Shown one piece after another: positions 1 to 37,506 of a stretch of 37,506 nucleotides of DNA (positions are counted from its first letter, which is position 1; each line of letters opens with the position of its first letter). The notes below the pieces were generated by a model. It was given only the letters and a program-made list of their open reading frames with translations. It was not told where the DNA came from and did no database searches. The position numbers and the translations under genes are program-made. This DNA comes from an uncultured Saprospiraceae bacterium (GTDB lineage: Bacteria; Bacteroidota; Bacteroidia; Chitinophagales; Saprospiraceae), in contig CALJIQ010000248.1 in assembly GCA_937973995.1 (NCBI GenBank), positions 1 to 37,506 on the forward strand, in the 5' to 3' direction.

Positions 1-527
1 GCTCTTTTTTGAGACTCCGCAGCAAAGCTGTCCACATCATTTCTAGAATAGCCATATTTAGAAGCAATCAAATCCGCAGATACGCCTTGTGGGATCGTGT
101 GGTTATTAATCGCTACCGTAGGGTCCATCATCAAGGCACCGCCATCCGAACCCATTTTTACACGGGACATACTTTCCACACCACCTGCTAACATCAAATC
201 GGTAAAACCAGATTTTACATAAGCAGAAGCTTGGTTGATCGCTTCCAAACCAGAACCACAAAAACGGTTCAAAGATACCCCACATAAGTGATCGCCATAG
301 CCAGATTGTATCGCAGCCGTTTTAGCAATATTCGCCCCTTGATCCATTACTTGTGATACACAACCACAAATAAAATCTTCGACCAATGCTGGATCAAAAT
401 CATTTCTTTCTCTTAGTTCTTCGAGTAAGGTTACTAATAATTGCGTAGGAGTTACGCCAAATAAAGAACCTTTTTTATTGCCTTTCCCTCTTACGGTTCG
501 GACAATATCATAAATATAAGCTTCCAT
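1..527 (-). CDS. Acetyl-CoA C-acyltransferase (thiolase), N-terminal part, cut by window edge
   Basis: Reading the minus strand from ATG at 527-525 gives an open frame to the window edge with no stop, so about 175 N-terminal residues are present. It begins MEAYIYDIVRTVRGKG, and the nucleophile motif NRFCGSGLEAI places the acylated cysteine at residue 90, the usual position in thiolases. The stretch VMDQGANIAKTAAIQSGY and the later AGGVESMSRVKMGSDG loop are also typical. Thiolases of this type cleave 3-ketoacyl-CoA in beta-oxidation or condense acetyl-CoA; the short N-terminal part does not separate FadA from AtoB. The C-terminal catalytic His and Cys lie outside the window. A TetR regulator ends 115 bp upstream on the same strand, which suggests regulated fatty-acid degradation. 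Family is secure; substrate class is inferred. Confidence 0.9.
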   Translation of the reverse strand, partial: MEAYIYDIVRTVRGKGNKKGSLFGVTPTQLLVTLLEELRERNDFDPALVEDFICGCVSQVMDQGANIAKTAAIQSGYGDHLCGVSLNRFCGSGLEAINQASAYVKSGFTDLMLAGGVESMSRVKMGSDGGALMMDPTVAINNHTIPQGVSADLIASKYGYSRNDVDSFAAESQKR

Positions 528-561
528 GTTTTATCAATTTTGAATAATGAATTTATGTTGT

Positions 562-637
562 GATGGCTAGATGGTTAGATTGTTTGATGGTCAACGTCAT
601 GTAGGTAACCATCAAACATACGAGCCATCAAACCATC
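562..637. repeat. GATGG-type short repeats with inverted symmetry between TetR and thiolase genes
   Basis: The gap holds GATGGCT, GATGGTT and TTGATGG units followed by their complements. TGTTTGATGGT at 581-591 pairs perfectly with ACCATCAAACA at 608-618, and the outer GATGG copies (562-577) can pair with GCCATC/AACCATC (624-637). The array ends a few bases from the TetR stop codon. It could act as a hairpin between the two genes; it belongs in style to the short-unit arrays seen throughout this window. Confidence 0.6.
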
Positions 638-641
638 TTTT

Positions 642-1295
642 CTAATTAGTTTGACTTTGCAATTCTCCATCAGAGAGAGATGCTGGAGTAGAGAATAACT
701 TCCTAAATTTATACAAGCCCTTCTCCGTAAAATGCGGCAATATCTGCTCCCAGACCATCGCCAGTAGTTCTTCTTTTTGATCGGACACTTCGCCGCGTAA
801 TTCTCTTTGCGTCAACCAAAAATTGCTCACCATCCAAATTCTTTTAGCTAGTCGGTCGTATTCGCCTGTTACCGTTTCGGGTTTCATAATGCCAGAGGAG
901 ACTGACAAAGAGATAACGGCTCGGTTGTAATTGATATTTTTAGCAATATACGCTCGCTGCAAATCCGCAAACTTCGGATGGTTCCGAACAATATGTAGCG
1001 CATCTAAATTGAGGAAAGAGTACTTTTTCTCTACCTCGTACAAAGGTATGACTTGATTATAAATCTTTTCTAGGGAAGGAATCTCCTGTACGCCCGTCAA
1101 TACACTCGTCCGTTCTGCCTCCATCGCTTGGAATGCCTCTTCTATAATGGACTCCTTATTTCTATAGTGGTAAGCTAAATTGCCAGGACTAATCCCCATC
1201 GCCTCTGCAATGGTACGTAAAGTTACATTATTAACGCCTTGTGCGTTAAATAGTTGGATCGCTGTCTGTAGGATTTTACGTTTGGTATCGCTCAT
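642..1295 (-). CDS. TetR/AcrR family transcriptional regulator
   Basis: The 217-residue protein starts with a classic TetR N-terminal DNA-binding domain: about residues 5-50, with KILQTAIQLFNAQGVNNVTL followed by the recognition part ISPGNLAYHYRNKESII. The remaining ~160 residues are a helical ligand-binding and dimerisation region with no motif that names a ligand. TetR proteins usually repress their own promoter and adjacent genes, with relief on binding a small molecule. The downstream neighbour on the same strand is a thiolase, so an acyl-CoA-responsive regulator of fatty-acid metabolism is plausible but unproven. The chosen start is the first ATG and gives a full HTH. A near-consensus Bacteroidota -7 element lies just upstream. 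Confidence 0.88.
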   Translation of the reverse strand: MSDTKRKILQTAIQLFNAQGVNNVTLRTIAEAMGISPGNLAYHYRNKESIIEEAFQAMEAERTSVLTGVQEIPSLEKIYNQVIPLYEVEKKYSFLNLDALHIVRNHPKFADLQRAYIAKNINYNRAVISLSVSSGIMKPETVTGEYDRLAKRIWMVSNFWLTQRELRGEVSDQKEELLAMVWEQILPHFTEKGLYKFRKLFSTPASLSDGELQSQTN

Positions 1296-1315
1296 GCAAT
1301 TTCTAGAATGAAGTT

Positions 1316-1323
1316 CAAATTTA
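1316..1323 (-). promoter_or_regulatory. Candidate -7 element (TAAATTTG) of the TetR gene
   Basis: On the minus strand TAAATTTG matches the Bacteroidota -7 consensus TANNTTTG about 20 bases before the start codon. A TTTG further upstream could be the -33 box, but the spacing (24 bases) is longer than usual. The site overlaps GTTC-N7-GAAC (1314-1328) and lies next to the palindrome TTCTAGAA, either of which could be the operator. Motif-based inference only. Confidence 0.35.
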
Positions 1324-1441
1324 GAACAAAAATTCTAATTATTGGTTCAAAATTTTTATTTCCTTTATTAATTATTGGCTTTTTTTACTCATTTGTAAAT
1401 TTCTTTTTGTTGAAACTATGCGATTAGATGGTCTAGGCTAA

Positions 1442-1525
1442 ATAGCTGGCATTTTTGAAATGCCTGCTATCTTACATGCGAGAAGGGGCGCCCTTTAGCT
1501 TGGTAGTTAATTTAATAAGCTAAAG
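1442..1525. repeat. Two hairpins upstream of the nucleotidyltransferase gene
   Basis: Within the 288-bp gap between divergent genes, ATAGC-T-GGCATTT (1442-1454) pairs with AAATGCC-T-GCTAT (1458-1470) around a TTG loop. CTTTAGCTT (1493-1501) pairs perfectly with AAGCTAAAG (1517-1525), and AAGGG-GCG-CCCTT (1483-1495) lies next to it. They could be a terminator or a leader structure of the 1584 gene, or the left edge of an inserted segment. Confidence 0.5.
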
Positions 1526-1583
1526 TCACTATGGAAAACCAAAATAGTTTTGAAATTAAATTAACATTTGTTAATTTTGAAAA

Positions 1584-2120
1584 ATGGAAAATACATTTGC
1601 TAAAGCATTGAAGAAAATAACAAATGTTCTAAACGAAGAGGAGATTAACTATATGATAGTAGGTGGATTTGCGGTGAGCTTTCACAATAGAGCAAGAACT
1701 ACAAATGATATAGATTTAATACTCCAAATTTATCCACACCATGTTAAATTAATTCTTAAACATTTTCCTGAATGGCAGGGATTTGAAGAATCCTTTATGG
1801 AAAGTGCAAAGAATGGAATGTTATTTAATCTAACAGATTTTGAAACTGGAATACGCTATGATTTTATGACTTATAAAGATAGTGACTACAACTGGACGGC
1901 TTTTGAGAGAAGACAAGAAGTTGAATTTTTTGGAATCAAATGTTATATATCAACCAAAGAGGATTTAATAATTTCAAAATTAAAGTGGTACAACATAACT
2001 CCTAGTGAAAAGCAAATGGAAGATCTCAAATTTCTAGTTCTAGATAAAGAATTAAATAAGGAGTACCTAAAAATTTGGTGTACAAGATTAAACGTAATAA
2101 CACATGGACTTTTGGAATAA
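1584..2120 (+). CDS. Nucleotidyltransferase-fold protein, candidate toxin or defence component
   Basis: The 178-residue protein carries the minimal nucleotidyltransferase signature near the N-terminus: IVGGFAVSFHNRARTTNDID at about residues 25-44, meaning a GG-x-AV turn and then the D-x-D-type metal ligands (NDIDL). A third acidic position may lie in the following strands. Such single-domain enzymes (MNT, AbiEii-like and DUF6036-like families) transfer a nucleotide to a protein or RNA and are common in toxin-antitoxin and phage-defence modules. The gene downstream overlaps it by 17 bp, indicating translational coupling with a dedicated partner. No RelA/SpoT or kanamycin-resistance features are seen. 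The domain is well supported; the target and the toxic role are inferred from context. Confidence 0.72.
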   Translation: MENTFAKALKKITNVLNEEEINYMIVGGFAVSFHNRARTTNDIDLILQIYPHHVKLILKHFPEWQGFEESFMESAKNGMLFNLTDFETGIRYDFMTYKDSDYNWTAFERRQEVEFFGIKCYISTKEDLIISKLKWYNITPSEKQMEDLKFLVLDKELNKEYLKIWCTRLNVITHGLLE

Positions 2121-2565
2121 CAAAGTGAATGTAAGTAAAGAGGCAGCAGCGCAACAAATCGCAATCATCAATACCTTTTCTGATGAAAAACGAATGAAGA
2201 TTGCATTGGATTTTGCAAATATGAGTGTAGCCAGAACAAGGGATTGGATTAGAGAAAACCATCCCAACTATTCTGAATTAGAAGTGAAATTAGAATGGGT
2301 AAGATTGATGTATTTTGAACAAGGAGAAATGCCCCAAGAACAATGGACCTTCTTCAAAAAAGAAATGGAGAATAAAATCCGTAAGGATTGGTCAGAACGT
2401 TTTCGCAAAATGATGCAAGAAAATAGTTGGACTTATGAAGACATAGCGAATATGGGAAATTTCAAAAGTGGGAAAGTGATAGAGGCAACAATTAGCAGAG
2501 GATTGCCATCATTTGCGAAATTAGCTGTTGTGATTTACGAAACGAATAAAGCGGGTGACAATTGA
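2104..2565 (+). CDS. Partner protein of the nucleotidyltransferase, possible C-terminal DNA-binding region
   Basis: The 153-residue protein begins inside the last codons of the upstream gene (17-bp overlap in another frame). The first half contains ARTRDWIRENHPNYSELEVK, a helical motif resembling small proteins often encoded beside nucleotidyltransferases; this recollection should be checked by search. The last ~50 residues (NSWTYEDIANMGNFKSGKVI and onward to SRGLPSFAKLAVVIYE) look like an XRE-type helix-turn-helix: helix, turn, recognition helix, and a closing FAKLA helix. An antitoxin/autoregulator or substrate-specificity partner would fit. No catalytic motif is visible. The start at 2104 is chosen because the next in-frame ATG would remove the N-terminal helix. 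Function is inferred. Confidence 0.65.
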   Translation: MDFWNNKVNVSKEAAAQQIAIINTFSDEKRMKIALDFANMSVARTRDWIRENHPNYSELEVKLEWVRLMYFEQGEMPQEQWTFFKKEMENKIRKDWSERFRKMMQENSWTYEDIANMGNFKSGKVIEATISRGLPSFAKLAVVIYETNKAGDN

Positions 2566-2610
2566 AAGGAAGGTGAATGTCGAACAATGTACACTTCCTT
2601 TCTATTGTCA
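2556..2610 (+). terminator. Hairpin across the stop codon of the 2104-2565 gene
   Basis: TGACAAT-T-GAAAGGAAG-G-TG (2556-2575) pairs with CACTTCCTTTC-TATTGTCA (2592-2610), a stem of about 18 bp with one mismatch and one bulge. It overlaps the stop codon (TGA at 2563-2565). No T-tract follows, so termination is likely but not certain. Confidence 0.55.
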
Positions 2611-2889
2611 GTAAAAGCCAATGGTAGGGCGGTATTTTGAGCTTTAGAGATTCCCGTGATTTGGAAGTAGGAAATAACCGTATAAATGATTGTAGGATTT
2701 TCAATTCGATACCGTTGTAGGACTTAGATGTTTTTCATTTATATTGGAAACTGAATATAGTTGATAACCAAAATAATGAAGTTTGCAACTTCGGCTCGAA
2801 ATTCCAACCAATCCATCCCAATTTCCAACCAAGAAACTTTGCTATCTTCAAATTTGTTGGTATATTAACTACTAAACAAAAAGTATCGC
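2611..2889. other. Non-coding gap between the nucleotidyltransferase pair and the small-protein pair
   Basis: No credible gene was seen on either strand. The sequence is AT-rich, with a repeated TTCCAACCAA motif (two copies about 25 bp apart near 2801-2830). Weak matches to Bacteroidota promoter elements occur near 2839-2870 but none is convincing. Confidence 0.4.
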
Positions 2890-2903
2890 TCTATCGTGAT
2901 AGA
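2890..2903. promoter_or_regulatory. 14-bp perfect palindrome, candidate operator
   Basis: TCTATC-GT-GATAGA is a perfect inverted repeat that ends 12 bases before the ATG of the first small protein. Its size and position suit an autoregulatory operator or a start-site hairpin for the two-gene unit at 2916-3268. No binding protein is known. Confidence 0.4.
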
Positions 2904-2915
2904 ACAAGCTATAAC

Positions 2916-3098
2916 ATGACTGAACTCGAAATCACGCTCAGAAAGATTGAAATACAAAAACAATGGTTATGGATGTTGACAAATCTTTCGGATGAGGAAT
3001 TACAATTACCCAAAGGAATGTCAAAGCAAGATGCCATGAATGAAGCATTGGATATTTTAAAGGAATTACTAAAAACTGTTAAAAGACTTCAACAATGA
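2916..3098 (+). CDS. Small helical protein of unknown function, first of a coupled pair
   Basis: A 60-residue protein, rich in K, E and L and predicted largely alpha-helical (ITLRKIEIQKQWLWMLTNLS, then a second helix DAMNEALDILKELLKTVKRL). It has no signal peptide, cysteines or enzyme motif, so I do not recognise it. The stop codon overlaps the ATG of the next small gene as ATGA (3095-3098), a strong sign of translational coupling. A palindrome sits just upstream. Small coupled helical pairs in an accessory patch are often toxin-antitoxin or phage-related, but nothing in the sequence proves that here. Confidence 0.55.
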   Translation: MTELEITLRKIEIQKQWLWMLTNLSDEELQLPKGMSKQDAMNEALDILKELLKTVKRLQQ

Positions 3099-3268
3099 GA
3101 AATACTAAATCAAAAATGTCAGCTCCACAACCCATAAAGGAATTTGCTAAGGATGTATTGGAGTTTGCTCAGAAGGCTAGCAAAGAAGAACTGGCTTTGA
3201 TAGAATCTGAGTTAAAGGAAATGATTGCTATTATTGAGAATTATAAAGAGACAGAACAAGACGAATAA
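3095..3268 (+). CDS. 57-residue helical protein of unknown function, second of a coupled pair
   Basis: This frame is short but starts with ATG overlapping the preceding stop (ATGA) and reads 57 residues to TAA at 3266-3268. It begins MRNTKSKMSAPQPIKEFAKD and continues as a charged amphipathic helix ending KETEQDE. A second ATG at codon 8 could also serve. There is no transmembrane segment or known motif. The ATGA overlap and the similar composition of both proteins argue that the pair is real and co-translated. A toxin-antitoxin or chaperone-like pair is possible; function unknown. Confidence 0.5.
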   Translation: MRNTKSKMSAPQPIKEFAKDVLEFAQKASKEELALIESELKEMIAIIENYKETEQDE

Positions 3269-3289
3269 CCCCTGCTGTAGCAACACGTA

Positions 3290-3434
3290 CTGCTGGTTAG
3301 GACTTAAAGTCCGAAACCTTTTTGTTGCTCGCTTCCAGCGAGTGTAACAAATAAACAAGAAAAAAATGACCGATAAAGACTCGCTAGGAAGCGAGTAACA
3401 TAAGAGGTGTCGAATTGAAAATTCTAACCAGCAG
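3290..3434. repeat. MITE-like palindromic element with 11-bp terminal inverted repeats
   Basis: The ends CTGCTGGTTAG (3290-3300) and CTAACCAGCAG (3424-3434) are perfect inverted copies. Inside, GTTGCTCGCTTCC (3324-3336) pairs with GGAAGCGAGTAAC (3387-3399) with one mismatch, and each arm is itself a small hairpin (CTCGCT-TCC-AGCGAG; ACTCGC-TAGGAA-GCGAGT). GGACTT-A-AAGTCC (3300-3312) is another palindrome. No gene fits in these 145 bp. The nested hairpins resemble a non-autonomous element or the REP/BIME units mobilised by Y1 (RAYT) transposases; no transposase is present in the window. Confidence 0.6.
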
Positions 3435-3461
3435 GATAATTAAGGACCTATCCTAAATTAC

Positions 3462-3614
3462 ATGGAAAACAAAATACTAGAATTAACCATCTTACTACTC
3501 TTAATCGCTTTGCATTTTTTCGCCCTGTTATTTCCTTTCTACAAAGAAGTAATCAATAAAAAATCGTCCATAGATTTATCCAAAGAAATAGGGGATCGGA
3601 TCAAAGCCGAATAA
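3462..3614 (+). CDS. 50-residue putative single-pass membrane peptide
   Basis: An ATG-initiated frame of 50 codons plus TAA encodes MENKILELTI followed by a strongly hydrophobic stretch (about residues 7-28, LTILLLLIALHFFALLFPFY), then a basic, polar tail (KEVINKKSS...). That layout fits a small inner-membrane protein with the C-terminus in the cytoplasm. It sits between the palindromic element and the truncated beta-lactamase. No homologue is recognised. Hydrophobic frames can occur by chance in AT-rich DNA, so confidence is moderate. Confidence 0.4.
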   Translation: MENKILELTILLLLIALHFFALLFPFYKEVINKKSSIDLSKEIGDRIKAE

Positions 3615-3660
3615 AGACCCTTTCTTTACACAATTTGCATGTAGTTAGAATTTTCAAAAC

Positions 3661-3960
3661 ATGAAATATTACTCCCTCCTGCTACCTCTTTTCCTATTCT
3701 TTTCCTGTGGAGAACAGCTAAGTTCCCCAACTAAAAAAGCAGCAGCAACCGTAGCAACAGAATCAGTCAATAGCAATTTAAAAATAATTATTAAAGACTT
3801 TGAAGTAGCAGGGGCAGTATTGATTTATGAGGAACAAAAAGATCAATATTATTCGAATGATTTGGCATGGGCGAAGAAAGGACAATTACCTGCCTCCACT
3901 TTTAAAATTGCCAATTCCATCATAGGCTTACGCAAAGACGCGGAGTTTTTAGATGTATAG
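3661..3960 (+). pseudogene. Class D beta-lactamase-like fragment, N-terminal part only
   Basis: The 99-residue reading frame has a lipoprotein signal (LLLPLFLFFSC, lipidated Cys at residue 16), the strand GAVLIYEEQKDQYYSNDLAW and the active-site block LPASTFKIANSIIGL. That contains the STFK serine/lysine motif (S79, K82) of class D (OXA-type) serine beta-lactamases and the related penicillin-recognising sensors. A full enzyme has about 250 residues and later SxV and KTG motifs; here the frame stops 17 residues after STFK. The 150 bp that follow do not continue the family in any frame I could read. It is therefore a truncated gene, probably decayed by deletion. It should not confer resistance by itself. 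Confidence 0.72.
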
Positions 3961-3996
3961 AAAATTCGACAAATGGCTGCGTCGTTCGATGAGCCT

Positions 3997-4028
3997 TCCC
4001 ATCCGACGGCGGTAGCCATCGGTCGGGA
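3997..4028. repeat. GC-rich hairpin after the beta-lactamase fragment
   Basis: CCGAC (4003-4007) pairs with GTCGG (4022-4026), enclosing GGC-GGTA-GCC, with TCCC/GGGA extending outward. It stands out from the AT-rich surroundings and may mark the deletion junction of the truncated gene. A TATAATTTG box at 4070-4078 downstream resembles a -7 element for the 4112 gene. Confidence 0.4.
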
Positions 4029-4111
4029 ATAGATCAATGTTTCGTCCTTTCTGTCCAAGTACTCAATCGTATAATTTGTTACAATCAGAATTACTTTAAA
4101 CTTCGCAATAC

Positions 4112-7100
4112 ATGACCAAAACCCATACTTTACTACTCTTCTTAATTGGACTTACAACAGTACTAAAGAGCCAATCGGTTAACTTCTCTTCCAACAATAG
4201 ATTAATATTTGGGACACATCAAGAACGGACTGCCTCTATGGGAGTTGGAGATGTAGATGGGGATGGAGACATGGATGTAGTCATAGCGAATGGAAGACAT
4301 TGGCCAGGTCAGAACAGAATCTTCTTTAATAATGGCAGGGGAAAGTTTTCCGTATCAAAGCAATTAGGCATAGAGCGTGCTACCAGCTATTCAACGGAGG
4401 TAGCAGATTTTGATAAGGATGGGGATTTGGATATTGCTGTGGGGAATGACATGGCTCCTAATAATTTATTTTTTAATGATGGTAGCGGCAACTTCACGAA
4501 AGCAGGCAATTTTGGCGAAAATTATGCCCCTACTAGAAATTTAGTGGTGGCAGATATAGATAAGGATGGAGATCAAGATATCCTTATCACCAACAGAGGA
4601 AGGGAAAATCAAATATGCTTGAACGACGGAAAAGGAAAATTTAATAGGACACTTGGCTTTGGAAGTAAAGATGATTCCACCATTGATGTGGAGGTCGCAG
4701 ACATGGATCAGGATGGGGATAATGACTTGATTCTCGCCAATAGAGATAAACAACAAAACTATATCTACCTTAATAATGGAAAATTAAATTTTTCTCAAAA
4801 GATTCCTTACGGAAGTGGTACAGACAACACTAGGTCCGTAGCCATTTCCGATATCAATAAGGACGGTTATTCAGATATTATAGTTGCTAATGTCGGTGAG
4901 CCGAATCGGATATACTTTGGAAATGCAGCCTCCGATTTTCTTAAAACAATCGAATTCGATACCTCCTCTGATAATTCGTCAGCCATAACGATTACGGACT
5001 TTAACCTAGATGGTAATGATGATATAGTGATAGGAAATTTTAAACAAGCCAACCATGTTTTTATCAATAAGCAGCAAGGTCTAGTTTGGGAGAAAATCAC
5101 GCTATCAGATAAAAACTCCTTTACTTATGATATTCTTGCAGAAGACTTAAACAGAGATGGGTTACCTGATATAGTAGAAAGTAATTCAGATGAATTTAAT
5201 AGGTATTATATCAATCACTACAAAGATCCTGCACTCGCCAATATAGATACAAAAGGTGCTTTTTTAATCTACCGTAGACAATCCTTAATTGGGGAAGAGA
5301 CCTTCAACATTGTCACTCGAAAAGATAAGTTGGTCATGGAGTCACTGCAAGGAGAAAATGAAAGAGGAAGAATCTCAGGCGTCCAATCAGAATTGCATGT
5401 GGACAAGAAAGATTTTGCTCCGTCTTATTATAGCAATACAAGGATCACCCAGAGAGATACCAATAATATTTTTAAAATGGAATTTATGGGGGATCAAGTC
5501 TCCCTAATAGAGAAACACTTTGATCCAGTCAAAACAGAGAAGCCAGATCAATTCTTTCCGCTACATAGCAATATTCCAGCAGCTATGGAAATGATGCTGT
5601 ATCATTATTACTTTAAACAACATGATTTATCCAATGGGCTGGTGACTTTACCTCGTGGTAAAATCACGATCACCCATAGAGCAAAAGATACCATTCAAAT
5701 AAAAGACAAATCTTCTGTACTAGACCGGTATGTGGTAGAAGGTATTAACTGGGGCGGACGTACGGTTTGGTTAGATGAGCATAAGAATTTGATTGCACTT
5801 GTGAAAGCGAATACACAGATTAGAGAGATTATCAAAAAAGGATATGAGTCCTTAATGCCAACGGTCATAGCAGGTCATGTAGAAGAACAAATGGCAGCAT
5901 TAGCTCAATACACCACTAATCAAAAAGAAGAACCCTCCAAAACCATTGCCCTGGTAGGTGGAGATATAGTAGATGGGATTAATAATAAAACTCAAAGAAA
6001 TAAAGTAGTACTCATTCAAGATGGACGCATTATTAGCATAGCTGATAAAAACAAAGGGAAGATTCCAAACGATGCCCAATTGATTGATGTAAGTGGCAAG
6101 ACACTTATACCTGGGTTATGGGATATGCATGCGCATAGCAATCAAGTGCAGTGGGCGCCTGCCTACCTCGCTGGCGGAGTAACTACGATCAGAGACAATG
6201 GTAATGAGGTAGCGTTTGCCACCGCCTTCCGAGATGCAATTGCGAAGGATGGAATGTTAGGTCCAGATATCCTTCTTGCTGGGATGACCGATGGACCGGG
6301 TAAAAAAGGGAATGGCGTCATCAGGGCAAGGACGGTGGAAGAGGCTATAGAGGTGGTAGCTATGTATATCGACAAAGGATACGAGCAGATCAAAATCTAT
6401 AATTCCATAGAACCAGATATACTCAAGGTATTAGCCGATGAGGCGCACAAAAAGGGAGTGACCGTCACTGGACATATACCAACTCCTGTGGGTACGATAG
6501 CGGATGCAGTCGCTTTGGGTATGAATATGTTTAGCCACGATCGAGCGATTACTTCCCTGCTTTATCCAGAATATGAAAAAAGAGAATTTGGTAGTTTAGA
6601 AATTGACTATGCTGCTATTGGCGAGGATCAGATCGAAAGAGCTATCAAGTTTTTATTGGAACATAAAATAGTATTAGACCCCACCATGAATTTAAGAATC
6701 GTTAATTCTTTAACAGAAGGAGTACCCTTAAAAACGGTCGAACCTGATGTACCTAGAATTGCCTATGAACTGTGGGAAGGAAAAAGATTTAGAAAAGGAA
6801 AAAGCCCTGAGGTAGCGGCAAAGAATACCGCTCAATACACCAAGTATTTAGAAATTATTGGACAATTTTTTAAAGCAGGGGTTCCCATTGTTGCAGGAAC
6901 AGATAATGCTGTACCCGTTTTTTGTCTTTATCTGGAGATAGAGTCCTATCAAAAGTTAGCAAAGCTATCTCCTTTTGAAGCACTCCAAACTGCTACCATT
7001 ATTCCAGCTAGGGTCATGGAGATGGATGCCCTGACAGGTAGCCTAGAAGTTGGCAAAGAAGCAGATATTGCTATTTTAGATAAAAATCCGCTTGAAAACA

Positions 7101-7201
7101 TTTCTAATTTGAGAACGGTGTCAGCTGTGCTGACAAATGGCCATTATTATAACAGTGATGCCTTGTGGAAGGAAGCGGATTTTCAACCACGTAAAAAATA
7201 A
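4112..7201 (+). CDS. Secreted FG-GAP/VCBS beta-propeller fused to an amidohydrolase
   Basis: The 1029-residue protein has an N-terminal signal peptide (about 1-21). Residues ~40-370 form seven repeats, each with a calcium-type DxDxDGDxD loop (DVDGDGDMDV, DFDKDGDLDI, DIDKDGDQDI, DMDQDGDNDL, DINKDGYSDI, DFNLDGNDDI, DLNRDGLPDI), consistent with a seven-blade propeller. A linker domain of ~230 residues follows, without a motif I recognise. Residues ~610-1025 are an amidohydrolase of the imidazolonepropionase/prolidase-like group (COG1228): VDVSG-type barrel entry, metal ligands HAH at 673-675, K761, H788, H809 and D931 (AGTDNA), and a closing GSLEVGKEADIAILD strand. The metal set looks complete, so a hydrolase is expected. 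The signal peptide implies an extracytoplasmic location. The substrate is unknown. Coupling a propeller to this enzyme fold in one chain is unusual. Confidence 0.88.
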   Translation: MTKTHTLLLFLIGLTTVLKSQSVNFSSNNRLIFGTHQERTASMGVGDVDGDGDMDVVIANGRHWPGQNRIFFNNGRGKFSVSKQLGIERATSYSTEVADFDKDGDLDIAVGNDMAPNNLFFNDGSGNFTKAGNFGENYAPTRNLVVADIDKDGDQDILITNRGRENQICLNDGKGKFNRTLGFGSKDDSTIDVEVADMDQDGDNDLILANRDKQQNYIYLNNGKLNFSQKIPYGSGTDNTRSVAISDINKDGYSDIIVANVGEPNRIYFGNAASDFLKTIEFDTSSDNSSAITITDFNLDGNDDIVIGNFKQANHVFINKQQGLVWEKITLSDKNSFTYDILAEDLNRDGLPDIVESNSDEFNRYYINHYKDPALANIDTKGAFLIYRRQSLIGEETFNIVTRKDKLVMESLQGENERGRISGVQSELHVDKKDFAPSYYSNTRITQRDTNNIFKMEFMGDQVSLIEKHFDPVKTEKPDQFFPLHSNIPAAMEMMLYHYYFKQHDLSNGLVTLPRGKITITHRAKDTIQIKDKSSVLDRYVVEGINWGGRTVWLDEHKNLIALVKANTQIREIIKKGYESLMPTVIAGHVEEQMAALAQYTTNQKEEPSKTIALVGGDIVDGINNKTQRNKVVLIQDGRIISIADKNKGKIPNDAQLIDVSGKTLIPGLWDMHAHSNQVQWAPAYLAGGVTTIRDNGNEVAFATAFRDAIAKDGMLGPDILLAGMTDGPGKKGNGVIRARTVEEAIEVVAMYIDKGYEQIKIYNSIEPDILKVLADEAHKKGVTVTGHIPTPVGTIADAVALGMNMFSHDRAITSLLYPEYEKREFGSLEIDYAAIGEDQIERAIKFLLEHKIVLDPTMNLRIVNSLTEGVPLKTVEPDVPRIAYELWEGKRFRKGKSPEVAAKNTAQYTKYLEIIGQFFKAGVPIVAGTDNAVPVFCLYLEIESYQKLAKLSPFEALQTATIIPARVMEMDALTGSLEVGKEADIAILDKNPLENISNLRTVSAVLTNGHYYNSDALWKEADFQPRKK

Positions 7202-7559
7202 AGCCATGTTAAGGATTGAAATGAAGAAATGCTTATATGGCTTGGAGTTTTTTATTGACATAACTTCCTGTTTTTACGAACAAGATGTGCCTTATAACTG
7301 CTAGAAATGGGGAACTACCAGCCAATTACCGATAACAGTTCCAGATATATCATACCTTGCAATATTTATTATATCTCTATTCCATCAAATTTTTGACTTG
7401 ATTGAGTTTCGGTGGTAGGAGTGAGAGCGGTAGGAAGTCAGACCGCTAGCCCGCTAAATTGGCGGGATCAGATCGTCTAAGGCTATCAAATACGAGTTGA
7501 ATCGAATTACTGATAGTTTTTCCAAGACGCTTTGGCCTTTGACTTCTTAAAATGAATAA
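7202..7559. other. Non-coding gap with two adjacent hairpins
   Basis: No convincing gene is present in these 358 bp. AGCGGT (7426-7431) pairs with ACCGCT (7442-7447), and CCCGC (7450-7454) with GCGGG (7462-7466), giving two adjacent hairpins that are more GC-rich than the surroundings. They lie about 95 bp before the helicase start and could be part of its 5' leader, or a degenerate mobile element. Confidence 0.45.
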
Positions 7560-8798
7560 ATGAAATTCAATAATTTAAAGTTAATTGAACCTATTCTTCA
7601 AGCAATAGAGGAAAAAGGATATGAAACCCCTACCAAAATACAAGCTGCCGCTATACCCATTATCCTACAAAGAAAGGATGTCTTAGGGATCGCACAGACA
7701 GGCACCGGGAAAACGGCTGCCTTTGCCATACCCATTATTCAGTTAATCTATCGCATAGATGGCAATCGACAAAAAAGACCTCCCTTAAGGGCCTTGATCT
7801 TGACGCCTACTAGAGAACTAGCCATCCAGATTGATGAAAATATCCGAGACTATAATAAATATACTAAGATCAAACACACGGTCATCTTTGGAGGAGTCAA
7901 GCAAGGGAAGCAAGTGCAAGCCATTAGAGAAGGGGTCCAAATATTAGTCGCTACGCCTGGTAGATTATTAGATTTAATCAATCAAAGGATTTTGACCTTG
8001 GATGATATCAAAGTGTTTGTGCTGGATGAAGCGGATCGGATGTTAGATATGGGATTTATACACGACATCAAAAAATTGTTGCGGGTATTACCAGAAGAAA
8101 GACAAACCTTATTTTTTTCCGCTACCATGCCCGCTAACATCATTACTTTATCGAGTAAGATGTTAATAGATCCTCAAAGAGTGGAAGTGGCAAGGAAATC
8201 TTCCGCAGCAGAAGCCATCGATCAATTTGTCTATTATACAAATAGAGATAAGAAAGTGGACTTACTGAATTATATTTTACAAGATACCGAGGATGAACAG
8301 ATATTGGTATTTGTGCGAACCAAACATGGGGCAGATCGCTTAGCTAAAAAATTGAAAAGAGGACGGTTTAGAGCAGATTCTATTCATGGTAATAAGAGTC
8401 AGAATGGACGACAAAAAACCTTGAAAAATTTTAAAGCGAAGCTCACTAAAGTATTAGTAGCAACAGATATTGCTGCCAGAGGGATCGACATTACGAAACT
8501 CAGGTATGTCATTAATTATGATATTCCAAATGTTCCAGAAACCTATATCCATAGAATAGGTCGATCTGGTAGGGCAGGGGAAGAAGGGATTGCTATCTCG
8601 ATTAGTGAACCAGAAGATAATGTTCATGTGAGGGCGATTGAACGGCTTTCCAAAAAGGCGATTACCAAGGTGGAAGATCATCCTTTTCCGCAAACGGATA
8701 AACCAATGACAGAAAGGGAAAAGAAAGAGTGGAATAAGGAAAAACAAAGACGGAAACAAGAATATTTTCGATCTCGGAAAAATGGGTATCGGAGATGA
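7560..8798 (+). CDS. DEAD-box ATP-dependent RNA helicase, RhlE-like
   Basis: The 412-residue protein contains all the standard DEAD-box motifs in order: Q motif (YETPTKIQAAAIP, residues 21-33), Walker A AQTGTGKT (45-52), PTRELA (83-88), TPGR (132-135), DEAD (156-159), SAT (187-189), then VFVRTK, ARGID and HRIGRSGRAG in the second RecA domain. After the core there is only a short basic tail (about 40 residues ending RRKQEYFRSRKNGYRR), which fits the RhlE subgroup involved in ribosome maturation and RNA turnover and cold adaptation. It overlaps the next gene by 4 bp (ATGA at 8795-8798), so the two are probably co-translated. The start is the first ATG, directly before the F-x-x-L helix typical of the family. 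Confidence 0.95.
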   Translation: MKFNNLKLIEPILQAIEEKGYETPTKIQAAAIPIILQRKDVLGIAQTGTGKTAAFAIPIIQLIYRIDGNRQKRPPLRALILTPTRELAIQIDENIRDYNKYTKIKHTVIFGGVKQGKQVQAIREGVQILVATPGRLLDLINQRILTLDDIKVFVLDEADRMLDMGFIHDIKKLLRVLPEERQTLFFSATMPANIITLSSKMLIDPQRVEVARKSSAAEAIDQFVYYTNRDKKVDLLNYILQDTEDEQILVFVRTKHGADRLAKKLKRGRFRADSIHGNKSQNGRQKTLKNFKAKLTKVLVATDIAARGIDITKLRYVINYDIPNVPETYIHRIGRSGRAGEEGIAISISEPEDNVHVRAIERLSKKAITKVEDHPFPQTDKPMTEREKKEWNKEKQRRKQEYFRSRKNGYRR

Positions 8799-9376
8799 TG
8801 AAAAATGTAGGATTATTACTGGCAAGTATTGGTCTAGTCGCATTGCTGGCAATGAGTTGTACTAAAGCAATCAGCTCTAAGACCGCAACGATCGGAAGTA
8901 AAACCGCTATTGCAAGTGAGCGTCAAAGTGCGGAAAAAATTTCCACTTTTATTTTTGTTCGCCATGCAGAAAAAGAATCAACTGGTCGTAATCCCAATTT
9001 AACGGCTAAAGGCACAAGAAGAGCGGAAGAGCTAGCTAGGGTTTTGAAGAACATTCCCATAGATAGGGTGTATTCTACTAATTATAATCGGACGGTAGCT
9101 ACGGCGCAGCCAACTGCCAAGTCCAAGAATTTAGAACCCATTCTATACGATCCTTCTAACCTAGCTGCTTTCAAAGATCAAGTACTATCAGCGGTTCCAA
9201 GCGGCACGGTGTTAATCGTAGGACATTCAAATACGACTCCTGATTTGATAAATCTCTTTAGAGGCGATACCTCCTTAACTCATCTAGGAGAAAAAGAATA
9301 CGATCATTTATTTGTCTTGACCCTATTGGGAAATGGGCAATCTAAATTGTTACAACTCTCTTTTGGGGAGGAATGA
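8795..9376 (+). CDS. Histidine phosphatase superfamily lipoprotein
   Basis: The 193-residue protein has a lipoprotein signal sequence (LVALLAMSC, predicted lipidated Cys at residue 22). The catalytic RHA motif follows in STFIFVRHAEKE, and the second catalytic histidine in VLIVGHSNTTPD, both marks of the histidine phosphatase (phosphoglycerate mutase-like) superfamily. The small size and the lack of an extra alpha domain fit the SixA-like/broad-specificity branch. It is probably anchored at the outer membrane facing the periplasm. The 4-bp overlap with the helicase gene suggests one transcript; no functional link is obvious. The substrate cannot be deduced. Confidence 0.85.
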   Translation: MMKNVGLLLASIGLVALLAMSCTKAISSKTATIGSKTAIASERQSAEKISTFIFVRHAEKESTGRNPNLTAKGTRRAEELARVLKNIPIDRVYSTNYNRTVATAQPTAKSKNLEPILYDPSNLAAFKDQVLSAVPSGTVLIVGHSNTTPDLINLFRGDTSLTHLGEKEYDHLFVLTLLGNGQSKLLQLSFGEE

Positions 9377-9746
9377 GTTCAGACCTTAAAATATTCCAAA
9401 TAATTTTGCTCCGTCCTTTTTTTAAATGTTGATTTTCCTTGGTGAAAATAGTAAGATTCGTATGAACTCGATTAAGATTCTGTGACAAATTAGTAATTCA
9501 TTTACCGCATCCATCCTAGAATCTCCAAATTCGCTATTTTTGGTCTTTCCTTATTTTAGTTTATACATAGCTATAAGCACCAGCTTGCTTTGAGAATGCC
9601 GCGGGTTAGCACAAGGATAGTAAGTATTCTTAAAGCCATATCTAACAGAATTACTTGGCTTTAAGAACACTTGCTCTTTCACAAAATGCTATCCCACGGC
9701 GTTCTCAAAGCTGTTGCTGAATAGTTACGTTTATACAATCAAATTG
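9377..9746. other. Gap upstream of ettA with no gene
   Basis: No gene is seen here. The first ~190 bp are unremarkable AT-rich sequence. The last ~150 bp contain the long inverted repeat described separately. An in-frame TTG at 9714 lies inside that repeat and is not a credible start. Confidence 0.6.
9573..9720. repeat. Long imperfect inverted repeat (~148 bp) directly upstream of ettA
   Basis: Left-arm GCTTTGAGAATGCCG (9588-9602) matches right-arm CGGCGTTCTCAAAGC (9697-9711) with one mismatch. Further inward CGGGTTAGCA pairs with TGCTATCCCACG, and TTCTTAAAGCCA (9628-9639) with TGGCTTTAAGAA (9655-9666). The whole fold is a long stem with small bulges and an AT loop. It could be a MITE or a structured leader of ettA, whose ATG lies 26 bases downstream. 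No coding capacity. Confidence 0.65.
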
Positions 9747-11423
9747 ATGAGCGATCAAAAAGTAATCTTTTCAATGGAGCGGGTCAATAAGGTGTACCCG
9801 CCGAGTAAACAAGTATTAAAAAATATCTGGCTTTCCTTTTTTTATGGCGCCAAGATTGGCGTATTAGGACTGAATGGATCAGGAAAGTCCTCCCTATTAA
9901 AAATCATTGCTGGTATTGATACCAATTTTGAAGGACATGTCGTATTCGATAAAGAATACAAGATTGGCTATCTCGCCCAAGAACCTGAATTAGATGAATC
10001 CAAAACGGTAAGAGAAGTAATCGAAGAAGGGGTGCAAGAGACCGTAGATTTATTAAAAGAATACGAAGCGTTAAACGCCAAATTTGCCGAGCCAATGAGC
10101 GATGAGGAGATGAACGACCTCATTGCCAAACAAGGCGAACTGACCGACAAGCTAGATCACCTGAATGCTTGGGAATTAGACAATCGCCTAAATACGGCGA
10201 TGGATGCCTTGCGCACGCCTGAAGGCGATCAACCCATTAATGTATTATCAGGGGGAGAGCGCAGACGAGTAGCTATCTGCCGCTTGCTATTAAGCAATCC
10301 CGATATTTTATTACTGGATGAGCCAACGAACCATTTGGATGCCGAAAGTGTGCATTGGTTAGAGCAGTACCTACAAAATTTTCCTGGAACCGTGATCGCC
10401 GTAACGCACGATCGCTATTTTTTAGATAATGTGGCGGGTTGGATTTTGGAATTGGATCGAGGAGAAGGGATTCCGTGGAAAGGAAATTATTCCTCTTGGT
10501 TAGAGCAAAAAGCTAAACGATTGGCACAAGAAGAAAAGCAAGCCAGTAAGCGTCGTCGTACTTTGGAGCGGGAATTAGAATGGGTGCGGATGTCTCCTAA
10601 AGCCAAGCAGTCCAAAGGAAAGGCTCGTTTGAATGCATACAATAAATTGCTAGGGGAAGAAGCTAAAGAGAAGGAGAAAAATTTGGAAATTTATATACCC
10701 GCTGGTCCTCGTTTAGGAGATGTGGTTATAGAAGCAGAAGGATTGCAAAAAGCCTTTGGAAATAAATTACTATTTGAAAATCTCACTTTCAGTTTACCTC
10801 CAAATGGAATTATAGGCGTGGTAGGACCGAATGGAGTAGGGAAGAGCACGCTCTTTAAAATGATTATGAGTAAAGAGACGCCTGATGCTGGAAATATCAA
10901 TATTGGGGATACCGTAAAGGTGTCTTATGTGGACCAAAGCCATGAAGATTTATTGCCTGAGAAAACAGTGTATGAGGTGATTTCGGGTGGACAAGATATG
11001 ATTATGGTCGGGAATTCGGAACTCAATGCGCGGGCCTATCTAGGTAAATTCAATTTTACAGGGAGCGATCAACAAAAGAAAGTAGGGGTCTTATCAGGCG
11101 GAGAACGGAATCGCTTACATTTAGCCATGACTTTGAAAGATGGCGGTAATTTATTGTTATTAGATGAGCCTACCAACGATATTGATGTCAATACTCTTCG
11201 TGCCTTAGAAGAAGCGATTGATAACTTTGCAGGTTGTGTGGTTATTATTTCTCACGACCGTTGGTTTATTGATCGTTTAGCTACCCATATTCTTGCTTTT
11301 GAAGGAGATAGTCAGGTCGCTTTCTTCGAAGGAAACTATTCCGATTATGAAAAGACAAAGCGAGAACGACTGGGAGATGTGCAGCCTAAACGTCCTCGTT
11401 TTAAGAATGTGATTAATACTTAG
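9747..11423 (+). CDS. ettA: Energy-dependent translational throttle protein EttA (ABC-F ATPase)
   Basis: Taking ATG at 9747 gives 558 residues, matching the usual length of EttA (about 555). It holds two ABC domains on one chain: Walker A GLNGSGKSS at 41-49, signature LSGGERRRVA, Walker B LLLDEPTNHLD, then the second set GPNGVGKST, LSGGERNRLH and LLLDEPTND. The diagnostic SFF-GAKIGVLGLNG start, the NHLDAESVHWLE segment, GWILELDRGEGIPWKGNYSS and the inter-domain linker with SPKAKQSKGKARL align closely with the E. coli protein. EttA binds the ribosomal E site and tunes the first peptide bond to the ATP/ADP ratio. An in-frame TTG 33 bases upstream lies within a repeat and is rejected as the start. 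No transmembrane part, as expected for ABC-F. Confidence 0.97.
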   Translation: MSDQKVIFSMERVNKVYPPSKQVLKNIWLSFFYGAKIGVLGLNGSGKSSLLKIIAGIDTNFEGHVVFDKEYKIGYLAQEPELDESKTVREVIEEGVQETVDLLKEYEALNAKFAEPMSDEEMNDLIAKQGELTDKLDHLNAWELDNRLNTAMDALRTPEGDQPINVLSGGERRRVAICRLLLSNPDILLLDEPTNHLDAESVHWLEQYLQNFPGTVIAVTHDRYFLDNVAGWILELDRGEGIPWKGNYSSWLEQKAKRLAQEEKQASKRRRTLERELEWVRMSPKAKQSKGKARLNAYNKLLGEEAKEKEKNLEIYIPAGPRLGDVVIEAEGLQKAFGNKLLFENLTFSLPPNGIIGVVGPNGVGKSTLFKMIMSKETPDAGNINIGDTVKVSYVDQSHEDLLPEKTVYEVISGGQDMIMVGNSELNARAYLGKFNFTGSDQQKKVGVLSGGERNRLHLAMTLKDGGNLLLLDEPTNDIDVNTLRALEEAIDNFAGCVVIISHDRWFIDRLATHILAFEGDSQVAFFEGNYSDYEKTKRERLGDVQPKRPRFKNVINT

Positions 11424-11427
11424 TAGT

Positions 11428-11555
11428 GGGACAAAAATAAATGTTCCAATTTTTTGAGACTTTTCGTTAGCTTTCAAAAATAAACTCCTTGACATACGTT
11501 CATTTTTGAAAACTAACAAAAAGTCAATTGGAACATTTATTTTTTCAATGTCCCT
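11428..11555. repeat. Inverted-repeat element bounded by GGGACA/TGTCCC after ettA
   Basis: The left arm (11428-~11480) and right arm (~11501-11555) are reverse complements over about 45 positions with few mismatches: both contain AAATAAATGTTCCAATT, GACTTTT(C/T)GTTAG and TTTCAAAAAT, with a 6-bp insertion in the left arm. The ends read AGTGGGACA and TGTCCCTT. It starts four bases after the ettA stop codon. It may be a strong terminator hairpin or a MITE; a short element with the same ends lies at 24134-24165. Confidence 0.7.
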
Positions 11556-11556
11556 T

Positions 11557-11653
11557 AGAATTTCAAATTCCAAGCACCAAATTCCAAAAACCAGCATTCA
11601 AGGCTATACTGTATGCTAGTAGTTTGGAATTTGATTTTTGGAATTTGAATGTC
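11557..11653. repeat. TTCCAAAT-type short repeats in inverted pair
   Basis: CAAATTCCAA, CAAATTCCAAA and CATTCAAGG on the left are mirrored by TTTGGAATTT, TTTTTGGAATTT and GAATG on the right, giving a hairpin with a ~40-base centre. The unit size is about 8-10 bp and degenerate, in the same style as the other intergenic arrays here. Confidence 0.55.
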
Positions 11654-11940
11654 AGATTTGATGAAACTAAACAAAAAAAGGAATTGATCCCTTAAAATTT
11701 GATTATGTACTGGATTCTTAGTTAATTTGTATGGTACTACACATCGATCTATGGGAAACGTAACAATTAGTCTTGGTTAAGCCTTTCTATCTACAGCCTT
11801 CTTCATACTAATCAATCAACTACACAAATTAGGATGATCCCTTCGGTTTTTGGATGCTTGTATGCAGCAAAATTGATAAAATTTCGTAAGATACTGATAG
11901 ACACATCTTACAAAGCCTTCTACTATAAAACCGTTTAGCG

Positions 11941-12513
11941 ATGAAAAGACCTCTTCCTTTACTCCTGGGCTTACTAGCTCTTTATATATTATCCTCTTCT
12001 TTATGGTACTCTAGATCAGCCTGTTGTGCTGGCACGGTAGCTTCTTCGACTACCTCTATGATTAAAAATGCCGCTCCTGCCGTTGGGGCAACCGCTACGA
12101 CTACGACTACGGCAGCAACGGATGCCACCGCCATTTCCACTCCTAACAGTGAATTAACTTTAGAAGAAAGGCTTAGAGCCAAATCTTTAGTGATCTATTT
12201 TGACACAAATGAAGAGCATTTGGTTTTAGATGAAGATCAGAATAACTACTTAGCAGATTTATATACTTACCTCAAAGACCATGAGTTCTCTAATATTGTA
12301 GTTGTTGGTCATACCGATAGTGCAGGTGATCCAGATAACAATGTTACGATTAGTCGAAATAGAGCGGATTTTGTAAGATCTTATCTTATTGGAAATGGAA
12401 TTCGTCCAGAGCAAATTGAAGCGAAAGGATTAGGCGCAGAAGAGCCCATTGCCGACAATGATACGGAGGATGGTCAAGCGGCTAATCGTCGAGTAGAAAT
12501 CATTTTACAATAA
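11941..12513 (+). CDS. OmpA-family peptidoglycan-binding envelope protein
   Basis: The 190-residue protein starts with a hydrophobic export signal (MKRPLPLLLGLLALYILSSS). A flexible Ala/Thr-rich linker follows (~35-75, including many TTT/AT residues), then an OmpA C-terminal domain (~85-190). That domain shows LVIYFDTNEEHL, the peptidoglycan-contact region VVVGHTDSAGD, then ISRNRADFVRSYLIGNGI and the closing DGQAANRRVEIIL with the conserved N-R-R-V-E. Such domains anchor the envelope to meso-diaminopimelate in peptidoglycan. It is followed at 66 bp by the large repeat protein on the same strand, so the two may act together at the cell wall. No beta-barrel is present, which points to a small tether, not a porin. 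Confidence 0.9.
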   Translation: MKRPLPLLLGLLALYILSSSLWYSRSACCAGTVASSTTSMIKNAAPAVGATATTTTTAATDATAISTPNSELTLEERLRAKSLVIYFDTNEEHLVLDEDQNNYLADLYTYLKDHEFSNIVVVGHTDSAGDPDNNVTISRNRADFVRSYLIGNGIRPEQIEAKGLGAEEPIADNDTEDGQAANRRVEIILQ

Positions 12514-12579
12514 GTCTTTAATATATCCCGTGTTCAGTATAGACTACTTACATAACACACAAACCACAAAACACAAAAC

Positions 12580-14799
12580 ATGAGTTGTTTTTTAATACAG
12601 GCCTTATGGGCATTAGGAGCTTCCTTACTAGGTGGATTAATTGGTTGGATTTGGAGAGGCCAAAAAGAGGTAGATGAATATACGATTAAAAACTCTTCTT
12701 TCTATAAGCAATTGGAAGGAAATTATCAGGGTACTTTAACCAAGCACCAATCCTTAGAACAGGAACATTCTCAATTAGATATAAACTATAAAAAGTTATT
12801 AGCAAAACGAGAACAAGCGGCTAGTGCGCCTGTCCATTTAGTTGGTGGCGGTGCTACGGAAACGGTGATAAAAGAAGTAGAAAAAATCGTAGAAGTTCCA
12901 GTAGAAGTAATAAAAGAGGTAGAAAAACTAGTGGAGGTAATAAAGGAAGTAGAGGTGATAAGAGAAGTAGAAAAACCTGTGGAGGTAATCAAAGAGGTTC
13001 AGAATTTTGTAGAAATCGAAAAGTTAGTGGAGAAACCAATTGAGGTAATTAGAGAAGTAGAGAAAATTGTAGAAGTCCCTGTTGAAATTATCAAAGAGGT
13101 AGAAAGAATAGTAGAGATTGAAAAACCTGTGGAAGTGATAAAGGAAGTGGAGGTGATACGAGAAGTGGAAAAGAGAGTGGAAGTACCTGTGGAAGTGATA
13201 AAGGAAGTCGAAGTAATAAAAGAAGTACCCGTAGAGGTGATAAAAGAAGTGGAAATAATTAGAGAGGTAGAGAAACGTGTAGAAGTACCAGTGGAGGTGA
13301 TCAAAGAAGTAGAAAAGATCGTAGAGGTGCCGGTAGAGATCATTAAAGAATCGATTAGAGAAGTGCCAGTAGAGGTGATACGAGAAGTGGAAAAGAGAAT
13401 TGAAGTACCCGTGGAGGTAATCAGAGAAGTAGAGGTGATAAAAGAAGTGGAGGTGATACGGGAAGTCCCTAGAAATGTATTCAATGAAATAGAAGTAGTG
13501 AAAGAGGTAGAAAGGATCGTGGAAGTACCAGTAGAAGTGATTAAAGAGGTGGAAGTAATAAAAGAAATTCCTGTAGAGATAATTAAAGAAGTGGAGAAAA
13601 GAGTAGAAGTACCCGTGGAGAAGATAAAGGAGGTAGAAATAATCAGAGAAGTAGAAAAGCCGATAGAGATCATCAAAGAGATAGAGGTCATTAAAGAAAT
13701 TCCTGTGGAGGTGATTAAAGAGGTAGTAGTAGAGAAAATAGTAGAGGTACCAGTCGAGAAGATCAAGGAAGTGGAAGTGGTAAAAGAAATCATCAAGGTG
13801 GTGGAGAAGCCAGTAGAGATCATCAAAGAGATAGAGGTCATTAAGGAAATTCCTGTGGAGGTGATTAAAGAAGTAGAAGTAGAAAAAATAGTAGTGGTAG
13901 AAAAAATAATTGAACGGCCGATTGAAGTAATCAAGGAAGTAGAGAAAATCGTGGAAGTGCCAGTTGAAGTAATCAAAGAAATTGAGATTGAAAAAATCAT
14001 CGAACAACCTATTGAGATTATCAAAGAGGTGCTAGTTGAAAAGGTAGTTGAAGTACCGACCCCTATTGCAAAGGAGATTCTTACCGTGGTCGAGGAAACC
14101 ATCTCTGAGAATGGACATGCGGAAATATCAGATTTACCGGTAGCGGAATATGGTTTTGCTTCCTTATCGTATGATATTTTTGCGGATGCATCGACTAGTT
14201 CGATTGATATGGTGAACCCTGACAAAGAAGGGGAAATTGGTGGCGGAAAGTATTATTATTGGAAAGGATCAGATGATCTTTTTTATTTTTCTATTGCTGA
14301 TGGAGATGGAAAGATTCTAATATTTAGTGATGGATTCTCCAATCAACGAATCCGTAAGAATGCGCTTAGCTATATCCAATCTTTATTATATCGCTTAGAA
14401 AATTATCGCCCATATACCCAACCAGAGGGTGGATACTATTTCCATTTTTATGGCAGTGATGGGGAGATATATGGAAGTAGTCCTACCTACGCTTCTCAAG
14501 ATGCCTTGGACAATTCTATTAATTACTTGATTGTCAATAATCCTCGGAAGGATGATCTCAAATTAATTGAAGGAATCGGACCTAAGATAGAATCGCTGCT
14601 CTATGAAGCGGGTATTATCACTTGGGAAAGTTTGGCAAAGGCGTCGATAGAAACTCTACGAGCTATTTTAGATAATGCTGGTTCTCGCTATCGCATGCAC
14701 AATCCTTCTACTTGGCCAGCCCAAGCAGATTTAGCGAATCAAGGGAAGTGGAAAGAATTGAAGGATTGGCAAGAGGAACTGCATGGTGGGAAAGCCTAG
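12580..14799 (+). CDS. Membrane-anchored protein with ~400-residue V-E-V-I-K repeats, YegP-like domains and a helix-hairpin-helix end
   Basis: The 739-residue protein has an N-terminal membrane segment (about residues 5-26, ending in WIWRGQKE) and a short helical stretch. Residues ~96-494 are a degenerate repeat of 7 or 14 residues (units like VEVPVEVIKEVEKI and VEVIREVEKR), an alternating hydrophobic/acidic pattern with periodic K/R. Two modules resembling DUF1508/YegP repeats follow (~550-655; YFSIADGDGKILIFSDGF and YFHFYGSDGEIYGSS). Last comes an HhH-like domain (LIEGIGPKIESLLYEAGI, ~662-705). The repeat part may form an extended stalk or coiled rod that displays the C-terminal domains. 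The preceding OmpA-family gene supports an envelope role. Exact function is unknown. Long minus-strand frames across the repeat are artefacts of its codon pattern. Confidence 0.82.
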   Translation: MSCFLIQALWALGASLLGGLIGWIWRGQKEVDEYTIKNSSFYKQLEGNYQGTLTKHQSLEQEHSQLDINYKKLLAKREQAASAPVHLVGGGATETVIKEVEKIVEVPVEVIKEVEKLVEVIKEVEVIREVEKPVEVIKEVQNFVEIEKLVEKPIEVIREVEKIVEVPVEIIKEVERIVEIEKPVEVIKEVEVIREVEKRVEVPVEVIKEVEVIKEVPVEVIKEVEIIREVEKRVEVPVEVIKEVEKIVEVPVEIIKESIREVPVEVIREVEKRIEVPVEVIREVEVIKEVEVIREVPRNVFNEIEVVKEVERIVEVPVEVIKEVEVIKEIPVEIIKEVEKRVEVPVEKIKEVEIIREVEKPIEIIKEIEVIKEIPVEVIKEVVVEKIVEVPVEKIKEVEVVKEIIKVVEKPVEIIKEIEVIKEIPVEVIKEVEVEKIVVVEKIIERPIEVIKEVEKIVEVPVEVIKEIEIEKIIEQPIEIIKEVLVEKVVEVPTPIAKEILTVVEETISENGHAEISDLPVAEYGFASLSYDIFADASTSSIDMVNPDKEGEIGGGKYYYWKGSDDLFYFSIADGDGKILIFSDGFSNQRIRKNALSYIQSLLYRLENYRPYTQPEGGYYFHFYGSDGEIYGSSPTYASQDALDNSINYLIVNNPRKDDLKLIEGIGPKIESLLYEAGIITWESLAKASIETLRAILDNAGSRYRMHNPSTWPAQADLANQGKWKELKDWQEELHGGKA

Positions 14800-14866
14800 G
14801 GGTCTAAATTCAGGACACCTCAAGTTATGTCTTTTTGCACTTATACTGCGTTATCCATAAAAAGAA

Positions 14867-14899
14867 AACCATCCAGTGACGGAAAGTCACTGGATGGTT
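14867..14899 (-). terminator. Perfect 14-bp terminator hairpin between converging genes
   Basis: AACCATCCAGTGAC (14867-14880) pairs perfectly with GTCACTGGATGGTT (14886-14899) around GGAAA. In the minus direction the stem is followed by TTTTCTTTTT, a good T-tract, so it ends the metallopeptidase transcript. It may also stop transcripts from the plus-strand repeat-protein gene, though no T-tract follows on that side. Confidence 0.85.
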
Positions 14900-14907
14900 A
14901 GGTGAAG

Positions 14908-17271
14908 TTAAGGACGAGTTTCCTTCTTCTTAGCTGCTTTCTGCATCGGGTTCAACATTTTCTCCGACTTATGTTTCTTGAACACCTGAAAGCGACTCGG
15001 CATTTCTTTGACAGGCCAATTATTATTACTCAAGTCAATGTCTGCGGTTTCTCGATATGGATCAATGACGATTCCTTCTACTTCTTTGTTTTTTACAAAG
15101 ACCTTGGTGAAGCTATTTTCATTTTTTCGCCAAATTTCTGCTGGAATTTTTTCCATTTCTTTGGTACCGTCTTTGTAGGTCCACTCAATAATAACTGGCA
15201 TTACTAAACCACCTTTGTTGGTAAAGTATAGTTCGTAGTAATTCAAGTGCCCAAATCGCTTTTGTTTTTCTTTATCTCCATAGGGTTCATCGTATAATAC
15301 CATCTTGGCAGTAGTTACGGAGTCTTCAGTTTCCCAAGGTTTATAATGGGTGTAGAAGTCTACTAGATTGGTATCTTTCTCGATTTGGAATTCCATTCCA
15401 GCTTCTTTATTTCTAATTTTAGAAATATCATCAAACGGTTTTTTTGCTTGGATAGGATATTCTCTTTCCTGTGGCTCAGGATTATTTTCTAGATCTACCT
15501 TATACCATTTAATACTATCCAAGGCAATGTCGGTAGCATCAATAGAGTAGAACCAACCTCTCCAAAACCAATCTAAATCCACCCCACTGGCATCCTCCAT
15601 TGTTCTAAAGAAATCGGCTGGTGTTGGGTGCTTAAATGCCCATCGTTCGCTATATTCTTTGAAAGCAAAGTCGAATAGCTCTCTACCCATAATGGTTTCT
15701 CTCAAGATATTTAAACCAGTAGCGGGCTTGCCGTAGGCATTATTGCCAAACTGCACGATATTGTCCGAATTGGTCATAATGGGTTCTAATGTTTCTTTTG
15801 GCGAACTCATATACCCTGCCATTTTATGGGCTGGACCTCTCCTAGAATTATAATTATTATCAAACTCTGATTCTGCTAAAAATTGTACAAAGGAATTAAT
15901 CCCCTCATCCATCCAAGTCCACTTTCGCTCATCACTATTGACGATCATTGGGAAATAGAAATGTCCTACCTCATGGATAATTACAGAGATAGCTGCTTTT
16001 TTAGCTCGCTCAGTGTAAGTACCATCAGATTCCGCTCTTCCTGGGTTAAAGGCGATCATCGGATATTCCATTCCTCTATCAGCTTCTACGGAAATAGCTA
16101 CTGGATAGGGATAAGGAAACGTGTATTTTGAATAAATACGCAGGGTGTGTTCCACCGCTTTGGTAGAGTAACGGTTATAAATAGGATAAGACTCCTTTGG
16201 GTAATAGCTCATACACATTACTCGCTTACCTTCGGAAGTGATATGTGGCATGGCATCCCACACAAACTTTCTACTTGCACCCCAAGCGAAATCCCTTACA
16301 TTTTCTGCTTTGAAATGCCATGTCTTTGTTTTAGTACTTTTCTTTCCATTAGCAATTTTTTTTGCCTCTTCTAAAGTGTGAATCATTACAGGCTCGCTCG
16401 CTGTTTGGGCTTTACGATACCTACTCATTTGCAATGGAGTAAGCACGCTGCCATAATTTTGACATTCCCCAGTAGAAGCTACCATATAATCATCAGGTAA
16501 CGTTATTTTAACATCATAATTCCCGAAATTTAATGCGAACTCTCCTCTGCCTGTAAATTGTTTATTTTGCCAGCCTTCTGCATCATTGTAAACACACAAC
16601 CTTGGAAACCACTGTGTGATTGTGTAAGTATAATTATCGTTATCCTCAAAGTATTCGTAATCTCCTCTACCACCATGTTTTCGGTGTTCCGTTATATAGT
16701 AATGCCAATTTATCTTAAAAGTAATTTGGTCCGTTGGCTTGAGCGGTCTAGGAAGATCTATACGCATCATCGTTTTATTAATCGTATAATTTAATTCTTC
16801 CCCGTTGCTCTTAACGACAGATTCGATATTACAGCCAAATTTTTCCCTGCCAGCACTAGGAGTGAGTCTGTCAAGAGCCCTTTCGCTCATAACAGTCTGT
16901 ATAGAGCTAGGGTTAAATTTGTGGTTATCTGCATCGGCCCTGTGTTCATTTTCGTCTAATTGTAACCAAATGTATTTTAATATACTCGGCGAATTATTAT
17001 AATAAGTTATCGTTTCTGTACCATCTAGACGATGCTTCTCCGTATCTAAGGTACAGTCGATCTTATAGTCCGCTTGTTGTTGCCAATACTCCGGTCCAGG
17101 GGCACCATCTGCCCCTCTGAATTTATTAGCGGTCGGTAAATCCCCATCCAATTGTTCAAATTTATTACCATGATTGGAGGTGCGTTGGGCATATAGCTGC
17201 CCCACTAAAAAACTGAAAATCAGTAGGCTACCTATGGTTTTTAGGATTTTACGGTCAGGTAGAAATTTCAT
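14908..17271 (-). CDS. M1-family (gluzincin) metallopeptidase, exported
   Basis: The 787-residue protein has a signal peptide (hydrophobic KTIGSLLIFSFLVGQLYAQ near the N-terminus). The zinc site HEVGH is at residues 433-437 and is followed 19 residues later by the third ligand in WTWMDEGINSF (E456), the HExxH-x18-E pattern of family M1 (aminopeptidase N-like). A GxMEN-like substrate motif is represented by DRGMEYPMIAFNP. M1 enzymes remove N-terminal residues from peptides. The N-terminal beta-domain (~70-330) is present and the chain is full length for the family. No T9SS sorting domain is visible at the C-terminus (ends KKKETRP), so a periplasmic location is more likely than a surface one. 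Confidence 0.93.
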   Translation of the reverse strand: MKFLPDRKILKTIGSLLIFSFLVGQLYAQRTSNHGNKFEQLDGDLPTANKFRGADGAPGPEYWQQQADYKIDCTLDTEKHRLDGTETITYYNNSPSILKYIWLQLDENEHRADADNHKFNPSSIQTVMSERALDRLTPSAGREKFGCNIESVVKSNGEELNYTINKTMMRIDLPRPLKPTDQITFKINWHYYITEHRKHGGRGDYEYFEDNDNYTYTITQWFPRLCVYNDAEGWQNKQFTGRGEFALNFGNYDVKITLPDDYMVASTGECQNYGSVLTPLQMSRYRKAQTASEPVMIHTLEEAKKIANGKKSTKTKTWHFKAENVRDFAWGASRKFVWDAMPHITSEGKRVMCMSYYPKESYPIYNRYSTKAVEHTLRIYSKYTFPYPYPVAISVEADRGMEYPMIAFNPGRAESDGTYTERAKKAAISVIIHEVGHFYFPMIVNSDERKWTWMDEGINSFVQFLAESEFDNNYNSRRGPAHKMAGYMSSPKETLEPIMTNSDNIVQFGNNAYGKPATGLNILRETIMGRELFDFAFKEYSERWAFKHPTPADFFRTMEDASGVDLDWFWRGWFYSIDATDIALDSIKWYKVDLENNPEPQEREYPIQAKKPFDDISKIRNKEAGMEFQIEKDTNLVDFYTHYKPWETEDSVTTAKMVLYDEPYGDKEKQKRFGHLNYYELYFTNKGGLVMPVIIEWTYKDGTKEMEKIPAEIWRKNENSFTKVFVKNKEVEGIVIDPYRETADIDLSNNNWPVKEMPSRFQVFKKHKSEKMLNPMQKAAKKKETRP

Positions 17272-17390
17272 TGTTAGTTATTTAAATCATTATACTTTTA
17301 AATGGAAGTGCGTCATCGCATAAGCAAAAATAATGATTAGAATGCGAAATCCATTATTCTTAATGTTTTCGTAACGTTTGAACGGGTTGG

Positions 17391-17445
17391 CGTTGTGGCT
17401 TTGTGGCATTTTGGCTTTATGGCATTTTGGCTTTGTGGCATTTTT
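17391..17445. repeat. Octamer array (NNTTNTGG = complement of CCANAANN)
   Basis: Six consecutive 8-bp units, CGTTGTGG, CTTTGTGG, CATTTTGG, CTTTATGG, CATTTTGG, CTTTGTGG (17391-17438), then a decayed copy. Read on the minus strand they belong to the CCACAACA/CCATAATG family found at 17766-17824 and 36403-36490. Confidence 0.8.
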
Positions 17446-17538
17446 GGCTACACTCAATTCTGCTGTTCAACCAGCGTCTCTTTTTCGATGTGAATAATTA
17501 TCATAAATGCCAAAGTAAAACTTGATAGCTCATTTAGT

Positions 17539-17661
17539 AGGATTGGAACACGGATAAGACGGATCGAACGGATTTATGTAAGTCGTGTACTAGATGTGTT
17601 TATGACCTGTAAGAAATCCGTTCAGATCCTGTCAAATCCGTTCGATCCGTATTCCAATCCT
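17539..17661. repeat. Inverted repeat of ACGGATCG-type units
   Basis: AGGATTGGAACACGGAT (17539-17555) matches the complement of ATCCGTATTCCAATCCT (17645-17661) with one mismatch. CGAACGGATTT (17565-17575) pairs perfectly with AAATCCGTTCG (17634-17644), and AAATCCGTTC is repeated at 17614. The element is ~123 bp with no coding capacity. Confidence 0.65.
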
Positions 17662-17765
17662 ATCCAGCTATGAAAAAACATACTATCAGCATTAATAAAA
17701 AACCCCTACTGAAGTCAAATTTTGTCAAATGCAAAAATTTTGTCGATTTTTGACCACTCAAAAGC

Positions 17766-17824
17766 CACAAAACCATAATGCCACAACACCATAACACCAC
17801 CATATTACCACAACACCAACCCTC
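17766..17824. repeat. CCANAANN octamer array ending at the nif3-like start codon
   Basis: Units CCACAAAA, CCATAATG, CCACAACA, CCATAACA, a partial CCA, CCATATTA, CCACAACA and CCAACCTC run from 17766 to 17824, and the ATG of the Nif3-like gene begins at 17825. The array is therefore the immediate 5' leader, with no Shine-Dalgarno sequence. Confidence 0.8.
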
Positions 17825-18880
17825 ATGCAGATAAAAGAAGTACTAACATTTTTAGAATCTATAGCCCCACCAAGCTATCAGGAAGGCTATGATAATGCAG
17901 GATTGATTGTAGGTTCTCCACAGTGGGAATTAACTGGGACTATTTTGTGTTTAGATTCTACAGAGGAGGTAGTGGAAGAGGCAATTGCCGCTAAGTGTAA
18001 TTTGATTGTCGCTCATCATCCGATTGTTTTTAAAGGGCTCAAACGGTTTAATTACAAGAATTATGTGGAACGAGCGGTAATGAAGGCTATCAAAAACGAC
18101 ATAGCGATTTATGCCATTCATACGAATTTGGATAATATGTATGTAAATGGGGTCAACACCCAAATAGCGAAAAAGCTAGGATTGAAGAAAACGAAAATAT
18201 TAGCCCCCAAGCAAGAATTGAAAAAGCTGTTTGCCTTTGTGCCAGTGGAATACACCGCAACCGTGCGTACTGCGCTATATGCAGCAGGGGCAGGGGATAT
18301 GGGTGGAAAAAGTAATGTCAGTTATATCTCTTTAGGAGCGAGTACGAAGGCAAATAGCGGGAAAGCCAAAGCGAAGATGGAATTTTTATTTCCAACACCT
18401 GTACAAGGAAAGGTGATTGCTACCCTCGAATCCCTTGTACCTAAAAAGCAGTTGGAATACGATATTATCTCAGTGGATAATAATTTGGCTACGGTGGGTT
18501 CTGGTATGATTGGAGAGTTATCAAAACCCCTGAAGGAAATGGAATTTTTGGCGCAGGTCAAGAAAAAAATGAAGGTCGCTTGCATCAAGCATACGCGATT
18601 ATTAGATCGCCCCATCAAAAAAGTCGCTGTTTGTGGAGGGGCAGGGGGCTTTTTATTAAAACATGCCATTCGACAACAGGCAGATATTTTCATTACCGCC
18701 GATTATAAGTATCATGAGTTCTTTGATGCAGATGGACACCTCATCATTGCCGATATTGGTCATTATGAAAGTGAACAGTTCACAATGAACCTATTATATG
18801 GGCTTTTAAGACAAAATTTTCGTAATTTTGCGGCTCGAATTACGAAGGTGAATACGAATCCAGTTCAGTATTTCTTCTAA
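17825..18880 (+). CDS. Nif3-like dinuclear metal centre hexameric protein
   Basis: The 351-residue protein matches the Nif3/YbgI family along its length. The N-terminal GYDNAGLIVG block, metal ligands in IVAHHPIVFKGLKRF (H64/H65), the HTNLDN loop and the C-terminal GGAGGFLL, TADYKYHEFFD and DIGHYESEQ (H313, E317) are all present. The central insert (~130-235), the PII-like domain of the longer family members, contains ATVRTALYAAGAGDMGG. These proteins form ring-like hexamers with two metal ions per subunit; a GTP cyclohydrolase I type 2 label is often used, but the biochemical role is unsettled. It lies 95 bp upstream of a C4 zinc-ribbon protein, a pairing conserved in many bacteria, which supports both calls. 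Start chosen at the ATG directly after an octamer array. Confidence 0.93.
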   Translation: MQIKEVLTFLESIAPPSYQEGYDNAGLIVGSPQWELTGTILCLDSTEEVVEEAIAAKCNLIVAHHPIVFKGLKRFNYKNYVERAVMKAIKNDIAIYAIHTNLDNMYVNGVNTQIAKKLGLKKTKILAPKQELKKLFAFVPVEYTATVRTALYAAGAGDMGGKSNVSYISLGASTKANSGKAKAKMEFLFPTPVQGKVIATLESLVPKKQLEYDIISVDNNLATVGSGMIGELSKPLKEMEFLAQVKKKMKVACIKHTRLLDRPIKKVAVCGGAGGFLLKHAIRQQADIFITADYKYHEFFDADGHLIIADIGHYESEQFTMNLLYGLLRQNFRNFAARITKVNTNPVQYFF

Positions 18881-18975
18881 TTTATTGATTATCAGTTGAT
18901 TGTAAAGGCGTGTTCGTTTTTTTAAAAAAGAAACAATCCTAATCAACTATATACCTACCTAAACAATCCATAAAT

Positions 18976-19737
18976 ATGTCTAAAGAATTAACTGTAGCAG
19001 AAAAATTAAAGCAACTTTACGAACTACAATTGGTAGACTCTGAAGTTAGTGAAATTGAAATTCTAAAAGGAGAGTTGCCAATGGAGGTAAAGGATTTGGA
19101 AGATGAGATAGAAGGGTTAAACACCAGAGTTGGCAGACTATCTGGAGATGTAGATAAAATTAATCAAGACGTAAGTAACCATAATGCGAATATCAAAGAG
19201 GCAGAGGCACTGATTGAGAAGTACAATAAGCAGATGGATAATGTGAAGAATAATAGAGAGTATGATGCTTTGTCCAAGGAATTAGAATTACAAAAATTAG
19301 AGATACAACTTTCAGAAAAGAAAATTCGGGAAGCTAGTAAGTCTTTAGAAGCTAAACAAGAAACATTAAAAGCTACCCAAGAGCGCCATGAAGGCAAAGA
19401 GAAGGATTTGGAAGTAAAAAAGGTAGAGCTAGAAAAGATTATCGAGAAGACCGTAAAAGCCGAGGAAAAATTGTTGAGGAAAGTAGAAAAGTTGCGTAAG
19501 AAGATAGAAGCTCGATTATTACAAGCTTATGATAAGATCAAAACTTCTTATCGAAACCGATTATCCGTAGTGACAGTCCAACGGGACTCCTGCGGTGGTT
19601 GCTACAACCGAATTCCTCCGCAGGTACAGTTGGAAATCAACAATCGTAAAAAAATAATTGCTTGCGAACATTGCGGCAGAATATTGGTGGACGATCTTAT
19701 CATGAGTTTAGGTAAAGAAGTACCAGCAGACGCATAA
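18976..19737 (+). CDS. C4-type zinc-ribbon coiled-coil protein (COG1579)
   Basis: The 253-residue protein is a long charged coiled coil (about residues 5-190) capped by a zinc ribbon. Its four cysteines are CGGC (C206, C209) and CEHC (C230, C233), with the intervening PPQVQLEINNRKKI typical of the COG1579/zf-RING_7 family. The Helicobacter member HP0958 acts as an RpoN chaperone and binds RNA, but most homologues have no assigned role. The gene follows the nif3-like gene on the same strand, a common arrangement. A strong intrinsic terminator follows 20 bp after its stop. Structure is secure; function here is unknown. Confidence 0.88.
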   Translation: MSKELTVAEKLKQLYELQLVDSEVSEIEILKGELPMEVKDLEDEIEGLNTRVGRLSGDVDKINQDVSNHNANIKEAEALIEKYNKQMDNVKNNREYDALSKELELQKLEIQLSEKKIREASKSLEAKQETLKATQERHEGKEKDLEVKKVELEKIIEKTVKAEEKLLRKVEKLRKKIEARLLQAYDKIKTSYRNRLSVVTVQRDSCGGCYNRIPPQVQLEINNRKKIIACEHCGRILVDDLIMSLGKEVPADA

Positions 19738-19757
19738 TTAAAAAATCACCTACCATT

Positions 19758-19797
19758 AAAAAGCCTTGAAGCCGCAGTTTAGTTTCAAGGCTTTTTT
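19758..19797 (+). terminator. Rho-independent terminator after the zinc-ribbon gene
   Basis: AAAAAGCCTTGAA (19758-19770) pairs perfectly with TTCAAGGCTTTTT (19784-19796), and the arm ends in a T-run. This closes the nif3-like/zinc-ribbon transcript before glnS. Confidence 0.9.
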
Positions 19798-19815
19798 ATA
19801 TTACAGTCCTTAGTT

Positions 19816-19883
19816 ATTGGTCATTGGTCATTAGTATAACTCACTACTGACCAATGACTACTGACTACTGACCAATGACCAAT
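19816..19883. repeat. Inverted heptamer array (GGTCATT / GACCAAT) before glnS
   Basis: ATTGGTCATTGGTC (19816-19829) is a perfect inverted copy of GACCAATGACCAAT (19870-19883), with further GACTACT and GACCAAT heptamers between. The right arm ends four bases before the glnS ATG (19888), so it forms the 5' leader. The same heptamers flank the four-helix-bundle gene at 28585-28956. Confidence 0.8.
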
Positions 19884-19887
19884 TAAT

Positions 19888-21579
19888 ATGTCAACAGAAG
19901 TAAAAGAATCTCTGAATTTCATCGAACAAATTGTAGAAGATGATATAGAACGAAACAAGCATGATGGTCGAGTTTTGACTCGTTTCCCTCCTGAACCGAA
20001 TGGTTATTTGCATATAGGTCACGCAAAGGCGATTTGTGTTGATTTTGGGATAGCGAAAAAGTATGGCGGGGCTTGTAATTTGCGTTTCGATGACACCAAT
20101 CCTGTAACAGAGGATACGGAGTATGTGGAATCTATTAAAAAAGATATACAATGGCTGGGCTTCCAATGGGATGGGGAGGCATTGTTTGCTTCTAATTATT
20201 TTCCTCAATTATATAGCTATGCGGTAAAGCTAATAGAGAAAGGCTTGGCGTATGTAGATGAATCTACCCCCGAACAAATAGCGGATATGAAGGGTACGCC
20301 TACTAAGCCCGGTACTGCTAGTTCATATAGAGATCGAAGTGTAAAGGAAAATCTGGCACTATTTGAGAAGATGAAGAATGGAGATTTTCCAGATGGTGCA
20401 ATGGTATTAAGGGCAAAAATTGATATGGCCGCTCCTAATATGCTGATGCGCGACCCGATTCTTTATCGGATCAAACACGCTCATCATCACCGTACAGGAG
20501 ATGAATGGTGTATCTATCCCATGTATGATTTTGCGCATGGACAGTCTGATTCTATTGAAGGCATTACGCATTCTTTATGCTCTTTGGAGTTTATCCATCA
20601 CCGTCCTCTATACAATTGGTTCATTGACCAATTAGAGATATTTCCTTCTAAGCAATATGAATTTGCTCGCATGAATGTGAGCTATATGATCACCAGTAAG
20701 CGACGATTATTGAAGTTGGTAACGGAGGGGTTGGTTTCTTCTTGGGATGATCCAAGGATGCCTACGATCTCAGGTTTACGCCGAAGAGGGTATCCGCCTA
20801 TGGCTATCCGAACGTTTTGTGATAAGGTAGGAGTGGCAAAAAGAGAGAACTTGATAGATATAGGTCTATTGGAATTTTGTGTAAGAGATGAGTTAAATAA
20901 AACAGCTACTAGAGTGATGACCGTCGTGGACCCAGTGAAGGTAGTCATCACTAATTATCCAGAAGGCAAGACAGAAGATCTAACCCTTATCAATAACCCA
21001 GAAGATGATAGTCAGGGTAGTCGAACCGTTCCTTTTTCTAGAGAAATCTATATCGAACGGAAAGACTTTATGGAAAATCCACCATCGCCTAAAAAGTTCT
21101 ATCGCTTAGGACCAGAAAGAAATGTTCGTTTAAAAGGTGCTTATATTATCCGAGGAGAGAAGTGTATCAAAGACGAATCAGGAACAATTACAGAGATACA
21201 TTGTACGTATTATCCCGAAAGTAAAAGTGGCGAAGATACCTCTGGCGTAAAAGCAAAAGGCGTTTTACATTGGGTCTCCGTACCCCATGCAGTTGATGTG
21301 GAGATTAGAGAGTATGATCGATTATTCACTGATCCTACCCCGCAAGCCCACGAAGGAAAAGATGCTTTAGATTTCTTCAATCACGATTCTATAAATGTGA
21401 TCCCTGTTGCTAAAGCGGAGCCTAGTTTAGCAAATGCAAATAAAGGGGATGTTTTCCAATTTATGCGCTTAGGCTACTATTGTGTGGATGTAGATAGTAA
21501 TACTGAAAGTAGCCCAAAAGTCGTTTTTAACCGGACGGTTACATTGAAGGATAGCTGGGCTAAGAAACAGAAGAAGTAA
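19888..21579 (+). CDS. glnS: Glutaminyl-tRNA synthetase
   Basis: The 563-residue class I synthetase attaches glutamine to tRNA-Gln. It shows TRFPPEPNGYLHIGHAKAIC with HIGH at 42-45, the DDTNP motif, the amino-acid pocket region CIYPMYDFAHG, and GLRRRGYPP with the conserved SWDDPRMPT segment. The C-terminal anticodon-binding beta-barrels are present, so the length (about 550) is full. The class I signature loop reads MITSKRRL (M267-), where E. coli GlnRS has VMSKRKL: the Met before SK is replaced by Thr. A heptamer-array leader precedes the start. A GatC gene lies 6 kb away, so the organism likely carries both direct and transamidation routes. Confidence 0.97.
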   Translation: MSTEVKESLNFIEQIVEDDIERNKHDGRVLTRFPPEPNGYLHIGHAKAICVDFGIAKKYGGACNLRFDDTNPVTEDTEYVESIKKDIQWLGFQWDGEALFASNYFPQLYSYAVKLIEKGLAYVDESTPEQIADMKGTPTKPGTASSYRDRSVKENLALFEKMKNGDFPDGAMVLRAKIDMAAPNMLMRDPILYRIKHAHHHRTGDEWCIYPMYDFAHGQSDSIEGITHSLCSLEFIHHRPLYNWFIDQLEIFPSKQYEFARMNVSYMITSKRRLLKLVTEGLVSSWDDPRMPTISGLRRRGYPPMAIRTFCDKVGVAKRENLIDIGLLEFCVRDELNKTATRVMTVVDPVKVVITNYPEGKTEDLTLINNPEDDSQGSRTVPFSREIYIERKDFMENPPSPKKFYRLGPERNVRLKGAYIIRGEKCIKDESGTITEIHCTYYPESKSGEDTSGVKAKGVLHWVSVPHAVDVEIREYDRLFTDPTPQAHEGKDALDFFNHDSINVIPVAKAEPSLANANKGDVFQFMRLGYYCVDVDSNTESSPKVVFNRTVTLKDSWAKKQKK

Positions 21580-22177
21580 TAATGTCTGTCATATTTTCAA
21601 ATCAGGTGGGCTCGATGCCCACCTGATTTGAAATAAGTCGTTACACTGGATTTGTCTAAGAAGCCAAAGTATTCTGGTTATTAGACTTTACCCGATTGAT
21701 GGTAGGCAGTCCATTTAACGGCAGGCGGGTTAGTGTTATAAGAAAAATTTTTTAATCAATACCAATGATTATGAGCTAATTACAGGTTTACATCAAACTA
21801 AGATAAAAATTATTAGTATTCACCTGCTTGCTTATTAATGATTAATAAGTAACTTTGGGATGGTAATTCAAGATATTCCTATTCCTCTACTTGTGCTTCC
21901 TCCTATTTTCAGTATTTGGATGAAGATCCATGCCCTCCAACGAACTTGATTTCTTACCTTCTACTTTTTACTAGATAAATTACCTAGACCCAAAACTTTG
22001 AAAGTTTCATAGATCTTCAAGGTTTGCCTTATCTAGTTCTACGTTTCATATGTTTCAAATACTAATTATGGATGCCTCGCTGTCGGACGTCAGTTCGGCG
22101 GATAGCAATTACTAAAGTCATGCCCCCAAGTTTGATCTTTTTGCACCTATCTCCCGTCCAAAATGCTAAGTTGAAGT
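21580..22177. other. 598-bp gap with palindromes, no gene
   Basis: No credible gene was seen on either strand. It contains the long hairpin at 21595-21633, a 19-nt palindrome CTTATTAAT-G-ATTAATAAG (21831-21849), and an odd GC-rich patch near 22071-22108 (ATGCCTCGCT...GGCGGATAGC). ATGCCTCGCT recurs at the right edge of the window (~37473). Confidence 0.55.
21595..21633 (+). terminator. Perfect 17-bp hairpin after glnS
   Basis: TTTCAAATCAGGTGGGC (21595-21611) pairs perfectly with GCCCACCTGATTTGAAA (21617-21633) around TCGAT, 16 bp after the glnS stop. It lacks a T-tract but the stem ends in A/T on both sides. Most likely the glnS terminator. Confidence 0.75.
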
Positions 22178-24115
22178 ATGAAAAACAAGTTTAGTTTACT
22201 AGGGCAATTCCTAGTGATTCTTTTTTCTACGCTCGATACTATCCCGATAATAGCTCAAGATTCAACTATTCAATTATCCACCGAAGGGTATTTGCAAATG
22301 AAAGAAGGTGCGGTAGATGGCTATCTTTTGCAATCAGATGCTACAGGTTGGAGTACTTGGGTGAAACCTGCCTATCTTCAAAGAAAAGAAATTGACGTTA
22401 CCAATTTTGGGGCTATAGCTGATTTCAATGCAGACAATACGGCTGCTTTTCAGGCTGCTATTGATAGTGCAGCGATCATAGGTGCAGTGGTTCATATACC
22501 AGCTGGAAATTACATCCTTACGAATCAATTGGAAGTACCTGATGGAGTGGTTCTAGAAGGAGAATCTGTTGGAGGGGATTATCATGATTTTGCTCATCCA
22601 GTAAGAGGTTCTTGTTTGATATATACAGGACAAGATTATGTAGCTGTGTTTCAAGGCTATTTCTCGGGTGCCAAGAATTTATATGTGTACAATGGTAATT
22701 CAGCGGGTTCCAAGGCAACAGGTTGTTTTAAAGTTTTAGCGGATGACGGGCATTTTAGTACGGGGTATAATAGCTTTTCTAATTTATATTTATACAATTT
22801 TTTTGAAGGCACTTGTTTACAATTATTGGCCACCAATAATAGTACTATTGCTCATGTTAAAGTAGAAGATGTATTGTTTCGTTTCCCAGGTACAGGAATG
22901 CATATACTAGCGGAGTCAGGTTCTACTATCCAACATATCACCTTATTGAATGGAAAAATTGGAGGGGGTAGGCAATATAGCTTTCGGAACCAAGGTGGCA
23001 CTAATATCAATGTCTATGGCACCTCCTTTGAGGGTATTAGATGCAATAGTTACGGACATGTGGTAGTAGAAAGTGGAAATATAAATATGTATGGATTTAA
23101 AACGGAATCTACAGATTCAGAAGGAACCTGTGATGTGTCCGAAATCCCAAGCATCCATTTTTATCCGAATACCCAAGGCTCTTATATACAAGGATTCATA
23201 GGGGATGGAAGAGTGATCGATGAAGGGGCTAATCATCTCAATGTAAATGGAAAAAATATAGGGTTTCGATCTTCTGGTTACAATGCTTTTATAAATAGTG
23301 GGCTAAACGGGGTACAAAATCAAAACATCCCTTACTGGGAGATATCGGGTTCTGTGGATGAAATTACCACGAGTAAACCTATTTTTCAAGATCGACACCA
23401 AGTGGTAGAATTGAGTATTCCAGCAGGGGCCATTGTTCGTTTTTCTCCTAATGATATTGCCCTTCCAAAAGACCTGAATCATCAATTCGCTTCTTTTGGT
23501 GCCTATATCAAAACCGCCATTTCGAATCAGACTTTCGCAAGTTCTAACAGTTATACCAATACTTGTAATTCTACTAATTCTACTTTCCACCCTGGAGATA
23601 ATGATTGGCATTTTATTAGTCTTCCGATCCGTTTACATGGGACAGATTGTCCTAATACGGCATCCTTTGTGATTGATAATTCCAATAACCCATCTCCAAG
23701 TATAGTTTCTATTACTTGTCCTAGTTTTGCTTTTGGTAATGCTCGACCTTCTTTATTAAGTAGTCCGTTATTAAAGGCAGGGGGGATTATGAATGGTACC
23801 TTGTCTACTAATATGATGAACTTTCCGATATTGGTCAATCACCAACTTGAATTAACCTTACCTCCAGATGCCAATACTTTTTTATTAACTGGAACGAACA
23901 GCATCCATCGCTTGAATAATAATTTGGGTTTAGGAAAACGCTTTCCCAAAGGAACGGTACTAAACTTGATTTTTGATTCTCCAGGCGTTACGGTGAAAAA
24001 TGGGGCTTATATCAATTTATTAGGTACTGCTGACTACACTTCTACTCTAGGTAGCAGCCTTAGTTTAGTCGCTTTAGAGGTAGGTGTGTGGCGAGAGCTT
24101 AGTAGAAACTTTTAA
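22178..24115 (+). CDS. Pectate-lyase-like right-handed beta-helix protein, no T9SS domain
   Basis: The 645-residue protein has a signal peptide (cleavage near IPIIAQ). A short tail-fibre-like segment follows (LQMKEGAVDGYLLQSDATGW), then the start of a Pectate_lyase_3-type beta-helix: DVTNFGAIADFNADNTAAFQ, IPAGNYILTNQLEVPDGVVL. It continues through ~400 residues of Asn/Gly/Ile/Val-rich rungs. The final ~240 residues (after IPYWEISGS) form a second beta-rich domain shared with the next gene. It is clearly a paralogue of the 24181 protein (matching DSAAI-x-G, DKG/EGANH, GIMNGTLST and INLLG-A-Y-S blocks). It ends at VWRELSRNF with no C-terminal sorting domain. No canonical lyase catalytic residues are identified, so polysaccharide binding or cleavage is inferred. 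Confidence 0.82.
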   Translation: MKNKFSLLGQFLVILFSTLDTIPIIAQDSTIQLSTEGYLQMKEGAVDGYLLQSDATGWSTWVKPAYLQRKEIDVTNFGAIADFNADNTAAFQAAIDSAAIIGAVVHIPAGNYILTNQLEVPDGVVLEGESVGGDYHDFAHPVRGSCLIYTGQDYVAVFQGYFSGAKNLYVYNGNSAGSKATGCFKVLADDGHFSTGYNSFSNLYLYNFFEGTCLQLLATNNSTIAHVKVEDVLFRFPGTGMHILAESGSTIQHITLLNGKIGGGRQYSFRNQGGTNINVYGTSFEGIRCNSYGHVVVESGNINMYGFKTESTDSEGTCDVSEIPSIHFYPNTQGSYIQGFIGDGRVIDEGANHLNVNGKNIGFRSSGYNAFINSGLNGVQNQNIPYWEISGSVDEITTSKPIFQDRHQVVELSIPAGAIVRFSPNDIALPKDLNHQFASFGAYIKTAISNQTFASSNSYTNTCNSTNSTFHPGDNDWHFISLPIRLHGTDCPNTASFVIDNSNNPSPSIVSITCPSFAFGNARPSLLSSPLLKAGGIMNGTLSTNMMNFPILVNHQLELTLPPDANTFLLTGTNSIHRLNNNLGLGKRFPKGTVLNLIFDSPGVTVKNGAYINLLGTADYTSTLGSSLSLVALEVGVWRELSRNF

Positions 24116-24133
24116 CCAAAATATATTTGTAGT

Positions 24134-24165
24134 GGGACAAGTGGTAATTACTTTTATGGTGTCCC
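24134..24165 (+). terminator. Short GGGACA/TGTCCC hairpin between the beta-helix paralogues
   Basis: GGGACA (24134-24139) and TGTCCC (24160-24165) form a 6-bp stem in a 65-bp gap. The ends AGTGGGACAA and TGTCCCTTT match the ends of the larger element at 11428-11555, and both lie just after a stop codon. It could be a weak terminator or an internally deleted copy of that element. Confidence 0.45.
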
Positions 24166-24180
24166 TTTGAGAGAAATTTT

Positions 24181-26463
24181 ATGAAACAACTTCTATCGTA
24201 TTTACTTGTGACGTTCTTTTTTTTATGGAACATACCAACCCTGATATTTTGCCAAAATATTGAAATTGATGGGGTCATTCAATTAAAAGCAGGAGCTAAA
24301 GCTGGTTATATTTTACAATCAGATAAGGAGGGAGTGGGGACGTGGATTCCATCCCATTCGATTAGTAGAAAACAATTGTTTGTAACAGATTTTGGAGCCA
24401 AAGGGAATGGCATAACAGACGATACGGCGGCTTTCCAGGCCGCTCTTGATAGTGCTGCGATTCTAGGGGGGACTGTTCACGTACCCATAGGCAATTATAA
24501 TATTCAACAAACCTTAATCGTGCCTGCTGGTGTAAAATTACAAGGAGCCGGTATCAGCAGTCCTGATAATCCGAATAAAGGAAGCCGAATTAGTTTTTAT
24601 GGTTCTAATAGTTTTGCTCTGGAATTCATAGGGGATTATGTAGGTTGTTCTAATATGTCTATTGTTGATGTGGGAGGACAATCAGCAGGTGGTTTAAATT
24701 ATAAAACGATTGGTGGAACATTCGGTATTGGTGCAAGCTTTCAAGATTTACTAATTCTTGATTTTTTTAATGGTACGAGTGTTCAACTATATGCTAATGG
24801 AGCTTCTGGAATTGCTTGGAGTTCCTTTGAAAATATTCATATTCAAAATGCTAAAAAAGGCATTCATATTGCGGTGGCAGATGATGGCTCTTTTATCAAT
24901 TTAGTTTCCTTCAGATCCATTGATATTAGCGGTGTTGGATTTGAATATGGCATTTTTATAGAAGGGCCTTTATCTAATACGGATTGGTATAGCGTAGATT
25001 TAAAGGCAGATTGCCCAACTATGGGGCACCTTGTTCTAGACACAAAAGGGCATGTAAATATCTATGGGATTCATATTTCTACAAATGATCCCAATTGTGC
25101 AGACAAAAGCACTTTAATTGAATTAAAAGCAAATACCAAAGGAAGTTATATTCATGGTAGCGCAGGACGAGGACACATTATTGATAAAGGAAGTAATTAT
25201 ATTGATTTGCAAGGAGAGAGTGATACTGGTATTCGTCCATCAGGAAATAATGAATTATTGAATGCTGCTTTCAAGGGAATAAGTGGTATCAATATTCCTT
25301 ATTGGCAATATGAGTCTTGTATAGGATGTTCCACAACTCCTGATGCACTAGAAGTCTTAGCACCTGAATGGAAAGATCAACACCAAGTTGTGAAAATTAC
25401 CATTGGGGCAGGCGAAATGATACAATTGAGCCAAGACGATTATTACCTAACAAAATCCTTCCATCAAAAGGAGTGTTTATTTGGGGCAATGATAAAAACA
25501 GATGCACCAGATATGTACGCAGTGGCTTATACGCAATTTTGTGGACATGGGACTTCTTTTAGTAGTTCACCGCATCCAAATGATGGAAAATGGCATTACA
25601 TTGGTCAGTTAGCAATATTAGATACAGCTATATATTGCTCTCCAGATCCTAGATTTATTTTAGACAATAGGGCAGGAGGAAGTGCAGCGGTCGTTTATAT
25701 CACTACGCCAGGATTTGTTTTTAATAGAGGTAAAAAGCCCACCTTAGAAGCAGGAACAATTACGTCAGCTGGTGGGATTCTAAATGGTACGCTTAGTACC
25801 GCTATGAGGGAAGTGGAATCTTCCATTGATAATCATCTGAAGCTGGCGCATGATGGCAATGTATTCCAAGTAAGTGGATCAGCCCCAATCACCTTTATTA
25901 ATGCAAATGAGCATATTTTTCCAAATGGTACGCTCCTTACCTTGTTGTTTGAAGAAAGTGAGGTACAGATTACGCATAATCCAGCGTCCATTCGTTTACT
26001 GGGAGCGGCTAATTATTCTTCAGAATCATTTAGTTCCCTTAAACTAGTTTCAAAAGGAGATGGTACTTGGTTAGAGGTCGATAGAAATTGTTTAAATGGA
26101 TGTGTTGCAGTTAATACCTTGAAAGACGAAGCAGCAACTAGGAGTAAGGAAACGGCTTCCGAAATCGTGTTAGTTCAGCCAAAACAAGAATCTTCAGATC
26201 AAGAGGTAGCTGTTAAGATTTTTCCTAATCCTACTCTGTATGGCGTACATATAGCGTTAGATAGCCCTTCGCTACTAGAATCCTATGAATTGAAAATATT
26301 GGACAGCAGGGGGAAATTGATTTATCAGCGTACGATTGAGGGGCGTAAAACTTGGCTAGACTTTAATGGTTTAGGTGTTTCAGCAGGTACTTACTTCCTG
26401 CGTATAAAAAATCAAAAAGGTAGCGTTATCAAAACTAAAAAAATAATTATTCTTAAGTCTTAG
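24181..26463 (+). CDS. Pectate-lyase-like beta-helix protein with T9SS sorting domain
   Basis: The 760-residue protein parallels the preceding gene: signal peptide, the fibre-like LKAGAKAGYILQSDKEG segment, the beta-helix entry VTDFGAKGNGITDDTAAFQA and ~400 residues of helix rungs. The second shared domain follows (to ~640, ending ...GDGTWLEVDRN). It adds a linker with EAATRSKETASE and a C-terminal type IX sorting domain (~675-760: VKIFPNPTLYGVHIALDS, LKILDSRGKLIYQ, GTYFLRIKNQKG, TKKIIIL). It should thus cross the outer membrane and be attached at the surface or released. D/N-rich rungs suggest a carbohydrate target, but no catalytic site can be assigned. It sits 65 bp after its paralogue, likely in one operon made by tandem duplication. 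Confidence 0.86.
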   Translation: MKQLLSYLLVTFFFLWNIPTLIFCQNIEIDGVIQLKAGAKAGYILQSDKEGVGTWIPSHSISRKQLFVTDFGAKGNGITDDTAAFQAALDSAAILGGTVHVPIGNYNIQQTLIVPAGVKLQGAGISSPDNPNKGSRISFYGSNSFALEFIGDYVGCSNMSIVDVGGQSAGGLNYKTIGGTFGIGASFQDLLILDFFNGTSVQLYANGASGIAWSSFENIHIQNAKKGIHIAVADDGSFINLVSFRSIDISGVGFEYGIFIEGPLSNTDWYSVDLKADCPTMGHLVLDTKGHVNIYGIHISTNDPNCADKSTLIELKANTKGSYIHGSAGRGHIIDKGSNYIDLQGESDTGIRPSGNNELLNAAFKGISGINIPYWQYESCIGCSTTPDALEVLAPEWKDQHQVVKITIGAGEMIQLSQDDYYLTKSFHQKECLFGAMIKTDAPDMYAVAYTQFCGHGTSFSSSPHPNDGKWHYIGQLAILDTAIYCSPDPRFILDNRAGGSAAVVYITTPGFVFNRGKKPTLEAGTITSAGGILNGTLSTAMREVESSIDNHLKLAHDGNVFQVSGSAPITFINANEHIFPNGTLLTLLFEESEVQITHNPASIRLLGAANYSSESFSSLKLVSKGDGTWLEVDRNCLNGCVAVNTLKDEAATRSKETASEIVLVQPKQESSDQEVAVKIFPNPTLYGVHIALDSPSLLESYELKILDSRGKLIYQRTIEGRKTWLDFNGLGVSAGTYFLRIKNQKGSVIKTKKIIILKS

Positions 26464-26514
26464 GCAAATAATAACCTACCCATTTTACACAAGAAATCTA
26501 TCGGAAAAGACTTC

Positions 26515-27264
26515 TCACTCAACAACATGCTCCCCACTCTTATACCGATGTTCTGCATCAAAAGCACTAATGATATTTTCATTGCGCTCATCTTTTTCCA
26601 CTAATCCATCTCGAAGGCGTATGATTCGGTGTGCATGTTGGGCGATATCAGGCTCATGGGTAACGACTATGATCGTATTACCTGCTTGGTGTAATTTTTC
26701 GAAAATCTCCATGATTTCAATGGAGGTTTTCGTATCCAAATTTCCAGTCGGCTCATCTGCTAAAATGATGGCAGGATTATTAACCAAGGCCCTAGCAATC
26801 GCTACCCGTTGACGCTGCCCACCTGATAATTCATTTGGCTTATGATCCATACGATCTCCCAAGCCCACAGCTTCCAAAGAATCTGCTGCCTTATCAGATC
26901 GATCCGATTTACTGAATCCTGCATAGACTAACGGTAGCGCAACATTGTCAAGGGAGGAAAGACGAGGCAATAAGTTAAAGGTCTGAAAGACAAAGCCAAT
27001 TTCTTTATTCCGTACCTCTGCCAATTCTGCATCATCCATCGTACTCACGTTCGTTCCATTTAAGATGTAGTCGCCTGCTGTTGGAGAATCCAAGCAACCA
27101 AATAAATTCATCAAGGTGGATTTCCCTGAACCAGAAGGGCCCATCAATGCCACATACTCGTTTTTATGAATATCTACCGTAATGGATTGTAACGCATGGA
27201 CCTTTTCCGATCCCATAACATAGGTCTTCTTTAGGTCTCTAACAGAAATGATTGGTTGTGTCAT
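26515..27264 (-). CDS. LolD/MacB-type ABC transporter ATP-binding protein
   Basis: Using ATG at 27264 gives 249 residues beginning [18 protein letters not shown]. Walker [10 protein letters not shown] is at 42-50, the Q-loop FQTFNLLP, signature [15 protein letters not shown], Walker [13 protein letters not shown] and the H-loop VVTHEPD follow. The sequence around the Walker B ([13 protein letters not shown]) is typical of the MacB/LolD group that exports lipoproteins or antibiotics in partnership with a FtsX-like permease. No permease gene adjoins it in the window, so the partner is elsewhere. A longer frame upstream (to 27336) reads through a short-repeat hairpin and is not credible. It follows gatC at 81 bp on the same strand. 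Confidence 0.92.
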
Positions 27265-27345
27265 ACCAGAGGTTCGGTTGACGGTGGAAGGTGGATACGC
27301 TCTTTTTACCGCTAGGCAAAAGCCCGCTCGATCCACCGTCTACCG
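27265..27345. repeat. Inverted ACGGTGGA-type repeat filling the ABC/gatC gap
   Basis: GACGGTGGA and AGGTGGAT near 27279-27295 pair with ATCCACCGTCTACCGT near 27330-27346 with three mismatches. The gap consists almost entirely of this hairpin. It lies flush with the gatC stop codon. Confidence 0.55.
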
Positions 27346-27636
27346 TTATAAATCTATAACTTTCGCTATTTTAAAATATTGTTCGTTGCGTTCTGGGGCA
27401 TTCGCCAATGCCGCTTCTCGATTTACTTGATTTTTTACCTCATCTTCCCGTAGCACATTTACTTCTTCGGAAATATACACCAAAGGCGCCACTTTTGATA
27501 AATCTAGCTCTTGTAATTTTTCTACCATTCCCAAAATCTTATTGAGGTCTTCCTGTATCTTAACTCTTTCTGCTGTTGATAATTGTAAACGAGCTAACTT
27601 TTCTAGTTTTAAAATTAAGTCTTTATCTATCTGCAT
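27346..27636 (-). CDS. gatC: Aspartyl/glutamyl-tRNA amidotransferase subunit C
   Basis: The 96-residue protein has the whole GatC pattern: an N-terminal helical part (LILKLEKLARLQLSTAERVK), a central EDLNKILGMVEKLQELDLS, the conserved turn LVYISEEVNVLREDEV and a C-terminal NAPERNEQYFKIAKVI. GatC tethers GatA and GatB, which convert misacylated Asp-tRNA-Asn or Glu-tRNA-Gln. GlnS is also encoded here, so at least for glutamine the direct route exists and GatCAB may serve mainly asparagine; this depends on whether AsnRS is present. gatA and gatB are not in the window. Confidence 0.93.
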   Translation of the reverse strand: MQIDKDLILKLEKLARLQLSTAERVKIQEDLNKILGMVEKLQELDLSKVAPLVYISEEVNVLREDEVKNQVNREAALANAPERNEQYFKIAKVIDL

Positions 27637-27694
27637 GATAATATTTTAGATGATGGGTAGCTTATGCGGGATGAAATGCGGTTTTCTATTGGTT

Positions 27695-27798
27695 CATTGT
27701 TCCATTGATCCATTGTCTCATTGATCCATTGTCTCATTGATCCATTGTCTCATTGATCCATTGTCTCATTGATCCATTGTCTCATTGTTCTATTGTCA
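27695..27798. repeat. 13-unit octamer array (CATTGATC / CATTGTCT)
   Basis: Thirteen contiguous 8-bp units alternate mainly CATTGATC and CATTGTCT, with CATTGTTC and TATTGTCA at the edges. The phase is kept exactly for 104 bp. Confidence 0.93.
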
Positions 27799-27815
27799 AT
27801 AGTAGGACAAAATTA

Positions 27816-27887
27816 CTGATCAGATGAACTTAAAGTCATCAGATCAGACGTTATCATTCAATCTGATCACTCAAAGTGATCTGATTG
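27816..27887. repeat. Twin TGATCAGAT palindromes between the arrays
   Basis: CTGATCAGATGA (27816-27827) pairs with TCATCAGATCAG (27836-27847), and CAATCTGATCACT (27859-27871) with AGTGATCTGATTG (27875-27887), each with one mismatch. All four arms are variants of one TGATCAGAT motif. They could be binding sites or hairpins. Confidence 0.7.
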
Positions 27888-27917
27888 ATTGTTTCATTTT
27901 TATGCCCAAAAACTTTT

Positions 27918-28044
27918 CATTGATTCATTGTCTCATTGAGCTTAGTATCAATGGGACAATGGGACAATGGGACAATGGGACAATGGGACAATGGGACAAT
28001 GGGACAATAGGACAATAGAACAATAGAACAGTGAAACAATAGAA
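27918..28044. repeat. Inverted octamer array (CATTGTCT x3, then CAATGGGA x12)
   Basis: Three CATTG units (27918-27941) are followed by a 7-base break and then twelve contiguous units from 27949 to 28044. Seven of these read CAATGGGA, then CAATAGGA, CAATAGAA and CAGTGAAA variants. They are the reverse complement family of the left array. The last unit ends four bases before the asparaginase stop codon. Confidence 0.93.
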
Positions 28045-28048
28045 CCAT

Positions 28049-28540
28049 TTAATCCAATTCCTCAAAAAAGCCAGTTTCTCGATTTTTTCGGACATTGTCC
28101 CACTTAAAAAAGCGACCGTTCATAGCAACGAATACGCCCGAGGGTAACGCTTGTGCAAAGGCTATGGCACTTCCCAAATTAAAAAAACCATCGGAAGAAT
28201 CGCCAAAGGCATAGGGAATCATGGCGCCCATTAGGATGATGGTTTTGCCTTTTATTTGTTCTTTCGCTAGATATTTAGCGGTATCTACCATGGTATCGGT
28301 ACCATGTGTGATGACAATTTCCTTTGCTTTGGTGCGTCGGCAATTATGGGCGATGATTTCTCGATCCGCTTTCGTCATCTCCAGACTATCGATCATCATT
28401 AAGGTCTTAATATCTATATCTGCCGTACACCGACCTCGTGCAAACATTTCCTTCAAATGGGTATCCTTGAAAAATAATTTACCTGTAATGAAGTCATATT
28501 CTTTGTCGAAGGTACCTCCTGTTACGAAAACTTGAATCAT
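28049..28540 (-). CDS. Asparaginase-like protein, N-terminal domain only
   Basis: With ATG at 28540 the protein is 163 residues, covering only the first domain of type I/II asparaginases. Both catalytic threonines are present: TGGTFD near the start (residues ~7-12) and HGTDTM (~86-91), plus KGKTIILMGAMIP, the conserved strand of the family. The C-terminal half that completes the dimer in canonical L-asparaginases is absent, and the chain ends GFFEELD. Short stand-alone versions are known in other bacteria; it might deamidate asparagine or a different amide. The upstream six codons in frame (MTNDQS) are translated repeat sequence, so they are left out. It lies between two repeat arrays. Confidence 0.82.
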   Translation of the reverse strand: MIQVFVTGGTFDKEYDFITGKLFFKDTHLKEMFARGRCTADIDIKTLMMIDSLEMTKADREIIAHNCRRTKAKEIVITHGTDTMVDTAKYLAKEQIKGKTIILMGAMIPYAFGDSSDGFFNLGSAIAFAQALPSGVFVAMNGRFFKWDNVRKNRETGFFEELD

Positions 28541-28577
28541 GGATTGGTCATTAGTCATTCAGTCATTGGTCATTGGT
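28541..28577. repeat. Heptamer array (GGTCATT) between asparaginase and S23-type genes
   Basis: ATTGGTCATTAGTCATT (28543-28559) is followed by CAGTCATTGGTCATTGG. The first 17 bases are a perfect inverted copy of 29019-29035 on the other side of the S23-type gene. The asparaginase ATG directly adjoins the array. Confidence 0.85.
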
Positions 28578-28584
28578 AAAGCTG

Positions 28585-28956
28585 TCAACTATTATTAGAT
28601 GGTCCAATGGTACTGATGTAGGCGTTTAGCATTTTTAGTAGGATGTTTAACTCCTTTTTTAAAAATTCATACCTTTCATCGGATACTAAATTTCTATTAT
28701 TGGCTTTTTCAAGCCATGTTTGAGTTTCAGTCAGTGACCCTCTGCTGTAATAACAAAATTTTTTGTTCTCTTTGAAATGAAATCTTCCATATCCTTCAGA
28801 GATATTTGCTGCAATGGAATCTGCACTTCTAACCCACTGTTTTCCGAGTGTATCCCTCTCATAATATTGCCATTCTGAAACAATTTTCCATATCCACTCT
28901 CCAATTTTCATAGCTTTTCCATACACCTTTAATTCATTTAATTTTAAAGATTGCAT
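28585..28956 (-). CDS. Four-helix-bundle protein (23S rRNA-intervening-sequence / S23 family)
   Basis: Taking ATG at 28956 gives 123 residues starting MQSLKLNELKVYGKAM. The family signature is clear: WVRSADSIAANISEGYGRFH, FCYYSRGSLTETQTWLEKA, and a last helix ending LLKMLNAYIS. These proteins (TIGR02436) were named for genes inside 23S rRNA intervening sequences, but most copies, like this one, stand alone. They share a fold with the Avd accessory proteins of diversity-generating retroelements and other retron-associated bundles. No reverse transcriptase or variable repeat is present in the window. The gene is enclosed by inverted heptamer arrays, suggesting that it moved as a unit. An in-frame extension upstream (to 29034) translates the array and is rejected. 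Confidence 0.88.
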   Translation of the reverse strand: MQSLKLNELKVYGKAMKIGEWIWKIVSEWQYYERDTLGKQWVRSADSIAANISEGYGRFHFKENKKFCYYSRGSLTETQTWLEKANNRNLVSDERYEFLKKELNILLKMLNAYISTIGPSNNS

Positions 28957-28980
28957 GATGTGTTTAGTTTTGTTAATTAT

Positions 28981-29040
28981 TGACCATTGAGTCATATAAA
29001 CATCTAAACTAATGACAAAATGACTAATGACCAATGACTA
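28981..29040. repeat. Heptamer array (AATGACC/GACTAAT) overlapping the dapD stop codon
   Basis: AATGACTAATGACCAAT (29019-29035) plus GACTAA and TGACCATTGAGTCAT form the array. The dapD stop (TAG on the minus strand, 29040-29038) is itself part of the terminal heptamer. The 17-bp core is an inverted copy of 28543-28559. Confidence 0.85.
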
Positions 29041-30198
29041 ACTTTTATGCAAACTAGCATTCAACTCAATCACTTTTTGATTGGGGCGACAAGTGATTTT
29101 ACCCGTTTGCGAATCTTGTATGATAAGTAGGTGATCTTTACCATTTAAGGCAATGCCTTTTACCACATTTTCGCCCTCAGCTACTATCGTACCATCCAAA
29201 TCAACAGGTTGCTTGTCGTTGTTGTATAAGGATACTTTTGAGCCAGCAGTAATATATACCCCTGCTGCTACCGTACAGCCATCTCCTAAGGAGATTCCTG
29301 TGCCCGCATTCGCACCCAAGAGACATTGTTTGCCAATGGAGATAACATTTTTATTACCACCAGAAAGTGTTCCCATGATGGAGGCACCCCCTCCAATATC
29401 CGATTGATCATCAACGATAACTCCGGCAGAGATTCTTCCTTCTACCATCGCTTTGCCCAAAGTACCTGCATTGAAATTGATAAAACCAGCTGGCATGACC
29501 GTCGTTCCAGAACTTAAATGTGCGCCTAACCGAACTTTAGAACCTGCTACAATCCGAACACCTTGCGGTACATGGAAATTGACCATATATGGAAATTTAT
29601 CTACATGACTCACCACCAATTCTTGACCTTTAAAAGTAGCATTCAGGCGTTCCTCTGCTAAATCCTCTGGAAGAATTGGTCCTTTATTGGTCCAAGCGAT
29701 ATTATTCATTTTTCCAAAGATTCCAGCAACGCCAATCTCATGTGGCTTCACATGTAATTGAGATAAACACTGGGTCTTAAAATACCCTTCTTCTGGATTG
29801 GCTACGGGGGTATCCTTATCAAATAGGAAATAGGCGATAAGGTCTAGCGAAGCATAGCCTTTGGGATATTTATACTGCGTTAATAGTTGATGGATGAGTT
29901 TAATATTGGGATGTTGATCTATCTCCTCATGGAAGGCTGCAAACTTGTCAAAAGCAATTTGTAAATGTCCCTTATTAATAACAGTAAAACCATTTTCAGT
30001 ACTGCTATATCCTGTTATATCTTGTAAAAGTGCTGCAGTACCGTAGGCTGTTTCAAAATTAATGAGCGGAAAGAAAACCTCTAATGTTTTGTCTCCTTTA
30101 GTTTTGCGGATGCCTAATCCAAATGCGGTTGGTTTTTGGTAGCCCTCTCTATTTTGTACAGATGCTACGTAGTCTTTGAAGTCTTGTATGCTAGTCAT
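29038..30198 (-). CDS. dapD: Tetrahydrodipicolinate N-succinyltransferase (long-type DapD)
   Basis: With ATG at 30198 the protein is 386 residues. The N-terminal half contains the FGLGIRKTKGD and FPLINFETAYGTAALLQDIT segments of the longer DapD type. The C-terminal half is a left-handed beta-helix of hexapeptide repeats: VRIVAGSKVRLGAHLSSGTT, VEGRISAGVIVDDQSDIGGG, ISIGKQCLLGANAGTGISLG, and GCTVAAGVYITAGS. It transfers succinyl from succinyl-CoA to tetrahydrodipicolinate in lysine/meso-diaminopimelate synthesis, needed for the cell wall. A 20-residue upstream extension (to 30258) translates a TTGAATGA repeat and is rejected. The stop codon falls within a heptamer array. Confidence 0.92.
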   Translation of the reverse strand: MTSIQDFKDYVASVQNREGYQKPTAFGLGIRKTKGDKTLEVFFPLINFETAYGTAALLQDITGYSSTENGFTVINKGHLQIAFDKFAAFHEEIDQHPNIKLIHQLLTQYKYPKGYASLDLIAYFLFDKDTPVANPEEGYFKTQCLSQLHVKPHEIGVAGIFGKMNNIAWTNKGPILPEDLAEERLNATFKGQELVVSHVDKFPYMVNFHVPQGVRIVAGSKVRLGAHLSSGTTVMPAGFINFNAGTLGKAMVEGRISAGVIVDDQSDIGGGASIMGTLSGGNKNVISIGKQCLLGANAGTGISLGDGCTVAAGVYITAGSKVSLYNNDKQPVDLDGTIVAEGENVVKGIALNGKDHLLIIQDSQTGKITCRPNQKVIELNASLHKS

Positions 30199-30204
30199 TC
30201 TTTT

Positions 30205-30275
30205 AATTTTGAATGATTGAATTTTGAATGATTGAATGCCCGTACATTCAAAATTCAATCATTCCTCATTCAAAA
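30205..30275. repeat. Perfect 20-bp hairpin of TTGAATGA repeats between dapD and lpdA
   Basis: GAATGATTGAATTTTGAATG (30211-30230) pairs perfectly with 30245-30264 around a 14-base loop. Further octamer-like copies (ATTTTGAATGA, CATTCAAAATT) fill the gap. It begins directly after the lpdA stop codon and ends a few bases before the dapD ATG. Confidence 0.85.
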
Positions 30276-31673
30276 TTATAAGTGTATTACTTCGCCATAT
30301 GCTGCGGCTGCAGCTTCCATCACCGCCTCACTCATAGTGGGGTGGGGGTGGATAGATTTGATGATTTCGTGTCCAGTGGTTTCTAGTTTTCTTGCAGCTA
30401 CCACTTCGGCAATCATTTCTGTTACATTGTAGCCAATCATATGCGCCCCTAAGAATTCTCCATATTTGGCATCAAAAATAACTTTCACGAATCCCTCTTT
30501 TGCACCAGCTGCATTGGCTTTACCAGAAGCAGAAAAGGGAAATTTTCCTACTTTAATTTCATAACCTGCCTCTTTCGCTCCTTTTTCTGTGAATCCAACG
30601 GAGGCTATTTCAGGAGAACAATAAGTACAGCCAGGGATATTGTTATAATCTATCGGTTCTGGATGATGTCCAGCTATTTTTTCTACACAGGTAATTGCCT
30701 CCGCCGTAGCAACATGGGCTAAGGCAGGACCAGGCGTTACATCCCCAACAGCATAGATACCCGAAATATTTGTTTGATAGAATTCATCCACTTGTATCAG
30801 TCCTCTTTCTGTTTTAATACCTAAGGCTTCTAAGCCGATATTTTCGGTATTTGGCGTAACACCAGCCGCAGAAAGTACTACTTCGCATTCAATGATGTCT
30901 TCTTTCCCTGTTTTTCTGTTTTTAATGCTGACTTTGCAGTTTTTACCTTTGGTATCAACAGATTCTACAGAAGTATTGCCAAGAACTTTGATGCCTTTCT
31001 TTTTATACACTTTTCCTAATTCTTTGGATATATCTACATCCTCTCTAGGCACTAGCCCTTGTTCCATAAATTCAACAATAGTCACTTCAGTACCTATAGC
31101 GTTGTAGAAGTAGGCAAACTCAACGCCAATGGCGCCAGCACCAACCACCACCATTGATTTAGGCTGTTTTTTAAGCGACATGGCTTTTCGATACTCAATG
31201 ATCTTTTCCCCATCAATCGGTAAGCTGGGAAGTTGTTTTGCCCTGCCCCCAGTCGCAATTATAATATGAGGTGCCTCATAGGTAGTGGATTTGCCCGCTT
31301 TATCTACTACCTCTACTTTCTTTCCTCTGGCTAGTTTTCCAGTCCCTTCTAGGACGGTGATTTTATTTTTTCTAAATAGAAAGTTGACGCCTTTGCTCAT
31401 GCCGTCTGCAACGCCTCTACTTCTTTTGACCATATCTTCAAAGCTAGCTTCCGCTTTTCCAATTTTAATTCCATAATCAGCAGCGTGGGAGATATATTCA
31501 AATACTTGAGCACTTTTTAGTAAGGCTTTGGTGGGAATGCAGCCCCAATTTAGGCAGATACCACCAAGCGATTCTCGTTCCACAACGGCTACTTTCAATC
31601 CTAATTGAGAAGCTCTAATGGCTGCAGGATAGCCTCCTGGACCACTTCCGATAACAATTACATCAAAGTTCAT
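30276..31673 (-). CDS. lpdA: Dihydrolipoyl dehydrogenase
   Basis: The 465-residue flavoprotein has the FAD-binding VIGSGPGGYPAA motif (from residue 7), the redox disulphide GGICLNWGCIPTK (C40, C45), the NAD-binding GAGAIGVEFA, the second FAD strand GIYAVGDVTPGPALAH, and the C-terminal acid-base pair HPHPTMSEA (H444, E449). This is E3 of the pyruvate/2-oxoglutarate dehydrogenase and glycine-cleavage complexes; it re-oxidises dihydrolipoamide with NAD+. No E1 or E2 gene adjoins, so the complex it serves cannot be deduced. Length and motifs are complete. Confidence 0.97.
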   Translation of the reverse strand: MNFDVIVIGSGPGGYPAAIRASQLGLKVAVVERESLGGICLNWGCIPTKALLKSAQVFEYISHAADYGIKIGKAEASFEDMVKRSRGVADGMSKGVNFLFRKNKITVLEGTGKLARGKKVEVVDKAGKSTTYEAPHIIIATGGRAKQLPSLPIDGEKIIEYRKAMSLKKQPKSMVVVGAGAIGVEFAYFYNAIGTEVTIVEFMEQGLVPREDVDISKELGKVYKKKGIKVLGNTSVESVDTKGKNCKVSIKNRKTGKEDIIECEVVLSAAGVTPNTENIGLEALGIKTERGLIQVDEFYQTNISGIYAVGDVTPGPALAHVATAEAITCVEKIAGHHPEPIDYNNIPGCTYCSPEIASVGFTEKGAKEAGYEIKVGKFPFSASGKANAAGAKEGFVKVIFDAKYGEFLGAHMIGYNVTEMIAEVVAARKLETTGHEIIKSIHPHPTMSEAVMEAAAAAYGEVIHL

Positions 31674-31737
31674 AACAAGAATGATTTTGGAGTGTTTGAT
31701 TAAGGAATGAGTTAAAAATATCTGTACATTTTGACTG

Positions 31738-31823
31738 GTAAATTTTTCCTCTTTCTTCGTTATAAAAAGCCTTACGTAGCTTAGGCTATGTGCGGTTTTT
31801 ATGCCTTGAAAGAGAAAAAATTT
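31738..31823. repeat. Inverted repeat with TTTTTC arms
   Basis: AAATTTTTCCTCTTTC (~31740-31755) pairs with GAAAGAGAAAAAATTT (~31808-31823) with one mismatch. Inside, TAAAAAGCC...ACGTAGC pairs with GCTATGTGCGGTTTTTA (31763-31800) around TTAG. It is upstream of both flanking genes, so a simple terminator role is unlikely. Confidence 0.55.
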
Positions 31824-31884
31824 CCTGCCTCAAAAAAGAACATTTATTTATATCTCATTCCAAAGATTTTAGGATAATAGATTA

Positions 31885-31975
31885 GGTAGGCTTGGAGAAA
31901 AGCTAATTTAATTGCAAAGGAAGTTTCCTTCTGTGACCTAGGAAAGCTTTGAGATAAGCCTACTTAATTCTAATC
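31885..31975. repeat. Imperfect inverted repeat upstream of the T9SS surface protein
   Basis: TTAGGTAGGCTTGG-AGAAAAGCT pairs with AGCTTTGAG-ATAAGCCTACTTAA, and the centre contains AAGGAA/TTCCTT. It lies about 25 bp before the start codon and could be a leader structure or a degenerate mobile element. Confidence 0.5.
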
Positions 31976-32000
31976 TCATCATTTAATTAATTTAGGATTT

Positions 32001-35000
32001 ATGAAAGTCATAGACTCGCTAATACAACAAGACTTTTCAAAACCTACACCTTGTTTAAAACGACTGAATTATCTGTCAATCCGATTGGTTTTATTCAGTT
32101 TATTCCTGGTTAACTCATTATTTTTAACAGGACAAATTACTACGTTTATTGATTGTGAGTGTGACATGAATCCATCCGTTACACTCTTTGAAAATTCAGG
32201 TATTCTAGCAGATGATGGTATTATTTGTGCGGGAGGAATGGCAACGCTTACCGCAAGAGGAGGCGTGAAGTATTTGTGGAGTACAGGAGAGACGACCCCA
32301 GCTATTACCGTGACTAGCAGTGGTGGTTATGGAGTAACTATTTCAGATGCTACCAATTGTCAGGCTATTGAAAATATTTTAATAACCGAACATTCCAAGC
32401 CTTTTTTAGTGCATGATGATTTCTTTTGTGAAGGTAGTACGACCACCATACAAGTAAATGCAAAAAGTTCTAACTGTATTTGGAGTAATGGATCAACAGG
32501 GAAATCTCTTTTGATTTCAGAAGGAGGGACTTATGCTGTTACTATAACGGATGACTATGGATGTGTGCATGTAGAAACTGCTACCATTACGAAAAATCCA
32601 GTACCTATTGTTGATATTATAGTGACGGAAAATTCAGGAAATGTGGGAGATTTAGCGGTATGCTTAGGAGCAGAAGTTACCTTGCAAGCAACTACTGGAT
32701 ATGCCGCTTATCAATGGACACCTATTGATGGTTTAGCTAATCCTAGTTCCGCTACCACCACAGCAAATCCAACGGCTACCACAACGTACACGATAGTAGT
32801 TACAGATCATAATGGATGCACTTCTACAGAGCAAGTGACGATAGTTGTAAATGATTTAAATACAACGATTAGCCCAAATGTAAATATTTGCGAAGGAGAT
32901 AGCACCTTGATATTTGCCAGTGGAGGAACATCTTATAGTTGGAGTCCTGCGGAAGGATTAAGTAATACCAATATTGCTAATCCAGCAGCTGCCCCTGCAA
33001 CGACGACTACTTATACCGTAATCATTTCAGATAACAATGGTTGTGTAACAACAAGGGAAGTAACCGTTGGTGTTTTTGAGATTAACACAACGGTCGGAGA
33101 CAGCTTACAAATTTGCCTTGGAGAGCGTACAACTTTATCTGCATCAGGTGGAGTTACCTATGCCTGGAGTCCAACTACCAGTTTAGATAATGCTTCTTTG
33201 GCTAATCCGATTGCAACGCCCGCTACAACGACAACTTATAACGTTCTCATTACAGATGCTAATGGATGTATTTCTACTTATGCCCAAACAGTAGAGGTAG
33301 GATCGGCTACAGCAGAAATACAAGGTATAACCCTATTATGCCTAGGCGATTCGACAGCTTTAACAGCGGTAGCAAACTCGAATGCTACCACTGCAAATTT
33401 TACTTATTTATGGAATGACCTCGCTGGTAATTCAACTAGTAATCAAGTAATAGTCTCACCAACTGTTTCATCCACTTATAGGGTAACCATAACTGATGAG
33501 AACGGTTGTACGGCAGTTGACAGCGTATTAGTAACAGTCAATGATTATCAAGTGGAGGCAGGGAACAATCAACTAATTTGTTTAGGGGATAGTACACAGT
33601 TAATACCAGAAGTCACTTTAAATGGAGTTGTAGTGACGGATGGTATTGTAAGTTATACTTGGAGTCCAGTAATTAGAATTGATAGTTCCACTAGTTCTTT
33701 ACCCATTGTTTTTCCTACCACTAATACTGTTTATACGGTAACCATCACGGATACTAATGGCTGTACGGCAGTTGATAGTATGTTAGTGTCTGTCAATGAC
33801 CTTCAAGTAGAGGCAGGGGGAAATCAAATTATTTGTCCTAGAGATAGTGTGCAGTTAACTTCGATTACCACCTTGAATGGAGATACCGTTTCGGATAATA
33901 GTGTTAGTTATTTTTGGAGTCCAAGTAGCGGTCTGGATGATGCGATCATTCCTACTCCTACTGCTTCACCATCTACGCCTACTACTTATTTTTTGACGGT
34001 TACAGATGCGAATGGTTGTACGGCAGTGGATAGTGTATTTGTTGACTTACATCCTCAAACAAATATTAACTTGGGAGTTGTACCTCAGTCGATTATTTAT
34101 TTTGAGTCTGCCAGCATTATATATATTCAAAATAATGCTACTCCTATTGTAGATTTTATTTGGTCGCCTACTAATTTTTTAGACTGTCCAAATGATACTA
34201 CTTTGAATTGTAGCCAACCCATCTTTAGAGACGAATTAGGATTCGATTCTATTTATACCTATGAGTTGACCGTTGTTGATGCAAATGGTTGTACGGATCA
34301 AACTACAGTTGATATTAATGTAAACATCAATAATGTTGCTCCTCCTATTCCAATGGCTGCCATATCAGGGTCAGTTTATATGGAGGATGGTACTCTATTA
34401 AAGGATGGATTGATACATTTAGAAGGAGCAGAAAAAATGCCTATACAGACAGGAGGGACTGGTGAATATTTATTTGAAGAGGTACCTATGTATGAAAACT
34501 ATATAGTACAACCAGAGAAAGATACACATCCTTTAGAAGGAGTGTCAACCGCTGATGTTTTGGCAATCTCAAAGCACATTTTGGGAATAGATTTATTGGA
34601 TTCTCCTTATAAAATAATAGCAGCGGATGTCAATCGTTCTGGCACGATCACTATTTTTGATATAGTGCAATTAAGAAAGTTAATTTTAAATACAATAGAC
34701 GTTTTTCCAAATAACGACTCTTGGAGATTTATAGATGCAAGTTATCAGTTTAAAAATCCTTCTAATCCATTAACAGAGGACCTTCCTGAAAATTACATCA
34801 TTAATACTCTTTTTACGGATATGAATCAATTGGATTTCATAGCAGTGAAAATAGGGGATGTGAATAGTAGTTTAGCACAAGAGAATTTACAGGCCAATGC
34901 CCGTAGATCGTCAAAGGGAGTATTTTCTTTTAATATTCAGATGGAGGAGAAAGTCGATGAAAATAGAGTGCTGTATCACTTTCATCCCGAAGACTTTAAT

Positions 35001-35597
35001 GACATAGAAGGGTATCAATTTACCATAGACTTTGATGTGGATCAATTGGAGTTTAGACAACTGGAAACTTCTAGTCTAGTAGGAGAAGAGAATTTTGGAT
35101 GGACATTGGTTGAGGCGGGTACCATTACGACGAGTTGGTATAAGATGAATGAATTACTATTAGAAGAAGGTGAACCTTTATTTAGTTTATCCTTTGATTT
35201 GAATAAACAGAACCAGAAAGAGGTTGATTTAAGTATTACTTCTTCCAGACTTCAAGCCGAAGCATATCATAAATCGGGCGAAGTATTAGAAGTAAAATGG
35301 ACTCGTGCAGATCAGTCTTCTATTATTCCATCTAACGATTTTGCTTTATTTCAAAATCAACCTAATCCATTTACAAGAGAAACGACTATAGGTTTTAACT
35401 TACCAGACAATACTAATGCAACCTTGAGAATTTTTAATACAGCAGGAAAGATCATTCAACAATTTAATGGCCCATTCACGCCAGGTTATAACGGTGTAAT
35501 AATTCGAAACAATAAGGTATTAGAACATGGGACTTTGTACTACCAACTAGTTACAGATGAACAAGTAGTTTCTAAAAAAATGATTCATATTGAATAA
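32001..35597 (+). CDS. Large T9SS-exported surface protein with Ig/PKD-like repeats, dockerin-like and cohesin-like modules
   Basis: The 1198-residue protein has a long n-region and signal sequence (hydrophobic LVLFSLFLVNSLFLTGQ). Residues ~70-780 are about nine Ig/PKD-like repeats, each with an early cysteine (e.g. ICEGDST, ICLGERT, LCLGDST), a WSP turn, an ANP-x-A-TTTY strand and a closing T(I/V)(T/S)D-x-NGC. An SdrD/carboxypeptidase-regulatory-like domain (ISGSVYMEDGTLLKDGLIHL, ~787) leads into a dockerin-like pair (~847-896: STADVLAISKHILGI and ADVNRSGTITIFDIVQLRK, with calcium-loop residues). A cohesin-like beta domain follows (~975-1100; YQFTIDFDVDQLEF, GEPLFSLSFDL). The end is a T9SS sorting domain (~1113-1198; FQNQPNPFTRETTIGF, YYQLVTDEQVVSKKMI). 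An adhesin or scaffold role at the surface is inferred. Confidence 0.85.
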   Translation: MKVIDSLIQQDFSKPTPCLKRLNYLSIRLVLFSLFLVNSLFLTGQITTFIDCECDMNPSVTLFENSGILADDGIICAGGMATLTARGGVKYLWSTGETTPAITVTSSGGYGVTISDATNCQAIENILITEHSKPFLVHDDFFCEGSTTTIQVNAKSSNCIWSNGSTGKSLLISEGGTYAVTITDDYGCVHVETATITKNPVPIVDIIVTENSGNVGDLAVCLGAEVTLQATTGYAAYQWTPIDGLANPSSATTTANPTATTTYTIVVTDHNGCTSTEQVTIVVNDLNTTISPNVNICEGDSTLIFASGGTSYSWSPAEGLSNTNIANPAAAPATTTTYTVIISDNNGCVTTREVTVGVFEINTTVGDSLQICLGERTTLSASGGVTYAWSPTTSLDNASLANPIATPATTTTYNVLITDANGCISTYAQTVEVGSATAEIQGITLLCLGDSTALTAVANSNATTANFTYLWNDLAGNSTSNQVIVSPTVSSTYRVTITDENGCTAVDSVLVTVNDYQVEAGNNQLICLGDSTQLIPEVTLNGVVVTDGIVSYTWSPVIRIDSSTSSLPIVFPTTNTVYTVTITDTNGCTAVDSMLVSVNDLQVEAGGNQIICPRDSVQLTSITTLNGDTVSDNSVSYFWSPSSGLDDAIIPTPTASPSTPTTYFLTVTDANGCTAVDSVFVDLHPQTNINLGVVPQSIIYFESASIIYIQNNATPIVDFIWSPTNFLDCPNDTTLNCSQPIFRDELGFDSIYTYELTVVDANGCTDQTTVDINVNINNVAPPIPMAAISGSVYMEDGTLLKDGLIHLEGAEKMPIQTGGTGEYLFEEVPMYENYIVQPEKDTHPLEGVSTADVLAISKHILGIDLLDSPYKIIAADVNRSGTITIFDIVQLRKLILNTIDVFPNNDSWRFIDASYQFKNPSNPLTEDLPENYIINTLFTDMNQLDFIAVKIGDVNSSLAQENLQANARRSSKGVFSFNIQMEEKVDENRVLYHFHPEDFNDIEGYQFTIDFDVDQLEFRQLETSSLVGEENFGWTLVEAGTITTSWYKMNELLLEEGEPLFSLSFDLNKQNQKEVDLSITSSRLQAEAYHKSGEVLEVKWTRADQSSIIPSNDFALFQNQPNPFTRETTIGFNLPDNTNATLRIFNTAGKIIQQFNGPFTPGYNGVIIRNNKVLEHGTLYYQLVTDEQVVSKKMIHIE

Positions 35598-35640
35598 GCG
35601 ACTATTGAAGCGTAATGGAATCTGAGTAGTTCCTCAAAGT

Positions 35641-35705
35641 AGAGGGGTAGAGGTCAATGTTATTGAGAGCGTAATTAGAGGTAAAGAAAATTGAGCTACC
35701 CCTCT
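35641..35705 (+). terminator. Hairpin after the large surface-protein gene
   Basis: AGAGGGGTAG (35641-35650) pairs perfectly with CTACCCCTCT (35696-35705) across a 45-base loop. No T-tract follows. It may end the 3.6-kb gene or structure the leader of the next one. Confidence 0.5.
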
Positions 35706-35735
35706 GCTAATTATTATCACCAGTTAGAATAAAAC

Positions 35736-36203
35736 ATGAAGTACTTTTTGATATTTAAAAAGAAATTGATCCTTCTAGTTAGCATATTGCATATCGTCTT
35801 TTTCTTAAAAGGACAAACGAATTTGCTATCAATTTTGAATCATAACGAAAATAGCTATGAAACGAATAAAATCGAAGATCGGATTGTTCTTGATCTTGTT
35901 GTCGAAAACCAAAGGATGATTCCTCAAGAATCTTTTAAACTTTATCAAAACCAACCCAATCCGTTTTCTAAAGAAACGACTATTCAATTTGAGTTGTTAC
36001 ATTCCTCTAGTATTACCCTTACTGTGTATGATCCGGAAGGGAAAGTGCTGAAAGAATACAAGGGGAATTTTGAGAAGGGAAAAAACAAAATACAAATCAA
36101 TAGTAAGGACCTCCATAAATACGGAATCTTATACTATCAAATGACCACAAAAAACCAAATATTAAGTAAAAAAATGATTTTTAAGAAACCCAGTAAAACG
36201 TAA
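35736..36203 (+). CDS. Very small protein consisting mainly of a signal peptide and a T9SS sorting domain
   Basis: The 155-residue protein has an N-terminal hydrophobic export signal (LILLVSILHIVFFLKGQ), ~45 residues of linker without a recognisable fold, and then a complete T9SS C-terminal domain (~64-152): FKLYQNQPNPFSKETTIQF, the strand TVYDPEGKVLKEY, and YYQMTTKNQILSKKMIF. The domain is a close match to the end of the upstream 1198-residue protein (QNQPNPF-x-x-ETTI, LYYQ-x-T, SKKMI), so it probably arose by local duplication. There is no cargo domain. It may be a decoy or regulator of the secretion machinery, a bare carrier, or a remnant after loss of its passenger. Confidence 0.75.
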   Translation: MKYFLIFKKKLILLVSILHIVFFLKGQTNLLSILNHNENSYETNKIEDRIVLDLVVENQRMIPQESFKLYQNQPNPFSKETTIQFELLHSSSITLTVYDPEGKVLKEYKGNFEKGKNKIQINSKDLHKYGILYYQMTTKNQILSKKMIFKKPSKT

Positions 36204-36270
36204 TTTTTAAAAGATTACTCCAAACCATTTGAACAATATTTTAATGGTTTAACAAGTGTGTGTTTTTGAA

Positions 36271-36310
36271 CCAGTCAGCCACAAAGGTGTGTTGACTGGT
36301 TTTTTTTATT
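36271..36310 (+). terminator. Rho-independent terminator after the small T9SS gene
   Basis: AACCAGTCA (from 36271) pairs with a TTGACTG arm near 36294-36303, with CAC/GTG inside the loop, followed directly by a long T-run. It is the clearest plus-strand terminator in this part of the window. Confidence 0.85.
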
Positions 36311-36321
36311 TTTGTGATCTT

Positions 36322-36353
<32 letters not shown>

Positions 36354-36402
36354 CTGACCGTCTTCTCAAAAATCTAAACCGATTTTTCAGATTCAAGAGA
36401 CG

Positions 36403-36490
36403 CCACAACACCACAACACCACAACACCACAACGCCACAACGCCACAACGCCACAACACCATAATGCCACAACACCATAACACCACAATG
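36403..36490. repeat. 11-unit CCACAACA octamer array that contains the start codon of the next gene
   Basis: Eleven contiguous 8-bp units: CCACAACA x3, CCACAACG x3, CCACAACA, CCATAATG, CCACAACA, CCATAACA, CCACAATG. The last three bases are the ATG used by the pseudouridine synthase; the eighth unit holds another in-frame ATG (36464-36466). Same family as the arrays at 17391-17445 (inverted) and 17766-17824. Confidence 0.93.
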
Positions 36491-37375
36491 CCCATCCTAG
36501 AAACCCACATCGTTCCAGAAAATGTGAGTGGTATTCGCCTAAGCGATTACGCTATTGGTATTTTTACAATTATTCCTACTCGAAAGGGAATGAAAAAAGC
36601 GATTAAAAAAGGAGCAGTTTATATTGATGGAGAGCTTGCTACTACGGGTAGGTGGGTGGTTACGGGACAAGTGATACAGTTAATGGAAGTAGTCCAAAAG
36701 CCATCAAAGGTTTATAAAATGGACCTAGAAATTATTTATGAAGATGAAGAAATAGCAGTCATTAATAAGCCTGCGGGGATCGTGGTCAGTGGGAATCAGT
36801 TTCGGACGGTTCAAAACGCTTTACCTAATAATCTGTCAATATCCACTGCTATAGATGCTTGTCCATCTCCTTTGCCTGTGCATCGATTGGATTATTCGAC
36901 CAGTGGGTTATTGTTAATAGCGAAAACAAAAAGTGCAAGACGGTTGTTGGGAAAAGCATTTGAACTTCATCAGGTGCAGAAAGAATATCAAGCAGTGGTT
37001 ATCGGAAAACCTCCTGAAGAAGGTGTCATCCAAGAACCCATCCAACGAAAAAAATCTCAAACTTTATTTAAAACGATACAAACAATTCCTTCCTTAAAAA
37101 ATGGTCATCTATCCTTACTGCAATTAACCCCTTTGACTGGAAGAATGCATCAATTAAGAATACATCTATCAGAAGTAGGCTTCCCCATTTTGGGAGATAA
37201 ATTGTATGGAACAACTGGAATGGTTTTAAAAGGGAAAGGATTATTTTTATGTGCGGTAGGGTTGCAATTTTCTCACCCAAAAACTGGAGAATTAATGAAA
37301 TTTAGAATTCCAAATCCTCCAAAATTTCAAACCTTTATGGAACGAGAACAAAAGAGATGGGAAAGATATCATTGA
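36488..37375 (+). CDS. RluA-family pseudouridine synthase
   Basis: With ATG at 36488 the protein is 295 residues. An S4-like RNA-binding part comes first (MKKAIKKGAVYIDGELATTG, then WVVTGQVIQL). The catalytic domain shows INKPAGIVVSG, the RluA signature HRLDYSTSGLLLIAKT with the nucleophilic Asp, and the closing LTGRMHQLRIHLSEVGFPIL. The enzyme isomerises uridine in rRNA or tRNA; the motif set does not separate the RluA, RluC and RluD targets. The in-frame extension upstream (to 36314) translates the GGAGTCA and CCACAACA arrays (Thr/His/Asn/Pro-rich) and is rejected. The gene's first codon belongs to the upstream octamer array and its last codon plus stop to the downstream one. Confidence 0.9.
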   Translation: MPILETHIVPENVSGIRLSDYAIGIFTIIPTRKGMKKAIKKGAVYIDGELATTGRWVVTGQVIQLMEVVQKPSKVYKMDLEIIYEDEEIAVINKPAGIVVSGNQFRTVQNALPNNLSISTAIDACPSPLPVHRLDYSTSGLLLIAKTKSARRLLGKAFELHQVQKEYQAVVIGKPPEEGVIQEPIQRKKSQTLFKTIQTIPSLKNGHLSLLQLTPLTGRMHQLRIHLSEVGFPILGDKLYGTTGMVLKGKGLFLCAVGLQFSHPKTGELMKFRIPNPPKFQTFMEREQKRWERYH

Positions 37376-37409
37376 TCTATTGTCTCATTGATCTATTGTT
37401 CCATTGTTG
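37370..37409. repeat. CATTGATC octamer array overlapping the pseudouridine-synthase stop codon
   Basis: CATTGATC, TATTGTCT, CATTGATC, TATTGTTC and CATTGTTG run in exact 8-bp phase from 37370 to 37409. The first unit supplies the final His codon (CAT) and the stop (TGA). Same family as 27695-28044. Confidence 0.88.
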
Positions 37410-37439
37410 AGTCCACTCTAAAAACACAATTTGGTAAAC

Positions 37440-37506
37440 ACCTAAGCTGGCGAAGCCAGTACCATAAAATTTATGCCTCGCTTGCTTCGCAAGCTCGGCA
37501 GTTAGG
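37440..37506. repeat. Two hairpins at the right window edge
   Basis: CTGGC-GAA-GCCAG and GCTTGC-TTC-GCAAGC follow the octamers. The second lies within ATGCCTCGCTTGCTTCGCAAGC, whose first ten bases recur at ~22073. The feature continues past the window, so its nature is open. Confidence 0.5.

Follow-up and report, generated by a model that had tools for sequence, protein, structure and literature searches.

A Dispersed Foldback Element with Mirrored Octamer Arrays in a Saprospiraceae Genome and Its Probable Kinship with IVP-Carrying Elements

The Element and Its Flanking Genes

The window, i.e., the whole stretch of 37,506 nucleotides that was analyzed, belongs to a draft genome (G000; 5.4 Mb, 562 contigs, about 95% complete) of an uncultured Saprospiraceae bacterium. 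A noncoding foldback element, with a full extent of approximately 27684–28048, sits there between two genes of the minus strand, an asparaginase-like gene upstream (28049–28558; conserved in congeners) and gatC downstream (27346–27636; Pfam GatC), the leader of which is conserved in congeners. The asparaginase-like protein, of 169 aa, comprises the N-terminal domain only; it is 74–80% identical across six congeners and is, therefore, a conserved stand-alone protein rather than the product of a truncated gene. An Rfam search of the window returned no rRNA or other match.

The left arm of the element (27687–27798, plus strand) consists of 14 octamers of the CATTGNNN family, in which CATTGATC and CATTGTCT alternate, five such pairs forming a higher-order unit of 16 bp. 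A first-pass annotation had rightly seen this array, although it counted 13 units, starting at 27695. The right arm (27949–28044, plus strand) contains 12 CAATRRRA octamers, as had been claimed, with seven copies of CAATGGGA followed by degenerate units grading to CAATAGAA, and its family is the reverse complement of that of the left arm. Tandem Repeats Finder (TRF) scores reach 178 for the left array and 131 for the right one, while 200 dinucleotide-shuffled versions of the region attained 52 at most, and the mirror score of the two arms is 98 in inverted and 7 in direct orientation. The complementarity announced earlier holds at the family level, but not for the unit variants (ATC/TCT on the left, GGGA on the right). 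Because the variants differ in this way, each arm has expanded separately. Slippage within each arm, one of the processes previously suggested, agrees with the homogeneous runs and with the 16-bp higher-order repeat, while there is no support for units having recently been inverted or copied across the palindrome, since the arms bear different variants. Three additional left-type octamers (27918–27941, plus strand), overlooked in the initial inventory, lie just before the right arm, with which they form a compact hairpin. The three arrays begin in different registers modulo 8, and the ‘exact phase’ once attributed to them has no meaning.

The loop between the arms is occupied by a core of two hairpins, already recognized in the first reading, which are both real and are inverted relatives of each other, with one central mismatch apiece. 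Hairpin 1 (27816–27847) reads CTGATC-A-GATGA...TCATC-A-GATCAG, with a conserved A.A mismatch at its center, and hairpin 2 (27859–27887) reads CAATC-T-GATCACT...AGTGATC-T-GATTG, with a T.T mismatch. In hairpin 1, three pairs have undergone compensatory changes among 17 copies, with 10 double-sided changes; the covariation score of this hairpin, which kinship among the copies can inflate, was reached by none of 500 shuffles. Overall, 98% of the core cells are paired. Compensatory changes were also looked for in hairpin 2 among the core copies, and none was seen.

The predicted RNA fold of the whole element has an energy of −149.2 kcal/mol, compared with −83.4 ± 4.8 kcal/mol for shuffled sequences (z −13.9), and the DNA fold prediction gives a z of −9.9. 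These predictions bear out the very long transcript stem envisaged earlier; according to them, a transcript of the window copy should form a long stem of the RNase III type.

The Neighboring IVP Element and Other Mirrored Pairs

Close to the asparaginase-like gene lies another element, which carries an IVP/S23 four-helix-bundle gene (28585–28995, minus strand; PF05635, E 1.8e-29; TIGR02436) in its loop. The longest open reading frame of this gene starts at 29034. One arm (28543–28587) is made of ATTGGTCATTAGTCATT... heptamers, and the opposite mirrored arm (29008–29041) of ACTAATGACAAAATGACTAATGACCAATG, with an inverted score of 41 vs. 6 for the direct one. Mirrored pairs recur in the window near 540–640, 11540–11650, 17388–17818, 19810–19883, and 30205–30265, in addition to this pair at 28543–29041.

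Some of these regions have peculiarities of their own. At 17388–17818, mirrored TGGCTTTG/CCACAAAA arrays surround another long inverted repeat, GGATTGGAACACGGATAAGACGGATCG.../...CGATCCGTATTCCAATCC, giving a hairpin nested in a hairpin. At 36320–36488, two half-arrays, AGGAGTC and CCACAACA, adjoin each other with their mirrored partners absent, as might result from two elements having recombined. The degenerate tandem repeats of 18–48 bp at 12900–13986 are of another nature: they lie within an ORF of 739 aa that encodes a repeat protein and have no relation to the intergenic arrays.

Dispersal in the Genome

A pattern of three octamer units has 575 matches in G000 and the reversed control none; none of eight congeners has more than one match to the pattern. 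When the element region served as a DNA query, more than 100 matching places were retrieved in G000, several of which combine arms and core, while many hold arms alone or the core alone. The octamer element is, thus, dispersed and lineage-specifically amplified, a trait that escapes the initial view of a local palindrome. The core itself has 15 good copies in G000 and only one weak match among 59 other genomes. It is also housed in other frames, e.g., in CACATTAG arrays (L059, L074), and CATTG frames can hold other palindromes (L038, L046); the loop cassette is a separate dispersed palindromic unit, distinct from the octamer frame. At L059, L068, and L071, the core is found without CATTG arms, in a short MITE-like element with terminal inverted repeats of about 13 bp (CTTGACAATGTTA...TAACATTGTCAAG). 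Other palindromic cargoes, TCGGATGG...CCATCCGA and AAAAAGCGTTTTTT...AAAACGCTTTTT, occur inside or beside CATTG frames at L038, L039, L046, and L069.

Array statistics were obtained from a 284-kb sample of G000 (contigs C1–C31). Mirroring is the norm there: of 108 intergenic arrays in this sample, 70 have an inverted copy at most 700 nt away and three a direct one. The periods of mirrored arrays in G000 are mostly 7, 8, and their multiples, and the units vary between elements (AATTTTG, AGTCAGG, TTATGGTG, TGTTTATT, CATTGTTC, and others). Many contigs end within mirrored arrays (C23, C107, C230, C361, C364, C479, and C526, among others), and the elements, therefore, break short-read assembly and are under-counted.

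Taken with the layout described above, the window element is probably one copy of a dispersed noncoding foldback element, whose arms act as long terminal inverted repeats.

Turnover at Orthologous Sites

The gene order lpd-(dapD)-asn-gatC-ABC is kept in six congeners, but the contents of the gaps differ, so that a mirrored-array element is present or absent at the orthologous asn-gatC site. There, the window genome has CATTG arms with the core, other mirrored units are found in G001 (AAATGAG-type), G004 (AGTCAGA-type), and G006 (GTTGCGG-type), a remnant persists in G007, and the array is absent in G003 and G008. The gap in congeners is, in short, either small or taken up by another mirrored element. 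In the dapD-asn gap, the IVP element is found only in the window genome, and CACAGAG-type and CATAGGTA-type arrays in G003 and G008, respectively. The congeners compared are too diverged for a target duplication of the window element to be read.

IVP/S23 Genes between Mirrored Arrays

G000 has 11 IVP genes, nearly all located between mirrored arrays whose units differ by locus. At nine of the 11, the mirrored-array flanks score above the 95th percentile (p95) of a cross-locus control, and the same pattern around IVP genes recurs in further loci of the same family. One IVP gene, on contig C445 (L083), is enclosed by the CATTG octamer frame itself.

A scan of one genome per species yielded 80 IVP loci, drawn from many phyla. 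At 51 of 79 loci, a raw count inflated by orthologous loci, the flanks score above the p95 of a cross-locus control matched for GC content; the figure for random positions within these loci is 0.6%. As one gene neighborhood is common to 26 loci, those with common flanking genes were merged into 43 independent clusters; 29 of these exceed p95 and 14 exceed p99, where about 2 and 0.4 would be expected. IVP genes are, thus, associated with mirrored arrays across phyla. The array period is 7 at 39 of the 51 loci and 8 at six of them.

The 26 loci in question (L192, L203, L211, L227, L241, and 21 others, at a position of about 1500) are mostly from Bacteroidota. In those that were read, genes of the 3-hydroxyacyl-CoA dehydrogenase and acetyl-CoA acetyltransferase types flank the IVP gene. 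This neighborhood represents either an ancient insertion or a hot spot.

G-rich 5′ arms are seen in 44 of 49 IVP frames, whereas those of the CATTG family are C-rich. Due to this opposite polarity, the CATTG family may be a lineage separate from the IVP frames, and a G-rich 5′ arm is ruled out as a universal signature. In a small sample, IVP copy number was likewise not supported as a predictor of array density, as 160 kb from four IVP-rich genera contained no mirrored array.

To our knowledge, no nuclease activity has been attributed to IVP. It matches two solved structures, 2gsc and 2rld, and has a weak match to Avd, a protein of diversity-generating retroelements; this resemblance suggests binding to nucleic acids or to a partner, rather than cutting. 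Membership in a defense system was considered and set aside, as PADLOC gave no match. Literature searches, largely restricted to sources outside subscription journals, retrieved no report joining IVP genes to mirrored arrays.

Insertion Sites and Loss of the IVP Gene

In finished cyanobacterial plasmids, most of the IVP genes read have a mirrored-array frame, and several of these elements lie within operons (cas6-cas4, cas10-cmr3, and nrdB-nrdA). Related plasmids without them allow the comparison of filled and empty sites. In Trichormus (L289), the filled site reads AAAAA[GTAAT]-element-[GTAAT]TAAC, vs. AAAAAGTAATTAAC for the empty site of Nostoc linckia (L294), with flanks that are 98% identical; GTAAT borders the insert at either end, and the empty site has a single copy of it. 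Similarly, Nostoc plasmid pNsp_a (L292) has GG[TTCTA]-element-[TTCTA]G, where pNsp_c (L285) has GGTTCTAGG. Clean 5-bp target duplications are, thus, seen at two sites, both for IVP members on cyanobacterial plasmids. Three more cyanobacterial plasmid sites were checked for target duplication, and their junctions were not clean. At the nrd site, a 4-bp repeat would fit, with lower sequence identity.

IVP-less forms also occupy IVP sites. The Nostoc element L298 has its left junction in common with L284 and a different loop, and L296 is an IVP-less mini-element at the Trichormus site. In Chryseobacterium, the full-length IVP locus is present in 26 of 78 species, and the others sampled retain either mirrored arms, whose units may or may not be the same, or a single arm with an IVP remnant. 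Together with the IVP-less forms at IVP sites, this establishes that loss of the IVP gene leaves the arrays behind.

Proposed Origin of the Window Element

The window copy possesses the two mutually matching mirrored arrays of 7–8-nt units that define the wider class. On balance, it is best read as an IVP-less member of this class, the complete members of which carry an IVP/S23 gene in the loop; the claim of a class is founded on the 43 clusters and the two clean duplications. In the proposed mechanism, the element would insert between genes, often inside operons, with a short target duplication. An insertion within an operon could be tolerated if its transcript makes a long stem accessible to RNase III cleavage, as with the intervening sequences of 23S rRNA. 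Units would be gained or lost by slippage, independently in each arm, and loss of the IVP gene would yield IVP-less mirrored arrays able to persist and spread. The window copy would then descend from an IVP element and have moved by the same route, its transcript would be processed by RNase III, and IVP might itself take part in mobility. A search of G000 found no transposase or reverse transcriptase tied to the element. Reverse transcription was dismissed as the mover, PF00078 being absent from G000.

Several other explanations were weighed. Replication slippage around a pre-existing palindrome might have produced both arrays locally, without any mobility. Slippage is at work in the homogeneous runs, the 16-bp higher-order unit, and the arm-specific variants, and the unrelated units found in the congener gaps would suit such local growth. 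Nevertheless, the same octamer family and core are found at dozens of unrelated sites of G000 and not in congeners, and slippage by itself gives no inverted partner, while inverted pairs far exceed direct ones; a purely local origin is, therefore, unlikely. It is quite unlikely, too, that the element is a palindrome of the REPIN/MITE type mobilized by a RAYT, a transposase of the Y1 HUH kind, in which case the octamer arrays would be carried along at hot spots of insertion. The core does resemble a REPIN: it pairs two inverted, imperfect hairpins, each mismatched at its center, and has some 15 or more copies, some of them outside CATTG frames. However, the four Y1 transposase genes of G000, which is about 95% complete, are bordered by other palindromes or by none that could be seen, and never by the core hairpin, and mirrored arrays are common without the core.

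A hairpin of the host, kept between the asparaginase-like gene and gatC for regulation or mRNA processing, would account for the very stable fold, the covarying core stem, and the position between genes of one operon. This becomes improbable in view of the congeners, in which the same gap lacks the element or contains unrelated units, and of the many unrelated genes beside which the element occurs in G000. An assembly artifact, with repeats collapsed or chimeric in the draft, was the refutation proposed in the first-pass annotation, and the number of contigs (562), many ending in these arrays, gives some reason to consider it. It is, nonetheless, scarcely credible for the element as such, which lies well within a 37.5-kb contig, with gene order conserved on both sides; nor does it explain the class, the same architecture being present in complete plasmids. 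The number of units at this locus may, however, be collapsed.

Comparison with Known Systems

The intervening sequence (IVS) of the Coxiella burnetii 23S rRNA combines a stem with an S23 ORF; RNase III cleaves it in vitro, and a mobile origin is suspected (PMC4990558). Like 23S rRNA IVSs, the window copy has complementary ends that are predicted to form a long stem (−149.2 kcal/mol, z −13.9), and the longer IVS forms have an S23/IVP ORF in the loop, as do the IVP members of the class. IVSs, however, reside within rRNA helices and have ordinary stems, whereas the window copy lies between protein genes and the arms of the present elements are tandem arrays of 7–8-nt units. The loop ORF is absent from the window copy, but present in the neighboring element (28585–28995) and in the CATTG frame of C445; unlike the longer IVS forms, the elements often lack IVP.

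Direct repeats of TAACTGA have been described in Beggiatoaceae, Cyanobacteria, and five Bacteroidetes; mobile elements were considered, the mechanism was not found, and four-helix-bundle proteins are unmentioned (MacGregor 2015; PMC4679880). These heptamers, known as STRRs, are similarly short, tandem, and intergenic, and have no known dispersal mechanism. In that description they are direct repeats, apart from a single inverted case in the genome mainly examined (PMC4679880), whereas the present elements form mirrored pairs framing an IVP gene or a palindrome; the window units are tandem and intergenic, but of 8 nt.

With REPINs (PMC3116915), the window core shares two inverted imperfect hairpins and many dispersed copies. 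The matching RAYT was not found in G000, and the outer octamer arms are foreign to REPINs.

The FB/NOF elements of Drosophila are eukaryotic foldback transposons, with long inverted termini of short tandem subrepeats, variable in length, and a loop that may or may not contain a gene. Inverted termini built from short tandem subrepeats and an optional loop gene are, thus, common to both systems. FB/NOF elements differ in being eukaryotic and in their transposase-type genes, with no homology to the present elements, where the loop gene is IVP.

Significance

Intergenic heptamer arrays have been known for decades in cyanobacteria and Bacteroidetes, with no mechanism for their spread, and IVP is a large protein family without a settled function. 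As a tentative generalization, mirrored heptamer and octamer arrays may be the terminal repeats of cross-phylum foldback mobile elements with IVP as their loop gene; IVP-less offspring, such as the window copy, might then make up much of the intergenic short-tandem-repeat DNA of Bacteroidota and Cyanobacteria, and the rRNA-borne members could be the intervening sequences of 23S rRNA. If arrays and IVP do belong together, both questions open themselves to testing: array pairs give the borders of the elements, and empty sites give the chemistry of insertion. IVP would then become a candidate mobility or RNA-handling factor, and the elements would represent a bacterial counterpart of eukaryotic foldback transposons.

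What the first reader, a model, noticed from the sequence alone, without database searches (positions are those of the whole stretch)
36403..37409. A gene whose start and stop codons are both supplied by octamer repeat arrays
The RluA-family gene takes its ATG from the last unit (CCACAATG) of an 11-unit array in exact 8-bp phase. Its final codon and stop (CAT TGA) come from the first unit (CATTGATC) of a different octamer array. An earlier unit holds a second in-frame ATG 24 bases (three units) upstream, so array length and unit variants could shift the start codon, leader length or N-terminus. I know of no described case of both boundary codons being repeat-derived.
Basis: seen in the sequence. 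Interest (0 to 1): 0.8.

Follow-up and report, generated by a model that had tools for sequence, protein, structure and literature searches.

The report
Repeat-armed mobile stem-loops between genes
The short repeats at both ends of this gene are arms of stem-loop elements found throughout the genome, whose full-length copies carry a small gene of unknown function, and a precise insertion of such an element was seen on cyanobacterial plasmids; this offers a likely source for the mysterious 7-8-letter repeats between bacterial genes.

Summary
In detail: eleven octamers (36403-36490) end in the RluA-type gene's ATG, and its last codon and stop fall in the first unit of a second octamer array (37370-37409). 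The reading needs changing. Same-genus orthologues start at the same codon without any array, and this genome holds hundreds of intergenic 7/8-bp arrays, many touching stop codons and some touching starts. Both boundaries being repeat-derived is a by-product.

What the arrays are is more interesting. Adjacent arrays in one gap form same-family inverted pairs (39/49; 0 direct; shuffles mean 5.3). All nine full-length PF05635 genes (23S rRNA intervening-sequence protein, IVP) in the genome, one in this window, sit in the loop of such a pair, each with its own repeat family; other genes 11/466. 82% of sampled arrays match the arms of this genome's nine IVP genes (5-15% for arms from other genomes). 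RluA's 5' array matches only the IVP on contig C259, its 3' array only that on C445. The architecture recurs across Bacteroidota and on cyanobacterial plasmids, where one site shows a precise 423-bp insertion with a 5-bp duplication containing a stop codon. The arrays are best read as gene-less arms of IVP mobile stem-loops.

The parts
36403..36490 (+). 5' octamer array, 11 units of CCACAAYR; last three bases are the start codon; reads as the A/C-rich right arm of the TGGCATTG/CCACAATG element family
   Evidence: matches only the arms of the IVP gene on C259 (L269), score 19, others 4-6
36464..36466 (+). in-frame upstream ATG inside unit 8; would add MPQHHNTT
36488..37375 (+). RluA-family pseudouridine synthase gene
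   Evidence: PF00849 E 2e-29, TIGR00005 over cut-off; start column conserved in orthologues
37370..37409 (+). 3' octamer array (CATTGATC TATTGTCT ...); holds last codon and stop; left arm of the CATTG/CAATG element family
   Evidence: matches only the arms of the IVP gene on C445 (L273), score 16, others 4-6
37410..37424 (+). AGTCCACTCTAAAAA, terminal inverted repeat of a separate ~149-bp MITE-like element or longer relative, abutting the 3' array
   Evidence: 58 sites in the genome within 1 mismatch, 0 in control, paired at 149 bp
36323..36353 (+). AGGAGTC heptamer array upstream of the gene; unpaired left arm of a third element family
   Evidence: matches only the arms of the IVP gene on C161 (L266), score 22, others 3-6
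36270..36308 (+). ordinary stem-loop plus T-run terminator of the upstream gene, also present in G003 and G008
   Evidence: sequence; same feature upstream of orthologues L090, L091
28585..28956 (-). IVP gene (PF05635 / TIGR02436, 23S rRNA-intervening sequence / four helix bundle protein), gene of a full element in this window
28543..28570 (+). left arm of the IVP element (ATTGGTCATTAGTCATTCAGTCATTGGT), at the start codon of the asparaginase-like gene
29008..29035 (+). right arm of the IVP element (ACTAATGACAAAATGACTAATGACCAAT); the array continues over the TAG stop of the dapD-like gene
19816..19883 (+). gene-less hairpin of the ATTGGTC family between a conserved terminator and the gltX/glnS start; not seen at the same place in sister species
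27684..27797 (+). left arm, CATTG family, upstream of gatC
27949..28042 (+). right arm, CAATG family, directly after the asparaginase-like gene's stop
17764..17818 (+). right arm, CCACAACA family, upstream of NIF3-type gene

Best explanation
The two arrays are arms of a family of small mobile stem-loop elements. A full element is about 400-500 bp: a G/T-rich tandem array of 7- or 8-nt units, a gene for an IVP protein (PF05635), and the inverted A/C-rich array. Gene-less copies (hairpins of about 70-90 bp, or single arms) carrying the same repeat family are scattered through the genome. Insertion is tolerated between genes, so arms end up on stop codons and just before start codons. The arms then gain and lose units by slippage. 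RluA is flanked by a right arm of one family and a left arm of another. Shown: inverted pairing, coupling of IVP genes with arms, family matching between solo arrays and a genome's own IVP genes, and precise insertion with a 5-bp duplication at one cyanobacterial site. Inferred: that the IVP protein acts in trans on hairpins with its own repeat, that solo hairpins in this genome moved the same way, and that RluA's arrays are remnants of two insertions.
For: Adjacent array pairs inverted and same-family 39/49, direct 0, permuted mean 5.3, max 14 of 5000. PF05635 found 11 times in the genome, 9 full length; 9/9 flanked by inverted arrays against 11/466 other genes (Fisher 5e-14). Closed single-contig genome G073: 9/12 against 4/285, so not an assembly artefact. 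Family-level loci 23/33 at score >=16 against 0/32 control genes; phylum-level 18/30 at >=14, G-rich arm first 17:0. 82% of 193 sampled arrays match own IVP arms, 5-15% for arms of three other genomes. Among the eleven closest IVP pairs (>=63% identity, different genomes) ten share the repeat. Cyanobacterial, Gemmatirosa and Azospirillum plasmid IVPs 16/18. Empty versus filled site: 428 bp = 423-bp element plus 5-bp duplication GTAAT, with the joined flanks identical to the empty site; Scytonema copy 14 bp shorter.
Against: Mobility is shown for one site on cyanobacterial plasmids, not for this genome; other filled/empty comparisons are too diverged to show a clean duplication. RluA's 5' array has no same-family partner arm nearby, and the contig ends before a partner of the 3' array could appear. 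The nine-member CAAATTCC hairpin family has no matching IVP gene, though the genome is 94.6% complete. The two arms at one locus are no more alike than arms from different loci (rank 0.49). The whole-set correlation of protein and repeat similarity is weak (rho 0.12, 90/2000 permutations) and unit length does not follow the protein similarity. No known recombinase or nuclease domain was found in IVP.
Confidence: 0.77

Rival explanations
1. Neutral microsatellites: 7- and 8-bp arrays arise and expand by slipped-strand mispairing wherever selection allows, so they fill intergenic gaps up to the stop and start codons; no element is involved.
For: Arrays are almost wholly intergenic; unit number and unit variants drift independently in the two arms; heptamer-rich genomes were noted before (MacGregor 2015, PMC4679880, citing Mrazek 2007).
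Against: Slippage does not predict inverted same-family pairs (39/49, 0 direct), nine of nine IVP genes inside them, matching of arrays to the genome's own IVP arms, or a precise insertion with a 5-bp duplication. Slippage remains the likely cause of length change after insertion.
Confidence: 0.07
2. A post-transcriptional regulon: IVP proteins are host RNA-binding proteins, each recognising its own repeat hairpin at many mRNA ends and controlling stability or translation; elements are kept for that use.
For: Hairpins sit near stops more than random placement in the same gaps predicts (55 observed, mean 42.1, max 51 of 2000); about one IVP per repeat family; RNA stems are stable (median -30 kcal/mol); the A/C-rich array before RluA is unstructured (-0.2 kcal/mol) and would suit a start site; MacGregor proposed translational regulation for TAACTGA repeats (PMC4679880).
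Against: Placement near starts is as expected (24 against 24.8); hairpins occur also in divergent gaps; targets are lineage-specific, for example not seen at the same gene pair in sister species.
Confidence: 0.1
3. Phase or length variation: the arrays tune or switch RluA expression or its N-terminus by changing unit number.
For: In-frame ATG in unit 8; unit gain or loss seen in a cyanobacterial element.
Against: Orthologues keep the same start without an array; the same arrays lie beside all kinds of genes; no strain data.
Confidence: 0.04
4. Transcription terminators or mRNA 3'-end protectors built from repeats.
For: Many hairpins directly follow stop codons.
Against: No T-run follows them (2/89 with 6 or more T in 10 nt); ordinary conserved terminators stand beside them; they also lie upstream of starts in divergent gaps.
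Confidence: 0.02

Closest known systems
23S rRNA intervening sequences (IVS) with an S23p/IVP gene, e.g. Coxiella burnetii (Warrier 2016, PMC4990558)
   Same: A PF05635-type gene in the loop of a stem made by terminal inverted repeats; similar size (428 nt there, 423 bp here); long suspected to be mobile
   Different: Here outside rRNA genes, between protein genes; stems are tandem 7/8-nt arrays; many gene-less copies; one repeat family per IVP gene; insertion with target duplication seen
Cyanobacterial STRR / long simple sequence repeats and TAACTGA heptamers (MacGregor 2015, PMC4679880)
   Same: Intergenic tandem heptamers, often ending just before start codons, in Bacteroidota, Cyanobacteria and Beggiatoaceae
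   Different: Those were described as direct repeats of unknown origin; here they are arms of inverted pairs tied to IVP genes, and octamers are common too
Nostoc trnL intron P6b heptanucleotide stem-loop (Kaasalainen 2015, PMC4476775)
   Same: A stem built from complementary 7-nt repeats that gains and loses units
   Different: Inside a group I intron, no gene, no dispersal shown
REP sequences with RAYT transposases (recalled; REP families in PMC3733652)
   Same: Many short palindromes plus a few full copies flanking one small gene
   Different: RAYT is a Y1 tyrosine transposase; IVP is a four-helix-bundle protein without a known catalytic domain; arms are tandem repeats
Avd protein of diversity-generating retroelements (PMC10053308)
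   Same: Related four-helix bundle, needed for retrohoming
   Different: Needs a reverse transcriptase; none of RVT_1 type was found in this genome

Membership tests
23S rRNA intervening sequence (IVS) elements | PF05635/TIGR02436 gene inside the element | tested here: met
   9 full-length genes in loops of paired arrays; window gene 28585-28956. Not met for the solo arrays at RluA, which carry no gene
23S rRNA intervening sequence (IVS) elements | Terminal inverted repeats forming a stem | tested here: met
23S rRNA intervening sequence (IVS) elements | Located inside a 23S rRNA gene | tested here: not met
   Window copy lies between dapD-like and asparaginase-like genes; plasmid copies lie between protein genes
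23S rRNA intervening sequence (IVS) elements | Excised from the transcript by RNase III | not testable with these tools
   needs RNA work
STRR / long simple sequence repeats (heptamers) | Tandem 7-nt (5-11 nt) units, intergenic, many loci | tested here: met
DNA transposon or MITE | Precise empty sites and target-site duplication | tested here: met
   one site, 5 bp GTAAT, Trichormus/Scytonema against four empty plasmids; other sites inconclusive; not tested in this genome
DNA transposon or MITE | A recognisable transposase acting on the ends | tested here: not met
   IVP is the only gene; Pfam, NCBIfam and PADLOC give no catalytic family
REP/RAYT | Y1_Tnp (PF01797) gene flanked by the repeats | tested here: not met
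   genes in the loops are PF05635; the four Y1_Tnp matches lie on other contigs
Diversity-generating retroelement | Reverse transcriptase beside Avd | tested here: not met
   no RVT_1 match in the genome, 94.6% complete
Phase-variable contingency locus | Unit number differs among strains and changes expression | not testable with these tools
   no second strain held; orthologues lack the array

The most novel reading that the evidence does not exclude
A distinct class of mobile element: a four-helix-bundle protein with no known catalytic domain recognises tandem 7/8-nt repeat hairpins, each paralogue its own sequence, and spreads them between genes; this is the source of the intergenic heptamer repeats of Cyanobacteria, Bacteroidota and others, and the parent of 23S rRNA intervening sequences.
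Probability: 0.45. Interest if true: 0.93.

Novelty: new variant of a known kind. Interest (0 to 1): 0.8.

Why it matters
Intergenic heptamer arrays have been known in cyanobacteria for decades without an explanation of origin, and the IVP/S23 family is present in most Bacteroidota genomes sampled (116/148) with no known role. Tying the two together gives both a testable function: IVP as the protein of a small mobile stem-loop, solo arrays as its non-autonomous copies. It also explains why repeat units so often carry a gene's stop or start codon.

Tried and rejected
Shared heptamer vocabulary across the phylum: AGGAGTC x3 occurs in 3 of 197 other genomes, but its reversed control also occurs in 3 others, so no special sharing. 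Reverse-transcriptase (telomerase-like or DGR-like) origin: no RVT_1 in the genome. RAYT as mobiliser: Y1_Tnp present, but not in the array loops. Covariation of the two arms at unit-variant level: absent in the unbiased array set (rank 0.49); an apparent signal in hairpins chosen by pairing score was selection bias and was dropped. Unit length following IVP similarity: not significant, 30/46 against 26.2, 906/5000. Terminator role: no T-run. Enrichment of hairpins at starts: none beyond random placement in the same gaps. Other genes as cargo of arrays: the non-IVP genes with paired flanks are ordinary genes between independent hairpins, plus a DUF559-like and a RAYT-like gene with repeats of their own. 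IVP in phages: no match. The first codon-usage gene caller was too weak and was replaced.

Full report
Observation. The sequence is as described. An 88-bp array of eleven octamers ends in the ATG at 36488-36490; an in-frame ATG lies three units upstream; the last codon and TGA stop at 37370-37375 are the first letters of a five-unit octamer array. The gene is a RluA-family pseudouridine synthase. Octamers of the first type are abundant in the genome, 195 double units against 11 for a reversed control.

Does the array make the gene's ends? Six same-genus orthologues (58-63% identity) begin at the same alignment column, with ATG or TTG, without an array, and their C-termini end within a few residues of the same place. 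The ATG position is therefore older than the array. In 61 stretches of the genome (0.69 Mb, 531 called genes), 7- and 8-bp arrays overlap or abut about 23 stop codons and 3-5 start codons, so a gene touched at both ends is expected about once per genome by independence. Arrays belong overwhelmingly to gaps: of 117 heptamer arrays one is inside a gene, of 59 octamer arrays none.

A grammar in the gaps. Printing whole gaps showed that two arrays in one gap are inverted copies of one family, separated by a short loop: a left arm such as AGGAGTC, AGTCATT, TTATTGA, TTTTGAA, AATTGAG, TGTTTATT, CATTGTTC or TGGCATTG, and its reverse complement on the right. On arrays chosen only for being tandem, 39 of 49 adjacent pairs are inverted and same-family and none direct; shuffling right arms among loci gives a mean of 5.3 and at most 14 in 5000 trials. 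Arms nearest a gene obey a side rule across loci (same side direct 184 to 11, other side inverted 157 to 8). Hairpins crowd the stop codon more than random placement in the same gaps (55 against 42.1, max 51) but not the start (24 against 24.8), and no T-run follows them. At unit-variant level the arms of one locus are not better matched than arms of different loci, so they drift apart after they arise.

The gene in the loop. A window gene at 28585-28956 (minus strand) is PF05635, the 23S rRNA-intervening sequence protein, and lies between inverted heptamer arrays at 28543-28570 and 29008-29035. A whole-genome search gave eleven PF05635 matches, nine full length. All nine lie between inverted arrays, each of a different sequence. 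With the same flank score, 9/9 IVP genes reach 14 against 11 of 466 other genes of this genome (Fisher 5e-14). In a closed single-contig genome of the same order (G073) it is 9 of 12 against 4 of 285 (Fisher 3e-12), which removes metagenome assembly as a cause. In the taxonomic family 23 of 33 loci score at least 16 against 0 of 32 control loci, and across the phylum 18 of 30 reach 14, with the G-rich arm first in 17 and the C-rich arm first in none.

Whose repeats are the solo arrays? Of 193 arrays in this genome, 82% match the arms of its own nine IVP genes, and 5, 8 and 15% match arms from three other genomes. In G073, 6 of 12 periodic hairpins match its own IVP arms and 0-1 those of others. 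RluA's 5' array matches only the IVP locus on contig C259 (score 19, others 4-6), its 3' array only that on C445 (16, others 4-6), and the heptamers at 36323 only that on C161 (22). Of the eleven closest IVP pairs from different genomes (at least 63% identity) ten share their repeat, but over all 46 loci the correlation is weak, so protein and repeat travel together for a time and then change.

Other phyla and an empty site. Of IVP genes on plasmids nearly all are cyanobacterial, the group in which intergenic heptamers were first described (recalled). Sixteen of eighteen examined, including one Gemmatimonadota and one Alphaproteobacteria plasmid, are flanked by inverted repeats, nearly all of 7/8-nt units, for example TAGGGAG in Nostoc edaphicum. 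On Trichormus variabilis plasmid C the element lies between two genes; four plasmids of about 98% identity lack it. The junction is exact: AAAAA-GTAAT-[423 bp]-GTAAT-TAACAAATAAATATG against AAAAAGTAATTAACAAATAAATATG, a 5-bp duplication that contains the stop codon TAA. The Scytonema copy is shorter by 14 bp, two heptamers, in its left arm. A Nostoc plasmid has what looks like a truncated element at the same site. Other filled and empty pairs (integrase/hypothetical, nrdB/nrdA, and a site in Nostoc C052/N6) show presence and absence between genes, but are too diverged for a clean duplication; in the Nostoc C052 case the stop codon lies at the junction.

Interpretation. The best reading is a small mobile stem-loop with an IVP gene, with gene-less hairpins and single arms as non-autonomous copies, inserting where it does no harm, between genes. 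This accounts for arrays on stop and start codons, including RluA's. Shown: the pairing, the coupling to IVP genes, the family matching, one precise insertion, and unit-number change. Inferred: that IVP acts in trans, that solo hairpins in this genome moved in the same way, and that RluA is flanked by remnants of two insertions. The chemistry of insertion is unknown; no RVT_1 reverse transcriptase is encoded in this genome, and IVP has no recognised catalytic domain. Conserved residues are few, chiefly Q, S, N and the motif NIAEG.

What is known. The Coxiella intervening sequence is a 428-nt element in 23S rRNA with an S23p gene in the loop of a stem; its function and origin are called unclear and mobility has been proposed (PMC4990558). 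Heptamer repeats before start codons were described in Beggiatoaceae, Cyanobacteria and Bacteroidetes with regulation or rearrangement suggested (PMC4679880). A heptamer-built stem is known in the Nostoc trnL intron (PMC4476775). IVP is related to the Avd protein of diversity-generating retroelements (PMC10053308). In the open-access library searched I found no report linking IVP genes to intergenic heptamer or octamer repeats; most subscription papers and preprints were not searchable.

Limits. The genome is a 562-contig draft, 94.6% complete; the census covers 13% of it, half chosen for carrying octamers; gene calls are my own; the organism is an unnamed Bacteroidota, probably Saprospiraceae-like by RluA similarity. 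The CAAATTCC family has no IVP gene in hand. No strain-level data exist for RluA.

Noticed in passing
window 37410-37424; L227-L256: AGTCCACTCTAAAAA is the terminal inverted repeat of a ~149-bp MITE-like element (58 sites within 1 mismatch, 0 in control) that mostly sits directly against the 7/8-bp arrays; its two flanks can come from different array families, suggesting insertion into or next to the stem-loops. A longer relative may explain why this contig ends.
   Followed up: partly
window 36230-36310; L090 and L091 upstream flanks: A conserved stretch ATGGTTTAACAAGTGTGTGTT followed by a terminator precedes RluA in three species; possibly a small RNA. No Rfam match at gathering threshold.
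   Followed up: no
L393, L400, L401 (cyanobacterial plasmids): IVP elements sit between CRISPR genes (cas6/cas4 in Anabaena 90 and Pseudanabaena, cas10/cmr3 in Picosynechococcus), annotated as four helix bundle protein; likely passengers that could be mistaken for CRISPR components.
   Followed up: partly
L145 2831-3217; L164 4010-4732: A DUF559-like endonuclease gene flanked by inverted GGGGAGTACCTT and a Y1-transposase-like (RAYT-type) gene flanked by inverted AGAGCTAACACAA: other small genes with their own palindromes.
   Followed up: no
L126, L128, L132, L133, L137, L141, L144, L148: The TTATTGA hairpin family keeps conserved loops (TTCCAGACGCTACTGAACACGCCTAATTAGCT and a second type), unlike other families whose loops vary; it looks like recent dispersal of one gene-less copy.
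   Followed up: no
L345 (G023): One IVP locus has 9-nt units (GTTGTTGGA) as arms, so unit length is not limited to 7 and 8.
   Followed up: no
window 12580-14799: A 739-aa protein with long degenerate repeats in its DNA (periods 18-150 bp) and weak helix-hairpin-helix and DUF1508 matches; its start codon also abuts a heptamer array.
   Followed up: no
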